Below are positions 1 through 64,000 of a DNA stretch of 64,000 nt, piece by piece. The stretch lies in assembly GCF_008831075.1 (NCBI RefSeq), contig NZ_WBJX01000006.1, positions 124,001 to 188,000 on the forward strand. Reading direction: 5' to 3'. A program made the translations under genes and the position numbers. The DNA comes from Pseudoclavibacter terrae. GTDB lineage: Bacteria; Actinomycetota; Actinomycetes; Actinomycetales; Microbacteriaceae. Each line of letters starts with the position of its first letter. The stretch's first letter is position 1. The notes below the pieces were generated by a model. It was given only the letters and a program-made list of their open reading frames with translations. It made no database searches and was not told the origin of the DNA.

Positions 1-38
1 AGGCCGAGGAGCTGCGCGCGCGTGAGTTCCGTGGTCAT
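1..38 (-). CDS. possible 5' end of an unknown gene, cut by the window edge
   Basis: On the minus strand an ATG at 38-36 opens a frame reading MTTELTRAQLLG to the edge of the window. It would be transcribed away from the ArsR gene. Only 12 codons are visible and no clear ribosome-binding site precedes the ATG, so neither the gene nor a function can be established. Confidence 0.3.
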   Translation of the reverse strand, partial: MTTELTRAQLLG

Positions 39-121
39 GACGTCAGTCTTGCGGATGCGCCCGGTGGACGAGGGAACTGCGCGGCCGGTTTGCCTTGCGA
101 TCGCCACGAGTCAGGCGTAAC

Positions 122-141
122 GTACAACCAAATGGTTATAC
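122..141. promoter_or_regulatory. inverted repeat over the ArsR start codon (probable auto-operator)
   Basis: The arms GTACAACCA (122-130) and TGGTTATAC (133-141) flank a two-base AA spacer and pair with one mismatch. The preferred ATG of the ArsR gene (132-134) lies inside the palindrome, so a bound dimer would cover the start codon and probably the transcription start. Length and symmetry fit a winged-helix ArsR dimer site. Binding is inferred, not shown. Confidence 0.6.
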
Positions 142-509
142 GACAGCTCAGCGAGGACGACGTCAGCCGCATCTTCCAGGCCCTGGCCGATGCGACGAGG
201 CGCGACATCCTCACGCGCGTGCTCCGCGAAGAGCAGTCGGTGACGAGCCTCGCGGAGGCCTACGCCATGAGCTTCGCGGCCGTGCAGAAGCACGTCGCCG
301 TGCTCACGAGGGCGGGCCTCACGCAGAAGCGGAAGCAGGGGAGGGAGCAGCTCGTGCACGCCGACAGCGCGACGATCACCCGAGCGACCCGGCTCCTCGC
401 GTCCTACGAGCAGCTCTGGCGCGAGCGCAGCTCCCGCATCGACGACCTGCTCGCCGACGACGACAAGACCAGCACACCGACCCCGCGCGCCGACGCCGAC
501 GAGCGGTGA
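132..509 (+). CDS. ArsR/SmtB-family transcriptional repressor (125 aa)
   Basis: A small winged-helix DNA-binding repressor. The visible domain runs from IFQALADATRRDIL (helix 1 and the typical R-R-D/E-I-L stretch) through the recognition segment SLAEAYAMSFAAVQKHVAVL to the wing GLTQKRKQGREQLVH. The cysteine metal-binding motif of the metal-sensing ArsR members is absent, so it probably senses something other than metal or simply autoregulates. The ATG at 132 is preferred over a TTG at 90: it sits in a palindrome and has no ribosome-binding site, which suggests a leaderless transcript. It is 16 bp ahead of an SRPBCC gene, a very common pairing in actinobacteria. The C-terminal tail is acidic and probably disordered. 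Confidence 0.85.
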   Translation: MVIRQLSEDDVSRIFQALADATRRDILTRVLREEQSVTSLAEAYAMSFAAVQKHVAVLTRAGLTQKRKQGREQLVHADSATITRATRLLASYEQLWRERSSRIDDLLADDDKTSTPTPRADADER

Positions 510-525
510 ACGAGAGGAAGAGATT

Positions 526-1011
526 ATGCCCGTCATCTCCACGCAGAAGGACGCGGATCAGCTCACGCTGACCGTCGTCACCGAGCACGCCGCCACACCG
601 GAACGGGTCTGGCAGCTCTGGGAGGACCCGCGCCAGCTCGAGTGCTGGTGGGGTCCGCCGACCTGGCCCTCGACGGTGGACTCGTTCGAGTTCGCGCCGG
701 GCGGCCAGGTGGCCTCGCACATGACCGGCCCGGACGGCAGCACAGCTGGGGAGTGGTGGGAGTTCGTGACGATCGAACCGCACCGCACGCTGTCGTTCGA
801 CAACGGGTTCGCGCACGATGACGGCTCGCGGAACCACGAGCTGCCCGTCATGCGCTGCACCGTCACCATCGAAGGCCAGGGGGACGTCACCCGCATGACC
901 ACCGTGTCCGTGTTCTCGTCACCGGCCGACTTCGACAGCGTCCTCCAGATGGGGATGGCGGAGGGCATGACCGAGGCCATGGGGCAGATCGACGGGGTCC
1001 TCGCAGGCTGA
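526..1011 (+). CDS. SRPBCC (AHSA1/START-like) domain protein (161 aa)
   Basis: The product is one helix-grip fold of the AHSA1 type. Marks are the N-terminal strand ending in TVVTEHAATPERVWQLWEDP, the W-W-G-P-P segment near residues 43-47, the GGQVASHMTGPDG turn, and the C-terminal helix FDSVLQMGMAEGMTEAMGQID. The family binds hydrophobic ligands or acts as a co-chaperone-like activator. Partnered with an ArsR regulator, it probably belongs to a small-molecule stress response, but the ligand is unknown. A good ribosome-binding site (GAGAGGAAGAG) precedes the ATG. Length is normal for the family. Confidence 0.85.
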   Translation: MPVISTQKDADQLTLTVVTEHAATPERVWQLWEDPRQLECWWGPPTWPSTVDSFEFAPGGQVASHMTGPDGSTAGEWWEFVTIEPHRTLSFDNGFAHDDGSRNHELPVMRCTVTIEGQGDVTRMTTVSVFSSPADFDSVLQMGMAEGMTEAMGQIDGVLAG

Positions 1012-1033
1012 GCCGTTGGCTCGGGCGCTCAGC
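1007..1033. terminator. short hairpin between convergent genes
   Basis: GCTGAGC (1007-1013) pairs with GCTCAGC (1027-1033) across a 13-base loop. It overlaps the stop codons of the SRPBCC gene and of the convergent gene at 1029. It has no T-tract on either side and may be a weak bidirectional terminator or chance. Confidence 0.3.
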
Positions 1034-1478
1034 TGCGAAGCGGGCTTCTCGCGAGCACCTGCACGTCCCAGACGTCGTCGATGTCGTAGCCCACGACGAC
1101 GTGCGCCCCGGCGACGTCGAAGTTGTCCTGGTACTCGTCGGCGCGGACGGGCTCACCCAGGACGCTGCGCACCTCATCCTTGTACGCCGTGGCGAAGTCG
1201 ATGCCCTCGATGAGCTGGGCCGGCCGTGCGTAGGGCTCGAAGCCCTCACCTCCGACCAAGGTGACGATGGCGGCATCGAGCTTCGCCCGCTCGACGATCA
1301 CCGTCACCCCCGCCTGCCGGTACTCGAGGTACGTGCGCGCGAGTCCCGACGCGCGCTCGCGCCTCACGGGGCCGGGCAGCGAGGCGAGGAGGCTCGCGGA
1401 CTCCGCGTGCGTCTCAGGATGCCCGAAGGCGGCGATGTACCTCGCGACATCGCCGCCGAGGCGGATGAGCTCTGCCAT
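1029..1478 (-). CDS. uncharacterised soluble protein (149 aa)
   Basis: I do not recognise a family. The protein has no signal peptide or membrane segment and no cysteines. It reads as a mixed alpha/beta protein with an acidic, strand-rich C-terminal half (ADEYQDNFDVAGAHVVVGYDIDDVWDVQVLA). A ribosome-binding site (GGAGG) precedes the ATG. It lies 28 bp downstream of the MHS transporter gene on the same strand, so it may be the last gene of the M24-M20-transporter operon, but nothing in its sequence ties it to that pathway. Confidence 0.55.
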   Translation of the reverse strand: MAELIRLGGDVARYIAAFGHPETHAESASLLASLPGPVRRERASGLARTYLEYRQAGVTVIVERAKLDAAIVTLVGGEGFEPYARPAQLIEGIDFATAYKDEVRSVLGEPVRADEYQDNFDVAGAHVVVGYDIDDVWDVQVLARSPLRS

Positions 1479-1506
1479 TCGTTCCTCCGAGTGCCGCGAA
1501 GCCCGG

Positions 1507-2946
1507 TTACCTGTTGACCTTGCCGACGAGATGCTCGCCGGCGGCGACGCGCTCGGAGTCGTCGCTGCCTGGGATGACGTTGCCGCGCAGCGAGCGACCG
1601 GCGGTCTCCTTGAAGGTCAGCACGGAGATGAGGCCGATGAGACCGGCACCCGCGAGGTAGAAGCCGGGGATGAGCACGTTGCCGGTCTGGTCGATGAGCC
1701 AGGTGTTCGCCGAAGCCGCCGTGCCGCCGAAGATCGCCGTGGAGATGTTGTAGCCGATGGCGAAGCCCGAATAGCGGACCGCGGTCGGGAACAGCGCAGG
1801 AAGCGTCGAGGAGATCGTCGAGATGATCATCACGAGGAACAGGCCGAGGATGCCGAGCCCCGCGATCTGCGCGACGAGCGACCCGGTCTGGATGAGCATG
1901 ACCGCAGGCACCGAGAACACCGTGAAGCCGATGCTCGCCGCGATGAGCTGCGGCTTCCGGCCGATGCGGTCGGAGAGGGCCCCGAACGGCACGATGACGG
2001 CCATCATGAGGAGCTGGATGACCACCAGCGAGAAGGTCGACTCCGCGGTGCTCTGGTCGAGGGTCGTCGACAGGTAGGTCGGCATGTAGGTCAGCACGAG
2101 GTAGAAGGCGACGTTGATGAGGATCACGAAGCCGAAGAGCTTGAGCACCTGCATGGGGTAGTTCTTGAGCAGCGACACGAGGGCGCCGATCGCGGACTGC
2201 TTCTCGCCCGGCTGCTGCGCGTCGTCGACGAACGTCTCCGACTCGCTCAGGTGGCGGCGCATCCACAGGGCGACGAGGCCGAGGGGGAGCGTCAGCAGGA
2301 ACGGCAGGCGCCACCAGCCCTCGAGCATCCCGTCGTCGCCGACGATGAAGGCCAGCGTCGTGCACAGGATGGCGGCGGCGCTGGCACCCGCGAGGGTGCC
2401 GAACTCGAGGAACGACCCGAAGAAGCCGCGCTTGTCGTCCGGAGCATGCTCCGACATGAAGATGGCCGCGCCGGCGTACTCGCCGCCCGCCGAGAATCCC
2501 TGCAGCATGCGGAGCAGGATGAGCAGGATGGGCGCGGCGAAGCCGATCGAGTCGAAGGAGGGGAGGAGGCCGATCGCGGCGGTCGAGAGGCTGATCATGA
2601 TGATCGTGAAGACGAGCACCTTCTGGCGCCCGATGCGGTCACCGAGGGGGCCGAGCACGATGCCGCCGAGCGGACGCACGAGGAACGAGACCGCGAACGT
2701 CGCGAACGTGAGGATGAGCGCGAGTGCGCCACCCTGGTTCTCGCTGAAGGTGAAGAACAGCTGCGAGACGTAGATGGCGAGGTAGCCGTAGATGCCGTAG
2801 TCGAACCACTCGATGGCGTTGCCGATGGCGGAGCCTGCGACTGATCTCCGTGCCGTCTTGCGCTGGATGGGGGTGAGATCGATCTCTCGGGTCAGGGGTG
2901 GCAGGGTGGCGCTCTGGCCCCCTGTGCTGGACTGATCAGAGGACAT
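1507..2946 (-). CDS. MHS-family MFS transporter, ProP/ShiA-like (479 aa)
   Basis: A twelve-helix major facilitator of the metabolite:H+ symporter family, which imports osmolytes, shikimate and organic acids. It shows the family opening VAGSAIGNAIEWFDYGIYGYLA, the loop 2-3 signature GPLGDRIGRQKVL with its repeat GALSDRIGRKPQL in the second half, and RMLQGFSAGGEYAGAAIF. The ATG at 2946 is chosen because AAGGAG lies six bases upstream; an upstream start at 2973 would add nine residues without a ribosome-binding site. It follows the M20 gene by 62 bp. Next to an ectoine-hydrolase-like M24 enzyme, import of ectoine or a related zwitterion is a reasonable inference, but the substrate is not readable from sequence. 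Confidence 0.85.
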   Translation of the reverse strand: MSSDQSSTGGQSATLPPLTREIDLTPIQRKTARRSVAGSAIGNAIEWFDYGIYGYLAIYVSQLFFTFSENQGGALALILTFATFAVSFLVRPLGGIVLGPLGDRIGRQKVLVFTIIMISLSTAAIGLLPSFDSIGFAAPILLILLRMLQGFSAGGEYAGAAIFMSEHAPDDKRGFFGSFLEFGTLAGASAAAILCTTLAFIVGDDGMLEGWWRLPFLLTLPLGLVALWMRRHLSESETFVDDAQQPGEKQSAIGALVSLLKNYPMQVLKLFGFVILINVAFYLVLTYMPTYLSTTLDQSTAESTFSLVVIQLLMMAVIVPFGALSDRIGRKPQLIAASIGFTVFSVPAVMLIQTGSLVAQIAGLGILGLFLVMIISTISSTLPALFPTAVRYSGFAIGYNISTAIFGGTAASANTWLIDQTGNVLIPGFYLAGAGLIGLISVLTFKETAGRSLRGNVIPGSDDSERVAAGEHLVGKVNR

Positions 2947-3008
2947 GGGGGCTCCTTGCTGGAAGTTCCACACGGGTAATGCTCAAGTCCAGCGCGGCCA
3001 CCTGGGTG

Positions 3009-4253
3009 TTACCGGGGCGACTCGTCGAGACGGAGCGCTATAAGCGCGTAGGCGCGCGCGGCGGTCAGGAGGTCGCCCACCTGTACGCGCTCCTCCGGCT
3101 GGTGCGCCTGCGACTTCACGTCGCCCGGGCCGAGGATGACGACCGGGATCTCGTGGTGGCGGGCGATGAACCCGCCCTCGCAGGCGGCGCTCCACCCGCC
3201 GATGCTCGAGGCGCCGCCCGCGTCGGCGACGGCACGCACGGCGGTGCCGGGAACGGCCGATTCGGGCGGAGTGAGGAATCCGGGCATAGCCATGTCGAGC
3301 TGGCCGGTGACGGTGATGCGCTCTGCGTTCAGCATGCCGCTCTGCTCGATGGCCGAGCGGATGCGCGCGAGCACGTCGTCGAGGATCTCCTGCGGCTCCT
3401 CGTCTGGAAGCACGCGGCGGTCGACGTAGAGGGTGCACTCCTCGGCGACGATGGAGGTGCCGTGGCCGCCGGCGATCATGCCGACGTTCCAGCTGCCGGT
3501 GCCGATGAGTCCGGGGACTGCCGCGGCCTGCCGGGAGATCCGTCTCGCGTCGTCCTCGATGGTCTGCACCGCGATGGCGGCGGCCGCGACGGCGCTCGCT
3601 CCATCCGCCGGATTGCCGGCGTGAGCGGCGGCTCCGCGCAGCGTGATGATGAAGTTCGTGGCGCCTCGGCAGGCGACCACGGTGTCGAGGCCGGTCGGCT
3701 CGGCGACGATGCACGCCGAGTAGGGCAGCGGGTCTCCCACGCTCCGCAGCTCCCGCGCCGTGGGCGCGTCGGCGATGTAGCGGAGCGCACCCGTCGCGGT
3801 GTCCTCCTCGTCGACGGTGCAGAGCAGCGAGAGGCGGACATCGGGCCGCTGCGCGTGCACGGCCGACATCGCCGCGATCACGGCGGCGAGCCCGCCCTTC
3901 ATGTCGACGGCGCCTCGGCCGATGAGCTGACCGTCGACCAGGCGCGGCTCGAAGGGGTCGCCGAGCCAGCCCGCTCCCGCGGGCACGACATCGCTGTGTC
4001 CGAGGAAGAGAAGCGCTGGCCCGTCGCCGTCGCCGATCTGCGCGAGCAGGTTGTGCCGACCGGGCGCGACCTCGGTGAGCGTGACCTGCGCGCCAGCTCG
4101 TTCGCACAGCGTCGCGAGGACCTCCACGGTCGCCGCCTCCGTCTCACCCGGGTTCTCGCCCCTCGCGCGGATCAGGGTGGACGTATCCGCGACGATGCGC
4201 TCGAGATCGATCCGCGCGAGCACCGCCGTCTCGACCGGACTCAGCGCACTCAC
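3009..4253 (-). CDS. M20-family deacetylase/peptidase (ArgE/DapE-like, 414 aa)
   Basis: A two-zinc hydrolase that would remove acyl groups from N-acyl amino acids. The dinuclear centre is visible: H86-x-D88 in FLGHSDVVPAG, the bridging Asp in GRGAVDMKGG (D117), the catalytic Glu pair in TVDEED (E149/E150), and the dimerisation-domain histidine in AAAHAGNPADGASA. The start is a GTG at 4253 that overlaps the upstream TGA by four bases, indicating translational coupling to the M24 gene; longer frames upstream lie inside M24 coding sequence. In the proposed pathway it would deacetylate the N-acetyl-diaminobutyrate made by the M24 enzyme, a job done elsewhere by the unrelated EutE/DoeB family, so this role is speculative. 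Acetylornithine or a dipeptide are alternatives. Confidence 0.85.
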   Translation of the reverse strand: MSALSPVETAVLARIDLERIVADTSTLIRARGENPGETEAATVEVLATLCERAGAQVTLTEVAPGRHNLLAQIGDGDGPALLFLGHSDVVPAGAGWLGDPFEPRLVDGQLIGRGAVDMKGGLAAVIAAMSAVHAQRPDVRLSLLCTVDEEDTATGALRYIADAPTARELRSVGDPLPYSACIVAEPTGLDTVVACRGATNFIITLRGAAAHAGNPADGASAVAAAAIAVQTIEDDARRISRQAAAVPGLIGTGSWNVGMIAGGHGTSIVAEECTLYVDRRVLPDEEPQEILDDVLARIRSAIEQSGMLNAERITVTGQLDMAMPGFLTPPESAVPGTAVRAVADAGGASSIGGWSAACEGGFIARHHEIPVVILGPGDVKSQAHQPEERVQVGDLLTAARAYALIALRLDESPR

Positions 4254-5440
4254 GCGTCGGCCTTCACGATGAGCTCGCGCGGTGCGCTGGTCAGCACCTC
4301 CACACCCGTCTCGGTGATGCGGATCGACTCGGACACCTCGAAGCCGAAGCCCGTCATCCACATGCCCGCGATGAGGTGGAAGGTCATGTTCGGGGCCAGC
4401 ACCGTCTCTTCGCCCGAGCGGATGCTCACGGTGTGCTCGCCCCAGTCCGGCGGGTAGCCGATGCCGATCGAGTAGCCGAGACGCGACGCCTTCGTGAGTC
4501 CCTGCTTCGCGAGCACCGCATCCCAGGCCTCGACGGCCGCCTCGGGGGTCTGGCCGGGACGCAGCAGCTCGAGTGCGGCCTCGAAGCCGTCGAGGGTCGT
4601 CGCGGCGACCCGCTGCAGCTCGGAGCTCGGCTGCCCGAGGCTCACGGTGCGGGCGAGCGGGGCGTGGTAGCGGCGGTGAGCTCCAGCGAGCTCCAGCGAG
4701 ACCGCCTCGCCGGCCACGATCTGGGCGCTCGACCACGTGAGGTGAGGCGTGTCGGCGCCCTCGCCGGCGAGCATCATGGGAACGATCGACGGGTAGTCGC
4801 CCTCGGCGTCGCCGATCCCCGCGGCCTGCGCGGCCTGGATCTCCGCGGCGATGTCGCTCTGCCTCCTGCCGCCGCGCAGCGCCTCGATACCGACCGCCAT
4901 CGCGTTCGAGCTGACGGCCGCCGCGGCCCGCATCAACGAGATCTCCGCGCTCGACTTCACGAGGCGCACCCAGTTGACGAGCTCCTGGCTGTCGACGAGC
5001 TCCCACTCGGGGAGCCTGCGCTGCAGCGTCAGGAACGAGCGAACCGAGAAGAAGTGAGCTTCCGACTCGTAGCCGACCCGCATCCTCCTGGCGGCGTGAC
5101 CGCGCTCGCGGAGCTCGGTTGCCGCCCAGTCCATGGGGTGCACCTCGGCTCGGTGCACGAGGCTCTCCGGGTAGCCGGCGACCTGCTCGCGCGGCAGCCA
5201 GGTCGTGTGGTGCGCGCCGTGCGCGTCCATGGCTCGCATGACGAGCAGCAGATCACCGTCGGCCGGAACGAAGAGGAACTGCGGCATGTAGAACGACCAG
5301 GCGTTGTACCCCGTCAGGTAGTGGAGGTTGGCCGGGTCGGTCACGAGCAGCGCGTCGAGGCCCGCGTCCTGCATCCTGACCCTCGTGTTCGCGAGCCTGA
5401 CCTCGAACTCCTCACGGCTGAAGTCTGCGAGCTGCGACAT
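4250..5440 (-). CDS. M24-family hydrolase resembling ectoine hydrolase DoeA/EutD (396 aa)
   Basis: The protein has the pita-bread (creatinase/aminopeptidase P) fold: an N-terminal domain to about residue 165 and a catalytic domain after it. The block YLTGYNAWSFYMPQ (41-54) closely resembles ectoine hydrolases as I remember them. Where metal-dependent M24 peptidases carry their Asp pair, it reads SLELAGAHRRYHAPLART (E250, H259), a substitution also consistent with the ectoine-hydrolase branch, which opens the ectoine ring without a canonical metal site. It is the first gene of an M24-M20-transporter operon with an AAAGGG ribosome-binding site. A proline-dipeptide or creatine-type hydrolase remains possible. 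No diaminobutyrate aminotransferase is present nearby. Confidence 0.75.
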   Translation of the reverse strand: MSQLADFSREEFEVRLANTRVRMQDAGLDALLVTDPANLHYLTGYNAWSFYMPQFLFVPADGDLLLVMRAMDAHGAHHTTWLPREQVAGYPESLVHRAEVHPMDWAATELRERGHAARRMRVGYESEAHFFSVRSFLTLQRRLPEWELVDSQELVNWVRLVKSSAEISLMRAAAAVSSNAMAVGIEALRGGRRQSDIAAEIQAAQAAGIGDAEGDYPSIVPMMLAGEGADTPHLTWSSAQIVAGEAVSLELAGAHRRYHAPLARTVSLGQPSSELQRVAATTLDGFEAALELLRPGQTPEAAVEAWDAVLAKQGLTKASRLGYSIGIGYPPDWGEHTVSIRSGEETVLAPNMTFHLIAGMWMTGFGFEVSESIRITETGVEVLTSAPRELIVKADA

Positions 5441-5558
5441 CTGGGCCCTTTCTCTCTGACTGCGGTCCCGAGAATCTACTCGCTCGCGGGGCGGGTCGAG
5501 TGCATGTAGTTCAATGGATGCGCGATCACCGCCCCGTTCATCGCCCCGAGGAGCTCAC

Positions 5559-6983
5559 GTGCCAGACAACTCGACGCCAGAAGACTCCGAGAAGGACGAC
5601 GGAGCCGTCGACTACTCGCAGCGCGACTACCAGGCACCGACGGGATACCGGGCCCCTGATTTCGTGTCGAAGTGGGCGGCGCAGGACAGCAGGGGCGACG
5701 CGCAGCGGCTCGAGGACGAGCAGCGCGAGGCGACGCGGGATGCGCAGGACGCCGCTCAAGATCCGTACGACGCACCGCGGTCGACGACGGCGGGCGGTGA
5801 CACCCCGGCTGGGCTGCCCGACCCGCCGCGGACGCTGGAGGAGCTCGACGCGATCATCCGCCGCGAGCAGGAAGCGCAGTCGCCGGGGCACGTGCTTCCC
5901 GGCGCGGGAGACGGCGAGGAGCTCACGCAGTCGGCCGACGTCCCGCTCGACCGTGAGGAACTGCTCACGCGCGTCGCAACCGACAGCAGCGCCCTCCTCG
6001 GGAAGCGTGCCAGGGAGGTGCAGAGCGCGCTGGTCGGCGGCCGGCCGGGGAGCGGCGCGGGGCAGCGGGGAGCGAGCTCCAAGACTCCGTCGAAGCAGCA
6101 TCCCGCGCCGTCGGTCGCGCCGTCTCCTGCGTCGAAGACGACCGCCGCGACGGCGAAGAAGGGCGGAGGCGGGTGGTTCGGCGTCATCGCCGCCATCCTC
6201 GCCCTCACCTTCGCGATCTCGGGGATGTCGTTCGTCGGCTGGGTGCTCGTCGTCGTCTCGCTCATCGCGAGCATCGGCCTGCTGCGTGCCGGTGGTGGGC
6301 GCCGCGTCGTCGGCGTCATCACCCTCGTCATGACGGTCGTGGCGCTCGTGATCCAGCTGATCGGCTCGACCGGCGGTTCGATCCGCGGAACGGTGACGGA
6401 GCTCTCCGGTGGCACCGGAACGCTCGATCTCAACGGGACGACCACCGTCTCGGGAACAGGCAACGCGCGCTTCGACGTCACCCTGCCCGGCGGGCCGGAG
6501 GACATCGGCCTGCTGCAGGTCGAGTTCGAGGGCGAGCGGCTGCGCATCTACGACGTCGACGCCGACGGCGAGCAGATGGGCGGCTCTTCCGTTTCCGCCT
6601 ACGACGAGTACTCGGGCCTCGCCGTCATCAACGAGTGGACGGACGACGAGTTCCGGGCCATCGACATCGAAGCCGAGGGGGAGTGGACCGTGACGCTCGT
6701 CTCCACGGACACGCTGCCCTCCTTCGACGGCGAGTACACCGGAACCGGCCCTGAGGTCGTGCTCTACACGGGCGCCGGCGGCGACGCGACCTTCACCTTC
6801 GAACCCGAGCAGAGCATCTCGATCGACACGTTCGGCGCCGACAGCTGGTACCAGAGCAGCAGCGAGGTCACATCCCTCACCAGGCCCTTCCCCGCCGGTC
6901 CCACGATCATCCGCGTCGAGCCGTACGAGGACACGGCCTGGAGCATCAGCTTCGACGGCGCGGCCCCAGCCCCGACCAGCTAG
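5559..6983 (+). CDS. uncharacterised membrane-anchored protein with exported beta-rich domain (474 aa)
   Basis: No family recognised. Roughly the first 200 residues are hydrophilic, rich in Asp, Gln and Pro, and probably cytoplasmic. Three hydrophobic stretches follow (from WFGVIAAILALTFAISG through WVLVVVSLIASIGLL to VVGVITLVMTVVALVIQLIGS). The C-terminal 240 residues are acidic and strand-rich, and would lie outside the cell. The GTG at 5559 is chosen because GAGGAG precedes it at normal spacing; an ATG at 5514 lacks a ribosome-binding site. The gene ends directly against the convergent response-regulator gene with no gap. Its role may be cell-envelope related, but that is only topology-based. 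Confidence 0.65.
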   Translation: MPDNSTPEDSEKDDGAVDYSQRDYQAPTGYRAPDFVSKWAAQDSRGDAQRLEDEQREATRDAQDAAQDPYDAPRSTTAGGDTPAGLPDPPRTLEELDAIIRREQEAQSPGHVLPGAGDGEELTQSADVPLDREELLTRVATDSSALLGKRAREVQSALVGGRPGSGAGQRGASSKTPSKQHPAPSVAPSPASKTTAATAKKGGGGWFGVIAAILALTFAISGMSFVGWVLVVVSLIASIGLLRAGGGRRVVGVITLVMTVVALVIQLIGSTGGSIRGTVTELSGGTGTLDLNGTTTVSGTGNARFDVTLPGGPEDIGLLQVEFEGERLRIYDVDADGEQMGGSSVSAYDEYSGLAVINEWTDDEFRAIDIEAEGEWTVTLVSTDTLPSFDGEYTGTGPEVVLYTGAGGDATFTFEPEQSISIDTFGADSWYQSSSEVTSLTRPFPAGPTIIRVEPYEDTAWSISFDGAAPAPTS

Positions 6984-7730
6984 TCAGGACGCGCGGCGGT
7001 AGCGGAGCTCGGGGCGGCCGCGCTTGCCGTAGACCGGTTCGAGGAGCGCAAGGCCGCGCCCGCAGAGGTGGTCGAGGTACCGACGCGCGGTGACGCGGGA
7101 GAGGCCGCACGCCTCCGCGACCTCGAGCGCAGACTGCCACTCCGAGCCGAGGTGCGAGAGGACGAGCTTGATGGTCGGCTCCGAGAGGCCCTTCGGCAGG
7201 GGCCTGCCGCGCGTCGTCGGCGACGGAAGTCCCTGGGCGCCTGCCCGGTCTGCCGACGCGGCAGGACCGCCGCGTCGAGCGAGCAGCCCGTCGATGTCCT
7301 GCTGGCGGAGTGGGGCCGTCTGCGGCGCGGTGGACTCCGGCTTCGGCGCGGCCACGCGAGTATCCCGGTAGTTGACGAGCCTCGCCTCGAAGTTGGCCTT
7401 CGAGAAGGGCTTCACGAGGTAGTCCGCGATGCTTGCCGTCGCCAGCTGGGCGACGGACAGTCGATCGTTGGCCGACGAGATGATGACGGCGTCGAACGAG
7501 TCGCCGAGCAGCTGGCGCAGGCGCCGCAGCACCTCCACCCCGCTGAAGTCCGGGAGGTGCACGTCGAGCAGCACGAGGTCGATCTCCGTGCTGGCGGCCA
7601 CCTCCAGTGCCTCCTGGCCCGAGCCAGCGGTGGCGACGACCTCGAAGCCGTCGACGCCCGCGAGCATGCGCTCGTGCAGGCGCCTGACGGCGGTCTCGTC
7701 ATCGACGATGAGCGTGCGGATGGCGGTCAC
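6984..7730 (-). CDS. CitB/DctR-type response regulator (248 aa)
   Basis: The N-terminal receiver domain has the acidic pocket D10/D11, phospho-acceptor D56 (LVLLDVHLP) and K107 (YLVKPF). After a linker, the C-terminal region holds a winged helix (LSEPTIKLVLSHLGSEWQSALEVAEACGLS...VTARRYLDHLCGRGLALLEP), the arrangement of CitB/DcuR regulators of carboxylate uptake. The start is a GTG at 7730 that overlaps the kinase stop by four bases, so the pair is translationally coupled. Gene context (a divergent tctCBA operon) suggests that it activates the tricarboxylate transporter when the substrate is present. Confidence 0.9.
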   Translation of the reverse strand: MTAIRTLIVDDETAVRRLHERMLAGVDGFEVVATAGSGQEALEVAASTEIDLVLLDVHLPDFSGVEVLRRLRQLLGDSFDAVIISSANDRLSVAQLATASIADYLVKPFSKANFEARLVNYRDTRVAAPKPESTAPQTAPLRQQDIDGLLARRGGPAASADRAGAQGLPSPTTRGRPLPKGLSEPTIKLVLSHLGSEWQSALEVAEACGLSRVTARRYLDHLCGRGLALLEPVYGKRGRPELRYRRAS

Positions 7731-9082
7731 GGTGCGATCCTCCCAGCAGTCGGAGCATCCGAGGACCCACCCGCGCCGCGGCGGGCGCCAGCGGAGGACA
7801 GCGTCGCCACGAAGCGGGCACCTCCCAGCTCGCTCTCCGAGATGACGAGGTCGCCGCCGTGCTCCCGCGCGAGGCGGCGCACAAGGCCGAGGCCGACGCC
7901 GCGTGGGATCTCGAGGCCGTCCATCGTCTGCGTCTCCTTGGTCGAGAAGCCGACCTCGGTGATCTGGCCCCTGAGCTCTTCTGGCACCCCCGGGCCGCTG
8001 TCGTCGACCTGCATCCGCAAGCCTGAGGGGGCCGCCTCGACGGCGACGCGCACGATTCCGCGCGCCCCCTGTTCCTCGACGGCCTCAGTCGCATTGCCGA
8101 CGAGATTGCTCAGCACGGTGGCTGCGTCGTCGTCGAAGAGGAGCTCGAGGACGGCCCGGTCGTCGCCCTCGACATCCGCGTGGAGCTGCCCGCCGTGCTC
8201 GCAGAGGCGGGCGCTCGCCGCGGCCAGGATCGCGCGGACGCGAACGGGGGCATCCGCGAGCGCCTCCTCGAGGTCCGCGTCTGCGGCGAGCGAATCCACC
8301 GGCGTCAGCGAGCGGATGTAGTCGAGGGCCTCGCCCCGCTCGTCGACCTCGATGAGCCCGAAGAGCACGTGCAGGCGGTTCGAGAACTCATGGGTCTGCT
8401 CGCGGAGTGCCGCCGACAAGCGGCGCTGCGTCTCGAGCTCCTGCGCCGCGGCCGCGAGGTGGTCGAAGCGTCGACCGAGGACGAGGGAGACCCCGGCCGC
8501 GGCCGCGAGCCCGAAGAGTCCGGCGCCGATGACCCACGGAACCACCTGCCAGACGCGGTCCTCCAGCTGTGCGGAGATCGAGGACTCGAGGATGCCGACC
8601 GACGCGGTGCCGACGACGATCCCGTCGCGCCAGACCGGCACCTTCGCGCGGAGCGTCGGGCCGACCGTGCCGACCTCGGTGCCGACGAACGTCTCGCCGC
8701 CGAGCGCGACGCTGGGGTCGGTCGACACCATCTCTCCCCGCCGCTCTGGCACCGGGTGGGTGATGCGGATGCCCTCGTCGTCGGTGATGACGACGTAGTC
8801 GACGCCAGCGGACTGCGCGACGAGGTCGGCGATCGGCTGCAGCGTGACACCGGCATCCGGTTCGCCGACGGCGTCGACCACGGCAGGCAGCTCGGCGAGG
8901 CTCAGGGCGACGGCGAGCGTGCGCTCACCGGTCTCCTCACGGATGGAGGTGTGCTGCACCTGGAGCGCGACGAGGAGGGTCGCGACCATGCAGATCAGGA
9001 CGATCGAGAACTGCACGGCGACGAGCGTGAGCACACGTGGGCCGCGCAGGGCGCGGAGCTGTGCGGGCGGTTCCTTCCTCAT
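7727..9082 (-). CDS. CitA/DcuS-type sensor histidine kinase (451 aa)
   Basis: Membrane helix 1 (residues 17-39), an extracytoplasmic PAS-like sensor (about 45-178, including DYVVITDDEGIRITHPVPER typical of CitA/DcuS carboxylate sensors), and helix 2 (180-202). The cytoplasmic phospho-acceptor H231 lies in REQTHEFSNRLHVLFGLIE, followed by a GHKL ATPase with N330 (NLVGNATEAV), DDSGPGVP and GVGLGLVRRLAREHGG. It would sense an external di- or tricarboxylate and phosphorylate the coupled CitB-type regulator. The ATG at 9082 gives a normal membrane helix near the N-terminus; further upstream codons would run through the divergent promoter. About 177 bp separate it from tctC on the other strand. Confidence 0.9.
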   Translation of the reverse strand: MRKEPPAQLRALRGPRVLTLVAVQFSIVLICMVATLLVALQVQHTSIREETGERTLAVALSLAELPAVVDAVGEPDAGVTLQPIADLVAQSAGVDYVVITDDEGIRITHPVPERRGEMVSTDPSVALGGETFVGTEVGTVGPTLRAKVPVWRDGIVVGTASVGILESSISAQLEDRVWQVVPWVIGAGLFGLAAAAGVSLVLGRRFDHLAAAAQELETQRRLSAALREQTHEFSNRLHVLFGLIEVDERGEALDYIRSLTPVDSLAADADLEEALADAPVRVRAILAAASARLCEHGGQLHADVEGDDRAVLELLFDDDAATVLSNLVGNATEAVEEQGARGIVRVAVEAAPSGLRMQVDDSGPGVPEELRGQITEVGFSTKETQTMDGLEIPRGVGLGLVRRLAREHGGDLVISESELGGARFVATLSSAGARRGAGGSSDAPTAGRIAP

Positions 9083-9259
9083 GCCGCTCCACCACCTCCG
9101 CGTGCGCCGATCGTCGATGAACGACGGTTGTCCGGCGAACCTCCGTGTCCACAAAGACCATAAAGGCCAGAAGGCGTCGGCGCTCAATCCCGGTGCAATC
9201 GTAGAGAGCGCGCAGACCAGCGCGGCGACAGAGTCGTTGCCAACGGAAGGAATACTCCA

Positions 9260-10255
9260 TTGAGTAGAACAAGACTCCCGAACAAGCTGCTCACCTCGCT
9301 CTTCGCCATCGTCACCGTCGCTGTCCTCGGCTTCGCGGTCGTGGACGCGAGCAGTGCGGGTGCCGGAGCATCGGCGAGGAGCAAGCTCACGATCATGGCG
9401 CCGGCGGCGCCCGGCGGAGGCTGGGATGCCTTCGCTCGCGAAGCCCAGCAGGCGCTGCGAGCCAACGGCATCGTCAACAACGCCCAGGTCGTGAACGTGC
9501 CGGGCGCGGGTGGCACGATCGGACTCAGCCAGCTGCTGCAGATGCAGGGCCGCGACGACCTGCTCATGGTCACGGGAGGCGTCATGGTCGGGGCGACCGT
9601 GCTCTCCAACACGGGGGAGTCGCTCGCCGACACGGTGCCCATCGCCCGCCTCGCCGACGACTACAACGCGCTTGTCGTGCCGGCCTCGTCGCCGTACACC
9701 ACCCTCGACGAGTTCGTCGAGGGCATGAAGAAGGACCCCGGCGGCCACTCGATCGCCGGCGGCTCGCTCGGCGGCATCGACCACCTCCTGAGCGGCATGC
9801 TCGGGAAGGCTGTCGGCGTCGACCCGAAGGACGTGAACTACGTCGCCTACTCGGGCGGAGGCGAGGTCCTCTCCTCGCTGCTCTCGAGCACCACCGCGGC
9901 AGGCCTCTCCGGCTACAACGAGTTCAGGGACCAGATCGAAGCCGGCACCCTCAAGGCGCTCGCGATCTCGGCCCCGGACCCCGTCGACGGCATCGACATC
10001 CCGACCTTCAAGCAGGAGGGCGTCGACGTCGCGATGGTGAACTGGCGCGGCGTCGTGGCCCCACCCGGCATCGACGACGCCACGCGCGACGAGCTCGTCG
10101 CCATCGTCACGGAGCTCGAGAACAGCCCCGAATGGGCGGATGCGCTCGACCGGAACAACTGGACGGACAGCTTCCAGCCCGGTACCGATTTCGAAGACTT
10201 CCTCGTCGGCGAGACCGACCAGGTCACCGCACTCGTGAAGGAGCTCGGACTATGA
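9260..10255 (+). CDS. tctC: tripartite tricarboxylate transporter substrate-binding protein TctC (331 aa)
   Basis: The periplasmic-type binding protein of a TTT transporter. A signal segment (about residues 10-35) is followed by the family signature [25 protein letters not shown], the [16 protein letters not shown] loop that binds the carboxylate, and the C-terminal segment [27 protein letters not shown]. The start is a TTG at 9260 with GGAAGGAA upstream; no ATG or GTG fits better. There is no lipobox cysteine, so retention in a Gram-positive cell must rely on an uncleaved signal anchor or on the membrane partners. The stop overlaps tctB (ATGA). The substrate could be citrate, tartrate, terephthalate or another carboxylate. 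Confidence 0.9.
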
Positions 10256-10932
10256 GTCAGGTGCAGAACCAGCGTGAGGCGCAGGGCTCTCGAGATTCGA
10301 GAGGGCCGGCGACCAACAGCATCCAGACGGGGCCACGCTCCTGGTGGCACGGGCGGAGCGAACTCGGGGTCGCCGCGTTCGTCTTCCTCCTCGCCGCGGT
10401 CTTCGCGATCGGCACAGCCACCATGGACGTGCCGGCAACGGCGGGAGTTCCCGGGCCGCAGTTCTTCCCGACGATCGTCGTCATCCTCCTCTTCATCGTC
10501 TCCATCGCTCTCGCGATCACCGTCATCCGCAGGCCAGCACGCGATGACGAGGACGAAGCTGACCAGATGCTCGAGATCTCACCGGAGCTGCTGGAGGACA
10601 TCGGCCAGATCGACACGACCTCCGAGATCCGCGTCGTCACGGCGGCCGCGGGGGAGGAGCGCAAGAAGCGCGACGGCACCGACTGGAAGACCCTCGGCAT
10701 CGTCTTCGCCGCGCTCGCGGGGACTGCGCTGCTGCTCGAACCGCTCGGCTGGATCATCACGGCCGCCGCACTGTTCTGGGTCGTCGCCTACGCCCTCGGC
10801 AGCAAGCGCCACCTCTTCGACATCGGGGTCGCGTTCCTCTTCTCGTCACTCGTGCAGCTGTCGTTCTCGGCGGGCCTCGGCCTGACGCTGCCGTCCGGAA
10901 TCCTGAGCGGAGTCCTCCCATGGATCAGCTGA
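10252..10932 (+). CDS. tctB: tripartite tricarboxylate transporter small membrane subunit TctB (226 aa)
   Basis: The small integral subunit. Four hydrophobic segments can be seen: VAAFVFLLAAVFAIGTATM with the family GVPGPQFFPTIVVILLFIVSIALAI, then TLGIVFAALAGTALLLEPLGWIITAAALFWVVAYAL and a last segment ending in FSSLVQLSFSAGLGLTLPSGIL. The central cytoplasmic loop (about residues 94-145) is acidic and longer than usual. The ATG at 10252 overlaps the tctC stop, and the 3' end overlaps tctA by 13 bases, so all three genes are coupled. Confidence 0.9.
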   Translation: MSQVQNQREAQGSRDSRGPATNSIQTGPRSWWHGRSELGVAAFVFLLAAVFAIGTATMDVPATAGVPGPQFFPTIVVILLFIVSIALAITVIRRPARDDEDEADQMLEISPELLEDIGQIDTTSEIRVVTAAAGEERKKRDGTDWKTLGIVFAALAGTALLLEPLGWIITAAALFWVVAYALGSKRHLFDIGVAFLFSSLVQLSFSAGLGLTLPSGILSGVLPWIS

Positions 10933-12488
10933 CCCACCTCCTCGAGGGCTTCACCGTCGCCCTCACCCCCATCAACCTCCTCTGGCTGCTCATCGGCGCC
11001 GTGCTCGGAACCGCGGTGGGCGTGCTGCCCGGCCTCGGCTCCGCCATGGCCGTCGCCCTGCTGCTCCCCGTCACCTTCAGCCTCGACCCGACCGGCGCGT
11101 TCATCATGTTCGCGAGCATCTACTTCGGCGGACTCTTCGGCGACTCGACCTCGGGCATCCTGCTCAACACTCCGGGAAACTCCTCGGCGATCGCGACGAC
11201 GTTCGAGGGCCACCGGATGGCGAAGGACGGCCGAGCCGCGAAAGCGCTCGGAACCTCCGCCATCGGCGCGTTCATCGGCGGCACGATCGCGACGGCGCTT
11301 GTCGTGTTCTTCTCGCCGTTCCTCGTGCAGCTGGCGACGCAGTTCGGGCCGGCCGAGTACTTCGCACTGGCCGCGTTCGCGTTCGTCGCGATCTCCTCGG
11401 TCGTCGCCGACTCCGTCATCCGCGGCCTCATCGCGCTCGGCATCGGCCTCGCGATCGCCCTTGTGGGCGTCGACGGCCCCTCCGGCGCCTCCCGCTTCAC
11501 GATGGACCTGCCGCAGTTCTTCGACGGCATCTCGATCATCGTCGTGACGGTCGGCCTCCTCGCGATCGGCGAGGTCCTGCACGTCGCCAGCCGCATCCAC
11601 CGCGAAGGCGGCCTCACGAAGATCCCGGCGTCCGGCTCGCCGTACCTGAACCTGCGCGAGCTCCGACAGGCCCTCCCGGCGTGGCTTCGCGGCACCGCAT
11701 ACGGCGTGCCCTTCGGTGCGATCCCCGTCGGCGGCTCCGAGGTACCCACCTTCCTCGCGTACGGCACGGAGAAGCGCCTCGCCAAGCGCCGCGGCGACAG
11801 CGACTTCGGCACGCGCGGCGCCATCCAGGGCGTCGCGGCGCCAGAGGCTGCCGGCAACGCCACCGCAGGAACGGCCATGGGCGCCCTGCTCGCCCTCGGC
11901 CTCCCCACATCCGCGACCGCGGCCATGATGCTCGCCGCGTTCCAGCAATACGGGATGCAGCCGGGGCCGCTCCTCTTCGAGCGCAGCGCAGACCTCGTCT
12001 GGCCGCTGCTCGCGAGCCTCTTCGTCGGGCTCCTCATCCTCCTCATCATCAACCTGCCGTTCGCCGCGGTCTGGGCGAAGCTGCTGCTGATCCCGCGCCA
12101 CTACCTGTACGCGGGCATCACGGGCTTCGCGATGCTCGGGGTCTACGCCATCGCCTCGTCGCCCGTCGACCTCTGGCTGGCCCTCGCGATCGGCGCGTTC
12201 GGCTTCGTGATGCGGCGCTACGCCATCCCGCTCGCTCCCGTGCTCATCGCCGCGATCCTCGGACCGCTCGCCGAGACCGAGCTGCGCCGCGCGCTGGCGG
12301 TCAGCGAAGGCGACCTGGGCATCCTCGTCGACTCGCCCATCACCATCGCGCTGTACGTGCTCATGGCCGGCGCCATCATCATCAGCGCCATCCAGCACCT
12401 GCGGACCCGCACCCGCGAGAAGCAGATCCAGAAGGCCAAGACGGAGGCCGTCGCCGTCCAGGCCGCCGAGCGAGAGGACGCCAGGTAG
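10920..12488 (+). CDS. tctA: tripartite tricarboxylate transporter large membrane subunit TctA (522 aa)
   Basis: The large channel-forming subunit, about eleven to twelve membrane helices. Both copies of the internal repeat signature are clear: GVLPGLGSAMAVALLLPVTF near residues 38-57, followed by FGDSTSGILLNTPGNSSAIATTFEGH, and in the second half EAAGNATAGTAMGALLALGLPTSATAAMMLAAF. Length matches the family. It ends the tctCBA operon and is followed by a strong hairpin. With TctB it would drive sodium- or proton-coupled uptake of the carboxylate delivered by TctC. Confidence 0.93.
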   Translation: MDQLTHLLEGFTVALTPINLLWLLIGAVLGTAVGVLPGLGSAMAVALLLPVTFSLDPTGAFIMFASIYFGGLFGDSTSGILLNTPGNSSAIATTFEGHRMAKDGRAAKALGTSAIGAFIGGTIATALVVFFSPFLVQLATQFGPAEYFALAAFAFVAISSVVADSVIRGLIALGIGLAIALVGVDGPSGASRFTMDLPQFFDGISIIVVTVGLLAIGEVLHVASRIHREGGLTKIPASGSPYLNLRELRQALPAWLRGTAYGVPFGAIPVGGSEVPTFLAYGTEKRLAKRRGDSDFGTRGAIQGVAAPEAAGNATAGTAMGALLALGLPTSATAAMMLAAFQQYGMQPGPLLFERSADLVWPLLASLFVGLLILLIINLPFAAVWAKLLLIPRHYLYAGITGFAMLGVYAIASSPVDLWLALAIGAFGFVMRRYAIPLAPVLIAAILGPLAETELRRALAVSEGDLGILVDSPITIALYVLMAGAIIISAIQHLRTRTREKQIQKAKTEAVAVQAAEREDAR

Positions 12489-12506
12489 CGCCGACCAGCG
12501 GATGCC

Positions 12507-12548
12507 GCGAGGGCGGGTGGATGCGCACAGCGCGCCCACCCGCCTCGC
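12507..12548 (+). terminator. hairpin terminator after tctCBA
   Basis: GCGAGGGCGGGTGG pairs with CCACCCGCCTCGC (one bulged base), with an inner GCGC/GCGC helix. It begins 18 bases after the tctA stop. There is no long T-tract, as is common in high-GC actinobacteria. The remaining spacer to tig (about 205 bp) holds a TAGAGT hexamer near 12604 that could be a -10 box; otherwise I see nothing in it. Confidence 0.65.
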
Positions 12549-12753
12549 GCGTTCCCCGGATCCGCCCTCGCGCCTTCGCGCCCACACGAATCCTGATTGC
12601 CGGTAGAGTGCTGTCGTTTGTGGGTGCCGTAGGCTGTTCGCAGCCGCATCAGTGCGGCGATACGCCCATCTGGGTGGTGCGCGGCGTGCAGTCGCACCCC
12701 GCTCCACGCGCGAATCCGCGCAGTCACCCCACGTATCTCAGGAGATGCCCCAC

Positions 12754-14151
12754 GTGAAGACCTCGGTCGAACAGATCAACCCGACCCGCGTCAAGCTGAC
12801 GATCAACGTAGAACCGGCTGAACTCAAGCCATACGTCGACTCCGCTTACCGCACCATCGCAGAGCAGATCCAGGTGCCCGGCTTCCGCCGCGGCAAGGTT
12901 CCGACGCCGATCATCGACCAGCGCGTCGGTCGCGCCGCCGTCCTCGACCAGGCGATCTCCGATGGCCTCGACGTGTTCTTCAACCAGGCCGTCGCAGAGT
13001 CCGACGTGCAGCCGCTCGGCCGCCCGAAGGCCGACATCGTCGAGACGCCGAACGTCGCCGACTTCGCAGGCGACCTCGTCGTCGAGGTCGAGGTCGACTC
13101 GCGTCCCTCGATCGAGCTCCCCTCCTACGACGGCATCAAGGTCGAGGTCGAGGCTGCGGCCGTCAACGCGGCTGACGTCGACGCCGAGCTCGAAGAGCTC
13201 CGCAAGCGCTTCGGCACGCTCGTCACCGCAGACCGCCCCATCGAGGACGGCGACTTCGTGACGCTCGACCTCATCGCGACGGTCGACGGCGAGAAGGTCG
13301 ATGAGGCCGAGGGCATCTCGTACGAGCTCGGCTCCGGCCAGCTCCTCGAGGGCACCGACGAGGCGCTCCTCACGCTCACCGCGGGCGAGGAGACGACCTT
13401 CCGCTCCACGCTGCTCGGCGGCGAGCACGAGGGCAAGGAAGCAGAGATCACGGTCACCGTGCAGTCCGTCAAGGACCGCGAGCTGCCCGAGGTCGACGAC
13501 GAGTTTGCGCAGATCGCGAGCGAGTTCGACACGATCGAGGAGCTCCGCGCCGACCTCGAGACGCAGGCCAAGAGCAAGAAGACGTTCGAGCAGGTCGACG
13601 CCGCACGCGAGAAGGTCGTCGAGCAGCTCCTCGACCTCGTCGAGATCCCGCTGCCCGAGACCCTCATCAACGATGAGGTCACGCGCCACCTCGAGCAGGA
13701 GGGCCTCCAGCCCGACGACGAGCACGGTGTCGAGGTTCGCGCCAACGCCGAGAAGTCCTTCCGCCAGCAGGTGCTCCTCGACGAGGTCATCAAGGCAGAG
13801 GGCGTCGAGGTCGAGCAGGACGAGCTCACGCAGTTCCTCATCCAGTCGGCAGCCCAGTACGGCATGGCTCCGCAGGAGTTCATCGGCGTGCTGCAGGAGA
13901 ACAACCAGCTCCCCGGCATGATCGGCGAGGTCGCCCGCTCCAAGGCCATCCTGTTCGTGCTCGACAAGGCCGAGGTCGTCGACACCAACGGAGACGCCGT
14001 CGACATCTCCGAGTTCACGGTCGCCGTTCAGCGCGCCAAGGACAAGGCAGCCGCGGCTGAGGCCGAGGCATCCGCCGACGCCGTCGAGTCCGACGAGGTC
14101 GCCTCCGACGAGGTCGCCTCCGAAGAGGTCAAGGACGACGAGGCCAAGTAG
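12754..14151 (+). CDS. tig: trigger factor, ribosome-associated chaperone (465 aa)
   Basis: A ribosome-bound chaperone for nascent chains. The N-terminal domain has the ribosome-docking signature GFRRGKVP (43-50). The FKBP-type prolyl isomerase domain runs through GDFVTLDLIATVDGEKVDEAEG. The C-terminal helical arms extend to about residue 435, and the tail is very acidic (many Asp/Glu, with SDEVASDEVASEEV). The GTG at 12754 is chosen because AGGAG lies nine bases upstream and the reading KTSVEQINPTRVKLT matches the usual N-terminus; the in-frame ATG at 12745 has no room for a ribosome-binding site. Located directly ahead of clpP1P2-clpX, the usual actinobacterial order. Confidence 0.96.
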   Translation: MKTSVEQINPTRVKLTINVEPAELKPYVDSAYRTIAEQIQVPGFRRGKVPTPIIDQRVGRAAVLDQAISDGLDVFFNQAVAESDVQPLGRPKADIVETPNVADFAGDLVVEVEVDSRPSIELPSYDGIKVEVEAAAVNAADVDAELEELRKRFGTLVTADRPIEDGDFVTLDLIATVDGEKVDEAEGISYELGSGQLLEGTDEALLTLTAGEETTFRSTLLGGEHEGKEAEITVTVQSVKDRELPEVDDEFAQIASEFDTIEELRADLETQAKSKKTFEQVDAAREKVVEQLLDLVEIPLPETLINDEVTRHLEQEGLQPDDEHGVEVRANAEKSFRQQVLLDEVIKAEGVEVEQDELTQFLIQSAAQYGMAPQEFIGVLQENNQLPGMIGEVARSKAILFVLDKAEVVDTNGDAVDISEFTVAVQRAKDKAAAAEAEASADAVESDEVASDEVASEEVKDDEAK

Positions 14152-14168
14152 TCTCCGGTTCCACTCCG

Positions 14169-14203
14169 CGAAGCGCCGCCGGCATCACGCCGGCGGCGCT
14201 TCG
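14169..14203 (+). terminator. perfect 15-bp hairpin after tig
   Basis: Left arm 14169-14183 (CGAAGCGCCGCCGGC) pairs perfectly with right arm 14189-14203 around the loop ATCAC. It starts 17 bases after the tig stop and separates tig from the clp genes. Confidence 0.85.
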
Positions 14204-14243
14204 TGCATGGTGCAGCGGATGCGCGGCCGGACGCGCGGCCCCA

Positions 14244-14412
14244 TCCTCCCTGCCCTCCCTGCCCTCCCTGTCCTCAGCGTCCACCGTGACGTGCGGGCTT
14301 TTCGCCCCCGTGATGGGTTTTTCCCCATCACCGTTCACGGAAACCCCGCACGGGCATCCGCAGAACCCATCAGCGCTGCCGAAACCCCGCACGGGCATCC
14401 GCAGAACCCATC
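14244..14412 (+). repeat. repeat-rich tig-clpP1 spacer: tandem, direct and inverted repeats
   Basis: Within the 399-bp spacer are three kinds of repeat. CTCCCTGCC-like 9-mers repeat about three times at 14244-14275. A hairpin has arms GTGATGGG (14310-14317) and CCCATCAC (14324-14331). Two identical 32-base direct repeats lie at 14340-14371 and 14381-14412 (core CCCCGCACGGGCATCCGC), and a partial third copy of the core follows around 14423-14433. The complement of the core start, GTGCGGG, is at 14291-14297, so the direct repeats can also fold back. The clpP1 promoter must lie in the remaining 14440-14550, where TAGATT near 14515 could be a -10 box. Confidence 0.6.
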
Positions 14413-14550
14413 GCCGTTGCAGCAGCCCCGCACGGAGTGACACGACTCCTTGGGACACTGCCAGGCACCGTGTGCCGTGGGCGAACAGGCCAGCGCTGGC
14501 CTCGCAGCTCTACTAGATTCGGTGACGACCGTTAGGGAAATGGAGCGACC

Positions 14551-15165
14551 GTGGCTGATATTCAACTGCCGAACAGCGTCTTCGACAGGCTCTTGAAAGA
14601 CCGCATCATCTGGCTCGGGTCCGAGGTGCGCGATGAGAACGCAAACGAGATCTGCGCGAAGATCCTGCTGCTTGCTGCAGAGGACCCTGAGCGAGACATC
14701 TACCTCTACATCAACTCGCCGGGCGGATCGATCACCGCAGGTATGGCGATCTTCGACACGATGGAGTTCGTGCCGAACGACATCGTCACCGTGGGCATCG
14801 GCATGGCGGCCTCCATGGGCCAGCTCCTGCTGACCGCAGGTGCGCCGGGCAAGCGCTACATCACGCCGAACGCACGCGTCCTGCTGCACCAGCCGCACGG
14901 CGGCTTCGGTGGCACGGCGAGCGACATCCAGACCCAGGCGCAGCTGATCCTCGACATGAAGGCGCGCCTCGCGTCGATCACGGCGCAGCGCACGGGCAAG
15001 AGCCTCGAGCAGATCAACGAGGACGGCGACCGCGACCGCTGGTTCAACGCCGATGAGGCGCTGGCGTACGGCTTCGTCGACCACATCCGTTCGTCGGCGA
15101 CCGAGGTCACGGGCGGCGGCGGCACCAAGCGCGACGCCGAGTCCACGTCCGAGTCGGCAGAGTAA
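14551..15165 (+). CDS. clpP1: ATP-dependent Clp protease proteolytic subunit ClpP1 (204 aa)
   Basis: A serine peptidase subunit forming half of the mixed ClpP1P2 tetradecamer that degrades proteins fed by ClpX or ClpC. The catalytic triad is S88 (GMAASMGQ), H113 (LLHQPHGG) and D162 ([12 protein letters not shown]), with the spacing of E. coli ClpP. The oxyanion loop is [12 protein letters not shown]. The start is GTG, and the C-terminus has a Gly/Ser/Glu-rich tail after the last helix. Only 14 bases separate it from clpP2, so the two are cotranscribed. Confidence 0.95.
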
Positions 15166-15179
15166 GGAAGCCAGAGCAT

Positions 15180-15851
15180 ATGAACACCCCATTTCTGACC
15201 GGCGGCTCGCCGGCAGGCGTCCAGAGCCCCTCGTCGCGGTACATCCTGCCGTCGTTCGAGGAGCGCACGGCGTACGGCTACAAGCGCCAGGACCCGTACG
15301 CGAAGCTCTTCGAGGACCGCATCATCTTCCTCGGCGTGCAGGTCGACGACGCCTCGGCTGACGACATCATGGCCCAGCTCCTCGTGCTCGAGAGCCAGGA
15401 CCCTGACCGCGACATCACGCTGTACATCAACTCGCCCGGTGGCTCGTTCACGGCCATGACGGCGATCTACGACACGATGCAGTACATCCGTCCAGAGGTC
15501 TCCACCGTGTGCCTCGGGCAGGCAGCCTCCGCGGCGGCCGTGCTGCTCGCCGCGGGCCAGCCAGGCAAGCGCCTCGCCCTCCCGAACGCTCGTGTCCTCA
15601 TCCACCAGCCCTCGACGGGCGGCGCCGGCCAGGGGCAGGCCTCGGACATCGAGATCCAGGCGCAGGAAGTGCTGCGGATGCGCACCTGGCTCGAGGAGGC
15701 GCTCTCGCGTCACTCCGGCAAGCCCGTCGACAAGGTGAACCGCGACATCGAGCGCGACAAGATCCTGTCGGCCGCCGAGGCCCTCGAGTACGGCCTCATC
15801 GACCAGGTGCTCACGAGCCGTAAGGGCGCCGAGCCGGTCATCATCGACTAG
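15180..15851 (+). CDS. clpP2: ATP-dependent Clp protease proteolytic subunit ClpP2 (223 aa)
   Basis: The second ClpP subunit. The triad is S117 (GQAASAAA), H142 ([13 protein letters not shown]) and D193 ([12 protein letters not shown]). A two-residue insertion after the histidine relative to ClpP1 (STGGAGQGQ) is typical of ClpP2. The first about 35 residues ([29 protein letters not shown]) are the expected propeptide. AAGGAAG precedes the ATG. A strong hairpin follows, so clpX is probably expressed mainly from its own promoter. Confidence 0.95.
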
Positions 15852-15879
15852 TTCGAGTCGACCGAACAGCGACATGAAG

Positions 15880-15929
15880 TGCCCGGATGGCCGCGTCAGG
15901 GGAGTCCCCCTGGCGCGGCCATCCGGGCA
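15880..15929 (+). terminator. 23-bp hairpin between clpP2 and clpX
   Basis: Arms 15880-15902 and 15907-15929 pair along 23 positions with one G-T wobble around the four-base loop AGTC. It is the longest hairpin seen in the window. The clpX start is only 47 bases further on, so a clpX promoter would have to overlap the hairpin or follow it closely. Confidence 0.8.
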
Positions 15930-15976
15930 ATGTCGGTGGTTCGGGTTAGTCTTGGCAGACCGCGAAGGAGGTCCTC

Positions 15977-17254
<1,278 letters not shown>

Positions 17255-17287
17255 CTCACCGTCGCGTGAGCGCGTCAACGACGTCCG

Positions 17288-17321
17288 GAAGCCCCGCCTG
17301 CCATCCAGCAGGCGGGGCTTC
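17288..17321 (+). terminator. 14-bp hairpin terminator after clpX
   Basis: GAAGCCCCGCCTGC (17288-17301) pairs perfectly with GCAGGCGGGGCTTC (17308-17321), followed by TGCTCT. Between here and 17477 I see no gene; the sequence is GC-rich with no recognisable element. Confidence 0.85.
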
Positions 17322-17483
17322 TGCTCTGCGTGGGCCAGCCGCCCGCCGCCGAGGGGAAGCGGGCGGTCGCGAGGCGCAGTCGGCGGGCTCGACGTGCTCG
17401 GGGTGCTCACCGACGCGCTCGACTCGCCCTGCCGCGGCAGCGAAGCGAGTCTCTTCCGAAGACGTGAGGCAGGCCGCGTGCAG

Positions 17484-18389
17484 ATGACGGAACGGCTCCT
17501 CGGGAGCGTGCTCATCGTCAGCGCCGACGCGCGTGCGCTCGGCGGCCGAGACCGCCTGCGGGCTCTCGAGGTGCTGTCGGAGGGCGATCGTCATCGGCTG
17601 CGCGCCATGTCCGAGGTGCGGGCGGACGACCGCGCGGACGCGTTCCTCACTGGCCGCTTGCTGGTGCAGCTCGGCCTCGAGCGCCTCTCGGCTGACCACT
17701 TCGCCTCAGACCTCCTCGCCACAGACCTCGAGATGGGTTCCACGCTTCCGGATGGCGTGCACGCCATCCGGAAGCGCGGAACCCACCTCGAAAGCGGGGA
17801 GCGCGGGCTCGCGCCGGTCGCGGCGCTCGAGGTGGTCTGCTCGAACTGCGGCTCGACGACGCACGGCAAGCCGAGCATGCCGGGTCTGCCGGTGCTCATC
17901 AGCCTCGCCTATGCGGGGACGACGGTCTTCGTGGCGTTGGCCAGCGCCGACGACGTCAGCGCCCTCGGGATCGACGTCGAGGAGCTGCGGATCGACGAGG
18001 ACTCCGCCTCTGCGCGGCCCGCCGGAGCCCTCCCGATCTCAGGCGCAGGCCCAGGCGCAGACCCAGACCGAGACGCAGCGCCCCGTGCGCCATCGGGGGA
18101 TGCGGTCGACCCCGCCCTCGACCTCGAGTGGTGGACCGCCGTCGAGGCGGTTCTCAAGGCGGACGGCCGCGGGCTGCGAGTCGATTCGAGCTTGGTGCGC
18201 TTCGAGCCAGGCGAGGGGCGCGCCGACGGGGACGAGCATGCTCGCGTCGCTGGCGAGGAGGCGAGCTACCGCATCCACCGCGCCGTCGCGGAGCGCTTCC
18301 TCGTGGCCGTGGCCACAAGGAAGCCGGACCGGGAAACGAGCCTGGTCAGTGAACCCGCTAACGAAGGAGCCGAGTCACCTTCGCTCTGA
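17484..18389 (+). CDS. Sfp-type 4'-phosphopantetheinyl transferase (301 aa)
   Basis: Transfers the phosphopantetheine arm of CoA to the carrier-domain serine of NRPS/PKS enzymes. Family marks are CSNCGSTTHGKP (119-130), LISLAYAG (138-145), the magnesium-binding GIDVEE (D164, E166), and WWTAVEAVLKADGRGL (216-231). The lysine that usually precedes the Glu in W-x-x-K-E-A is replaced (AVEAVLKA). A low-complexity Ala/Gly/Pro insertion sits between about 178 and 210. ATG 17484 is used; a GTG at 17478 is the alternative. Its 3' end overlaps the convergent aminopeptidase by 32 bp. The nearest carrier domain is that of the Pls-like NRPS 1.3 kb beyond, the probable substrate. Confidence 0.85.
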   Translation: MTERLLGSVLIVSADARALGGRDRLRALEVLSEGDRHRLRAMSEVRADDRADAFLTGRLLVQLGLERLSADHFASDLLATDLEMGSTLPDGVHAIRKRGTHLESGERGLAPVAALEVVCSNCGSTTHGKPSMPGLPVLISLAYAGTTVFVALASADDVSALGIDVEELRIDEDSASARPAGALPISGAGPGADPDRDAAPRAPSGDAVDPALDLEWWTAVEAVLKADGRGLRVDSSLVRFEPGEGRADGDEHARVAGEEASYRIHRAVAERFLVAVATRKPDRETSLVSEPANEGAESPSL

Positions 18390-19716
18390 CCGCCGAGGGC
18401 AGATCTGGGAGGGCGAGCTGGTAGAGCCAGGCGTCGAAGAGCTCCTGGAGCGGGGCGTCCGGCACGACCGCTGCGGCGTGCTCGATGAACTCCGCGGTCG
18501 AGGCCACGGAGAATCGCTTCTCCACGGTCCAGCTCGTGAGGATCTCGAAGAACGCTGAGTCGCCGACGGTCAGGCGCAGCGCGTGGAGGGTGAGTGCGCC
18601 GCGCTTGTAGACGCGGTCGTCGAACATGTCGGCGGCACCCGGGTCACCGAGCAGCAGGTCCTGCGGCAGCGCAGACAGCGAGCGCCAGTAGTGCCTGGCC
18701 AGCTGGTCAGCGCTCTCGGCACCGCTCGCCTCCGCCCAGATCCACTCGGCGTAGCAGGCGAAGCCCTCGTTCAGCCAGATGTGCTGCCAGCCGCCCACTC
18801 CGACGCTGTTGCCGAACCACTGGTGCGCGAGCTCGTGGGCCACGAGGCGCTCCTGCCCTCTGGCGCCGTCGATCTGGTTCGCGCCGAAGATCGCCATGCC
18901 CTGGGCTTCGAGGGGGATCTCGAGGTCGTCGGCCGTGACGATGACGGCGTAGGAGTCGAAGGGGTACGGGCCGAAGGTCAGCTCGAAGGTCTCCATCATG
19001 CGAGACACGTCGGCGAGGTCGGTTCCCACGCGGCGGGCGAGGGCGGTCGGGTAGTGCAGGTGCCCGTCGACTCCCGCGAGCTGCACGTCTTCGCGTCGGT
19101 AGCGTCCGATCTGCAGGGTGACGAGGTAGCTGGCGGTGGGTGCGCCCTCCTCGTACACCCAGGTCGTGAGGCCTCCGGCTGAGCGCCTCGAGCGCAGCGA
19201 TCCGGTTGCGACGACGTCGTAGTTGCTGTCGACGGAGACCTGGATGCGGTAGCTGGCCTTGTCTGCGGGGTGGTCGTTGCAGGGGAACCAGGTCGGGGCG
19301 CCGGTGGGTTGCGAGGCGACGATGATGCCGTCCTCGAGCTCTTCCCAGCCGATGGTTCCCCAGCGGGAGCGGCGGGGGCGAGGGGCGCCCTCGTAGACGA
19401 CCTCGAGCGTGATGGCGGCTCCGGCCTCGACTGGCTTCGACAGCGTGATCTTCAGCTTGCGGTCGCTCTGCTTGAAGCGCGCCTGCTTGTCGCCGCGCAC
19501 GGCGACCTTGCTGACGCGAAGGCCGACGAGGTCGAGGGCGAAGGCGGTGAGCGGGACGGTGGCGCGGAGGCTCAGCGTCGCCGTGCCGGAGAGTCGGTTG
19601 TTCTGCATCCGGTACTTGAGGGCGAGGTCGTAGTGCTCGACGCGGATGCTCACGTCGCCGCTCTGCGGCGTGTAGGGGTTGCCGGGCAGGGGCTCGCGCG
19701 CGGCGGCGCGGTTCAT
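18358..19716 (-). CDS. M1-family zinc aminopeptidase, coupled to the Pls-like synthetase (452 aa)
   Basis: A compact M1 metallopeptidase with the N-terminal beta domain (about 20-205) and the catalytic thermolysin-like domain. The zinc site HELAH (294-298) with E317 (LNEGF) is intact, and the substrate-binding motif reads LEAQGMAIFG in place of GAMEN, as in other short actinobacterial M1 enzymes. It lacks the long C-terminal helical domain of PepN-type enzymes. The ATG at 19716 overlaps the synthetase TGA by four bases, so it is translated with the synthetase. In Streptomyces epsilon-polylysine producers an aminopeptidase-type enzyme degrades the polymer, so the same role is a reasonable inference here. 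Confidence 0.85.
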   Translation of the reverse strand: MNRAAAREPLPGNPYTPQSGDVSIRVEHYDLALKYRMQNNRLSGTATLSLRATVPLTAFALDLVGLRVSKVAVRGDKQARFKQSDRKLKITLSKPVEAGAAITLEVVYEGAPRPRRSRWGTIGWEELEDGIIVASQPTGAPTWFPCNDHPADKASYRIQVSVDSNYDVVATGSLRSRRSAGGLTTWVYEEGAPTASYLVTLQIGRYRREDVQLAGVDGHLHYPTALARRVGTDLADVSRMMETFELTFGPYPFDSYAVIVTADDLEIPLEAQGMAIFGANQIDGARGQERLVAHELAHQWFGNSVGVGGWQHIWLNEGFACYAEWIWAEASGAESADQLARHYWRSLSALPQDLLLGDPGAADMFDDRVYKRGALTLHALRLTVGDSAFFEILTSWTVEKRFSVASTAEFIEHAAAVVPDAPLQELFDAWLYQLALPDLPSAVRAKVTRLLR

Positions 19717-22700
19717 GACACCTTCGACTGGTAGGCGCGGAGCTTGAGCGCGCGCCACGGGCCGATGGGGTTGCCGCTCCAGCGGCTGCCGACGGGGACC
19801 GACTCGCCGCGCATGACGAGGGAGGCTGGTCCCACGGTGGCGTGGGCGCCGATCGTGGCGGCGGGCAGGATCACGCTGTGCGGTCCGAGCGTTGCGCCTG
19901 CTTCGAGGGTGACGGTGTCCATGCTCATTATTCGATCATGGAACAGGTGGGTCTGGACGACGCATCCCCGGTTGACGGTGGCTCCGTCGCCGAGAGTGAC
20001 CAGATCTGCCTCCGGGAGCCAGTAGGAGTCGCACCAGACGCCCTTGCCGATCTTCGCGCCGAGCGAGCGGAGCCAGAGCGCGAGGGCGGGCGTTCCGGCG
20101 GCGCCGCGTGCGAACCAGGGGGCTGCGACCATCTCCACGAACGTGTCTGCGACCTCGGTGCGCCACACGAAGCTCGACCAGAGGGGCTGCTCGGAGACGC
20201 GGATGCGTCCGACGATGAGCCACTTGGCGAGGGTCGAGATGATGGCGGATGCTGCTGCCGCGGCGAGGAGGACGAAGCCGGACAGGACGATGCTCCAGGC
20301 GACGCCGACGGCGGTCTCGATGGCGGCGAGCGCGAGGAGCACGCCGAGGCCGAGCCCGCAGGTGACGATGACGGGGACGATGCGGCACAGCTCCCAGAGC
20401 GCGCGGGCGATGCGGAGCGCCCGGGGCGGGTTGTAGGTGCGGGACTCGTCGCCGTCGACCGTCACGCGGCGGAGGCGCACGGGGGGCGAGCCGAGCCAGG
20501 AGGAGCCGGGTTTCGCCTTCGCGGGTGCGGCGGAGAGCACGGCGACGAGGCCGTCGCGGGGCACCGAGTGGCCCGCCGCTGCCATGCCGGAGTTTCCGAG
20601 GAAGGCTCGCGCGCCGATGCGGGCCCGCTCGATGCGCATCCACCCGTTGTGCAGTTCGTAGGAGGCGACCATGGTGTCGTCGGCGAGGAACGCGCCGTCG
20701 TCGATCTGCGTCATCGAGGGGAGGAGCAGGACGGTCGAGGCTTCGACGTCGCGGCCGACCTTGGCGCCGAGCATCCGCAGCCAGACGGGCGTGAAGAGGC
20801 TCGCGTAGAACGGGAAGAGCATGGTGCGGGCGGCGTCGAGGAGGCGTTCGATGCACCAGGCCTGCCAGGCGACGCGCGAGCGAACGGGGTGCGTGCCCTG
20901 CGTGAGGCCGATCGAGAGGAGACGCACGAAGGCCACGACGAGCCCCGCGAAGACGACTCCCGCCGCGATGACTGCGGGGACGAGCCACGCGAACGCGGCG
21001 AGGGCGGCGTCGCCCAGTGACGCTGCACCGCGCATCCCGATCGCGACGACGACTCCGCCGACCGCGAAGGAGAAGAGCGGCAGCAGCGCGAGGGCGGCGG
21101 AGGCGACGGCGTAGACGAGGGCCCACCCGAAGGGCTGCGGCGGGCGTTCGGCGGGCCAGTCGTTCGCGCGCACCTTGCCGACCCGGACGGCGGGGGAGCC
21201 GGCCCAGCTCTTGCCGGAGCGGACGCGGCCGAAGACCGCGGAGCCGGGTGCGACCTCGGCTCCCTGGCCGATCTTCGTGCCGGGAGCGAGGGTGCTTCGG
21301 GCGCCGACCGTTGCGCCGGCGCCGATGCGGATGCCGCCGATGCGCACGAGCTCGCCGTCGATCCAGTAGCCGGTCAGGTCGACCTCCGGCTCGATGGCCG
21401 CCCCGTCGCCCAGCTGCAGCATGCCTGTGACGGGCGGCAGCGAGTGCAGGTCGACGTTGTTGCCGACCTTCGCGCCGAGTGCCCGCGCGTAGTAGACGAC
21501 CCAGGGTGCACCCGCGAGCCCGACGGCGTCGATCTGCGTGGCGACCTGCTCGGCGAGCCACAGGCGCATGTGGGTCGACCCGCCGCGTCGGTAGTCGCCA
21601 GGCTTCAGGCGGAACAGCAGGATGCGCGCGGCGGCAACGGAGATCGCCATCTTCCCGAACGGGGTCACGAACACCACGAGCATGACGACGATGAGCCAGA
21701 GCGGAGCGTCCGGCAGCACCTCGAACCCTGGCAGGAGCTGCAGCAGGGCGCTCGCGGTGAGCAGGTAGGTGATCCAGCGGGCGCCGGCGAGGATGTGCAG
21801 GGGGAGGCCTGCGACGATCTGCAGGATGCGTGCCGACAGCGGAGTCGGCCCGGGTGTGCTGAAGGTCGTGGGCAGCTCGTCCTCGTCGTCGAGCGCTTCG
21901 CGGATCGACTCGGTCATCGCGCCGAGGCGGGGATGGTCGTAGACGTCGGCGACCGTGAACTCGGGGACGCGGGCGCGCACCCTCGTCACGAGCTGGGCGG
22001 CCGAGAGCGAGCCGCCGCCGAGGTCGAAGAAGTCTGCGTCCTCGCTGGCGACGGGCAGTCCGAGCACGGCCTGCCACTGCTCGGCGAGCCAGGCGCTGTG
22101 GGCCTCGAGGTCGCCGGACACCTCGTCTGCACCGGGAAGCGGCCAGGGCAGCGCGTTCTTGTCGACCTTGCCGGACGTGCGGGTCGGCAGGGAGTCGACC
22201 TCGGCGATCAGCGGCACGAGGGCCTTCGGCAGCTGCTCGCCGAGTTCGGCGCGCGCGAGCTGCCGCTCGTAGTCGGGGCCCGTCACGACGTAGCCGACGA
22301 GGATGGAGGCCCCTGCCGAGGTCTTGCGGACGGCGACGGCGGATCCGGTGACGCCGGTGACGGCTTGCAGCGCCGCTTCGACTTCGCCGAGCTCGATCCG
22401 GCGGCCGCCGATCTTGACCTGGTCGTCGGCCCGTCCGAGGAACACGAGGCCCTCGGCTTCGTATTTGACGAGGTCGCCCGAGCGGTAGGCGCGCTCCCAG
22501 CCGAGGCTCTCCATGGGCGCGTACTTCTCGGCGTCCTTGGCCGGGTCGAGGTACCGGGCGAGGCCGACGCCGCCGATGATGAGCTCGCCGGATTCGCCCT
22601 CTGTGACGCGCTTGCCCTCGGCGTCGACGACGGCGAGCTCCCACCCGTCGAGCGGGAGGCCGATGCGGATGGGGGCGTTGCCGTCGAGGAGCGCGGCGCA

Positions 22701-23651
22701 CGCGACGACGGTGGCCTCGGTCGGGCCGTACGTGTTCCAGACCTCGCGGCCGTCGCCGACGAGGCGCTGCGTGAGCTCGAGCGGGCAGGCCTCGCCGCCG
22801 AAGATGAGGAGCCTGACCTGCTCGATGGTCTCGCTCGGCCAGAGCGCGGCCAGTGTCGGGACGGTCGAGACGACCGAGATCTGGTGGCGCAGGAGCCACG
22901 GCCCGAGGTCTTCGCCGGAGCGAACCAGCGACCGGGGGGCTGGCACGAGGCACGCGCCGTAGCGCCAGGCGAGCCACATCTCTTCGCACGAGGCGTCGAA
23001 GGCGACCGACAGTCCGGCGAGGACGCGGTCGCCTGGACCGATGGGCTCGGCCTGCAGGAAGAGCTTCGCCTCGGCGTCGACGAAGGCGGCGGCGGAGCGG
23101 TGGGAGACGGCGACGCCCTTCGGCACCCCTGTCGAACCGGAGGTGAAGATGACCCAGGTGTCGTCGTCCAGGCTCGGGCCCTCGAGCTCGTCGAGGCTGC
23201 TGCTCTCCGGATGCGGGGCGCCGGCCTCGAAGAGGTCGACCGGAACCCCTGCTGGCTGCTCGCCGTCGGCCGCGAGCACGAACACGCCGTCACCCTCGAT
23301 GGTGCCTCGCACCTTGGCTTCCCCGAAGACGAGCAAGGCGCGCTCGTCCGGGTCGTCGACGTCGACGGGCACGTAGGCGGCCCCGGCGGCGATGATGGAG
23401 AGGATCGCGACGTACAGCTCACGGGTGCCGGACACGAGTCGCACGCCGACCTTGTCGCCGCGACGCACTCCCGCATCCTGCAGCACCTTTGCCGTCTGGG
23501 CGACGTAGGCCGTCAGGTCCAGGTAGCTCAGGGGAGCGACGCCGTCATCGATCGCGATGGCGTCGGGATGCGCGGTCGCTGTCGCCGAGAGCACGTCGAT
23601 GAGGGTGCGGGGCGTGGGCGCGGCCGCGGATCGGTCCAGAGGGGAGAGCAC
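19713..23651 (-). CDS. Pls/PosA-type single-module NRPS, poly-amino-acid synthetase-like (1312 aa)
   Basis: Domain order matches the epsilon-polylysine synthetase Pls, whose usual length is about 1320 residues. Adenylation domain: A3 IFTSGSTGVPKG (168-179), A4 from D219, A5 NTYGPTEA (306-313), A7 YRSGDLV, A8 QVKIGGRRIELGEVE, A10 GKVDK. Carrier domain: phosphopantetheine Ser548 in DFFDLGGGSL. Then six hydrophobic segments (about 617-641, 650-670, 845-872, 885-910, 1091-1112, 1116-1140) with three soluble hexapeptide-repeat-like domains (about 690-835, 925-1065, 1160-1300). There is no classical condensation or thioesterase domain. Specificity residues aligned by hand to GrsA: D219 A220 E223 S262 I283 G285 T307 V315 V316 K495, close to the lysine code DAESIGSVCK (recalled). 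The start is GTG without a clear ribosome-binding site. Confidence 0.88.
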   Translation of the reverse strand: MLSPLDRSAAAPTPRTLIDVLSATATAHPDAIAIDDGVAPLSYLDLTAYVAQTAKVLQDAGVRRGDKVGVRLVSGTRELYVAILSIIAAGAAYVPVDVDDPDERALLVFGEAKVRGTIEGDGVFVLAADGEQPAGVPVDLFEAGAPHPESSSLDELEGPSLDDDTWVIFTSGSTGVPKGVAVSHRSAAAFVDAEAKLFLQAEPIGPGDRVLAGLSVAFDASCEEMWLAWRYGACLVPAPRSLVRSGEDLGPWLLRHQISVVSTVPTLAALWPSETIEQVRLLIFGGEACPLELTQRLVGDGREVWNTYGPTEATVVACAALLDGNAPIRIGLPLDGWELAVVDAEGKRVTEGESGELIIGGVGLARYLDPAKDAEKYAPMESLGWERAYRSGDLVKYEAEGLVFLGRADDQVKIGGRRIELGEVEAALQAVTGVTGSAVAVRKTSAGASILVGYVVTGPDYERQLARAELGEQLPKALVPLIAEVDSLPTRTSGKVDKNALPWPLPGADEVSGDLEAHSAWLAEQWQAVLGLPVASEDADFFDLGGGSLSAAQLVTRVRARVPEFTVADVYDHPRLGAMTESIREALDDEDELPTTFSTPGPTPLSARILQIVAGLPLHILAGARWITYLLTASALLQLLPGFEVLPDAPLWLIVVMLVVFVTPFGKMAISVAAARILLFRLKPGDYRRGGSTHMRLWLAEQVATQIDAVGLAGAPWVVYYARALGAKVGNNVDLHSLPPVTGMLQLGDGAAIEPEVDLTGYWIDGELVRIGGIRIGAGATVGARSTLAPGTKIGQGAEVAPGSAVFGRVRSGKSWAGSPAVRVGKVRANDWPAERPPQPFGWALVYAVASAALALLPLFSFAVGGVVVAIGMRGAASLGDAALAAFAWLVPAVIAAGVVFAGLVVAFVRLLSIGLTQGTHPVRSRVAWQAWCIERLLDAARTMLFPFYASLFTPVWLRMLGAKVGRDVEASTVLLLPSMTQIDDGAFLADDTMVASYELHNGWMRIERARIGARAFLGNSGMAAAGHSVPRDGLVAVLSAAPAKAKPGSSWLGSPPVRLRRVTVDGDESRTYNPPRALRIARALWELCRIVPVIVTCGLGLGVLLALAAIETAVGVAWSIVLSGFVLLAAAAASAIISTLAKWLIVGRIRVSEQPLWSSFVWRTEVADTFVEMVAAPWFARGAAGTPALALWLRSLGAKIGKGVWCDSYWLPEADLVTLGDGATVNRGCVVQTHLFHDRIMSMDTVTLEAGATLGPHSVILPAATIGAHATVGPASLVMRGESVPVGSRWSGNPIGPWRALKLRAYQSKVS

Positions 23652-23755
23652 GTGGCAACGCTACCGGGGAAAGGTAACGCGGCGGTTGCCGAGCGTCCCG
23701 GGCTGCCCCGCGCCTCGGATCCGGCGACTCCATTGTCGAACCTGAAAATCTCCCG

Positions 23756-23774
23756 TAAGGTAACCCTTGCCTTA
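23756..23774. promoter_or_regulatory. DtxR/IdeR-like iron box in the pls-htaA divergent region
   Basis: TAAGGTAACCCTTGCCTTA matches the DtxR consensus TWAGGTTAGSCTAACCTWA (recalled) at about 16 of 19 positions. A partly overlapping second half-site, ACCTAA, follows at 23784-23789. It lies about 105 bp from the synthetase start (minus) and 120 bp from the htaA start (plus). Iron repression of the heme genes is expected from corynebacterial precedent; an effect on the synthetase is only inferred from position. Confidence 0.65.
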
Positions 23775-23893
23775 CTTAGCGTCACCTAACCAGCTCCACC
23801 GGGTGGCGTCCCCACGGTGAGGCTTTCGGACACGGCACTCGCCGCGCATCTGCGCGCGTGTCGGGGAGCCGTGGCTTCTACTCAGGAGAACTC

Positions 23894-25288
23894 ATGACAG
23901 CAGTGCAAGATCAGACGGCTCGTCGGTCGTCTGTGCTGGCCCGCGGCGGAACGACACTCGCCGCAGCCGGCCTCATCGCGGCGGGCCTCGGCCTCGGTGC
24001 GGCACCGGCCTCGGCAGCCGAATCAACCGTCGAGAACGTCTCGTTCTCATGGCAGGTCAACACGGAGTCCGGCGCAGGTGCGTACTTCGGTGGCTGCAAC
24101 TACCTCGTCGCGGGTCAGGTCGGCAACGCCGGCTCCTCCCACGTCTGGGCGGAATCGGAAGGGTTCTACAAGACAGCTGACGGCAACGTCACCGTCACCA
24201 AGCCCGACGCGGCTGGCGAGCAGGCTCAGCCGACCTGGGCCACGAAGTGCCAGACCCCGGCAGGCGGCAACGTGTCGGCTCCGGCGGGCACGTCCTCCGC
24301 GAACCAGGTCAACTTCGCTGGCGGAACGGGCACGGTCGACCCGGACACGGAGTCCGGCACCATCGGCTGGGACGGGTCGTTCACGTTCGTCTTCTACGGC
24401 GGCATGACGTACTGGTCCGTCTCCGACATCCAGCTCGAGGTCGTCAACGGCGAGGGCACGCTGACCGGCACCGCTTCCGGCTACGGCGCGTCCATGGATG
24501 ACGCCACGATCTGGGAGCCGCTGCCCTCGCGCACCATCGACCTCGCGACGTTCAGCGGCGTCGACCTGACGGCCACCGGTGCGGTCGTCGACGTCGACTA
24601 CGCCGGCGTCGAGGTCGACACGAGCGGCACGCCCCAGTCGCGTACCGGAGCCAACTGGGGTTCGTTCCCGCAGTCGTTCGTCGAGTACAACGAGCTGACC
24701 GGCCAATCCTCCTACTGGTACTCCTCCGGCGGCGCGGCTGACGCGCGCAAGACGGCGAAGCCCTTCTCGGTGGCCTACACGCTCCCCGAGGTCGAGGTTC
24801 CCGGCACGCCAGAGGGCAACGTCGATGTCGTCATCCCTGAAGCGGAGATCGTCCCGCCCGTCGACCCAGAGACCGGGTCGTTCTCGTGGGCGTGGGCCGA
24901 CGCGAACGGCGCCGACCTCGGCACCGCCGTGCAGACGGGGGACAACTTCGTTGCCACGGGCTCGATCAGCAACGTCGCCGTGACCGACACCCGCGCGGGC
25001 GGCACGGCCGCGTACGGCTGGACCGTCTCCGGACAGTCCACCGACTTCAGCAACGGCACGGACTCGTTCGGAGCAGAGGCCCTCGGCTGGTCGCCGAAGG
25101 TCCTCACGGGCAACCCGGACAACGTCACCGCCGGCACGGCCGCGACGGGTCTCGGCTCGGCGCAGAAGCTCGCCCAGTCGAACGCTGCCGCAAGCGCAAC
25201 GCTGGGTGCTGACCTCACCCTGTCGGTTCCCACCACCACCAAGCAGGGCGCGTACTCCGCGACCCTCACCATCTCGGCGATCTCCTAG
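23894..25288 (+). CDS. htaA: secreted HtaA-domain heme-binding protein (464 aa)
   Basis: The signal peptide ends near PASAAES (41-43). One HtaA-type domain follows (about 46-296), opening FSWQVNTESGAGAYFGGCNYL. Y64 sits where HtaA domains place the heme-ligating Tyr; the position of the partner His reads Y168 (FVFYGG). C68 and C119 could form a disulfide. A second, unassigned beta-rich segment fills residues 305-464. No cell-wall sorting signal, lipobox or C-terminal membrane helix is present, so it is probably released or held by partners. A good AGGAGAA ribosome-binding site precedes the ATG. It is the first gene of the heme locus, downstream of the iron box, and a terminator-like hairpin follows. 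It would capture heme and pass it to HmuT. Confidence 0.82.
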   Translation: MTAVQDQTARRSSVLARGGTTLAAAGLIAAGLGLGAAPASAAESTVENVSFSWQVNTESGAGAYFGGCNYLVAGQVGNAGSSHVWAESEGFYKTADGNVTVTKPDAAGEQAQPTWATKCQTPAGGNVSAPAGTSSANQVNFAGGTGTVDPDTESGTIGWDGSFTFVFYGGMTYWSVSDIQLEVVNGEGTLTGTASGYGASMDDATIWEPLPSRTIDLATFSGVDLTATGAVVDVDYAGVEVDTSGTPQSRTGANWGSFPQSFVEYNELTGQSSYWYSSGGAADARKTAKPFSVAYTLPEVEVPGTPEGNVDVVIPEAEIVPPVDPETGSFSWAWADANGADLGTAVQTGDNFVATGSISNVAVTDTRAGGTAAYGWTVSGQSTDFSNGTDSFGAEALGWSPKVLTGNPDNVTAGTAATGLGSAQKLAQSNAAASATLGADLTLSVPTTTKQGAYSATLTISAIS

Positions 25289-25296
25289 GCGCCGAG

Positions 25297-25331
25297 GAGT
25301 GCGCGGGAGCCCACGGGGCTTCCGCGCACTC
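25297..25331 (+). terminator. 16-bp hairpin after the first htaA gene
   Basis: GAGTGCGCGGGAGCCC (25297-25312) pairs with 25316-25331 around the loop ACG, with one G-T wobble. It may terminate most transcripts so that the secreted HtaA protein is made in excess over the downstream transporter genes. Confidence 0.7.
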
Positions 25332-25399
25332 GCACCTCGCCCCCCACCACCTCTCGCTCCCACGCGGCCTCACCGCGAGAGCCCCACGTTAGGGACCAC

Positions 25400-26836
25400 A
25401 TGGCTCTCCCCATCAGCCTCCGTCTCCGCATCCGCGCCACAACCTCCGTCGTTGTCGCGGCCTCGCTGATGGCGCTGCTGTCGTCGCTCGCCCCGACGGC
25501 GGCGCACGCCGACACCACGCAGCCGCCCGCGTGGAGCATCGACACGGTCGACGGTGATCGCGGATCGGGCCGCGCAAACTTCTCCTACGAGGTCGATCCC
25601 GGCGACGTCATCACCGACTCCATCAGCGTCACCAACACCGGCCAGGGTGCGCTGACCCTGACGATCTACGCCGCGGACGCCTTCACGACGGCGACCGGCG
25701 CGGTGGACATCCTCGAGAGCGGCGAAGCCTCTGTGGATGCGGGACTCTGGGTCGCTCCGGGCGCCACGTCCATCTCGCTCGAGCCGGGCGCGAGCGCTGA
25801 CGTCCCCTTCACGCTCAGCGTGCCGGCCGACGCGACCCCCGGTGACCACTCCGCGGCGATCGTCGCCTCGCTGCTCCCCGCCGACTCGGACGACCAGGTG
25901 AAGGTCGAGCGTCGACTCGGACTCCGCATCGACATGCGGGTCAGCGGTGCGCTCGCGCCCACCGCCGAGATTCGGAGCCTCGACACGGGCTGGTCGGCGG
26001 CGGGCTTCAACCCCTTCGGCGGAGGCACCACCACCGTCAGCTACGAGCTCGTGAACACCGGCAATGTTCGGCTCGCCTCGATGGAGGACCTGCGCCTCAG
26101 CGGCATCGGGGGCTCATCGCCGGTCGTGCTCACCGGTGCGGACGTGCCAGAACTCCTGCCAGGATCATCGGTCACCGTCACGCGCGCACTCAGCACCGGG
26201 GCCGTTGGCCCGCTCAGTGGGACGCTCACGCTCTACCTGCAGCCGATGGATGCGTTCACCGACGTGCCGGTGGCCGTCACCGCCGAGCTGTCGGCCTTCG
26301 CACTGCCCTGGTCGCTCATCGTGCTTCTCGTCGTCCTGCTCCTCGCCGTCGCGGCCGTCATCTTCTGGGTCTGGCGGCGCCGACGCCTCGACCTCCTGAT
26401 GGCGGGCTACGGCGACGACGCAGGACTCGGGGCCGAGAAGCTCGCGCCCCCGCGCGTGGGAGGCGCGGCAGGTGCCGCACTCGCGCTCGTCGCCGGCGTC
26501 GTGCTCGCGCTCGGCGTCAGCCTCTCGGGTCCGACGCCGGCGGTCGCCGAGCCCGCTCCGACCTCGCCATCCGGAGTCGTCGAGGTGACCATCCCAGCGC
26601 CGACGGCAGTGCCGACTCCCACGGCAGGCCCTGGCACGCCGCAGACCGCGGCCCCGGCACCGAGCACGGGAACGGGCGGCGGTTCCAACGCTGGCAACGG
26701 TTCCGCGAACGCCGGCGGCGGATCCGGCCTCCTCTCCACCGGCAACGAGCCGCTCGCCTTCGCGCTCGGCGTCGGCGCGCTGGCGCTCCTCGGCGGCGCC
26801 GTGCTGCTCCTTCGTCGCCGGGGACGCACCGGCTGA
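25400..26836 (+). CDS. DUF916-like surface protein with three membrane segments and a sortase-like tail (478 aa)
   Basis: Signal peptide (to about residue 38, AHADT). A beta-rich exported region (45-290) contains FSYEVDPGDVITDSISVTNTGQGALTLTIYAADAF, like the WxL-interacting/DUF916 proteins that bind the cell wall. Then a membrane helix (LPWSLIVLLVVLLLAVAAVIFWVW) with an RRRR stop, a short cytoplasmic loop, a second helix (AAGAALALVAGVVLALGVSL), a 90-residue Pro/Thr/Gly-rich external linker, and finally LLSTG-NE, a third helix and RRRGR. That ending resembles an LPXTG sorting signal with the Pro replaced by Leu. Located between htaA and hmuT, it may be a wall-spanning scaffold in heme relay. 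The exact function is unknown. Confidence 0.65.
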   Translation: MALPISLRLRIRATTSVVVAASLMALLSSLAPTAAHADTTQPPAWSIDTVDGDRGSGRANFSYEVDPGDVITDSISVTNTGQGALTLTIYAADAFTTATGAVDILESGEASVDAGLWVAPGATSISLEPGASADVPFTLSVPADATPGDHSAAIVASLLPADSDDQVKVERRLGLRIDMRVSGALAPTAEIRSLDTGWSAAGFNPFGGGTTTVSYELVNTGNVRLASMEDLRLSGIGGSSPVVLTGADVPELLPGSSVTVTRALSTGAVGPLSGTLTLYLQPMDAFTDVPVAVTAELSAFALPWSLIVLLVVLLLAVAAVIFWVWRRRRLDLLMAGYGDDAGLGAEKLAPPRVGGAAGAALALVAGVVLALGVSLSGPTPAVAEPAPTSPSGVVEVTIPAPTAVPTPTAGPGTPQTAAPAPSTGTGGGSNAGNGSANAGGGSGLLSTGNEPLAFALGVGALALLGGAVLLLRRRGRTG

Positions 26837-26893
26837 CCAGACCACCCGACCTGCCGCGCATCCCCGACCCGACCAGACACGACCGAGGAACCC

Positions 26894-28150
26894 ATGCCCC
26901 TGCCACGCACGCTCCGCCGCTTCCGCCGTTCGACGATCCGTCGCGCCGGCTGGGCGGCACTCGCGGTGGTGGTCGTCTCGGTGCTGTGGGCCAACGGGTT
27001 CCACAACATCGGCACGGCCAATGGCGCGGGCAACGAGCGATGCGTCTCGCAACCCGTGCAGACGGACCCGGTCGCGCCGGTTCTGCCGTCGATCACGTCG
27101 GCTGAGCTCCCTGATCCGCGGAGCATCGCGGGGCCGACAACGGCGTACACGCAGACGGCGGCCATCAACCCCATCACCGACGCGGCGACCGCGGTGCAAC
27201 AGCTGCCAGCCACTCTCACGAGCTCCGATGGCGCGGAGACGACCGTGACCGACACGACGCGCATCCTCGCCATCAACCAGAACGGCGGGCTCGCGGCCGC
27301 CGTCATCGGGCTCGGCTTCGGCTGCAACCTCATCGGGCGCGACACCGCCACCGACATCACGAAGCTCATGCCGGGCAACGAGCAGCTGCCGCTCGTCACG
27401 CAGAACGGGCACGAGCTCAACGCGGAGTCGATCCTCCAGCTCGCGCCGACCGTCGTCGTCACCGATGCCTCGATCGGCCCCTACGACGTGCAGCTGCAGC
27501 TGCGCCAGGCCGGCATCCCCGTGGTCATGGTGCCCATCGCCTACGAGGACGGCATCGAGGGTGTCTCCCCGCAGATCCAGTTCGTGGCGGATGCGCTCGG
27601 CGTCCCCACCCTGGGGGAGAAGCTCTCGCAGCGAACACAGGCCGAGATCGGCACGACCATCCAGCAGATCGGCACGATGGCCCCCACCGACCCGGAGAAG
27701 AAGCCTCGCGTCGTGTTCCTGTACCTGCGCGGCAGCGTCTACTACTGGTTCGGCGCAGGATCAGGCGCCGACTCGATCATCCAGAGCATCGGCGCTCGCG
27801 ACGTCGCCACCGAGGTCGGCTTCGCGGGCATGTCGCCCACCAACGCAGAAGCGCTTGTCCGCGCCGCCCCCGACGTGATCATCGTCATGACGATGGGACT
27901 CGCCTCGGTCGGCGGCATCGACGAGGCCGTCCAGCTGCCCGGCATCGGGCAGACCCCGGCCGGCGCGAACAAGCGCATCGTCGACATGAGCGACTACGAG
28001 GTCATGAGCTTCGGACCCCGGTCGGCGTCGGTGCTCGCGGCCCTTGGCACCGCGATCTACGCGCCAGAGCTCGCCTACGTCCCGGAGCGCGCCCCCGAGG
28101 CAGACCCCGCCGACGACAGAACCGACAGCACAGACGAGAGCGGCGCATGA
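26894..28150 (+). CDS. hmuT: heme ABC transporter substrate-binding protein HmuT-like (418 aa)
   Basis: A cluster A-II (FhuD/BtuF-like) binding protein. The binding-protein fold begins about residue 120 (TRILAINQNGGLAAAVIGLGFG) and includes VVVTDASIGPYDVQLQLRQAGIPVVMVP and the GSGADSIIQSIGARDVATEVGF region. In corynebacterial HmuT the heme is held by a His and a Tyr; H173 (TQNGHELN) and Y277 (FLYLRG) are the best candidates here. Instead of a lipobox there is a single hydrophobic anchor (18-33) and a long Pro/Thr-rich tether (50-120). GAGGAA precedes the ATG, and the stop overlaps hmuU by four bases. It would receive heme from HtaA proteins at the membrane. Confidence 0.82.
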   Translation: MPLPRTLRRFRRSTIRRAGWAALAVVVVSVLWANGFHNIGTANGAGNERCVSQPVQTDPVAPVLPSITSAELPDPRSIAGPTTAYTQTAAINPITDAATAVQQLPATLTSSDGAETTVTDTTRILAINQNGGLAAAVIGLGFGCNLIGRDTATDITKLMPGNEQLPLVTQNGHELNAESILQLAPTVVVTDASIGPYDVQLQLRQAGIPVVMVPIAYEDGIEGVSPQIQFVADALGVPTLGEKLSQRTQAEIGTTIQQIGTMAPTDPEKKPRVVFLYLRGSVYYWFGAGSGADSIIQSIGARDVATEVGFAGMSPTNAEALVRAAPDVIIVMTMGLASVGGIDEAVQLPGIGQTPAGANKRIVDMSDYEVMSFGPRSASVLAALGTAIYAPELAYVPERAPEADPADDRTDSTDESGA

Positions 28151-29337
28151 GCAGAGACGTGAACGTGTCAACGGCAGCACCGCAGAGCGCCGCCCCGAGG
28201 CCAGAAACGGGGCAGCCGAAACGTTGGGACCTCGTCGACCGTGTCGAGGAGCGCGCCCGCCCCGAGCCGGTCGCCCAGCCGACGGATGCGCCACCCCGCT
28301 CCAAGAAGGCGCGCGCCTCGCTGCTCGCGGCAGTCCTCACGACCCTCCTCATCGCCGGCTGCCTCGTCTCCGCGATGATCGGCCAGCTCTACATCCCGCC
28401 CCTCGAGGTGCTCGGCTTCCTGCTCAACCAGCTCGGCATCACCTGGCTGCCGGGCCCGAGCCACGAGTTCGGGGCGGCCGCGCTCGCGGAGGTCCGCTTC
28501 CCGCGTCTGGTGCTCACCGTCCTCGTCGGGGCGGCGCTGGCGGTCGCGGGCGCGCTCATGCAGGGCATCTTCGGCAACCCGCTCGCCGAGCCCGGCTCCG
28601 TCGGCGTCTCCGCGGGCGCGGCCGTCGGCGCGAGCTTCTCGATCCTCTTCAGCCTCACCTTCCTCGGCCCGTTCACGACGCCCACCTTCGCGTTCGTCGC
28701 CGGCCTCATCACGACGTTCGTCGTGTACTCGCTGTCCCGCTCCGGCCGACGCACCGACGTCATCACGCTCATCCTGACCGGCGTCGCCGTCAACGCCGTC
28801 TGCGGTGCGCTCATCGCCTTCATAACCTTCAGCGCGCCGACGCAGGCGCGCGAGCAGATCGTCTTCTGGCAGATGGGCAGCATGAACGGCTCCCGCTGGG
28901 AGCAGGTCTGGCTCGTCGCCCCGCTCATCGTCGTGGGGTGCGTCCTCGCCATCGGGATCGGAAGGCAGCTCGACCTGCTGTCGCTCGGCGAGAAGGCGGC
29001 CCGCCACGTCGGCGTGAACGTCGAGCGCGTACGTCTGATCGTCATGATCTACGTGGCCCTGCTCGTCTCCGCAGCGGTCGCCTTCGCCGGCATCATCGCG
29101 TTCGTCGGCCTCGTCGTGCCGCACGTCATCCGCATGATCATCGGGCCAGCGCACCGCCCGCTCCTGCTCTGCTCGGTGCTCGGCGGAGCCCTGCTGCTCA
29201 CGATCGCCGACCTCGGCGCCCGCACCCTCGTCGAGTACGCCGACCTGCCCATCGGCATGCTGACCTCCCTCATCGGCGGGCCGTTCTTCTTCTTCCTGAT
29301 CCGGCGCAGCCGGGCGAAGGGCGGCGCGTGGTCATGA
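28147..29337 (+). CDS. hmuU: heme ABC transporter permease HmuU, FecCD family (396 aa)
   Basis: About ten membrane helices of the BtuC/FecCD type, with the family marks LPRLVLTVLVGAALAVAGALMQGIFGNPLAEPGSVGVSAGA (written here FPRLV), a WQMGS motif and the coupling-helix region AARHVGVN followed by VAFAGIIAFVGLVVPHVIR. The first 60 residues are a hydrophilic cytoplasmic extension, longer than usual. Both ends overlap neighbours by four bases (hmuT upstream, hmuV downstream). Confidence 0.92.
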   Translation: MSRDVNVSTAAPQSAAPRPETGQPKRWDLVDRVEERARPEPVAQPTDAPPRSKKARASLLAAVLTTLLIAGCLVSAMIGQLYIPPLEVLGFLLNQLGITWLPGPSHEFGAAALAEVRFPRLVLTVLVGAALAVAGALMQGIFGNPLAEPGSVGVSAGAAVGASFSILFSLTFLGPFTTPTFAFVAGLITTFVVYSLSRSGRRTDVITLILTGVAVNAVCGALIAFITFSAPTQAREQIVFWQMGSMNGSRWEQVWLVAPLIVVGCVLAIGIGRQLDLLSLGEKAARHVGVNVERVRLIVMIYVALLVSAAVAFAGIIAFVGLVVPHVIRMIIGPAHRPLLLCSVLGGALLLTIADLGARTLVEYADLPIGMLTSLIGGPFFFFLIRRSRAKGGAWS

Positions 29338-30203
29338 TCGGCTCCATCCTCAGGACCCCCATCCGCAAGCCGCGCGCGACCACGCCGGGCGAGGTGGTCC
29401 TGTCCGTCCGCGACGTGAGCGTCGACTTCGGCGAGCGCACCGTGCTCGAGGGCCTCGACCTCGACATCCGCGCCGGCGAGGTGCTCGCCCTGGTCGGGCC
29501 CAACGGGGCCGGCAAGTCGACGCTCATCAACGTCATCACCGCCGACGTGGATGCGCGCAGCGGCACCGTCGAGATCGACGGCCTCCCGAGCTACGCCTGG
29601 ACCAACACCGAGCTCGCGATGCGCCGAGCCGTGCTCCTGCAGCAGGTCGACATCGCGTTCCCGTTCTCGGTCGAGGAGGTCGTCGACATGGGCCGCGCGC
29701 CCTGGCAGCAGGTGAGCGAGCGCGAGCGCGACGACCTCATCACGGCCGGCGCGATGCGACGCACGGACATCGACCGCTTCGCCGACCGCCACTACCCGTC
29801 ACTCTCCGGCGGCGAACGGGCCAGGGCCGCGCTCGCCCGCGTCCTCGCGCAGACCGCCTCGGTCATGCTGCTCGACGAGCCGACCGCGGCGATGGACATC
29901 AAGCATCAGGAGATGGTGCTCGACCTCGTGCGCAGCTACGCGAGCACCGGATGCGCGGTCGTCATCATCGTGCACAACCTCGACCTCGCGGCCGCCTACG
30001 CCGACCGCATCGCGCTCCTTAGCCGCGGCCGCATCGTCGCCGACGGGCCGCCAGCAGAGGTGCTCACGGCTGAGCGCATCTCGCAGGTCTACGAGCATCC
30101 AGTGCACATCCTCGCGGACCCCTTCACCGGGGCACCGATCGTCGTGCCCAAACGCGCATCCACCGGTTCCTCGACCCCCGCCGAAGAAGGGCACCACGCA
30201 TGA
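29334..30203 (+). CDS. hmuV: heme ABC transporter ATP-binding protein HmuV (289 aa)
   Basis: An ABC ATPase with Walker A GPNGAGKST, Q-loop LLQQVDIAFPFSVEEVV, signature LSGGERARAALARVL, Walker B MLLDEPTAAMD and switch IIVHNLDLAAAYADRIALL. The GMRAPW-like stretch VVDMGRAPW is typical of HmuV/BtuD-type ATPases. The ATG at 29334 overlaps the hmuU stop; the open frame that continues upstream is antisense-free hmuU coding sequence read in another frame. It powers heme import by HmuTU. Confidence 0.93.
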   Translation: MIGSILRTPIRKPRATTPGEVVLSVRDVSVDFGERTVLEGLDLDIRAGEVLALVGPNGAGKSTLINVITADVDARSGTVEIDGLPSYAWTNTELAMRRAVLLQQVDIAFPFSVEEVVDMGRAPWQQVSERERDDLITAGAMRRTDIDRFADRHYPSLSGGERARAALARVLAQTASVMLLDEPTAAMDIKHQEMVLDLVRSYASTGCAVVIIVHNLDLAAAYADRIALLSRGRIVADGPPAEVLTAERISQVYEHPVHILADPFTGAPIVVPKRASTGSSTPAEEGHHA

Positions 30204-31432
30204 CCGCAACCACGCCTCCGCTCACCGCAGCTCGCTGGGTCGCCGCCATCCTGACGGCGCTCGGGCTCGCCCTCGGCGTCACCGCGGTGGGCCTCTCCGC
30301 TGCGCCCGCGCACGCGGCCGGCCAGGTGACCATCTCCGGACAGCCCACGGCGGACGGCCAGAGCGAGATCCAGGTGTCCGGCACCGGATTCCAGTCGGTG
30401 CAGGGCGGATTCGGGGGCATCTACGTGCTCTTCGGCTGGGTCGACGACCCGAGCGGCGGCTCGTGGAAGCCGAGTGCGGGAGGCGTGACGGGGGAGGACT
30501 ACCGCTACGTGTACGACGACGAGACGAACCCCGTCGGCTATCAGCTGTTCGCGGCCTTCCCCGGCGGATCCACCTCCTACGCCGCGAACGGCGGTGAGGT
30601 CGCGGCCGACGGCACCTGGTCGGGCACGCTGCGCATCCCCGGCGCCGTGTTCCAGACCTACGACCGCGACCAGAACGCGACCTCCGTCGATTGCAACGCC
30701 GTGCAGTGCGGCATCATAACCATCGGCGCGCACGGTGTGAAGAACACGAACAACGAATCGTTCACGCCGCTCACCTTCACGGGAGCGGCGGCGGCCGCGG
30801 CGCCTCAGGCTCAGGCGACCACCCAGCAGTCCGAGGCTGCTGCCCCCGCCGCACCCGTCGAACAGGCGCCTCCCGCTGACGCGGCTCCCGTCGCGACGTC
30901 CGCCCCCGTCGGCGCGGTCACGCAGAACACGGCGTCCTCACAGGGCCTCGGCTCGGTCAGCGACGCACTCGCCTGGCTTGTCGTGCTCGCGCCGGTCCTG
31001 CTGCTCGTCGGACTCACCGTCGTCGGCCTCGCCGTCGGCATCGGCGCCTACCTCGCAGCGAAGAGCCTGCTGCTCGGCGTCAACCCGGCGGCCCTCGAGA
31101 AGGTGCGCGGGCAACGCGAACGCAAGGCACTGCGGGAGCGCGAGAAGCAGCGCAGGAAGACGGCGGCGGTGCGACTCGCACAGGAGCAACGCGAAGCTCG
31201 TGCCCGGCGCAGGCTCGGCGCGGCTGCCGCGCAGCAGGGCCTCGTGAACCTCCCCGCGTCTCCCGCGCCGCTCGAGAACGACAAGCTCGTCGACTTCTTC
31301 GCCATGGATGCTCCGATCCCGCGCCACCCGAGCCCACTCGGGGACGCAGCAGCGGAATCGGCGCCGGGTGGCCGAGACGCGCCGACGCTCATCCTCTCGA
31401 GCGCGACAGGTCGCCGGGAGGACGCACGGTGA
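30200..31432 (+). CDS. anchored surface protein of the heme locus, Ig-like/neocarzinostatin-like (410 aa)
   Basis: Not a family I can name. A signal peptide (to about residue 40, APAHAAG) is followed by a beta-sandwich-like domain (41-200) beginning QVTISGQPTADGQSEIQVSGTGF. It holds a C-x4-C hairpin in VDCNAVQCGIITIGAHGV, reminiscent of neocarzinostatin-type Ig folds. Next come an Ala/Pro linker (200-255), one membrane helix (about 262-290) and a cytoplasmic, highly basic coiled-coil-like segment (RGQRERKALREREKQRRKTAA). It overlaps hmuV and the next gene by four bases each, so it is made with the transporter. A role in passing heme across the wall is inferred from position only. Confidence 0.65.
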   Translation: MTATTPPLTAARWVAAILTALGLALGVTAVGLSAAPAHAAGQVTISGQPTADGQSEIQVSGTGFQSVQGGFGGIYVLFGWVDDPSGGSWKPSAGGVTGEDYRYVYDDETNPVGYQLFAAFPGGSTSYAANGGEVAADGTWSGTLRIPGAVFQTYDRDQNATSVDCNAVQCGIITIGAHGVKNTNNESFTPLTFTGAAAAAAPQAQATTQQSEAAAPAAPVEQAPPADAAPVATSAPVGAVTQNTASSQGLGSVSDALAWLVVLAPVLLLVGLTVVGLAVGIGAYLAAKSLLLGVNPAALEKVRGQRERKALREREKQRRKTAAVRLAQEQREARARRRLGAAAAQQGLVNLPASPAPLENDKLVDFFAMDAPIPRHPSPLGDAAAESAPGGRDAPTLILSSATGRREDAR

Positions 31433-34185
31433 CCCTCGAATCGCACGAGACGGGCCGCCCGCGGCCACGGCGCATGCCAGCCCCGGGCATCGGCACGCGC
31501 ATCCTGGCCGGACTCGGCATCACCGGGCTGCTCGCAGGCTTCGGCCTCATGGCAGCAGACCCGGCGGAGGCCGCGTCGACGCCGATCGCGGGCGTCGACC
31601 TGTCCTGGACCCTGAACGACGAGGCTGGAGGGGGTGCCTACTTCGGCGGCTGCAACTTCCTCTCGGCCGGCGCATCCGGGGACAACGGGAAGTCGGCGGT
31701 CTGGACCGACGACAGCCTGTACTCGGCGAGCGCAGGCAACGTGACCATCACGAAGCCCGACGCGGCCGGCAACCAGGTGCCCGCCACGTGGGAGTCCAGG
31801 TGCCTCGACGCGGGTGGGAGCCAGGTCGGGACTGATGCCGGGTCGACGAGCGCCAACCAGGTGAACCTGGCAGACGGCACCGGCTCCGTCGACCTCGAGG
31901 CCGGCTCGGCCAGCATCTCGTGGGATGGCGCGTTCACCGTCGTCTTCTACGGCGGGATGACGTACTGGTCGGTTGACGAGCTCACGCTCGAGCTCGAGAA
32001 CGGCAAGGGAACGCTCACCGGCACTGCCGGCGGATTCGGCGCCGACATGGACAACCCCTCGACCTGGCAGCCCCTGACCGAGCGCACTGTCACGCTCGCG
32101 ACGATCGACGCGACGCCGGCCGATCTCACCGCATCCGGCGCGACCCTCACCCCCGACTACCGGGGTGTGGAGGCAGGGAACGTCGGCACCCCGCAGACTC
32201 GCGAAGGCGACGACTGGGGCTCGTGGCCCCAGGACTTCGTGGCGTTCCACGAGGCGACCGGCCAGTCGAGCTACTGGTACTCCTCCGGTGGACGTGCCGA
32301 TCCGAAGAAGGTCGCAGCGCCGCTCACCCTGAGCTTCGACACGTCCGCGAGCGCGACCCCGGTCTACGAGCGGTTGCCGCGCGACTTCCCGGAGGGGGCC
32401 GAGCTGCGGTTCGCCAACCTCGGGGTCGACGTCTCCGGGGAGCCCGTGCTGCGGGCAGCCGATGGTGGCGAGCTGGCGAGACTGGGCGGCACCCCCGCTC
32501 AGATCACGGCTGGGGCTGGCGTGGGCACCTGGGACGTCAGCGGCCTCGCCGAAGGAGTGCACGAGTTCACGCTCGCCGTCCGCAACGGCACCGCCGAGAC
32601 ACCCATCGAGCTCTCACCCGACCCTGCCATTCGCCTCGCCATCGTCGAACCGCTCGGCCCGACGGCCTCACCCGGCATCGCGGTCAGCGACGTCGACGCC
32701 AGCTCCTTCACGACCACCCTGACGTGGCCCGCCGCGGGTGGCGGCCCGCCGACCGGCTACCAGGTGCAGCTCACGCACGGCGGCGTCGCCGTCGGTGCCG
32801 CCCTCCAGGTGCCGGCGGATGCGACGGGTCAAGGCTCAACCATCGTGTCCGGGCTCACCGCCAGCACCGAGTACGCCATCACCGTCACCCCGTACCTCGC
32901 AACACAGGCGGGCACGCCAGCGACGCAGCAGGTCAGCACCGGTGCCCAACCGCAGCCCACCACGACCCCCAACCCCGAACCGCCAACGCCGACAACACCC
33001 CCGACCGCCGAGCCGACGGCCCCCACCGACGGTGGTGCATCCGCCGAGGGAGCAACCTTCTACTGGGGGTTGAACACGGAAGCCACGAGCGGCGCCTTCT
33101 TCGGGGGATGCAACTTCCTCGCAGCAGGCACGGCGGGGGACACCGGCTCGTCACGGGTCTGGAACGCCGGCGAGTACCGATCCGCCGACGGCAACGTGAC
33201 CATCATCAAGCCCAACGGCAACGACTTCCAGCAGGCAAGCTGGGGCACGAAGTGCGTCGACCGCACGGGCGCCAACGTCTCGACGAGCCGCCTCGGCTCG
33301 CACACGGAGTCGCAGGTGCGCATCACCGGCGGTGAAGCGACGCGCTCCGGATCGGAGCTCACCGTGCAGTGGCGAGGCAGCTTCACGGTCGCCTTCTACG
33401 GAGGGCTCACCTACTGGACCGCGACCGACCCGATCCTCAAGGTGGGCGGGGACGGCAGAGGCACCATCACCGCGACAGCCTCCGGCTACGGCGCATCCAT
33501 GACCGACGCGTCCAAATGGGTGCGGCTCAGCGAGCGCACCATCACGCTCGCGAACCTCACGGGAGTCGATGCCAGCGCCGACGTCATCACGACGACCCCC
33601 GACTACCTGGGCGTGTCCTACAGCGGAAGCGGACAGTCGCAGGGAGTGGTCGGCGGCGACGAGGGCACGGCGAGCGGGCAGGCGCCCCAGACCGCGCTGA
33701 ACTCGAGCTACTGGGGCTCGTTCCCGTCGGACTTCGTCGACTTCCAGAAGGAGACCGGGCAGTTCTCGTACTGGTTCACGTCGAACGGCGCCCGGGACGC
33801 CTACAAGCCGACGATCCCGCTCACCGTGAGCCTGGCAGGGGACTACACGCCAACGGCGGGCGCGTACAACGCTCCTGCCGCGCCGACGCTCACGCAGAGC
33901 AATCCGTCGGGCGGCACGCGTGTCCCGAACCCGGTGGCACCCGCGCCGGCGCCAGCCACGACGGCCCCGGCGGTCGGCGCAGCGACGAGCAGTGGGGGAG
34001 CGACGCCGTCGGAGACCGGGCCGGTCGCCGTCGCGAACGAGGCCTCGGGCCTGCGGATCGGTGAGATCAGCGCGCCAATGGTGCTCGGCGGAGGAGCGGG
34101 CATGCTCGCGGTTGCCGGCCTGAACTGGTCGATCTCCCTGCTCGTGCGTCGAAGGCTCGGCCTCGATCCGCACCTCTTCGGCTAG
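31429..34185 (+). CDS. membrane-anchored double HtaA-domain heme-binding protein (918 aa)
   Basis: An exported protein with a signal segment (25-50), HtaA domain 1 (about 53-305, GAYFGGCNFL with Y71), a linker region, an Fn3-like domain (about 410-500, FTTTLTWPAAGGGPPTGYQVQL), a Pro/Thr-rich spacer (505-535), HtaA domain 2 (about 540-805), a second linker and a C-terminal membrane helix (about 885-905) with an RRR stop. In domain 2 the residue matching the presumed heme-ligating Tyr is F557 (GAFFGGCNFL), so this domain may not bind heme conventionally. Each domain retains the T-G-Q-x-S-Y-W block. A GTG start overlaps the upstream TGA. It probably captures heme at the cell surface. Confidence 0.82.
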   Translation: MTLESHETGRPRPRRMPAPGIGTRILAGLGITGLLAGFGLMAADPAEAASTPIAGVDLSWTLNDEAGGGAYFGGCNFLSAGASGDNGKSAVWTDDSLYSASAGNVTITKPDAAGNQVPATWESRCLDAGGSQVGTDAGSTSANQVNLADGTGSVDLEAGSASISWDGAFTVVFYGGMTYWSVDELTLELENGKGTLTGTAGGFGADMDNPSTWQPLTERTVTLATIDATPADLTASGATLTPDYRGVEAGNVGTPQTREGDDWGSWPQDFVAFHEATGQSSYWYSSGGRADPKKVAAPLTLSFDTSASATPVYERLPRDFPEGAELRFANLGVDVSGEPVLRAADGGELARLGGTPAQITAGAGVGTWDVSGLAEGVHEFTLAVRNGTAETPIELSPDPAIRLAIVEPLGPTASPGIAVSDVDASSFTTTLTWPAAGGGPPTGYQVQLTHGGVAVGAALQVPADATGQGSTIVSGLTASTEYAITVTPYLATQAGTPATQQVSTGAQPQPTTTPNPEPPTPTTPPTAEPTAPTDGGASAEGATFYWGLNTEATSGAFFGGCNFLAAGTAGDTGSSRVWNAGEYRSADGNVTIIKPNGNDFQQASWGTKCVDRTGANVSTSRLGSHTESQVRITGGEATRSGSELTVQWRGSFTVAFYGGLTYWTATDPILKVGGDGRGTITATASGYGASMTDASKWVRLSERTITLANLTGVDASADVITTTPDYLGVSYSGSGQSQGVVGGDEGTASGQAPQTALNSSYWGSFPSDFVDFQKETGQFSYWFTSNGARDAYKPTIPLTVSLAGDYTPTAGAYNAPAAPTLTQSNPSGGTRVPNPVAPAPAPATTAPAVGAATSSGGATPSETGPVAVANEASGLRIGEISAPMVLGGGAGMLAVAGLNWSISLLVRRRLGLDPHLFG

Positions 34186-34574
34186 GCGCGAGCCGCGGGT
34201 GCGCTGCCCCGGCCGCTGCCCCGGGCGCTGCGCCGGGCGCAGAGTTGTGGCGAGATGCTGCTGCCGGGCGATCGAACCGCTCTGCGCCACAACTCTCTGT
34301 GATGCTCGCGGGGGAGGGTGCCGCGAGCCGCGAGCCGCGAGCCGCGCGTCTGTCGGCGTGCGGCCGATGCGCGGTTGGGCGCAGGGGTGTGGCGCAGGGT
34401 TGTGGCACAGTGCTGTCGCGGCGCGGCAGCACTTCTCCACAACTTCGCGGCGACTCGCGGCGAAACGAGCACCTCGCGGCGACCCGCGGCGAGGGGAGCG
34501 GCGCGCATCCGAGTGGATGCGGGCCGTTCGCGTCGCACGTCGCACGTCGTGCGTCGCACGGTGTGCGGAGGTTC
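34186..34574. repeat. 389-bp gene-free spacer packed with inverted and tandem repeats
   Basis: The spacer lies between two convergent genes. Arms AGAGTTGTGGCG (34241-34252) and CGCCACAACTCT (34285-34296) form a 12-bp stem with a 32-base loop. A second nested stem-loop is at 34399-34443 (GTTGTGG with CCACAAC outside, AGTGCTG with CAGCACT inside). AGCCGCG 8-mers repeat about four times near 34320-34350, and CGTCGCA-type repeats lie near 34530-34560. Both stems share the GTTGTGG core. They probably terminate transcription from both sides; any further role is unknown. No coding region or RNA gene is supported. Confidence 0.6.
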
Positions 34575-35222
34575 CTAGTAGCGCGCGTCGAGCTCTTCGA
34601 AGATGCGCTCGTTGCAGGTGAAGCTCGCGTTCGCCTCGTCGAGGAGGCGTGCGATGGCGTCCTCGTCGAAGGCGAGCTCGTCGAGCTGCGTGCGGTACGT
34701 CCGCTTGAACGGCACGATCGCCGGGATCTCGGTGAAGTCGAAGAACGTCGCCTCTTCCGCGGGGAGCGTGTAGGTGCGGTCGAGCATGACGCGCATGGCC
34801 TGGCCGCCCGAGAGGTCGCCGAGGTAGCGCGTGTAGTGGTGCGCGAGGTACCGGGCCGGGTCGGCGGCGGATGCGGTGATGCGGTCTGCGTATTCGCGCG
34901 TCGCAGGCAGCTCGCCGGGGAGCGGTTGCGTGAGGCGGGGTGCGAGCGCCGCGAGGTCCGCCGCGATCGACGACGCACGATCGAGCTCGACCGCGGGGAT
35001 CGCGCCGAGCTGGCCGTGCTCTCGTACCGTGACTGCGGCGCTCTCGAGCGCCTCGTACATGAAGCCGTACTGCTGCAGCAGCGCGGCCCAGGCGTCGATG
35101 CCGAGCTCACCGCCGAGGAGCCGTTCGAGGAAGCGCGAACGTTCCGCGCTCTGGTGGGCCTGCGACGTGCGCTCGCGGAGGCGGGCGCTGATGGTCGTCG
35201 CGGTATCGGTGACGATGGTCAT
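34575..35222 (-). CDS. hmuO: heme oxygenase HmuO-like (215 aa)
   Basis: Cleaves imported heme to biliverdin, CO and iron. The proximal heme ligand is H23 in TSQAHQSAERS, and the distal-helix glycine motif GDLSGG is at 135-140 in YTRYLGDLSGGQAMRVML, both as in Corynebacterium HmuO. The C-terminal region FKRTYRTQLDEL is also typical. Length matches the family. The ATG at 35222 has GAAGG upstream. An iron-box-like sequence lies about 60 bp upstream, so it is probably derepressed with the import genes when iron is scarce. Confidence 0.93.
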   Translation of the reverse strand: MTIVTDTATTISARLRERTSQAHQSAERSRFLERLLGGELGIDAWAALLQQYGFMYEALESAAVTVREHGQLGAIPAVELDRASSIAADLAALAPRLTQPLPGELPATREYADRITASAADPARYLAHHYTRYLGDLSGGQAMRVMLDRTYTLPAEEATFFDFTEIPAIVPFKRTYRTQLDELAFDEDAIARLLDEANASFTCNERIFEELDARY

Positions 35223-35282
35223 GGGGATCCCTTCGGGCGGGATCGGTGCGAGGGGGCACACCGAAGACTGGATGAGTCCAGC

Positions 35283-35301
35283 TTAGGTGACCCTTACTTC
35301 T
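35283..35301. promoter_or_regulatory. DtxR/IdeR-like iron box upstream of hmuO
   Basis: TTAGGTGACCCTTACTTCT has one near-perfect half-site (TTAGGT) and a degenerate second half relative to the DtxR consensus. It shares the core AGGTnACCCTT with the box at 23756, which supports recognition by the same regulator. It lies about 60 bp upstream of hmuO. Confidence 0.5.
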
Positions 35302-35326
35302 GTTGGGAATCCCCGTTGTGCAGAGT

Positions 35327-35640
35327 TCACTCCTTCGTTACATCCAGAACCGGCCGTGTTCGGCGGCGAAGCGTCGTCCATGTGCGAACCCCTCGCGGGC
35401 TGCTTGCGGTCGCAGCGTGCGAGTCCATGGCGTTGGCGCCGAAGAGGCGGTCGAGCTCCGCACCGGGGAAGATCGTCTCGACCGTGCTCCCTGCTGCGCG
35501 CAGCTCCGCAGGCTGCGCATCCAGGTGCAAGCCCCAATCGGCCGGTGTGAGGCTCTTTCCCGAGAACGGGGCGAGGACCAGAACCCGAACCGAAACTCCC
35601 AGTCTGGGCTCGACTCTGCGGGCACCTGGTCCTCGTCGCT
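35327..35640 (-). pseudogene. probable remnant of a degraded gene (patatin-like C-terminus?)
   Basis: Minus-strand codons give a protein-like stretch without a start: VRVLVLAPFSGKSLTPADWG, then LHLDAQPAELRAAGSTVETI, then FPGAELDRLFGANAMDS, ending at a stop at 35327. The LAPFSG...LRAAG.TVE.I.P.A.....GANAMD pattern reminds me of the C-terminal end of actinobacterial patatin-like phospholipases, but the match is from memory and weak. No N-terminal half, start codon or ribosome-binding site is found. The surrounding gap (35302-35752) otherwise contains nothing I can identify. Confidence 0.35.
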
Positions 35641-35752
35641 GAGCATGCCGCCGACGATACCGGGCGCGGCGCGACGAGCCCGGACAGTTTCGCGTCTGCG
35701 GTCCTCGCGGGTCTGCGGGCGTGCCGCTGAGGAGCGACGTACCCTCGGTCAG

Positions 35753-36268
35753 ATGGACGCCATGCGTGAACCTCTTGAAGCTGCCCTCGACGAGCTGGCC
35801 CCCGGTGACGGCGATGCGCTCGCGCGCGTCACGGCGACGCGCGACGCAGCCAGATGGCTGGAAGAGGTTGGACTCGTGGAGGCGGTCGAGCGGGCACGCG
35901 CCGGTGGTTCGACGTGGGCGCAGATCGGTGCGGCGCTGGGGGTTACGGGAACGACGGCGACCACCCGGTTCGGGGGCACGCCCGAGGAACGCGAGGCGCG
36001 CGCGCAGCAGTCGCGGGACCGAGCCGCGCAGCGCAACCGGGTGGCTTCGGAGGCCATCGGTGCGACGCCGCGCGATGACCTGCCTGGCATCTCGGTTGCC
36101 GAGGCCGCCGAGAAGCTCGACGTTCAGCTGGGTACTTTTCGGAGGCGCGTCCAGGTCGCCCGTGAGCGGAACAGTGACGCGTTCCGTGCCGCGATCAAGC
36201 TGGTCCAGCTCTCACCCAAGCGCGAGGTCATGCGCGTCGTCGACCTTGAAGCGGCGGCACGGATCTAG
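35753..36268 (+). CDS. helix-turn-helix DNA-binding protein (171 aa)
   Basis: A small protein with two putative helix-turn-helix units. One is ARAGGSTWAQIGAALGVTGTTATTRFGG (about 48-75), the motif of many small actinobacterial HTH proteins. The other is ISVAEAAEKLDVQLGTFRRRVQVARERN (about 112-140). It is acidic at the N-terminus and has no ligand-binding domain. ATG 35753 is used, and an in-frame ATG nine bases later is possible. Its stop abuts the ATG of the next gene (TAGATG), so the two form a unit. No family-specific target is known. Confidence 0.65.
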   Translation: MDAMREPLEAALDELAPGDGDALARVTATRDAARWLEEVGLVEAVERARAGGSTWAQIGAALGVTGTTATTRFGGTPEEREARAQQSRDRAAQRNRVASEAIGATPRDDLPGISVAEAAEKLDVQLGTFRRRVQVARERNSDAFRAAIKLVQLSPKREVMRVVDLEAAARI

Positions 36269-36682
36269 ATGGTTGCGGGGTTTCACCATGTCGAGGTGTG
36301 GGTCGCCGACCTGGATGCGGTGCGCGATGAGTGGGGCTGGTTGCTCTCTCAGGTCGGGTGGATGCTGACCGAGGAATGGCCGGGCGGCCAGTCGTGGAGC
36401 GCTGGGTCCGCTTATCTGACGCTCACGACTTCACCGAATATGAGAGACGCGCCGCACGACCGACGCCGGCCAGGGGTGAACCACCTCGCGTTTCGGGGTG
36501 GGTCTCCTTCGGCCGTCGACGCCTTGGTAGAGAGCGCTGGAGAGAATGGGTGGCTGCCGCTCTACGCGGAGCGCTACCCGCACGCTGGTGGTGAGGATCA
36601 CTACGCTGGCTGGCTGGAGAACTCGTCGGGGTTCAAGGTCGAGGTAGTTGCTAACGAAGGCGTCGCCCGCGCTCCGAGGTAG
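36269..36682 (+). CDS. VOC-superfamily (glyoxalase/bleomycin-resistance-like) protein (137 aa)
   Basis: Two beta-alpha-beta-beta-beta modules of the vicinal oxygen chelate fold. Likely metal ligands are H7 (GFHHVEVWVADL), H72 (GVNHLAFRGG) and E125 (GFKVEVVA). The family includes glyoxalases, dioxygenases and antibiotic-sequestering proteins, and the substrate is not readable. It begins immediately after the HTH gene stop without its own ribosome-binding site, so it is probably translated by reinitiation. Confidence 0.8.
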   Translation: MVAGFHHVEVWVADLDAVRDEWGWLLSQVGWMLTEEWPGGQSWSAGSAYLTLTTSPNMRDAPHDRRRPGVNHLAFRGGSPSAVDALVESAGENGWLPLYAERYPHAGGEDHYAGWLENSSGFKVEVVANEGVARAPR

Positions 36683-36684
36683 GG

Positions 36685-37116
36685 TCAGCCCATGTATGCG
36701 CCGGCTTCGAACCTGGCGTGTTGGATGACGATGATGGCGCCGATCTCGAGCCCGACGATGACCGTGATGATGGCGAGCGACCACCACACGGACCTGTGCG
36801 TGCAGGCTGCTGTGATGGCCGCTGCAGCAAGGCTCACGATCCAGACCAGGAAGTGCGCGACGGCCGCGATGCCGGTCGTGGTGACGGCCTCCTCGTAGTG
36901 CCCCTTGGGGACGGTCCAGGTGTCGCTCGAGTTGGCGTAGCCGTAGTAGAGCATCTCGCCGACGCTCAGCCCGAGGAGGACACCGATCACGAGCGTCACG
37001 GCCGCCGTGACGAAGGCTATTCCCGTTGCGATGCTCCAGCCGAGGACGGGGCGCCAGACTGTGCCACGAGGTGGGCCGGAAGTGGCCCGTTGCGGGGCGG
37101 ATGCAAGAGAGCTCAT
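36685..37116 (-). CDS. small membrane protein, paralogue of the next gene (143 aa)
   Basis: Three or four hydrophobic segments (PVLGWSIATGIAFVTAAVTLVIGVLLGL, GIAAVAHFLVWIVSLAAAAITAAC, SLAIITVIVGLEIGAIIVI). The sequence GLSVGEMLYYGYANSSDT after the first segment matches GLCIDEMLRYGSGMEADS in the neighbouring protein, so the two arose by duplication. Its ATG overlaps the neighbour's stop by four bases, implying coupled expression and perhaps a heteromer. Function unknown. Confidence 0.6.
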   Translation of the reverse strand: MSSLASAPQRATSGPPRGTVWRPVLGWSIATGIAFVTAAVTLVIGVLLGLSVGEMLYYGYANSSDTWTVPKGHYEEAVTTTGIAAVAHFLVWIVSLAAAAITAACTHRSVWWSLAIITVIVGLEIGAIIVIQHARFEAGAYMG

Positions 37117-37520
37117 CGCCAGGAATGCTCGAGGATGGGCCAGGCGACCGGAACGGCGATGGCGACCACGGAGAGGAGGACGAGCATCCCGAACGTGCGG
37201 CCGAACGGACGCGGGTCGCTGCTGGCGACGCTGACGGCGGTTCCGATGTACGCGAGCCAGGTGGTACCGAGGGCGAGGATCGTGAGGTCAGCGACCGACT
37301 TCGCTTCGCCGTAGTGCAGGGCGGTGGTCGAATGCGGATCACTATCGGCCTCCATGCCGGACCCGTACCTCAGCATCTCGTCGATGCAGAGACCGAGCCC
37401 GAGCGCCAGGAATCCGAGGACGAACACTCCCAGAACCGCGAGCAGGCCGATCTTGCCCTCGCCGCTTGCCGCCTGCGCACTCACGCCCGCTCGCGGTAAT
37501 TCCTCGTTGACCACTGACAT
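37113..37520 (-). CDS. small membrane protein, paralogue of the previous gene (135 aa)
   Basis: Three hydrophobic segments (IGLLAVLGVFVLGFLALGLGLCI, LTILALGTTWLAYIGTAVSVA, GMLVLLSVVAIAVPVAWPI), with the shared motif GL-x2-x-EML-x-YG. It is the first gene of a two-gene unit on the minus strand. The family is not recognised, and the external loop after the first helix is the best-conserved part between the pair. Confidence 0.6.
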   Translation of the reverse strand: MSVVNEELPRAGVSAQAASGEGKIGLLAVLGVFVLGFLALGLGLCIDEMLRYGSGMEADSDPHSTTALHYGEAKSVADLTILALGTTWLAYIGTAVSVASSDPRPFGRTFGMLVLLSVVAIAVPVAWPILEHSWR

Positions 37521-37570
37521 GGCACGAGCATAGGTGCAGTACGGAGGTCAGGTCTGGATGCGCGAAACCG

Positions 37571-37927
37571 TTACTCGACGCCATTCGATGGCGGGATCTG
37601 TCTGCCCAGGGTAGGTGAAGTCGCGACAGCTTTCACGCGTCGATTGTGCGCTATCAGCACCCACAGCGTAGGTACGCAGATGACAACCGCTGCGACGACC
37701 CCGGCTAACCACGGACTGATATCGGTGCCCCGCCACAGTAGATTGATGCCGCCCATGATGGCGAAGATCATGATGAGGCGAGGGAGGAACCACCACTTCG
37801 GCAAGCGGGGCGGGTTACCGAGCCATGGGATCTTCTCGTCGGGGTTGGCTCTCGACTGGCGGACGACGTCCACGAGAGATGCCGCTCCGGCGATCGCCAG
37901 CAGAACGAGTGCCCAGAAGAGTTCCAT
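37571..37927 (-). CDS. small membrane protein (118 aa)
   Basis: Opens directly with a membrane helix (ELFWALVLLAIAGAASLVDVV), then a polar stretch with PWLGNPPRLPKWWFLPRLIMIFAIMGGINLLW, and a third helix (WLAGVVAAVVICVPTLWVLIA) followed by a basic tail. I do not recognise a family. The ATG at 37927 places the first helix at the N-terminus; GTGGGG upstream may serve as the ribosome-binding site. From here to 38128 (201 bp) I see no gene. Confidence 0.55.
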   Translation of the reverse strand: MELFWALVLLAIAGAASLVDVVRQSRANPDEKIPWLGNPPRLPKWWFLPRLIMIFAIMGGINLLWRGTDISPWLAGVVAAVVICVPTLWVLIAHNRRVKAVATSPTLGRQIPPSNGVE

Positions 37928-38128
37928 GGGCCCCACACGAACATGCCCCTCTGGGCGCCGCCTCAGAGACTCCACTTCCTGTCTGCCGAGTTCTGGCGCC
38001 GCGCGTCACGGACAGGGCCCGCCTTGATCTGCCTCGCGTCCTTGCGCTTCGTAGCCGCTGAGCCCTTTGAGAGGTCTCTGCGGACGGGCCGGGCGCTCGC
38101 GTCCCCGTGCTCGTGCAGGATGGGACAC

Positions 38129-38824
38129 ATGGAACCCGGCCACTACGACGCGTTCGCCTCTGACTATGCGACTGACAGCGAGCGCAACCTCGTGAACAAC
38201 CACTACGAGCGGCCGGCGATGCTCAAACTCCTCAGCGACGTACGCGGTGCGCACGTGCTCGATGCCGGATGCGGCGCCGGCCCGCTTGCGGCCGAACTGG
38301 CGGCCCGTGGTGCAACCGTCGCGGGCTTCGACTCGAGCTCGGAGATGATCGCGATCGCTCGGCGGCGGCTCGGCGACGCCGTCGACCTCCAGGTGAGTGA
38401 TCTTGGGAGACCGCTTCCGTACCCGAACGAACGCTTCGACCTCGTCGCCGCGTCGCTTGTACTCCACTACCTCGAAGACTGGGGTCCGGCTCTGACCGAG
38501 CTTCACCGAGTGCTGAAGCCCGGTGGTCGGCTGACCATCTCCGTGCATCATCCGTTCGTGTACCGCCTGATGTTTCCGGAGCGGGACTACTTCGCCACCG
38601 AAGCGTGGACGTCGACCTCGAACTTCAACGGCACCGAGGTCGAGCTCACGTACTGGCACCGTCCCCTCCACGCGATGACCGATGCCTTTGCCGAGGCGGG
38701 CTTCAGGGTTGCAACGGTCGCCGAGCCGCCGTTCGCTGCGGACACGCCAGCGGACCTCATCCCGCCGCATCTTGTTGACCGGACAGCGTTCCTGAGCTTC
38801 ATCTTCTTCGCCTTGGAGCGATAA
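38129..38824 (+). CDS. class I SAM-dependent methyltransferase (231 aa)
   Basis: A Rossmann-fold methyltransferase. Motif I VLDAGCGAG is at 43-51, the acidic loop GFDSSSEMIAIA follows, then DLGRPLPYPNERFDLVAASLVLHYLEDW and the post-motif LHRVLKPGGRLTISVHHPF. This is the UbiE/Methyltransf_11-like type. The small-molecule acceptor cannot be predicted. ATG 38129 is used; ATG 38120 is the alternative. It ends just before a hairpin shared with the convergent M3 peptidase gene. Confidence 0.88.
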   Translation: MEPGHYDAFASDYATDSERNLVNNHYERPAMLKLLSDVRGAHVLDAGCGAGPLAAELAARGATVAGFDSSSEMIAIARRRLGDAVDLQVSDLGRPLPYPNERFDLVAASLVLHYLEDWGPALTELHRVLKPGGRLTISVHHPFVYRLMFPERDYFATEAWTSTSNFNGTEVELTYWHRPLHAMTDAFAEAGFRVATVAEPPFAADTPADLIPPHLVDRTAFLSFIFFALER

Positions 38825-38845
38825 GGGCTCAGCTCAGCCGAGCCC
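38825..38845. terminator. short bidirectional hairpin
   Basis: GGGCTC (38825-38830) pairs with GAGCCC (38840-38845) directly after the methyltransferase stop and 12 bases beyond the convergent M3 stop, so it may serve both genes. Confidence 0.45.
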
Positions 38846-38857
38846 CGCGCGGTCGCC

Positions 38858-40948
38858 CTACTGCAGTCCGCGCCGCTTCAGCAGCGGCTCGATGGGGGCC
38901 GGACCGCCGAGGAGGTCGACGACGAGTGACATCGCATCCCGGGAGCCGCCGGGCTCGAGGATGCTCCGGCGGAACTTCTCGCCAGCGGCGCGCAACCCGC
39001 CGTCGAGCTCCGCCTGCTCCGCAAACCAGTCGACCGTCGCAGCGTCGAGCACCTCGCTCCAGATGTAGCCGTAGTAGCCGGCGCTGTAGCCGCCCGCGAA
39101 GATGTGCTGGAAGTAGGGGAGCGTGTAGCGCGGGGGCACGGCAGGGAGATCGAGCCCGTAGCGCTGAAGCACCTGCTGCTCGAACGCCTCGACGTCGCTG
39201 ACCTCGGCGGCCTCTTCCGGCGACAGCGAGTGCCACTCGAGGTCGATCACCGACGCTGCAAGGTACTCGCTCGTGCCGAAGCCCTCGTTGAACGACGCCG
39301 AATCGAGCAGACGCTCGACGAGCTCCTCCGACAGCGGCTCACCAGTCTCGTGGTGCTTCGCGTAGGTACGCAGCACCTCCGGCCACAGCATCCACATCTC
39401 GTTGACCTGGCTGGGGTACTCGACGAAGTCGCGGGGCACGTTCGTGCCGCCGAGGCTCGGGTAGTCGACCAGTGCGAACAGGCCGTGCAGCGCGTGCCCG
39501 AACTCATGGAACAACGTCTCGACCTCGTCGAACGTGAGCAGCGTCGGCGAACCCTCGGCGGGCTTCGGCACGTTGAGCGTGTTGAGCACAACCGTCGGCT
39601 CGCCGAGCAGGCGGTTCTGCTGGATCACCGAGTTCATCCACGCGCCGCCGCGCTTGGAGTCGCGCGTGTACAGGTCGAGCGAGAACAGCCCGACCTCGGT
39701 GCCGTCCTCGTTGCTCACCTCGTACACCACCGCGTCGGCATGGTGACCTCGCAGCTCGGGCCGATGGGTGAAGGTGACGCCGAACAGCTGGTTGGCGGCG
39801 TAGAACACGCCGTTCTCGAGCACAGCATTGGCCTCGAAGAACGGCCGCATCTGCGAGGTGTCGACCGCGTAGTCGCGGGCGCGCACCTTCTCGGTGTAGA
39901 ACGCCCAGTCCCACGGTTCGAGCGCGAAGCTCGGCTCGCCGATCGCGGCCTGCTCGGCGTCGATCGTGGCCTGGAGCACCTCCTGCTCGCGGCGCGCGTT
40001 CGCGGCGGCCGGAGTGGAGAGCTGTTCGAGGCGCGCGCGAATCGCGGATGCGCTGCCCGCGGTCGACTTCGCGGCCGCGGCCTCAGCATGGTTCTCGAAG
40101 CCGAGGAGTCGGGCTCGTTCGGCGCGCACGCGCACCATCTCGAGCGCCGTCGCCCGGGTGTCGTGGTCGCCTCCGCGGCTGCCCCGCGCGGACGAAGCCT
40201 CGAAGAGCTTGCGACGCGTCTCGCGGTTCGTGAGCGTCGAGAGCAGCGGGTGGCCAGTGAAGAGCACGAGCGAGATGAGGTACTTGCCCGTCAGCCCACG
40301 CGCCTCCGCGGCGGCTGATGCCGCCGAGATGGCGCTCTCGTCGAGACCCGCGAGCTCCTCGGCCGAGTCGACGACCAGGGCCAGCGCGTTGCTGTCGGCC
40401 TGCAGCTTCTGGTCGAACTGCACCTCGAGCTCCGCCAGGCGACTGTTGAGCTCACGCAGGCGAGCCGACGACGCGTCGTCGAGGCCTGCACCCGCGAGAC
40501 TCGCGTTGCGGTGCAGCTTCTCGACGAGGAAACGCTGCTCATCGGTGAGCTCGGCTTCCTCGCGGGCGTCGTACACCGACTGGATGCGCGCGAACAGCGC
40601 GCGGTTGAGCGTGATCGAGTCTTCATGCGCCGTCAGGCGCGGCCCGATCTCCGCCTCGATCGCGTCGATGCCGGGGGTCGCGTCACCCGAGCTGAGCGTG
40701 AAGAAGACGGCGGCGGTGCGCTCCAGCAGTTGGCCGGAGCGCTCGAGCGCTTCGACCGTGTTCGCGAAGGTCGGCGCCTCGGTGTTCGCCGTGATCGCCT
40801 GGACCTCCGCGAGCTGCTCAGCCATGCCGGCCTCGAACGCGGGCAGGAAGTGCTCCTCGCGCACGTCTCCGAACGGCGGCAACTGGAAGGGGAGCGCGCT
40901 GGGAGTGGCGAACGGGTTCTCGGCGTCGAGCTGCACGGTCTGGGTCAT
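38858..40948 (-). CDS. M3-family oligopeptidase, peptidyl-dipeptidase Dcp/OpdA-like (696 aa)
   Basis: A cytoplasmic zinc peptidase that trims oligopeptides. The zinc site HEFGH (481-485) lies in VETLFHEFGHALHGLF, with the downstream Glu in the FVEYPSQVNEMW segment, and the substrate-closing loop AGGYSAGYYGYIWSEVLDA is typical of M3A enzymes. Length matches Dcp. The ATG at 40948 (MTQTVQLDAENPF) is preferred to one eight codons upstream because it matches the usual N-terminus. It is monocistronic between the methyltransferase and the 41.1 kb genes. Confidence 0.93.
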   Translation of the reverse strand: MTQTVQLDAENPFATPSALPFQLPPFGDVREEHFLPAFEAGMAEQLAEVQAITANTEAPTFANTVEALERSGQLLERTAAVFFTLSSGDATPGIDAIEAEIGPRLTAHEDSITLNRALFARIQSVYDAREEAELTDEQRFLVEKLHRNASLAGAGLDDASSARLRELNSRLAELEVQFDQKLQADSNALALVVDSAEELAGLDESAISAASAAAEARGLTGKYLISLVLFTGHPLLSTLTNRETRRKLFEASSARGSRGGDHDTRATALEMVRVRAERARLLGFENHAEAAAAKSTAGSASAIRARLEQLSTPAAANARREQEVLQATIDAEQAAIGEPSFALEPWDWAFYTEKVRARDYAVDTSQMRPFFEANAVLENGVFYAANQLFGVTFTHRPELRGHHADAVVYEVSNEDGTEVGLFSLDLYTRDSKRGGAWMNSVIQQNRLLGEPTVVLNTLNVPKPAEGSPTLLTFDEVETLFHEFGHALHGLFALVDYPSLGGTNVPRDFVEYPSQVNEMWMLWPEVLRTYAKHHETGEPLSEELVERLLDSASFNEGFGTSEYLAASVIDLEWHSLSPEEAAEVSDVEAFEQQVLQRYGLDLPAVPPRYTLPYFQHIFAGGYSAGYYGYIWSEVLDAATVDWFAEQAELDGGLRAAGEKFRRSILEPGGSRDAMSLVVDLLGGPAPIEPLLKRRGLQ

Positions 40949-40988
40949 GCTTCCAACCCTAGGCGCGACCACCGACGCGGCACGCGCA

Positions 40989-41010
40989 TCCGCTGTCCGC
41001 GCTCAGCGGA
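40989..41010 (-). terminator. short hairpin downstream of the 41.1 kb pair
   Basis: TCCGCTG (40989-40995) pairs with CAGCGGA (41004-41010). It lies downstream of the minus-strand gene ending at 41130, but 120 bp away, so the assignment is weak. Confidence 0.3.
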
Positions 41011-41129
41011 AGCCGCGCGAGGAAACCGCGCCGCTCACGCGCGCTCACCCAGGACGGGGTTGTGGTCGTTCTCCGGCGATCTTGACGACCATAAGTCCGC
41101 CCTCGACACCGTGGCCAGAGCGGAAGCCG

Positions 41130-41480
41130 CTAGGCGCGGGGCGCTGGCTCCGGGAAGAGATCGTCGTCATCCTCGTCTTCGTCGAAGACGTCGTGTTCGT
41201 GCGAGTCACCATCGGCGATGCCCACGCCAGCGCCGACCGGCTCCTCGGCGCCGCTCACGTGGACTGAGCCGTCGCCGCGGAGGGCGGCCCGCGGCCCCCG
41301 ATCGAGCTCGGCGACAGGCCGCCCCTCGAGCCAGGTGAGCGTCCACCACAGCTTCGAGACGTCGTCGACCGTCGAAGAGAGAACCCGCTCCTGGGCGGAG
41401 CACGCCTCCAGGAACTCCGGGTACTTCTCCAGCGAGCGCGGCGGGACGGAGCCCGCCCGCCACCGCTCACCGATCAGCAC
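41130..41480 (-). CDS. small acidic uncharacterised protein (116 aa)
   Basis: Starts with GTG at 41480 (VLIGERWRAGSVPPRSL), two bases after the stop of the GNAT gene, so it is cotranslated with it. The first 75 residues look like a compact helical domain (SLEKYPEFLEACSAQERVLSSTVDDVSKLWWTLTWLEGRP). The C-terminus is very acidic (FDEDEDDDDLFPEP). No family is recognised. The pairing with a GNAT-like gene looks like a conserved actinobacterial couple, but I cannot confirm that here. Confidence 0.55.
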   Translation of the reverse strand: MLIGERWRAGSVPPRSLEKYPEFLEACSAQERVLSSTVDDVSKLWWTLTWLEGRPVAELDRGPRAALRGDGSVHVSGAEEPVGAGVGIADGDSHEHDVFDEDEDDDDLFPEPAPRA

Positions 41481-41482
41481 GT

Positions 41483-42010
41483 CTAGCCCTCGTTCTGCTG
41501 ACGCGAGTCGACGGAGATCTCGAAGCGGACCTCGTCGCTGCGGCTGCCCATGCGGGCCGACTGCTGCAGGCCCACCTCGTCTTCGGCATCGACGAGCCAC
41601 GAGATCGCGTCGAAGCCGCGCTTCGCGGCCGCCGCGAACACGGCGCCGAGCAGCTCCTCGTTGACGGCAGCGCGGTTCGAGTCGGCACCCGAGTACTTGG
41701 CTTCGATGTTCAGCACCGTGCGAGCGCCGCGGATGTCGAGCCGCTCGCGGAACAGCACGTACCCGCGCGGCTCGCCCTCGACGAACGCGATCATGCCCTC
41801 GAGGTTCCCGGTCTTGCTCGCGACGTGACGCCAGACGCCGAGCGCACGGCCGTCGTTCGAGCTCTCACCGAGCGCATCCACGTGCTGTGCGAACAGCGGC
41901 TGCCAGACGAAGTAGTCGGTTGGGCCCATGGCCCGCACCTCGATGCTGGGGCGCGCCGCGGCACGGTCCCGCGTGCGCTTGCGGGGCTTGGCGTTCTCAG
42001 GAACTGTCAT
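41483..42010 (-). CDS. GNAT-family N-acetyltransferase-like protein (175 aa)
   Basis: A GNAT fold is indicated by EVRAMGPTDYFVWQPLFAQHVDALG (helix 1), the central strands GMIAFVEGEPRGYVLFRERL and TVLNIEAKYSGADSNRAAVNEELLGAVFAAAAKRG (the acetyl-CoA pocket region, although the Q/RxxGxG/A loop is not obvious), and the C-terminal GLQQSARMGSRSDEVRFEISV. The N-terminal 25 residues are basic. Substrate unknown. It precedes a coupled small acidic protein. Confidence 0.65.
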   Translation of the reverse strand: MTVPENAKPRKRTRDRAAARPSIEVRAMGPTDYFVWQPLFAQHVDALGESSNDGRALGVWRHVASKTGNLEGMIAFVEGEPRGYVLFRERLDIRGARTVLNIEAKYSGADSNRAAVNEELLGAVFAAAAKRGFDAISWLVDAEDEVGLQQSARMGSRSDEVRFEISVDSRQQNEG

Positions 42011-42073
42011 GCCGGCCCTGACTCCTCTTCTGTCACTGACGTCGCTGCACTCAGACTTGGGGGAACCCCCAGC

Positions 42074-44701
42074 CTACGACGACGCCTCGGTCTGCGGGGC
42101 GACGAGCAACTCGATATCGCGGACCTCGAGGGTCTCGGCGACCTCGAAGTCGAGCTGCTCGATGCGGCCGACGTGGCGGAGATCCGCGGAAGCGAGGCGA
42201 AGCAGGGCCACCGACTCCTCGGGTGCCGCGATGACGGCACTCGCAACCGGAGTCTTCTGGGAGGCCTTCGCCGCGGTCTTGGCACCTCGGATGCTCGTGA
42301 GGGCCGTGCTCGTCAGTGCGAGCAGCGCCCCGTCCTGGTCGCCAGCCGCAGCGAGGTCGGCCGAAGTCGGCCAGGCCGCCGTGTGCAGCTCGGAGTCGTG
42401 CCACCACGACCACGATTCGGCGGTCGCGAACGGGATGAACGGCGCGAAGAGCCGGAGGAGCACGTCGATCGCTGAGCGCATCGCGGTGACGGCCGAGGCC
42501 TGAGCCTGGGTGTCGTCGCCTGCGCCGTACGCGCGCTCCTTGACGAGCTCGAGGTAGTCGTCGCAGAACGTCCAGAAGAACGTCTCGGTGACTTCGAGCG
42601 CGCGAGCGTGGTTGTACTCGGAGAACGCCTTCGTCGCCTCACCGACGACTCGGTTCAGCTCGGCGAGCATTGAGCGGTCGAGCGGCTCGGTGACCTCGCC
42701 CACGTGGTCGCCGTAGCCGAGCACGAGCTTCGAAGCGTTGAGGACCTTGATCGCGAGGCGTCGGCCGATCTTGATCTGCGTCGGGTTCTTCGGGTCGAAC
42801 GCCGCGTCGGTGCCGAGGCGGCTGGAGGCAGCCCAGTAGCGCACGGCGTCGGAGCCGTGGGCCTCGAGCATGTCGGCGGGAGTGACGACATTGCCCTTCG
42901 ACTTGGACATCTTCTTGCGGTCGGGGTCGACGATGAAGCCGGAGATCGTGGCGTTCGACCAGGGCGCGACGCCGTGCTCGAGCTGCGCACGGAGCACGGT
43001 CGAGAAGAGCCAGGTGCGGATGATGTCCTGGCCCTGCGGGCGAAGGTCGTAGGGGAAGACGAGCCTGAAGAGCTCCTCGTCCGACTCCCAGCCACCCGCG
43101 AGCTGCGGGGTGAGCGAGGAGGTCATCCACGTGTCCATGACGTCGACTTCACCGAGGAAGCCGCCGGCCTCGCCGCGCTGCGCCTCGGTGTAGCCGTTCG
43201 GCACGTCAGACGACGGGTCGACGGGCAGCTGCGCCGCATCCGGCGTGATGGGCGACTCGAACTGCACTTCGCCGTCGGCGTCGATGGGGTACCAGACGGG
43301 GATGGGCACGCCGAAGAAGCGCTGGCGCGAGATGAGCCAGTCGCCTGAGAGGCCCTCGACCCAGTTCTCGTAGCGCACGCGCATGAAGTCGGGCCAGAAC
43401 GCGATCTCGCGGCCGAGCTCGATGAGGCGGGCCTTGAGGGCGGGGTCGGTCGCCCCGTTCTTCACGTACCACTGGCGCGTGGAGACGATCTCGAGGGGGC
43501 GGTCGCCCTTCTCGAAGAACTTGACGGGGTGCTGGATGGGCTTGGGGTCGCCGACCAGGTCGCCGGAGGCCTGCAGCAGCTCGACGACCGCCTTCTTGGC
43601 GCTGAACACGGTCTTGCCGGCGAGCTCGGCGTAGGCGGCCTTGCCCGCTTCACTCGTGATGGCCTCGGGGGCATCTGCGATGAGGCGGCCGTCCTTGCCG
43701 AGCACGGTGCGGTTGGGGAGCTTCAGCTCACGCCACCAGATCACGTCGGTGACGTCGCCGAAGGTGCAGATCATCGCGATGCCGCTTCCCTTGTCCTTCT
43801 GAGCGAGGGGATGCGCGAGCACGGGCACCTCGACGCCGAAGAGGGGCGTCGTGACGGTCGTGCCGAACAGCGGCTGGTAGCGCTCGTCGTCGGGATGTGC
43901 GACGAGGGCCACGCATGCGGGGAGGAGCTCTGGGCGGGTGGTCTCGATGAAGATGGGCTCGCCGCCCTCGCGCGCGAAGCCGATGCGGTGGTAGGCGCCC
44001 GGCTGGTCGCGGTCCTCGAGCTCGGCCTGTGCGACGGCGGTGCGGAACGTGATGTCCCACAGCGTCGGCGCCTGGTCCTGGTAGGCCTCGCCGCGCTCGA
44101 GGTTGCGGAGGAAGCCGAGCTGGCTCTTGCGGCGCGAGGAGTCGTCGATCGTGCGGTAGCTCTGGGTCCAGTCGACGGAGAGCCCGAGCTGGCGCCAGAG
44201 TTCCTCGAAGGCCTTCTCGTCCTCGATGGTGAGCTGCTCGCAGAGCTCGATGAAGTTGCGGCGGGAGATGGGCTGCTGGTCGGCGGCCTTGATGCTCTTG
44301 CCGTCGCCGCCCTCGTGCGGGGGAGTGAAGTCGGCGACGTAGGGCAGCGACGGGTCGCAGCGAACCCCGTAGTAGTTCTGCACGCGGCGCTCGGTGGGGA
44401 GGCCGTTGTCGTCCCAGCCCATGGGGTAGAAGACGCGCTTGCCGCTCATGCGCTGGAAGCGCGCGACGACGTCGGTGTGCGTGTACGAGAACACGTGGCC
44501 GACGTGCAGCGAGCCCGACGCGGTCGGCGGAGGGGTGTCGATCGAGTAGATGTCGCCTCGCGTCGCGCCGTCGCGGTTGAAGCGGTAGGTGCCGGAGTTC
44601 TCCCAGCGTTCACCCCACTTGACTTCGAGGCCCTCGAGGACGGGCTTGTCTGGAATGCCCTGAGTCGAGGAAGAAGGGGGAACTGAGGGCGAGCTGGACA
44701 T
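42074..44701 (-). CDS. valS: valyl-tRNA synthetase (875 aa)
   Basis: Class Ia synthetase charging tRNA-Val. The HIGH signature is PTASGSLHVGHVFSYTHTDVVARF, preceded by IYSIDTPPPTA, and KMSKS is KKMSKSKGNVVTPADMLE. The editing domain is present (VALVAHPDDERYQPLFGTTVTTPLFGVEVPVLAHPLAQKDKGSGIAMICTFGD). At 875 residues it is shorter than E. coli ValS because the C-terminal coiled-coil arm is missing, as in a subset of actinobacterial and archaeal-like ValS proteins. The ATG at 44701 has ACGGAG upstream. Confidence 0.96.
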   Translation of the reverse strand: MSSSPSVPPSSSTQGIPDKPVLEGLEVKWGERWENSGTYRFNRDGATRGDIYSIDTPPPTASGSLHVGHVFSYTHTDVVARFQRMSGKRVFYPMGWDDNGLPTERRVQNYYGVRCDPSLPYVADFTPPHEGGDGKSIKAADQQPISRRNFIELCEQLTIEDEKAFEELWRQLGLSVDWTQSYRTIDDSSRRKSQLGFLRNLERGEAYQDQAPTLWDITFRTAVAQAELEDRDQPGAYHRIGFAREGGEPIFIETTRPELLPACVALVAHPDDERYQPLFGTTVTTPLFGVEVPVLAHPLAQKDKGSGIAMICTFGDVTDVIWWRELKLPNRTVLGKDGRLIADAPEAITSEAGKAAYAELAGKTVFSAKKAVVELLQASGDLVGDPKPIQHPVKFFEKGDRPLEIVSTRQWYVKNGATDPALKARLIELGREIAFWPDFMRVRYENWVEGLSGDWLISRQRFFGVPIPVWYPIDADGEVQFESPITPDAAQLPVDPSSDVPNGYTEAQRGEAGGFLGEVDVMDTWMTSSLTPQLAGGWESDEELFRLVFPYDLRPQGQDIIRTWLFSTVLRAQLEHGVAPWSNATISGFIVDPDRKKMSKSKGNVVTPADMLEAHGSDAVRYWAASSRLGTDAAFDPKNPTQIKIGRRLAIKVLNASKLVLGYGDHVGEVTEPLDRSMLAELNRVVGEATKAFSEYNHARALEVTETFFWTFCDDYLELVKERAYGAGDDTQAQASAVTAMRSAIDVLLRLFAPFIPFATAESWSWWHDSELHTAAWPTSADLAAAGDQDGALLALTSTALTSIRGAKTAAKASQKTPVASAVIAAPEESVALLRLASADLRHVGRIEQLDFEVAETLEVRDIELLVAPQTEASS

Positions 44702-44821
44702 GCACACTCCGTGTCGATGTGGGCGGCACCGAGTCTGGGGTGCCTGTTGTGAACCCATCCAGGGTAGCGGCTTCCGGGGTGGCGCGCGTTGCCGGGCGGG
44801 TCGCCTGCGAGGGCAAGGAAA

Positions 44822-44851
44822 AGCCCCTCAGAGGCGCATCCCTGAGGGGCT
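44822..44851 (-). terminator. Rho-independent terminator of pckG
   Basis: AGCCCCTCAG (44822-44831) pairs with CTGAGGGGCT (44842-44851), followed on the minus strand by TTTTCC. A second strong hairpin just before it (44887-44923, CCCCTCCGCGC with GCGCGGAGGGG) lies closer to the pckG stop. The two together isolate pckG from valS. Nothing else is seen in the 264-bp spacer. Confidence 0.8.
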
Positions 44852-44965
44852 CAGCTGCGAACACCGGGGTTCGAGCTGCCAGGAGTTGTGCGCCCCTCCG
44901 CGCCACGCGCGCGCGGAGGGGCACAGCTTGCGGCGAGTGGTCGGAGTCCCGCTCGCCGCCGTCGG

Positions 44966-46846
44966 TCAGGCCCGGATGGGGGCCTTGGTCTGGGTCGTGG
45001 TGGAGGCGGCGGCCGCGTCCAGTGCCGCGTGCACGGCGTCGAGCTCCGTGTAGAGCGTCGCGGGAACCTTCTCGCCGATGCTGTCGAAGTACTCGCGCGT
45101 CACGCCGACCTCCACGAGCCACGAGGCGGGGTCGACGGTGAAGATCTCGTCGAGGGCTGCAGGGTCGAAGCCGTCGAGGCCCGAGATGTCGATGTCGCTG
45201 GTCACGGGCAGCTGGCCGATGGGGCTCTCGATCGAGTCGGCGCGGTTCTCGAGCCGATCGATGATCCACTTCACGGCGCGCACGTTCTCGCCGAATCCTG
45301 GCCACAGGAACGTGCCGTCCTGGTCCTTGCGGAACCAGTTGACCTGGAAGATGCGCGGGGCCTTGTCGCCGAGGTCGGCGCCGGTCTTGAGCCAGTGCCC
45401 CCAGTAGTCGGCCATGTGGTACCCGGCGAAGGGTTGCATCGCGAACGGGTCGCGGCGCAGGATGCCGACGGGTCCTTCCGCCGCGGCGGTCTGCTCGCTC
45501 GCGAGCGTCGCGCCGAGGAAGCAGCCGTGCTTCCAGTCCTTCGACTCGAAGACGAGCGGCACGTTGCTCGCTCGGCGGCCGCCGAAGAGGATCGCATCCA
45601 CGGGGACGCCGTCCGGGGCCTCCCAGGCGGGGGAGAGGGTCGGGCACTGCGAGGCGCGAACCGTGAAGCGGGCGTTGGGATGCGCGGCCTTGGTCCCCGA
45701 TTCGGGAGTCCAGTCGTTGCCCTGCCAGTCGATGAGGTGCGCGGGCGCCTCATCTGTCATGCCCTCCCACCACACGTCACCGTCGTCGGTGAGCGCGACG
45801 TTCGTGAAGATGGTGTTCGTCGTGATGGTCTCCATCGCGACGGGGTTGGTGTCGTAGCCGGTGCCGGGGGCGACCCCGAAGAAGCCGAACTCGGGGTTGA
45901 TGGCGTTGAGGCGACCGTCGGCGGCCTTGCGCATCCACACGATGTCGTCGCCGAGCGTCTCGACCTTCCAGCCGTCGAGCTTGGGCTTCATCATCGCGAA
46001 GTTCGTCTTGCCCGTCGCCGACGGGAAGGCGCCCGTGAGCGTGTAGGTCTTGCCTTCCGGGCTCGTGACCTGGATGAGGAGCATGTGCTCGGCCATCCAG
46101 CCCTCGTCGTGTCCCATGGCCGAGGCGATGCGCAGCGCGAAGCACTTCTTGCCGAGGAGTGCGTTGCCGCCGTACCCGGAGCCGTACGAGATGATCTCGC
46201 GCGTCTCGGGGAAGTGGGTGATGTACTTCGACTCGTTGTGCGGCCAGGCCACGTCCGGGCGGCTCGCGCCGTCCTCGAACTCGAGCGGGAAGCCCACGGA
46301 GTGGAGCGCCTTGACCCAGTCGCGGCCGGGCGTCAGGTGCTCGAGGGCGCCGTCGCCGGAGCGCGTCATGAGCGCCATGGACAGCACGACGTATGGCGAG
46401 TCGGTGATCTCGACGCCGTACTGCGTGATGGCACCGCCGAGGGGGCCCATCGCGAACGGCACGACGTACATGGGGCGGCCACGCATGGACCCGTCGAAGA
46501 GGCCGCTGAGCTCGGCCTTCATCTCGGCAGGCGCGCGCCAGTTGTTCGTGGGCCCTGCATCTTCTTCCTTCTCCGAGCAGATGTAGGTGCGGCTCTCGAC
46601 ACGGGCGACATCGCCGGCGTCCGAGCGGGCGAGGTACGACCCAGGGCGGAGCTCTTCGTTGAGCTTGATGAGCGTGCCTGCGTCGACCATCTCAGCGGTG
46701 AGGGCGTCGATCTCGGCCTGCGATCCGTCGCACCAGACGATGCGGCTCGGCTTGGTCAGTGCCGCGATCTCCCGCACCCAGTCGTTGACTTCCGGGTTCG
46801 CTGCCCGCTGCGGGATGTCGAGGTGGTCGTGTGCGTGTTCAGTCAT
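44966..46846 (-). CDS. pckG: GTP-dependent phosphoenolpyruvate carboxykinase (626 aa)
   Basis: Makes PEP from oxaloacetate in gluconeogenesis. GTP-type features are the N-terminal [63 protein letters not shown] with WMAEHMLLI, the kinase-2-like region, [15 protein letters not shown], and [25 protein letters not shown]. The P-loop reads [10 protein letters not shown]278 stands where most GTP-PEPCKs have a conserved cysteine (SACGKTN). The ATG at 46846 ([13 protein letters not shown]) gives the usual N-terminus; earlier in-frame codons would run through the divergent promoter. It is divergent from a RamB-like acetate regulator. Confidence 0.95.
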
Positions 46847-46965
46847 TTCGAAGCTGCTTTCACTGTTCTGCATGCCGGCGTTCTCCGGCCAGCATGCGTA
46901 CATGGCGTCGTACCCCCAGTGTTGACCTGCTGGGGTTGCCCCGGGATGGAGATTGGCCGAGAAAA

Positions 46966-46977
46966 ATGGCAAAATTT
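46966..46977. promoter_or_regulatory. RamB-like binding-site candidate between pckG and its regulator
   Basis: On the minus strand AAATTTTGCCAT resembles the corynebacterial RamB site AAAGTTTGCAAA (recalled) with a few mismatches. It lies in an AT-rich patch (GAAAAATGGCAAAATTTCAC) of the 165-bp divergent spacer, 35-45 bp upstream of the regulator start and 120 bp from pckG. That patch is likely also the regulator's promoter. Confidence 0.4.
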
Positions 46978-47011
46978 CACACATCAGCAATTCAGATGCC
47001 CGGAGGCACCC

Positions 47012-48529
47012 ATGAGCGGACTCGGTCCTTTCCCCGCTGCGCAAAAATCGTCAGCAACCAAAGGGAAAGGTGGCGCCGTGGACTCCCTCCTGCTCGGGCG
47101 GCGCATCCGCTACTACCGCAAGGAGCGCTCGCTCACGCTCGAGGCCCTCGGCGAGAAGACCGGCCTGCTCGCGAGCCAGCTGTCGCTCATCGAGAACGGC
47201 AAGCGCGAGCCGAAGCTCTCCGTGCTGCAGCAGCTCGCCGACGCCTTCGACGTCGAACTCAGCGAGATGCTCGCCAACACGCCACCCGACGACCGCTCAC
47301 GCCTCGAGATCGAGGTCGAGCGGGCACAGAGCTCGTCCGTCTACCGGGAACTCGGTCTGCCGCGCATCCCCTCGACGAAATCGCTCTCCGACGAGGTGCT
47401 CCGCGCGCTCGCGGGCATGCACAGCGAGATCGTTCGCCGCCAGACCGAGGCGAGCGCGACCCCGGAGGAGGCTCGCCGGGCCAACACCGAGCTGCGCCTC
47501 GCGATGCGGGCGCACGACAACTACATGCCGGACCTCGACAAGCTCGCCGACGAGCTGCTGAGCCGCGTCGACCACACCCGCGGCGCCCTCATGCACCACT
47601 CCGTGGGCAAGATGGCCGACCACCTGGGCTTCCAGCTCATCTACGTCAACGACCTCCCACGGTCGACGCGCTCCATCACCGACCTCGAGAACGGGCGCAT
47701 CTACCTGCCGCCCGCCTCCATCCCAGGTGGCCACGGGCTGCGAGCCATGGCGCTGCAGGCCATGGCACACCGCGTGCTCGGGCACCGGCGTCCCGAGGAC
47801 TACGCCGACTTCCTGCGCCAACGCCTCGAGATCAACTACTTCGCGGCGGCCTGCCTCATGCCGGAGGCGCGCTCCGTCGCGTTCCTCCGCGACGCGAAGG
47901 AGCGCCGCGACATGGCCGTCGAGGACTTCCGGGATGCGTTCGGCGTGACCCACGAGGCCGCAGCGCTGCGCATGACGAACCTGCTCACCTCGCACCTCGA
48001 CATCAAGCTGCACTTCCTGCGCGTCGACGACAAGGGCTCCATCTCGAAGGCCTACGAGAACGATGGGCTGCCGCTGCCGCAGGACGTCACCGGTTCGGTC
48101 GAGGGCCAGTTCGTGTGCCGCAAGTTCTCGGCGGTCAGCTCCCTCGCCCGCACGAACCGCACAACGGAGACCTACCAGTACACGGACACCCCGGCCGGCA
48201 CCTTCTGGTGCTCGACGCAGACCGGGCACGCCGACGCCGGCGAGTTCTCCATCACGATCGGGGTGCCGTTCGACGAAGCCCGCTGGTTCCGCGGACGCGA
48301 CACGAAGCAGCGCGCATCCTCGACCTGCCCGGACGGCGCGTGCTGCCGGACGCCGAGCAGCGACCTGAGCGAGCGGTGGGCGGCGAAGGCCTGGCCGAGC
48401 GCCCGCGTGCACGCGCACGTCTTCTCGCCGCTCCCGACCGGCGACTTCCCGGGGGTCGACCAGCGCGAGGTGTTCGAGTTCCTCGAGCGCCATGACATCG
48501 ACGCCGACCGGGCCACCGCAGACGCCTAG
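47012..48529 (+). CDS. ramB: RamB/ScfR-type transcriptional regulator (505 aa)
   Basis: An XRE helix-turn-helix (about 30-85: [54 protein letters not shown]), a central IrrE/ImmA-like domain whose zinc motif is degenerate ([14 protein letters not shown]), and a C-terminal DUF2083 domain with a cysteine cluster (STCPDGACC). This architecture is that of RamB, the repressor of acetate and glyoxylate genes in corynebacteria, and of short-chain acyl-CoA-sensing ScfR proteins. A GGAGG ribosome-binding site precedes the ATG. Being divergent from pckG suggests it coordinates gluconeogenesis with acetate or propionate use, and probably autoregulates. Confidence 0.85.
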
Positions 48530-48545
48530 AGGCGACCCAGGTGAC

Positions 48546-49067
48546 CTAGGCGGGCACGACCTCGCCCGTGCGCGCATCCCGCAGCTCCACCTGCGTGAGC
48601 CTGCCCGCATCCACCCTCGCGGTCAGGTAGGTCACCCGCGGCTGGCGGCGCCGGTCGGTGGGGGAGCCCGGGTTGAGCAGGCGAAGACCGTTCGGGGTGA
48701 CCGTGTCCCACGGGATGTGGCTGTGGCCGAAGACCAGCACGTCAGCGTTGGGGAAGACCGTGTCCATGCGGCGCTCGCGGCCCGCCTTCTGCCCGGTCTC
48801 GTGCGTCATCGCGAACCGGACGCCGTCGAGCTCGACCTGCGCGACTTCGGGGAGGCGCTCCCTGAGGTCCCGCCCATCGTTGTTGCCCCAGACGCCGACG
48901 ACCCGGGGTGCCCGGGCTTCGAGCTCGTCGAGCGTCGCGAGGTCGACCCAGTCGCCCGCGTGGAAGACGACATCCGCCCCCTCGATCGCCGTCCACAGTG
49001 CGTCGGGAAGGATCTTGGCGCGCTTCGGCAGGTGGGTGTCGGCGATGAGCACGAGGTCGAGGGGCAT
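48546..49067 (-). CDS. YfcE/MJ0936-type metallophosphoesterase (173 aa)
   Basis: A calcineurin-like phosphodiesterase. Metal ligands are visible: D10 and H12 (LIADTH), D39 (FHAGDWVD), N63 (WGNND), H89 (MTHETG) and the GHSH motif (114-117). It ends NPGSPTDRR. Members hydrolyse phosphodiesters such as cyclic nucleotides in vitro; physiological substrates are mostly unknown. ATG 49067 has GGGAG upstream. It is divergent from the envelope-sensing operon. Confidence 0.88.
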   Translation of the reverse strand: MPLDLVLIADTHLPKRAKILPDALWTAIEGADVVFHAGDWVDLATLDELEARAPRVVGVWGNNDGRDLRERLPEVAQVELDGVRFAMTHETGQKAGRERRMDTVFPNADVLVFGHSHIPWDTVTPNGLRLLNPGSPTDRRRQPRVTYLTARVDAGRLTQVELRDARTGEVVPA

Positions 49068-49106
49068 GAGCTCATGCTCCCAGCTGAAGCAGGACGCGCG
49101 CTTCCT

Positions 49107-49120
49107 GGGGGAAAACCCCC
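49107..49120. promoter_or_regulatory. perfect palindrome GGGGGAAAACCCCC upstream of the sensor-kinase operon
   Basis: Five G, four A and five C form a self-complementary sequence apart from the loop. It lies 60 bp before the kinase ATG and 40 bp before the divergent phosphoesterase ATG. It could be an operator for the coupled response regulator or a small hairpin; no factor can be assigned. Confidence 0.35.
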
Positions 49121-49179
49121 GCTGAGGTGTGAGGGATGCTCCGTGTTGCCGCGCGACGCGCGACCATAGCGTTGTGGAC

Positions 49180-50409
49180 ATGAAGAACAACGTCAAGCAG
49201 CTGAGTCTCACCTCGCTGCACCTCGCCGCCGGTGGCGTCATCGCGCCGCTCCTGCTCTCACTCCTGTTCGGCCTCCTCGGCCTCGGCGTCGGACTCCTCT
49301 TCGTGCTGGGCGTCGGCGTCATCGTTCTCGCGGGCCTCGCGTTCGCGTTCCGTGGCGTCTCGGCCTTCGAGCGTCGCCGCGTCGCCGCCCTCTACGACCG
49401 TCCGCTCGACGACTCCGGGATGCGCCGCTCGCGTCGCCGCGACGGCTGGCGGTTCGTGCTCACCCCGCTGGTCCAGTTCGCGGACGGGGCCAACTGGAAG
49501 GCCATGCTGCACCTCGTGATCGTCGCCGTCCTCGGCACGCTGACTCTCGGGTCGCTGCAGCTCGGCGTCTCGGGCGTCTTCGCGCTCTTCTCCCCGCTGC
49601 AGAACCGGGAGACGCTGAGCGTGTGGGGCATGGACTTCGCCGTCACGCCGTTCGTGGGGGTCCTCATCGGCATCGGGATGCTGCTCGTCGCCGTCGCCCT
49701 CATCGTCGCGTTCGCCTACGTGCAGCGCGCCGCATCCATCAGCCTCCTCTCCCGCGATCGGGAGCAGCAGCTGGAGGAGGAGGTGCGCGACGCCGGTCGC
49801 CGCCGCACGGTTGCTGTTCGTGGCGCCGCCACGGAGCGCGACCGCATCGAGCGCGACCTGCACGACAGCGTGCAGCCTCGCCTCGTCTCGATCGGCATGA
49901 CGCTCGGCATGGCCAAGACGAAGCTCGACTCCGACCCCTCCCGCGCGGCGGAGCTCATCGACGAGGCGCACGCCTCCACGAAGGAGGCCGTGACGGAGCT
50001 GCGCCAGCTGGCCCGCGGCTTCCAGCCGGCTGTGCTCACCGACCGTGGGCTCGACGCGGCGCTCTCTGGCCTCGCAGCGCGCTCCCACATCCCGGTCGTG
50101 CTCGACGCGCAGCTGCCTGGGCGTTGCTCGAAGGATGCGGAGGCCGCCGTGTACTTCGCCGTCGCCGAATCGCTCGGCAACGCGGCGAAGCACTCGGGTG
50201 CTTCGGAGATCTCGGTGCAGGTCCGCATGCGCGGCTCGATGCTGTGGGCTCGCATCCAGGACGACGGACGGGGCGGCGCGCGGCTCATCCCCGGTGGCGG
50301 GCTCGACGGCGTGACCGACCGCATCGAGGCGGCAGGCGGCGGGATCACGATCTCCAGCCCACCGGAAGGACCGACGACGATCGAGGTGAGCGTGCCATGC
50401 GGATCCTGA
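49180..50409 (+). CDS. NarL-type sensor histidine kinase, LiaS-like (409 aa)
   Basis: Four membrane helices in two pairs (about 15-55 and 110-180) replace a large external sensor, as in kinases that detect damage within the membrane. The HisKA_3 phospho-acceptor is H228 in ERDRIERDLHDSVQPRLVSIG, followed by a HATPase with ESLGNAAKHSGAS and DDGRGGARLIPGGGLDGVTDRIEAAGG. It overlaps the response-regulator gene by 13 bases. Together with the downstream DUF4097 protein the operon resembles LiaSR-type cell-envelope stress systems. Confidence 0.88.
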   Translation: MKNNVKQLSLTSLHLAAGGVIAPLLLSLLFGLLGLGVGLLFVLGVGVIVLAGLAFAFRGVSAFERRRVAALYDRPLDDSGMRRSRRRDGWRFVLTPLVQFADGANWKAMLHLVIVAVLGTLTLGSLQLGVSGVFALFSPLQNRETLSVWGMDFAVTPFVGVLIGIGMLLVAVALIVAFAYVQRAASISLLSRDREQQLEEEVRDAGRRRTVAVRGAATERDRIERDLHDSVQPRLVSIGMTLGMAKTKLDSDPSRAAELIDEAHASTKEAVTELRQLARGFQPAVLTDRGLDAALSGLAARSHIPVVLDAQLPGRCSKDAEAAVYFAVAESLGNAAKHSGASEISVQVRMRGSMLWARIQDDGRGGARLIPGGGLDGVTDRIEAAGGGITISSPPEGPTTIEVSVPCGS

Positions 50410-51125
50410 TCTGCGAAGACTCCGCGCTCCTGCGGGAGGGCATCGCCCGCCTGCTCGAGGACGCCGGTCACACGATGGTCGGCATCCTGGCCGACGACGG
50501 ACGCCTCGATCGGCTCGTCGCCGACACGAACCCCGATCTTGTGATCCTCGATGTCCGCCTCCCGCCCGGCTTCACCGACGAGGGCATCCGCGCGGCGCTT
50601 CGGCTTCGCGCCACCGACCCAGGCCTGGCCGTCCTGGTGCTCTCGCAGTACGTCGAGGAGCGCTACGCCTCTGAGCTCATCTCGAGCTCGCGCGGCGGGC
50701 TCGGCTACCTCCTGAAGGACCGGGTCGCCGACGTCGAGCAGTTCCTCGCCGGCGTGGACAACGTCGCGGCTGGCGGCACGGTGCTCGACTCGGAGGTCGT
50801 CGCGCAGCTGCTCGCCAGAAAGACGAGGGATGCGCGCTTCGAGCGGCTCACGCCGCGCGAGTCGGAAGTGCTGGGGCTCATGGCAGAGGGCCGTTCCAAT
50901 CACGCGATCGCCGAGGCGCTCCACGTGAGCGCCGGGAGCGTCGAGAAGCACATCTCGGCGGTCTTCCAGAAGCTCGAGCTCGACCAGGGCGACGGCGGGA
51001 ACCGGCGCGTGCTGGCCGTCCTCGCGCACCTTGACGGGCAGGGGCACACGCCCCGTCCGACCCCACAGACACCCCTCGATGGACAGGGCCACGTGGCCCG
51101 ATTCCCGAACGGAGAACTCCGATGA
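50397..51125 (+). CDS. LuxR/NarL-family response regulator, LiaR-like (242 aa)
   Basis: Receiver domain with D8 and phospho-acceptor D52 (LVILDVRLPP), the effector Lys in YLLKDRVADVEQF, and a C-terminal LuxR helix-turn-helix (LTPRESEVLGLMAEGRSNHAIAEALHVSAGSVEKHISAVFQKLEL). The tail beyond the HTH (about 30 residues, rich in Thr/Pro/Gln) is unusual. The ATG overlaps the kinase gene and the stop overlaps the DUF4097 gene. Confidence 0.9.
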   Translation: MRILICEDSALLREGIARLLEDAGHTMVGILADDGRLDRLVADTNPDLVILDVRLPPGFTDEGIRAALRLRATDPGLAVLVLSQYVEERYASELISSSRGGLGYLLKDRVADVEQFLAGVDNVAAGGTVLDSEVVAQLLARKTRDARFERLTPRESEVLGLMAEGRSNHAIAEALHVSAGSVEKHISAVFQKLELDQGDGGNRRVLAVLAHLDGQGHTPRPTPQTPLDGQGHVARFPNGELR

Positions 51126-51955
51126 CCACGCCAACTCTCGAACCGGACACGCGCCCAGACGCCTCGGGCGACAGCACAAAGCGCTTCGGCTGGATCACGA
51201 TCACCGTCGCCATCGTGGGCGGGATGGTGGTCGCGGGCACGCTGACGAGCGCCGTCTTCGGCAACCTCCGTGATGTCATGCGCGACGAGACGACCATCAC
51301 GGAATCGGTCGCGGGCGTGTCCTCGCTGCGCGTCGACGTCGACTCGGTTGGCATCGAGATCGAGTTCGGCGACGTCTCCGAGGCGCAGCTCGCGGTGGAG
51401 ACGAAGGGCTTCAAGCAGGCCGGTGACTGGCAGCTCACGACCGAGGGCGGGGAGCTCGCCGTCGAGCGGGCGGGTGGCCGCAGCGGCGGCCCCTTCGGCG
51501 ACGAAGAGCTCTCGCTGACGCTGCCGAGGACGTTGGCGGGGGAGGACCTGGATGCCCAGATCACCGTCAGCTCCGGTGCCGCGAGCCTCGAGGGTGACTT
51601 CGGCGACCTCGTCATCGAGACGAACTCGGGCGCGAGCAACTTCGAAGGCTCCGCCGCGAACCTCACCGTGAGCACCGGGTCCGGTGCCTCGAACATCGAG
51701 GCGGAGGTCTCCGGGGACGTGGTGCTTTCCGCCAACTCGGGTGCTCTCAACGCCGTCTTCACCGGATCCGCGCCGAAGGGCACTGACATCTCGCTCGAAT
51801 CGGGCTTCGGCAGCGTCGCGCTGCCCGACGGTGCCTACACGGTCGAGTCGAACCTCAGCGAGTCGGGGGCGGCGAACGTCAACGTCCGCCAGTCAGACGA
51901 TGCAGAGAGCACGCTGTCCGTCTCGGTCGGTTCCGGTTTCCTGACCGTCGAGTAG
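51122..51955 (+). CDS. DUF4097-type membrane-anchored beta-helix protein (277 aa)
   Basis: A cytoplasmic N-terminus (1-22) and one membrane helix (about 23-45, FGWITITVAIVGGMVVAGTLTSAVF) are followed by an exported right-handed beta-helix-like domain. Its repeating G-D-L-x-I-E-T-x-S-G-A-S pattern (SGAASLEGDFGDLVIETNSGASNFEGSAANLTVSTGSGASNIEAEVSG) marks DUF4097/LiaG-like proteins. It is translationally coupled to the response regulator (ATGA), so it is probably part of the regulon's output or a sensory partner. Confidence 0.8.
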   Translation: MTTPTLEPDTRPDASGDSTKRFGWITITVAIVGGMVVAGTLTSAVFGNLRDVMRDETTITESVAGVSSLRVDVDSVGIEIEFGDVSEAQLAVETKGFKQAGDWQLTTEGGELAVERAGGRSGGPFGDEELSLTLPRTLAGEDLDAQITVSSGAASLEGDFGDLVIETNSGASNFEGSAANLTVSTGSGASNIEAEVSGDVVLSANSGALNAVFTGSAPKGTDISLESGFGSVALPDGAYTVESNLSESGAANVNVRQSDDAESTLSVSVGSGFLTVE

Positions 51956-51997
51956 GTCTCCGCGGCGCCCCGCCACTCCCCGGGCACCCGGCTCAGC

Positions 51998-53647
51998 TCA
52001 GCGCACCTCGAGGCTCCTCTGGGCCTCGAGGAGGGCGCGGCTGGCCGGGTGCTTCGGCGCGGCGAAGAGCTCGGCGACGGGCGCGGTCTCGACGAGCTCG
52101 CCCTCGCTCATGACCGCGACGCGATCGGAGAGCTGCGCCACGACCGCGAGGTCGTGCGAGATGAAGAGGCAGGCGAGGCCGAGGTCGTCGACGAGCCGTT
52201 GGATGAGCGCGAGCACCTGCGCCTGCACCGTCACGTCGAGCGACGACACCGGTTCGTCGCACAGCAGCACGTCCGGTTCGGGGGCGAGAGCCCGCGCGAT
52301 GGCCACTCGCTGCCGCTGCCCGCCGCTCAGGTGGAGCGGGCGAAGTCCCGCGATCGAGGCGTCGAGCCCGACCTGCTCGAGCGCGGCCTCGATGGCCGCC
52401 CGGTTCGTGCGCACCGATCTCGACCTGCCCGCGGTGATCGCATCCGCGAGGATCTCGCCCACCGTGCGCCGCGGGTCGAAGCTCGACAGCGCATCCTGCG
52501 GCACGTAGCCGAGTCGCGGCCGACGCGGCCTGCGACGGCGCTCCGGCGCCGGGTTCCAGGGCTCGCCGAGGAAGGTGACCGACCCCGAGTCCGGCTGTTC
52601 AAGGCCGAGCGCGATGCGGGCGAGCGTCGACTTGCCTGAGCCGGAGCTGCCGACGATGCCGAGCGTCTCCCCGCGGCCGAGGAAGAACGAGGCCCCGCGC
52701 ACGGCGTGCACCGGCGGGGCCCCGAGGGTGCGGAAGGTTCTGGACACGGCCCGCACGTCGAGGAGCGGCCGAGCGGCCCCGGCTGCAGAGGCGGCAGACG
52801 CGTGGCCGGAGGAGTCGACGGTTGGCTTCGGCTGCGCTGCCAGGAGGGTGCGGGTGATGCGGTGCTGGGGCGCGTGGAAGAGCTGCGCGGTCGGCGCCGT
52901 CTCGACGACGAGGCCCTCGCTCATGACGGCGACCCGGTCGGCGAGGCGCTGCACGACGCCGAGGTCGTGCGTGATGAAGAGCATCGTCATGCCGTCTGCC
53001 TTGAGCGCGTTGAACAGCCCGATGAGCTGCGCCTGCACCGCCTGATCGACCGAGCTCGTCGGCTCATCGGCGATGAGCAGCGCCGGGTCTCCGGCGAGGG
53101 CGGCCGCGATCAGCACGCGCTGTCGCTGGCCGCCGGAGAGCTGCCCGCTCCGGCGTCGGGTGACCGACGCGGGCTCCTCGATGCCGACGCGGTCGAGGAG
53201 CTCGAGCACGCGCTGCCGCCGCGCCCCTCGCCCCAGGTCGGTGTGCAGCCGCAGCGCGTCGTCGACCTCCCGCCAGACCGGGCGGAGCGGGTCGAGCGCG
53301 ACCAGCGCATCCTGGTGGACAAGTCCGATGCGGCCCCCGCGGATGGATCGCCACGCCCCGTCGGAAGTCCTCGCCGGCAGCTCTTCGCCGTCGAGTCGCA
53401 GGGCTCCGGCCTGCACGCGAGCGCCGTCCCCGCTCAGCCCCAGCAGGGAACGCGCCGTCACGGACTTCCCGGAGCCTGACTCGCCGACCAGCGCCAGGCA
53501 CTCGCCACGCCGCACCTCGAACGAGACCCCGCGGACGGCCTCGAAGTCGCCGAACGAGACGCGCAGCTCGCTCGCCTCGACGACGAGCCCCGCATCCCGC
53601 GCACCCGCGGCGTTCACGTCGCCCTCACTGGGGTCGCGCTCGCTCAC
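51998..53647 (-). CDS. fused dual ATP-binding subunit of an oligopeptide-type ABC importer (549 aa)
   Basis: Two complete DppD/DppF-type ATPases in one chain. NBD1: GESGSGKS, LSGGQRQRVLIAAALAG, LLIADEPTSSVD, THD. NBD2 (from about residue 290): GSSGSGKS, LSGGQRQRVAIARALAP, LLCDEPVSSLD, SHD. A 20-residue Ala/Ser linker (SSGHASAASAAGAARP) joins them. Its GTG start overlaps the permease stop by four bases. The fusion supplies both ATPases of the heterodimer. It is the last gene of the importer operon. Confidence 0.92.
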   Translation of the reverse strand: MSERDPSEGDVNAAGARDAGLVVEASELRVSFGDFEAVRGVSFEVRRGECLALVGESGSGKSVTARSLLGLSGDGARVQAGALRLDGEELPARTSDGAWRSIRGGRIGLVHQDALVALDPLRPVWREVDDALRLHTDLGRGARRQRVLELLDRVGIEEPASVTRRRSGQLSGGQRQRVLIAAALAGDPALLIADEPTSSVDQAVQAQLIGLFNALKADGMTMLFITHDLGVVQRLADRVAVMSEGLVVETAPTAQLFHAPQHRITRTLLAAQPKPTVDSSGHASAASAAGAARPLLDVRAVSRTFRTLGAPPVHAVRGASFFLGRGETLGIVGSSGSGKSTLARIALGLEQPDSGSVTFLGEPWNPAPERRRRPRRPRLGYVPQDALSSFDPRRTVGEILADAITAGRSRSVRTNRAAIEAALEQVGLDASIAGLRPLHLSGGQRQRVAIARALAPEPDVLLCDEPVSSLDVTVQAQVLALIQRLVDDLGLACLFISHDLAVVAQLSDRVAVMSEGELVETAPVAELFAAPKHPASRALLEAQRSLEVR

Positions 53648-54528
53648 GACGCCTGCCTTGTGCGCTGCTGCATGATGCGGCCGAGCATCGTCGCCGTGAC
53701 GGCGGCGCCGACGATCGCGGTGCCGGGGAAGATCGTGAGCCACCAGCTGCCCGTGGGCAGGTAGAGGCGCCCAGCCGAGAGCATCGAACCCCATTCCGGG
53801 CTGGGCGGGGGTTCGCCGAGGCCCAGGTAGCTGAGGGCCGCCGCCCAGACGATCGCCTGCCCGAGCCCGAGGGTCGCGAGTGAGAAGAGCGGCCACGCGA
53901 CGTTCGGCAGAAGCGTGCGCGTGAACGTGTGCCAGCGCGAGCGGCCGAGCACGAGGTCGGCCTCGACGTAGGCGCTCGCGCGCACCCGGAGCACCTGCGA
54001 GCGGATGAGCCTCGCGTACCCGGGTGCCGTCGAGAGGCCGACGGCGATCGTCGTCGTCACCACCCCGGGGCCCGCCAGCACGATGAGCAGGAGGGCGAGG
54101 AGGATGCCGGGGAACGCGAAGAACACCTCGACGATGCGGGTCGTGCCGAAGTCGAGCCATGTTGGCCCGAGGCCGGCCGCGAGCCCGAAGACGGCTCCGA
54201 GCGCGAGGCCGATGGCGGTCGCGAGCGCGCCGATCGTCAGCGAGGATGCCGCGCCGTGCACCACCCGCGTGTAGACGCCGCGCCCCGACTCGTCGGTGCC
54301 GAACGGATGCTCGGGGCTCGGCGGCGAGAACGCGTCGGCCGGGTTCACGGCGAGCGGGTTGCCTGGCGCGAGGAGCTGGGGGAGGAGGGCGGCGATGACG
54401 TAGAGCGCCGCGAGCCCGAGCCACACCGCGAGCCACACGCCCCGCCGAGAGCCCGAGCGGGTGCGCCCGGAGCGGCGCGCGCCTGAACCGGCGCGCGCGT
54501 CCCGGACCGCAGCAGCCTCGAGACTCAT
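53644..54528 (-). CDS. ABC importer permease, DppC/OppC-type (294 aa)
   Basis: About six membrane helices with the HPFGTDESGRGVYTRVVHGA segment typical of DppC proteins and the ATPase-contacting EAA loop (SAYVEADLVLGRSRWHTFTRTLLPNVAWPL). The N-terminus carries a basic stretch of about 28 residues. Start and stop both overlap neighbours by four bases. Confidence 0.9.
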   Translation of the reverse strand: MSLEAAAVRDARAGSGARRSGRTRSGSRRGVWLAVWLGLAALYVIAALLPQLLAPGNPLAVNPADAFSPPSPEHPFGTDESGRGVYTRVVHGAASSLTIGALATAIGLALGAVFGLAAGLGPTWLDFGTTRIVEVFFAFPGILLALLLIVLAGPGVVTTTIAVGLSTAPGYARLIRSQVLRVRASAYVEADLVLGRSRWHTFTRTLLPNVAWPLFSLATLGLGQAIVWAAALSYLGLGEPPPSPEWGSMLSAGRLYLPTGSWWLTIFPGTAIVGAAVTATMLGRIMQQRTRQAS

Positions 54529-55526
54529 GCGCTCGCCCCGATCCGCTCGCGCGCCCCGGCCCGGTCCCGCGCTCGCGGATCGATGAGCGGCTCGACGAGG
54601 TCGGTCAGCACCGTGACGAGCATGTAGGCGGCGGCCACGACGATGAGCACGCCGATGACGTACGGCACGTCGCGTGCGCCGACGGCATCCAGCAGCGAGC
54701 GCCCGAGCCCTGGCCTCGCGAAGATCGTCTCGACGACCACCGCGCCGGAGACCAGCGAGCCGAGCGCCCACCCGCTGAGTCCGACGGCGGGGATCGCGGC
54801 GTGGCGCAGCACGTGCCGCCAGAAGATCCCGCTTCGCCCTTCCCCCCGCGCACGCGCCGCGAGCACGAACGGCGACTCGAGGGCGTCGAGCATCTGCTCG
54901 CGCATGACCTGCCCGAGGTAGCCGGCGAGGGGGAGGGCCAGTGTGATGCTCGGAAGGATGAGGCCGGAGAACCCTGGGCCGGACACGGCGACCGGAAGCC
55001 CGAGCATGCCGGCGAAGATCAGCACCAGCACGGCGGCCAGCCAGAAGTGGGGAACGGCGGCGGCGACGACCTCGAGCGTCGAGGCGATGCCCCACGCGAG
55101 GCGTCCGCCGCCGGTCGACCACCAGGCGACCGTGAGCGCGATGAGCCAGGCCAATAGCAGCGAGAGGCCGGCCAGGGCGAGGGTGCCCGGCAGCTGCTCG
55201 CCGATGAGGTCCGCGACGCTCTCGCGCTGCGCGTAGCTGAAACCGAGGTCCCCCGTCGCGGTGCGCCAGAGCTGCGAGAGGTACTGGAGGAAGAGCGGTT
55301 GGTCGAGCCCATTGTCTGCCCGCGCCTGCGCGACCGCCTCCGCGCTGGCGTTCGACCCCGGCCCGCCGAGGATCGCGAGCACCGGGTCGCCCGGCACGGC
55401 GCGGACCGCGAAGAACGTGACGGTGATGACGGCCCACAGCACGAAGGCGACGCCGCCGAGACGGAGGAGGATGCGCGGAACCAGCGGCACCAGTCGTGCC
55501 GCGCGAGACCGCGCATCCGTCGTCAC
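54525..55526 (-). CDS. ABC importer permease, DppB/OppB-type (333 aa)
   Basis: A first helix (GGVAFVLWAVITVTFFAVRAVPGDP) and the DppB-family opening with the RAVPGDPVLAILGG motif, then DNGLDQPLFLQYLSQLWRTATGDLGFSY and the EAA loop SPFVLAARARGEGRSGIFWRHVLRHA. It starts with GTG at 55526, 40 bp after the binding-protein gene. The C-terminal tail is basic. Confidence 0.9.
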   Translation of the reverse strand: MTTDARSRAARLVPLVPRILLRLGGVAFVLWAVITVTFFAVRAVPGDPVLAILGGPGSNASAEAVAQARADNGLDQPLFLQYLSQLWRTATGDLGFSYAQRESVADLIGEQLPGTLALAGLSLLLAWLIALTVAWWSTGGGRLAWGIASTLEVVAAAVPHFWLAAVLVLIFAGMLGLPVAVSGPGFSGLILPSITLALPLAGYLGQVMREQMLDALESPFVLAARARGEGRSGIFWRHVLRHAAIPAVGLSGWALGSLVSGAVVVETIFARPGLGRSLLDAVGARDVPYVIGVLIVVAAAYMLVTVLTDLVEPLIDPRARDRAGARERIGASA

Positions 55527-55566
55527 TCGTCGATTGTCTCGTGTGCCGCGCTCGTCTGTCGTCCCG

Positions 55567-57216
55567 CTACTCGACGGTGACGTTCACGAGCGACGGCACG
55601 TTGACGTTCGGCTGGAGCCGGAAGCCGTGCACGTTGTCGCCGTACGCGAACTGCACGGTCTGGTCGTAGAGCGGGATGACAGTGCCGCTGTCGATGATGA
55701 GCTGCTGGGCCTCGCCGTACAGGCGCTCGCGCTCGGCGTCGTCGGTCGTCTTGACGGCGGCCTCGAGGGCCGCGTCGAGCTCTGGCAGCGAGAGGCCCGT
55801 GTTGTTGGCGTGGTAGCCGCTCGGGGCTGGCGTGATGCTGTCGGTCGAGTAGACGATGCGCAGCACGTCCGCCGAGTTCTTCGAGTACGGCGCGACGATC
55901 GCGTCGAACTCCCACGTGCCGCTGCGCTCGTACCAGGTCGACAGGTCGAGCAGCTCGAGCTGCACGTCGAAGCCCACCTCGGCGCTGGTCGCCTTGATCT
56001 GCTCGAGCACCGAGATCTCGGCGGGGATCGACTGGTTCGTGGAGACGGGGAACGCCACCTCGAGGCGCTTGCCGTCCTTGGTGCGCACGCCGTCGGCGTC
56101 GCGTGCCGTCCAGCCTGCCTCGTCGAGGAGGGTGGATGCGCGGCCAGCGTCGAACCCGAACGCGTCGGGGTGGGAGGTGGCGAACGGCGTGGCGCTCGAG
56201 AGCACTGACGTCGAGCGCTCGAGGGTGCCGAAGTAGAGGGACTCCACGGCGGCGTCGATGTCGGCCGAGGCCGCGAACGCCTCGCGCACCTTGGGGTCGT
56301 CGAATGGCGCGCGGGTCGTGTTGAGCTCGATGCGAGCCGTCACGCCCGGTCGAGCTCCGATGAGGTTCTCCTCGGTTCCGTTCGCCTGGAACTGCGCGAG
56401 CGCATCCGGCTGCACGGAGTCGATGATGTCTGCCTGGCCGGACTGCAGGGCCGCGAGGCGGGTGGCCGCGTCTGGGATGAACTTCCACTCGATCGTGTCG
56501 ACGGACGCTCCTGCCTGCCCCTCGGTCGTCACGCCGTCTTCCGGTGGTGTCGTGTGGTTCTCGTTGCGGGTCAGCACGACCTGCGATTGCTTCTCCCACG
56601 ACTCGACCTTGAACGCTCCCGTACCGATGGGGGCGAGGCAGTTCTCGTCTGTGCCGCGCTCGAGGCCGGCCGGGGACTCGATGGCGAGCCACGTCTGCGC
56701 GAGCGATTCGACGAGGGCGCTGTCGGGCTCGCTGAGGTCGAAGCGCACCGTGTGCTCGTCGACGGCGACCGCCTCGGAGACCTTGCCGAGCGCCAGGATC
56801 GCCGTCGACGATGCGGTGTCCGGGTCCTTGATGTGCTCGACATTGGCGACAACCGCGTCCGCATCGAACGGCGTGCCGTCGGTGAAGGTCACACCCTCCT
56901 TGAGGGAGACGGTCCAGCTCAGCTGGTCGGCGGAAGGCTCGGCACCCGTCGCGAGCCACGGCACGATCTCGCCGGCCTCGTCCTTCGAGAAGAGCGACTC
57001 GAGGAACTGGTTCGCGAGGATCGCCTGGGGCCAGTTCCCGCCGACGTGGGGGTCGAGGCAGGTCGGTTCGGCGTCACCCGAGGCATATCGGAGGATTTCA
57101 CCCTCGCCAGCGGTGCCGGTGTCGCTCGAACAGGCGGCAAGTGGCACGATGAGGGCTGCGGACAAGGCGAGGAGCGCGGCGGGCTTCGCGGAACGGCGGG
57201 TGACGGATTCTGACAC
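55567..57216 (-). CDS. solute-binding lipoprotein, family 5 (peptide/opine/nickel type, 549 aa)
   Basis: A lipoprotein signal with the lipobox LAAC (residues 26-29), then a DppA-like binding protein: LRYASGDAEPTCLDPHVGGNWPQAILANQFLESLF, the family motif TDGTPFDADAVVANVEHIKDP, and GTGAFKVESWEKQSQVVLTRNENH. The start is GTG at 57216; longer frames would overlap the divergent promoter. It is first in the importer operon (binding protein, two permeases, fused ATPases), divergent from a TetR gene. The ligand may be a peptide or another small metabolite. Confidence 0.9.
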   Translation of the reverse strand: MSESVTRRSAKPAALLALSAALIVPLAACSSDTGTAGEGEILRYASGDAEPTCLDPHVGGNWPQAILANQFLESLFSKDEAGEIVPWLATGAEPSADQLSWTVSLKEGVTFTDGTPFDADAVVANVEHIKDPDTASSTAILALGKVSEAVAVDEHTVRFDLSEPDSALVESLAQTWLAIESPAGLERGTDENCLAPIGTGAFKVESWEKQSQVVLTRNENHTTPPEDGVTTEGQAGASVDTIEWKFIPDAATRLAALQSGQADIIDSVQPDALAQFQANGTEENLIGARPGVTARIELNTTRAPFDDPKVREAFAASADIDAAVESLYFGTLERSTSVLSSATPFATSHPDAFGFDAGRASTLLDEAGWTARDADGVRTKDGKRLEVAFPVSTNQSIPAEISVLEQIKATSAEVGFDVQLELLDLSTWYERSGTWEFDAIVAPYSKNSADVLRIVYSTDSITPAPSGYHANNTGLSLPELDAALEAAVKTTDDAERERLYGEAQQLIIDSGTVIPLYDQTVQFAYGDNVHGFRLQPNVNVPSLVNVTVE

Positions 57217-57265
57217 TCGCAGAGTGTAACCGTGTTTATGGACACCATGCAGAAATGAGTCGGAC

Positions 57266-57898
57266 ATGACGGATCACGAGGAGCGGGCCGCGCGTCGAGG
57301 TCGGCCCTCGGCGTCGAGTCGCGAGACCCTGGAAGAGGCCGCCCTCGAGCTGTTCCTCGAGCAGGGGTACGAGCAGACGAGCGCGAGCGACATCGCCCGC
57401 CGAGCGGGGGTCGCGCGAAGCTCCTTCTTCAACTACTTCACCGCCAAGGCCGACGTGCTGTGGGTCGGCCTCGACCCGCTGCTGGCCGGCATCCCCTCGC
57501 TCCTGGATGCGGCTGCCGTCGATCTCGCCGCCGACGACGTCAGCGGATCGGGTGGCGGGCTGGCCGAGTTGCGCCGGGTGCTCCTCGCGATCGCCGAGAC
57601 CGTCCGTCCTGAGCACATCCCATGGGCCGCGTCGCTTCGCGAGATGACCGGAACGGGTGAGGACCTCGCGGCGACCGGCTCCAAGCGCGCGCTCGTCCAG
57701 CAGGCGGCCCTCCGGCGGTACCTGTCGCGCACCGAACCTGCGCTCGACGAGCTGCAGCGGGCTGTCTGCGCTGGCGCGATCGTCGCAGCGGTGGTCGCCG
57801 CGGGCGACCGCTGGGTCGAGGCTGGCCCAGCTCGCGGCAGCCTGGCCGAGCTCGTCGACGAGGCGACGGCGCCGATTCTGCGCGCCTACGGTGGTTAA
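57266..57898 (+). CDS. TetR-family transcriptional regulator (210 aa)
   Basis: An N-terminal HTH (about 18-62: ETLEEAALELFLEQGYEQTSASDIARRAGVARSSFFNYFTAKADVLW) with the usual TetR spacing, and a helical ligand-binding domain to the C-terminus. It is divergent from the importer operon with 49 bp between starts, so one dimer could control both. The spacer contains GTGT and ACAC half-sites (AGTGTAACC...GGACACC) forming an imperfect palindrome. The ligand is likely whatever the importer carries. Confidence 0.88.
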   Translation: MTDHEERAARRGRPSASSRETLEEAALELFLEQGYEQTSASDIARRAGVARSSFFNYFTAKADVLWVGLDPLLAGIPSLLDAAAVDLAADDVSGSGGGLAELRRVLLAIAETVRPEHIPWAASLREMTGTGEDLAATGSKRALVQQAALRRYLSRTEPALDELQRAVCAGAIVAAVVAAGDRWVEAGPARGSLAELVDEATAPILRAYGG

Positions 57899-58071
57899 AG
57901 GTGTGGGTCGGCTCCGCATCTCGTACGCGCCTGTGCCGCTCACTCGGGAAGCGGCTCGGCGTGACTGTTCTGTAGTTGCTATGTTCTAAGAATGTAGAAA
58001 ATGCCTGGTCTTGGCATTGAAGTGGCTCGTGCCAAGAGGTATGCTGGTGGTGATCCCGGGGGGAGGTCATC

Positions 58072-59697
58072 GTGGTCGCTGAAGCCCAGAGTCTCGGTGC
58101 AGAGTGCACTTCTGCGTCGCGCCGTGCGAGTGCGCAGCCGTTGACGGAGATGGCCGAGTCGCGATCGCGGGGTATGGCCGAGTCGGCGGTGGTGGATGCG
58201 CTGGTCGCGTCACCCGGCCAAGTCGCGGGCCTGCTTGCGGCGGAGATCCCGGTTGTGATCAGCGAGCTCGCGGGGCGTCGGCGCGCTGTGGATGCGGCGC
58301 TCGTGGAGGTCACCGGGGAAGCGCTACGACGTGACGAGGAGTCGTCGGCGCCGGACGCGCTCGCGCGAGCGGCCGGGTTCTCGTCGCTCGCAGAGCTGCT
58401 GCAGCATCTGCTTGGCGTGGAGATGCGAGACGCGCGAATGCTCGTCGAGCTCGCCGAAGCGACCCGCTCTGGCCGGTCGCTCACTGGAGAACCGCTGCTG
58501 CCCGCACGTCCAGCGGTTGCCGGAGCGCTGGCCACGGCGCGCGTTTCGGTTGCACAGGCGTTCATGATCGTGAAGGGGGTGAAGGCCGCTGCAGTTCGGG
58601 CTGAACCAGCGCACGTCGACGCTGCCGAGACGGAGCTTGTTGCGTCAGCGCAAGGTGCGACTCCAGTCAGCGCTGACCCTGATGGCATCGATGAGGGCGC
58701 CGACCTGCAAGCCGCGGTGCCGGCGACGCCGGAGGAACTGCGCGTGCAGGCGTCCGCGTGGGTCGCGTTCCTCGATCCGGACGGGGCGGAACCGCGCGCG
58801 GAGGCGATCGCGCGCAAGCGCGGTCTGTGGGTTCGACAGGCCGCGGACGGGACGGTGCGGGGTCGCTTTGTCGCCACTCCCGAGCAGGGCGAGCTGCTCG
58901 TGAAGACGCTCGAGACCCTCACTTCGCCCCGCCGCACGGTTGCATGCGAGCGGACCGGCACCCCAGGGCTCGGAGAGGCGACCGCCGGCGATGATCGCGG
59001 CGAGCCTGAAGAGGCTGGCGCGGGTGGTCTGGACGCTGACGATGGGCAAGATGGCGGCCTGGACGCGGCCGAGGTCGACCTCGCACATCCGGACGAGCGA
59101 ATCACGGACCGGCGGACTCTGCCGCAGCAGCGCGTCGACGCTCTCGGCGAGGTCTTCGCTCGCTACGCGGAGTCCGCCCACGCGCCCCGCGCGGGCGGGG
59201 AAGCGCCCACCGTTGTGATCGTCACCACCCTGGCCGGCGCGAACGGGGAAGCGACCCGGCCTGCCGATGTGCCGCACCTTGAGCGCACCGGCACTGCAGT
59301 GCCTCCAAGCCTCGTCGCGAAGACCCTCTGCGATGGGTTTGTGCAGACGGCGATCGTCGGCGGCAACGGGGAGATCCTGAAACTGGGACGCCGACAGCGG
59401 CTGTACAGCCGCGGGCAACGCCGCGCTCTCGCCGTCCGAGACCAGGGGTGCATCACGCCCGGCTGCTGGAAACCCGTCGGCATGTGCGAAGCGCACCACA
59501 CCAGCAGGTGGGTCGACGGCGGCCTCACCGACACCGACGACGGCGTCCTCCTTTGCAGCCTGCACCACCACATGGCCCACAGCGAAGAACTCGAACTCGT
59601 GAGGGACCACGGCAAGCGGTGGCGAGTCCTCCGCCCCGGCTGGCAGTACCGACTCCTCACCCGCAAGCGATACCGAGAAGTCAAGTCGAGGTGTTGA
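58072..59697 (+). CDS. DUF222/HNH endonuclease domain protein, 13E12-repeat type (541 aa)
   Basis: An N-terminal DUF222 region (about 55-400) with helical repeats, followed by an HNH nuclease motif near residues 455-505: RDQGCITPGC, CEAHHTSRWVDGG, LCSLHHHMAH. This is the REP13E12-type family that occurs in many copies in actinobacterial genomes. Function is not established; members have been linked to mobile DNA. A very strong ribosome-binding site (GGGGGAGG) precedes the GTG. The upstream 173 bp is AT-rich for this genome (TTCTAAGAATGTAGAAAATG near 57985-58005), probably the promoter. Confidence 0.88.
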   Translation: MVAEAQSLGAECTSASRRASAQPLTEMAESRSRGMAESAVVDALVASPGQVAGLLAAEIPVVISELAGRRRAVDAALVEVTGEALRRDEESSAPDALARAAGFSSLAELLQHLLGVEMRDARMLVELAEATRSGRSLTGEPLLPARPAVAGALATARVSVAQAFMIVKGVKAAAVRAEPAHVDAAETELVASAQGATPVSADPDGIDEGADLQAAVPATPEELRVQASAWVAFLDPDGAEPRAEAIARKRGLWVRQAADGTVRGRFVATPEQGELLVKTLETLTSPRRTVACERTGTPGLGEATAGDDRGEPEEAGAGGLDADDGQDGGLDAAEVDLAHPDERITDRRTLPQQRVDALGEVFARYAESAHAPRAGGEAPTVVIVTTLAGANGEATRPADVPHLERTGTAVPPSLVAKTLCDGFVQTAIVGGNGEILKLGRRQRLYSRGQRRALAVRDQGCITPGCWKPVGMCEAHHTSRWVDGGLTDTDDGVLLCSLHHHMAHSEELELVRDHGKRWRVLRPGWQYRLLTRKRYREVKSRC

Positions 59698-59724
59698 AGC
59701 TGGTCGGACGGCCGCTCGGAGCGC

Positions 59725-60210
59725 CTAGCTCGTCTGCAGCTCGCAGTACGCGGTCAGCGACGACAGCGCCGACTCGACCTCGCCGAGCTGGGTCAGGATG
59801 CTCGCGGCGGCAGCGAACCCGCCCTCGCCGTTCGCGAGCTCCCCGGCAGTCGCCTGCAGCTCCGTCACCTCGGTCACGAGCGTGTCCACGTGGGTCTTGA
59901 GGTCGGGGTCGGTCACGCTCTCCTGCAGCGTCGTGAGGCTCGTGCCGATGGTCGCGAGCGTCGCAACGGCCCCCGGGATGTCGCCTGGCACCTGCGTTGA
60001 GATGCTCTCGACGCTCGTCCGGATCGAATCGATCTCCGCCTGCACGTCCGCACACGTGCCGCCACCCTCCGCCGTTGTGCTCTCCGCGGACGCGGCGGCC
60101 GTCGGGGACGGGGTCGCGGCCCCTCCGCTGCCGGCCGCCGAGCATCCGGTGAGGGCGATCGCGGCGAAGGCGCAGATCGCTGCGAGCTTGGGCAGGCGGG
60201 AGGAAAGCAT
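59725..60210 (-). CDS. small secreted lipoprotein (161 aa)
   Basis: A lipoprotein signal with lipobox LTGC (about residues 20-23) and a Ser/Thr/Ala linker, then a helical bundle of regularly spaced Ile/Leu/Thr heptads (CADVQAEIDSIRTSVESISTQVPGDIPGAVATLATIGTSLTTLQESV). One Cys near the start and one near the end (YCELQTS) could form a disulfide. No family is recognised. It is monocistronic and convergent with the HNH gene. Confidence 0.7.
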   Translation of the reverse strand: MLSSRLPKLAAICAFAAIALTGCSAAGSGGAATPSPTAAASAESTTAEGGGTCADVQAEIDSIRTSVESISTQVPGDIPGAVATLATIGTSLTTLQESVTDPDLKTHVDTLVTEVTELQATAGELANGEGGFAAAASILTQLGEVESALSSLTAYCELQTS

Positions 60211-60326
60211 GGGTGGTCCGTTCGTTCTGAGGTGCTCGCTGCGAGGCGAGCATCGGCGAAGCGAGAGTACACAGCCTTCCAATGAGCGCGCCCCGCCCGT
60301 TTCACAGGTGTCGACTGGGCGCGTAC

Positions 60327-60586
60327 CATGTTGGCAGCACGACTTTGATCCGCCCATCAGCGGGGAGTCCCCGGAAGAACGGCGAGCGAACCTCTCGAGG
60401 AGCACACGCCAAGTAGAACCGGGCGGGCGAGCCCGTCACAGCTCGGAACGAGTGGCGTGTGCCAACGGAAGCCCTTCCTCCAGCGGAAGAATGTTCCGGG
60501 GGAGCGCGCAATCGGGGTGGTACCGCGCCGCACGGCGTCCCTGAAGCAGACCAAGCACATCCACTTACTGCCAGGAGTTCCACCGC
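60327..60586 (+). ncRNA. T-box riboswitch leader of ileS
   Basis: The invariant T-box sequence is at 60514-60527 (GGGGTGGTACCGCG), with the tRNA-acceptor-pairing TGGT at 60518-60521, complementary to ACCA-3' of tRNA-Ile. At the 5' end a very short Stem I can be drawn: GACT (60341-60344) pairs with AGTC downstream, and an internal loop holds ATC (60348-60350), the isoleucine codon, under a CCGC/GCGG apical hairpin. The ribosome-binding region AGGAGTTCCACC (60573-60584) can pair with GGTGG (60516-60520), so control is probably at translation, as reported for actinobacterial ileS leaders. TACCAT near 60324 may be the -10 box. Confidence 0.88.
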
Positions 60587-63500
60587 ATGAGCTACCCGAA
60601 GGCCTCGTTCGGACCAGCCGCCGAGCCCGCAGGCTCGACCCCCGCCAGCTCGACGAGGGACAGCGTCGCCGCCTCCCCGTCGTTCCCGCGACTCGAAGAG
60701 CGCGTCCTCGACTTCTGGCGCGAAGACGGCACCTTCCAGGCGTCCATCGACCAGCGCGAAGGCGCTGAAGAGTGGGTGTTCTACGACGGCCCACCCTTCG
60801 CCAACGGCCTCCCGCACTACGGCCACCTCCTCACCGGCTACGCCAAGGACGTCTTCCCCCGCTACTTCACGATGCGCGGCCGCCAGGTGCACCGCCGCTT
60901 CGGCTGGGACACGCACGGGCTGCCCGCAGAGCTCGAGGCCATGCGCCAGCTCGGCATCCAGTCGAAGGCCGAGATCGAGGCCATGGGCATCGACACCTTC
61001 AACGACGCCGCCCGCGAGTCGGTGCTGAAGTACACGCAGGAATGGCAGGAGTACGTGACCCGCCAGGCCCGCTGGGTCGACTTCGAGAACGACTACAAGA
61101 CGCTCGACATCTCCTACATGGAGTCGGTGCTGTGGGCGTTCAAGAAGCTCTACGACGACGGCCTCGCCTACGAGGGCTTCCGTGTGCTCCCGTACTGCTG
61201 GAACGACGAGACGCCGCTCTCCAACCACGAGCTGCGCATGGACGACGACGTCTACCAGATGCGTCAGGACCAGACGGTCACGGTCACCTTCCCCCTCGAT
61301 GGTGAGCAGGCGGATGCGCTCGGCCTCGCCGGCGTGAAGGCGCTCGCGTGGACGACGACCCCGTGGACACTCCCGACCAACCTGGCCCTGGCCGTCGGCC
61401 CCGAGATCGACTACGCCGTCGTGCCCGCGGGACCGCTCGGCGCGGCCGACGGCACCGAAGCGGGCGAAGGATCCTTCCTGCTCGCCACCGCGCGCGTCGC
61501 AGCGCACGCCAAGGAGCTCGGCTACGAGGCCGCAGAAGACGCGACGGCCGCGACGGCTCGCACCCTCAAGGGCGCCGAGCTCGCAGGCCTCCGCTACCAG
61601 CGACTCTGGGACTTCTACGCCGACACCGAGACGTACGGCACCCAGAACGCGTGGCAGTTCCTGCTCGGCGACTACGTCACGACCAGCGACGGCACGGGCA
61701 TCGTCCACCAGGCGCCCGCCTACGGTGAGGACGACAAGGTGCTCAGCGACGCCGCCGGCATCCCGACGATCCTCTCCGTCGACGAGGGCGGCAAGTTCCT
61801 CGCCGCCGTCGAGCCCGTCGCCGGCCTACAGGTCTTCGATGCCAACAAGCCGCTCACGCAGCTCCTCAAGGCAGACGGCCGGCTCTTCAAGCAGGCCAGC
61901 TACGAGCACTCGTACCCGCACTGCTGGCGCTGCCGCAGGCCCCTCATCTACAAGGCCGTCTCGAGCTGGTTCGTGCGCGTCACGCAGTTCCGCGACGAGC
62001 TCGTCGAGCTGAACCAGCAGATCGACTGGGTGCCGGACAACGTCAAGGACGGCCAGTTCGGCAAGTGGCTCGAGGGAGCCCGCGACTGGTCGATCAGCCG
62101 CAACCGCTACTGGGGCAGCCCCATCCCCGTGTGGAAGAGCGACGACCCCAGCCACCCGCGAGTGGATGTCTACGGCTCGCTCGACGACATCGAGCGCGAC
62201 TTCGGCGTGCGCCCCACCGACCTGCACCGCCCGTTCATCGACGAGCTCACGAGGCCGAACCCGGACGACCCGACGGGCGCATCCACGATGCGGCGCATCC
62301 CCGACGTGCTCGACGTGTGGTTCGACTCGGGGTCCATGCCCTACGCGCAGGTGCACTACCCGTTCGAGAACCGCGACTGGTTCGACTCGCACTCGCCCGC
62401 CGACTTCATCGTCGAGTACATCGGGCAGACGCGCGGCTGGTTCTACGTCATGCACGTGCTGTCGACGGCGCTCTTCCACCGCCCCGCCTTCAAGCGCGTC
62501 GTGAGCCACGGCATCGTCCTCGGCAACGACGGCCGCAAGATGTCGAAGAGCCTCCGCAACTACCCGGACGTGCAGGAGGTCTTCGACCGCGACGGCTCCG
62601 ACGCCATGCGCTGGTTCCTCATGGCGAGCCCCGTGCTGCGCGGCGGCAACCTCATCGTCACCGAGGAGACCATCCGCGAGGGTGTCCGCCAGTTCCTGCT
62701 TCCCCTGTGGTCGACGTACTACTTCTTCACGACCTACGCCAACACGGCGGTCGGCTCGACCGAGGCGTACGAGGCCAAGTTCCGCACCGACTCGAGCGAC
62801 GTGCTCGACCAGTACATCCTCGCGAAGCTCGGCGTGCTCGTCTCCGAGGTGCAGGCCGACCTCGAGGCGCTCGACTCGACGACCGCGGCCTCGCGCCTGC
62901 GCGACTTCGGCGACGTGCTCACCAACTGGTACGTGCGGCGCTCGCGGGACCGCTTCTGGCGAGGCGTGACCGACGACGCCTCGAGCACCGAGGCGTTCGA
63001 CACGCTCTACACGGTGCTCGAGACGCTCACCCGCGTCGCCGCCCCGCTGACGCCGCTCATCTCCGAGACCGTCTGGCGCGGGCTCACGGGCGGCCGCAGC
63101 GTGCACCTCACCGACTGGCCGGACGCCTCCGCCTTCCCCAGCGACCAGACGCTCGTCGACTCGATGGACGCGGTGCGCCGTGTCACGAGCTCCGCCCTGT
63201 CGCTGCGCAAGCAGGCCGGGCGCCGCGTGCGCCTGCCGCTCGCGAGCCTCACCGTCGTCGCCCCGAACACGGACGCGCTCGAGCCGTTCGCCGGCATCCT
63301 GCGCGACGAGCTCAACGTGAAGTCCGTCGAGTTCGAGCAGCTCGTCGACGAGTCTGAGGCCAAGTACGGCATCGACCGGGTCCTGCAGGTCAACGCGCGG
63401 GCCGCTGGTCCGCGCCTGGGCAAGCAGGTGCAGCTCGCGATCAAGGCGTCGAAGTCGGGAGACTGGAGCGAGGTCGACGGCGTCGTCACGGCGGGCGGCC

Positions 63501-63892
63501 TGCAGCTCGAGGCCGGTGAGTACGAGGTCAAGCTCGTCACCGCCGGTGAGAGCGAGGACCGCGCCATCACCCTGCTGCCGAGCGGCGGCATCCTCGTGCT
63601 CGACACGAACGTGACCCCCGAGCTCGCCGCCGAGGGCCTCGCCCGCGACGTCGTGCGTGCCGTGCAGGACGCGCGCAAGGAGGCCGGACTCGAGGTCTCC
63701 GACCGCATCCGCCTCACCCTGCGTGCCGACGACGCGTCGGTCGCGGCCATCGAAGCGCACCGTGAGCTCATCGCCGGCGAGACGCTCGCCGTCGAGTTCC
63801 AGGTGGCCGGCGGACTCGCTGTCCCCGCGGACGCCGAGGCGAGCGCCGACACGTATGGTGCACTGGAGATCGACGTGGAGGTAGTGGCGTGA
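60587..63892 (+). CDS. ileS: isoleucyl-tRNA synthetase, type 2-like (1101 aa)
   Basis: Class Ia synthetase charging tRNA-Ile. The HIGH region reads [18 protein letters not shown] (about residue 68 onward) and KMSKS is [12 protein letters not shown] (about 649). Both spellings and the long C-terminal region match the eukaryote-like type 2 IleS rather than the E. coli type (NGNIHIGHAL), a type often naturally insensitive to mupirocin. A CP1 editing domain ([17 protein letters not shown]) and HCWRCRRP cysteines are present. It lies downstream of an isoleucine T-box and overlaps the next gene by four bases. Confidence 0.96.
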
Positions 63893-64000
63893 GCGAACGC
63901 GATCAGCAGGATTCCGGCGACTGGGACGACCAGCCCGACGGGAATGAGGGTGTCACGAATTCCGGCGACCTGGAGCTCCGGCCCGAGGACATCGCCGAGA
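63889..64000 (+). CDS. 5' end of the next gene, possibly folC (cut by window edge)
   Basis: A GTG at 63889 overlaps the ileS stop (GTGA), so this gene is translationally coupled to ileS. The 37 visible codons read as a hydrophilic, acidic leader ([20 protein letters not shown], then [10 protein letters not shown]). In related actinobacteria folylpolyglutamate synthase (folC) commonly follows ileS or valS, and its N-terminus is often such a variable acidic tail. The visible part contains no diagnostic motif, so the name is by position only. Confidence 0.5.

Follow-up and report, generated by a model that had tools for sequence, protein, structure and literature searches.

The pls locus and its synthetase

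The window, i.e., the whole 64,000-nucleotide stretch of DNA analysed here, carries on its reverse strand an open reading frame (ORF; 19713–23651) for a protein of 1312 amino acids. It was annotated as pls, a putative epsilon-poly-L-lysine synthetase of the Pls/PosA family, based on domain profile matches, a comparison of the adenylation pocket and an AF2 model. The product matches TIGR02353, the family named Pls/PosA in NCBIfam, at 715.7 bits against a cut-off of 423.1. The Pfam and NCBIfam profiles together delimit AMP-binding (23–366), PP-binding (521–581), Hexapep (773–806) and TIGR02353 (610–1296) regions, so that the layout is an adenylation (A) domain at about 1–505, a carrier with Ser548 and the C-terminal TIGR02353 domain; the same profile searches found neither a classical condensation nor a thioesterase domain. 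These matches bear out the Pls/PosA-like synthetase that had been proposed in an earlier sequence-only reading of this DNA. The alignment to Streptomyces albulus Pls suggested in that reading was run as well: the S. albulus A domain, 7WEW, is the best solved relative by sequence (E = 1.2e-189), and 313 of the 477 aligned A-domain residues are identical (65.6%). The closest record in one scan of named genomes is the synthetase of Pseudoclavibacter sp. AY1H1, at 93% identity, which makes a Pseudoclavibacter host most likely and bears out the Microbacteriaceae given as probable in the earlier reading. The genome that contains the window is in 11 contigs.

By hydropathy analysis, the C-terminal half has hydrophobic regions at about 639–677, 839–919 and 1084–1148, and a weaker segment lies inside the A domain (78–99). 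The AF2 model places long helices over the three regions and at 605–637, which is consistent with six membrane segments arranged as three pairs that separate three tandem domains, in agreement with the six segments between three soluble domains claimed earlier. The model, which covers residues 601–1312 and was built on 22 sequences, has a pLDDT of 80 and a pTM of 0.85. Its best PDB matches found by Foldseek are left-handed beta-helix acyltransferases, first serine acetyltransferase (E = 1.8e-4) and then GlmU, AntD and LpxD, with TM-scores that are low since only part of the model aligns. For PosA of Acinetobacter baumannii, the published prediction, as excerpted, is three packed left-handed beta-helices over six helices (PMC10522769). 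The modelled C-terminal fold of the window synthetase agrees with that prediction and is no new claim.

Across 181 sequences, including the distant loci L074 and L278, 41 C-terminal positions are at least 99% conserved. His1235, located in the third unit, is the only histidine among them, and this conservation pattern suggests it as a candidate catalytic residue. Other conserved polar positions include Arg696, Asp991, Glu1166, Glu1214 and Gln1233, the last three of which lie near His1235 in the sequence.

Distribution and linked genes

Of 299 genomes in the bacterial family, 118 (the window's own among them) have a TIGR02353 match, covering 41 of 85 genera; in the class, 105 of 394 genomes have one, covering 35 of 138 genera. 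The sequence-only reading had held that such polymers are little described in this lineage, which proved mistaken: the pls–peptidase operon of Corynebacterium variabile has been described and its product confirmed, Pls homologs have been listed in Microbacterium and other coryneforms (PMC8117764), and the family carries a name in NCBIfam. Because that study already lists Microbacterium and other coryneforms, the Microbacteriaceae are not new ground for the enzyme, and the potentially new part may be the pls promoter with phosphate-type repeats.

The gene downstream of pls on the reverse strand (18358–19716) encodes a putative PldII-like M1 aminopeptidase. Its ORF was listed as 18358–19758, and an internal ATG at 19716 gives a four-base ATGA overlap with the pls stop, as had been read from the sequence alone. 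The product matches Pfam Peptidase_M1 (E = 1.8e-24) and keeps the HELAHQW and LEAQ motifs. Of 140 loci (duplicates L111, L122 and L128 included), 139 have an M1 gene downstream of pls and in the same orientation, the sole exception being a poly-Dab-like paralog; in five of the 139 (L136, L138, L145, L154 and L173) the two genes are separated by 0.6–2.2 kb. Forty further class loci were picked from the TIGR02353 matches in the class genomes, and 38 of them have an M1 gene downstream of pls, the exceptions being L251 and L278. In L251, from a 2.3 Mb genome, the stretch examined contained neither an M1 match nor the repeat element described below. Since pls and an M1 gene occur together in loci throughout the class, the pairing is not due to chance, and the coupled peptidase of the earlier reading is supported by both the sequence and the conserved gene order. 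An excerpt of PMC9223678 describes translational coupling of pldII to pls in S. albulus and a requirement for pldII in self-protection; by analogy, the window peptidase would degrade polylysine. As judged from these matches, the locus encodes a well-supported polylysine synthetase–peptidase pair of an already described kind, expected to produce and degrade this antimicrobial polymer.

Convergent to pls, a gene resembling Sfp-type phosphopantetheinyl transferases (PPTases) spans 17484–18389 on the forward strand and ends 1324 bases from the pls stop. Its match to Pfam ACPS (19.5 bits) is below the curated cut-off of 25, it has no NCBIfam match, and it contains both PPTase motifs, GIDVE and WTAVEAVLK. 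A PPTase-like ORF is found convergent to pls and at most 4 kb downstream of it in 76 of 91 Microbacteriaceae loci (duplicates and L074 kept in), and within 4 kb of pls in 13 of 49 other loci; overall, 61 of 95 such ORFs contain both motifs. The Sfp-type enzyme claimed to lie 1.3 kb away thus corresponds to a PPTase-like gene with both motifs and conserved linkage, its ACPS match being below cut-off. No mention of a pls–PPTase linkage was found in the literature passages on Pls that were consulted, and the word phosphopantetheinyl is absent from the excerpts of the reviews checked.

A repeat element upstream of pls

In many genera, the region upstream of pls contains two GTTCACC-like units 11 nt apart, followed by a −10 hexamer at a fixed spacing. 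Of 140 sequences (139 loci and the window, duplicates kept), 56 have a GTTCACC pair score of 11 or more out of 14. The corresponding numbers are 12 of 700 for dinucleotide shuffles, 13 of 705 for random pieces and 14 of 140 for the reverse strands of the same stretches. The repeat period is likewise distinct: among the periods 8 to 14, 11 gives 56 sequences and each of the others 5–19. The pair is accompanied by a complete −10 at the fixed distance in 34 of the 85 sequences scoring at least 10, compared with 0 of 76 shuffles, 4 of 106 random pieces and 1 of 38 reverse strands.

For a 35-column matrix, 84 Microbacteriaceae loci served as the training set. Sites came from 51 of them, leave-one-out also gave 51 of 84, and the 99% null is 8.5. 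The paralog L074 and the duplicates L111, L122 and L128 were removed from the training set, and the window and its three nearest relatives (L039, L041 and L159) were held out, while L040 and L042, listed as the window's own genus, were kept in training. The resulting consensus is GTTCACC..CcGtTCACC. Of 59 loci drawn from family genomes, 40 passed the matrix, representing 29 of 41 genera (the sample holds at least one locus for each of the 41 genera with a TIGR02353 match, training loci included); so did 43 of 80 named loci (duplicates kept) and 26 of 49 held-out loci of other bacterial families. Ten of the 40 class loci passed, i.e., 0 of 14 in the Streptomycetaceae-like family f26 and 10 of 26 elsewhere. 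Only one of 14 named Microbacterium loci passed, the other 13 being without the element, and the Nocardia loci (6 of 15) are near the threshold. Among control regions (duplicates kept), the matrix was passed by 6 of 94 stretches preceding the PPTase-like ORF, by 11 of 139 read from the opposite strand and by 4 of 139 located farther upstream, a background that is higher than the nominal 1%, yet far below the pass rate of the pls upstream regions.

In the window, the putative pls promoter element lies at 23657–23691 on the reverse strand and consists of the units GGCAACC and CGTTACC, 11 nt apart, and a −10 TAGCGT (23658–23663); it is of a degenerate PHO-box type. No more than 8 of the 14 positions of the two units agree with GTTCACC, and the fixed-unit scan chose other places than the element both here and in L159. 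The held-out matrix scores are 17.0 for the window, 18.1 for L039, 17.8 for L159 and 16.3 for L041, against the null of 8.5, and the window's score was reached by 3 of 1370 random pieces. The position of the element would give a leaderless pls transcript at the GTG start.

Possible phosphate control and an alternative regulator

The PHO box published for Streptomyces coelicolor consists of GTTCACC repeated at 11 nt, according to excerpts of PMC4415409 and PMC7244524. In 30 family genomes, the top PstS-family match was taken as pstS; the region upstream of it has a GTTCACC pair score of at least 11 in 23 of 30 cases vs. 0 of 30 coding controls, and of at least 12 in 21 of 30; the two at exactly 11 look like chance, and some of the seven failing regions may belong to fused or paralogous proteins. 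Both pstS-like genes in the window's genome carry 11-nt repeats upstream, their PstS matches (203.2 and 187.8) being slightly under the family's curated cut-off of 205. A whole-genome search for the GTTCACC pair with three mismatches gave 159 forward and 152 reverse sites vs. 68 and 58 for the reversed pattern, and defining a regulon by this pattern was rejected as too unspecific. One of the five best sites (one mismatch) is at pstS.

We lean slightly toward the view that many actinobacteria outside Streptomyces, among them most of the Microbacteriaceae genera with pls, make polylysine in response to phosphate starvation, in which case pls would be a direct PhoP/RegX3 target via a predicted PHO box at the −35 place. 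For Pseudoclavibacter itself, the odds of phosphate control of pls are only about even, because the window units are poor matches to GTTCACC and most named Microbacterium loci are without the element; across the Microbacteriaceae, the odds are higher than for Pseudoclavibacter. No report of phosphate control of pls was found in the literature on polylysine and phosphate regulation as excerpted, including PMC9195005.

A rather unlikely alternative is that the 11-nt repeats are bound not by the phosphate regulator, but by another regulator of the same class, such as MtrA or GlnR. The window units GGCAACC and CGTTACC, as well as the Nocardia units GTTTGCC and GGTAACC, do drift from GTTCACC, and phosphate regulators are not alone in having a 7+4 repeat architecture, as stated in an excerpt of PMC4832192. 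However, the Microbacteriaceae consensus coincides with the published PHO-box motif (PMC4415409 and PMC7244524, excerpts) and matches the pstS promoters of the same bacterial family, both of which argue for the phosphate regulator.

The DtxR-like box and htaA

Divergent from pls, and outside the polylysine system, a gene for an HtaA-domain protein (23858–25288, forward strand) is likely the first gene of a heme-uptake set. The pls–htaA intergenic region contains a DtxR/IdeR-like box, TAAGGTAACCCTTGCCTTA (23756–23774, forward strand), the sole match in the 64 kb, with none expected by chance. That pls is regulated by iron jointly with the divergent heme-uptake genes via this box, an iron link that the sequence-only reading had hinted at, could draw on the position of this sole match within the shared intergenic region and on a review, seen in excerpt, by which iron raises epsilon-polylysine in Kitasatospora kifunense. 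This iron control is nevertheless improbable and was rejected. Linkage of htaA to pls occurs in just 3 of 140 loci. All three belong to the window's genus, and two further loci listed under it, L040 and L042, have no linked htaA. Besides the window, a DtxR-like box is present at most 400 bases from pls only in L039 and L159 of the 140 loci. In L041, another ORF intervenes between pls and htaA, and the box (three mismatches) stays with htaA, 1308 bases from pls, while the repeat element remains beside pls, apart from the box. Since the box stays with htaA in L041 and is rarely near pls elsewhere, it most likely serves htaA rather than pls. The intervening ORF of L041 reads like a Doc/Fic protein, based on a motif recognised by eye.

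Adenylation pocket and expected monomer

The alignment with 7WEW gives DAESIGTVVK as the ten-residue code of the window A domain. The sequence-only reading had derived the same ten residues correctly, noting two differences from the bacitracin lysine code. They are more than similar to a lysine code, being identical to that of S. albulus Pls. The code recurs in all but two of the 142 aligned sequences, which comprise 140 loci together with the window and 7WEW; the two are L058, with one change, and the paralog L074. All 40 of the further class loci have it too. The lysine contacts in Pls are D213, E217, S256, T301 and K495 (PMC11253843, excerpt), and the aligned residues of the window protein are all the same. 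Because its code is the lysine code of S. albulus Pls, L-lysine is the expected monomer of the window synthetase. Polymerisation of another diamino acid (ornithine, diaminobutyrate, diaminopropionate or beta-lysine) is very improbable and was judged so from the pocket residues, for although several such polymers are made within the enzyme family (PMC10522769, excerpt) and L074, from the same bacterial family, has the code DFECLSVVTK and adjoins a diaminobutyrate transaminase gene, the window code is identical to that of a lysine-activating enzyme, its position 2 is Ala rather than the Met of PosA or the Phe of PDAP synthetase, no monomer-making enzyme was found among the window neighbours searched, and the pls–peptidase context is that of lysine enzymes.

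Proposed mechanism and significance

The best overall explanation, which we hold with high confidence, is a canonical epsilon-poly-L-lysine locus, with pls most likely on a PHO-box-type promoter in most Microbacteriaceae genera sampled. The PPTase-like protein would load phosphopantetheine onto Ser548, and the A domain, given its identical pocket, would activate L-lysine and charge the carrier. In the membrane-embedded C-terminal domain, modelled as three left-handed beta-helix units, the carboxyl of the bound lysine would be joined to the epsilon-amine of the next, as is known for Pls, with His1235 of the third unit as the candidate catalytic residue of polymerisation. The translationally coupled M1 peptidase would break the polymer for self-protection, as reported for PldII. 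The majority of the sampled Microbacteriaceae genera most likely transcribe pls from an activator-type promoter built like a PHO box, and pls is therefore probably switched on by phosphate limitation in these genera.

If this is true, phosphate starvation could be the signal that pls genes silent in ordinary culture are lacking, and it would distinguish the non-Streptomyces pls genes from those of Streptomyces, which are under different control. The purpose of the polymer would be affected as well, since it would be made in answer to a shortage of phosphate and not as a constitutive weapon. A phosphate-type promoter common to many genera would allow a cheap, direct test of the trigger in non-filamentous bacteria.

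Comparison with known systems

The window locus resembles Pls/PldII of S. albulus, the organism used for commercial production of epsilon-polylysine as a food preservative (PMC8117764), in domain order, in the ten-residue lysine code with 65.6% A-domain identity, and in the translational coupling of the aminopeptidase gene to pls (PMC9223678, excerpt). In contrast to the window locus, the S. albulus pls promoter fragment printed in PMC8117764 has no such repeat element, with a matrix score of −6.9. The comparison with S. albulus covers Pls, the pldII coupling and the promoter fragment; in the window, a PPTase-like gene is linked to pls.

C. variabile has a pls–peptidase operon as in the window. 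Its native host produced no polymer, and the authors proposed a trigger signal; the coryneform pls gene works in a Streptomyces host (PMC8117764). PosA of A. baumannii shares the NCBIfam family name and the predicted three beta-helices over six helices with the window synthetase, but differs in its ornithine-specific pocket, DMEHNGTVSK, and in its single-gene operon (PMC10522769, excerpt), whereas the window has the lysine code and a coupled peptidase.

Other members of the synthetase family

A Planctomonas-like genome carries a second Pls/PosA-family synthetase at locus L074, 6245-13232 (+); it shares 29% identity with the synthetase of the window. Alignment of the loci gave DFECLSVVTK as its adenylation code, and a diaminobutyrate transaminase and an M28 peptidase are encoded upstream. 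L074 is likely a poly-diaminobutyrate or poly-diaminopropionate system with a peptidase partner of another kind. Two synthetases per genome were present in all three genomes of this genus among the matches listed in a TIGR02353 search of the family genomes.

A second divergent locus, L278, comes from the class sample; its synthetase possesses the lysine code (DAESIGTVVK), yet it is only 37% identical to that of the window. In its C-terminal motifs this synthetase resembles L074, the paralog of the diaminobutyrate type; the stretch fetched for L278 contained no match to M1.

The control genome named Corynebacterium glutamicum gave a TIGR02353 match above the cut-off, although this species served as a host for pls expression in PMC8117764.

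Neighbouring genes and PHO-box-like repeats

In the window, the region at 23756-30203, which begins with a DtxR-like box, encodes in order an HtaA protein, a WxL-interacting-type protein, a Peripla_BP_2 periplasmic binding protein, a FecCD permease and an ABC ATPase, and likely serves as a cluster for the uptake of heme or iron. At L041, which comes from a relative of the window's genus, an ORF that appears Doc/Fic toxin-like, a name assigned by eye, lies between the divergent pls and htaA promoters.

Elsewhere in the window's genome, two pstS-like genes stand in tandem (G000:C1:789591-790820). The 11-nt PHO-box-like repeats precede both, as a pair at one gene and as an apparent four-unit array at the other.
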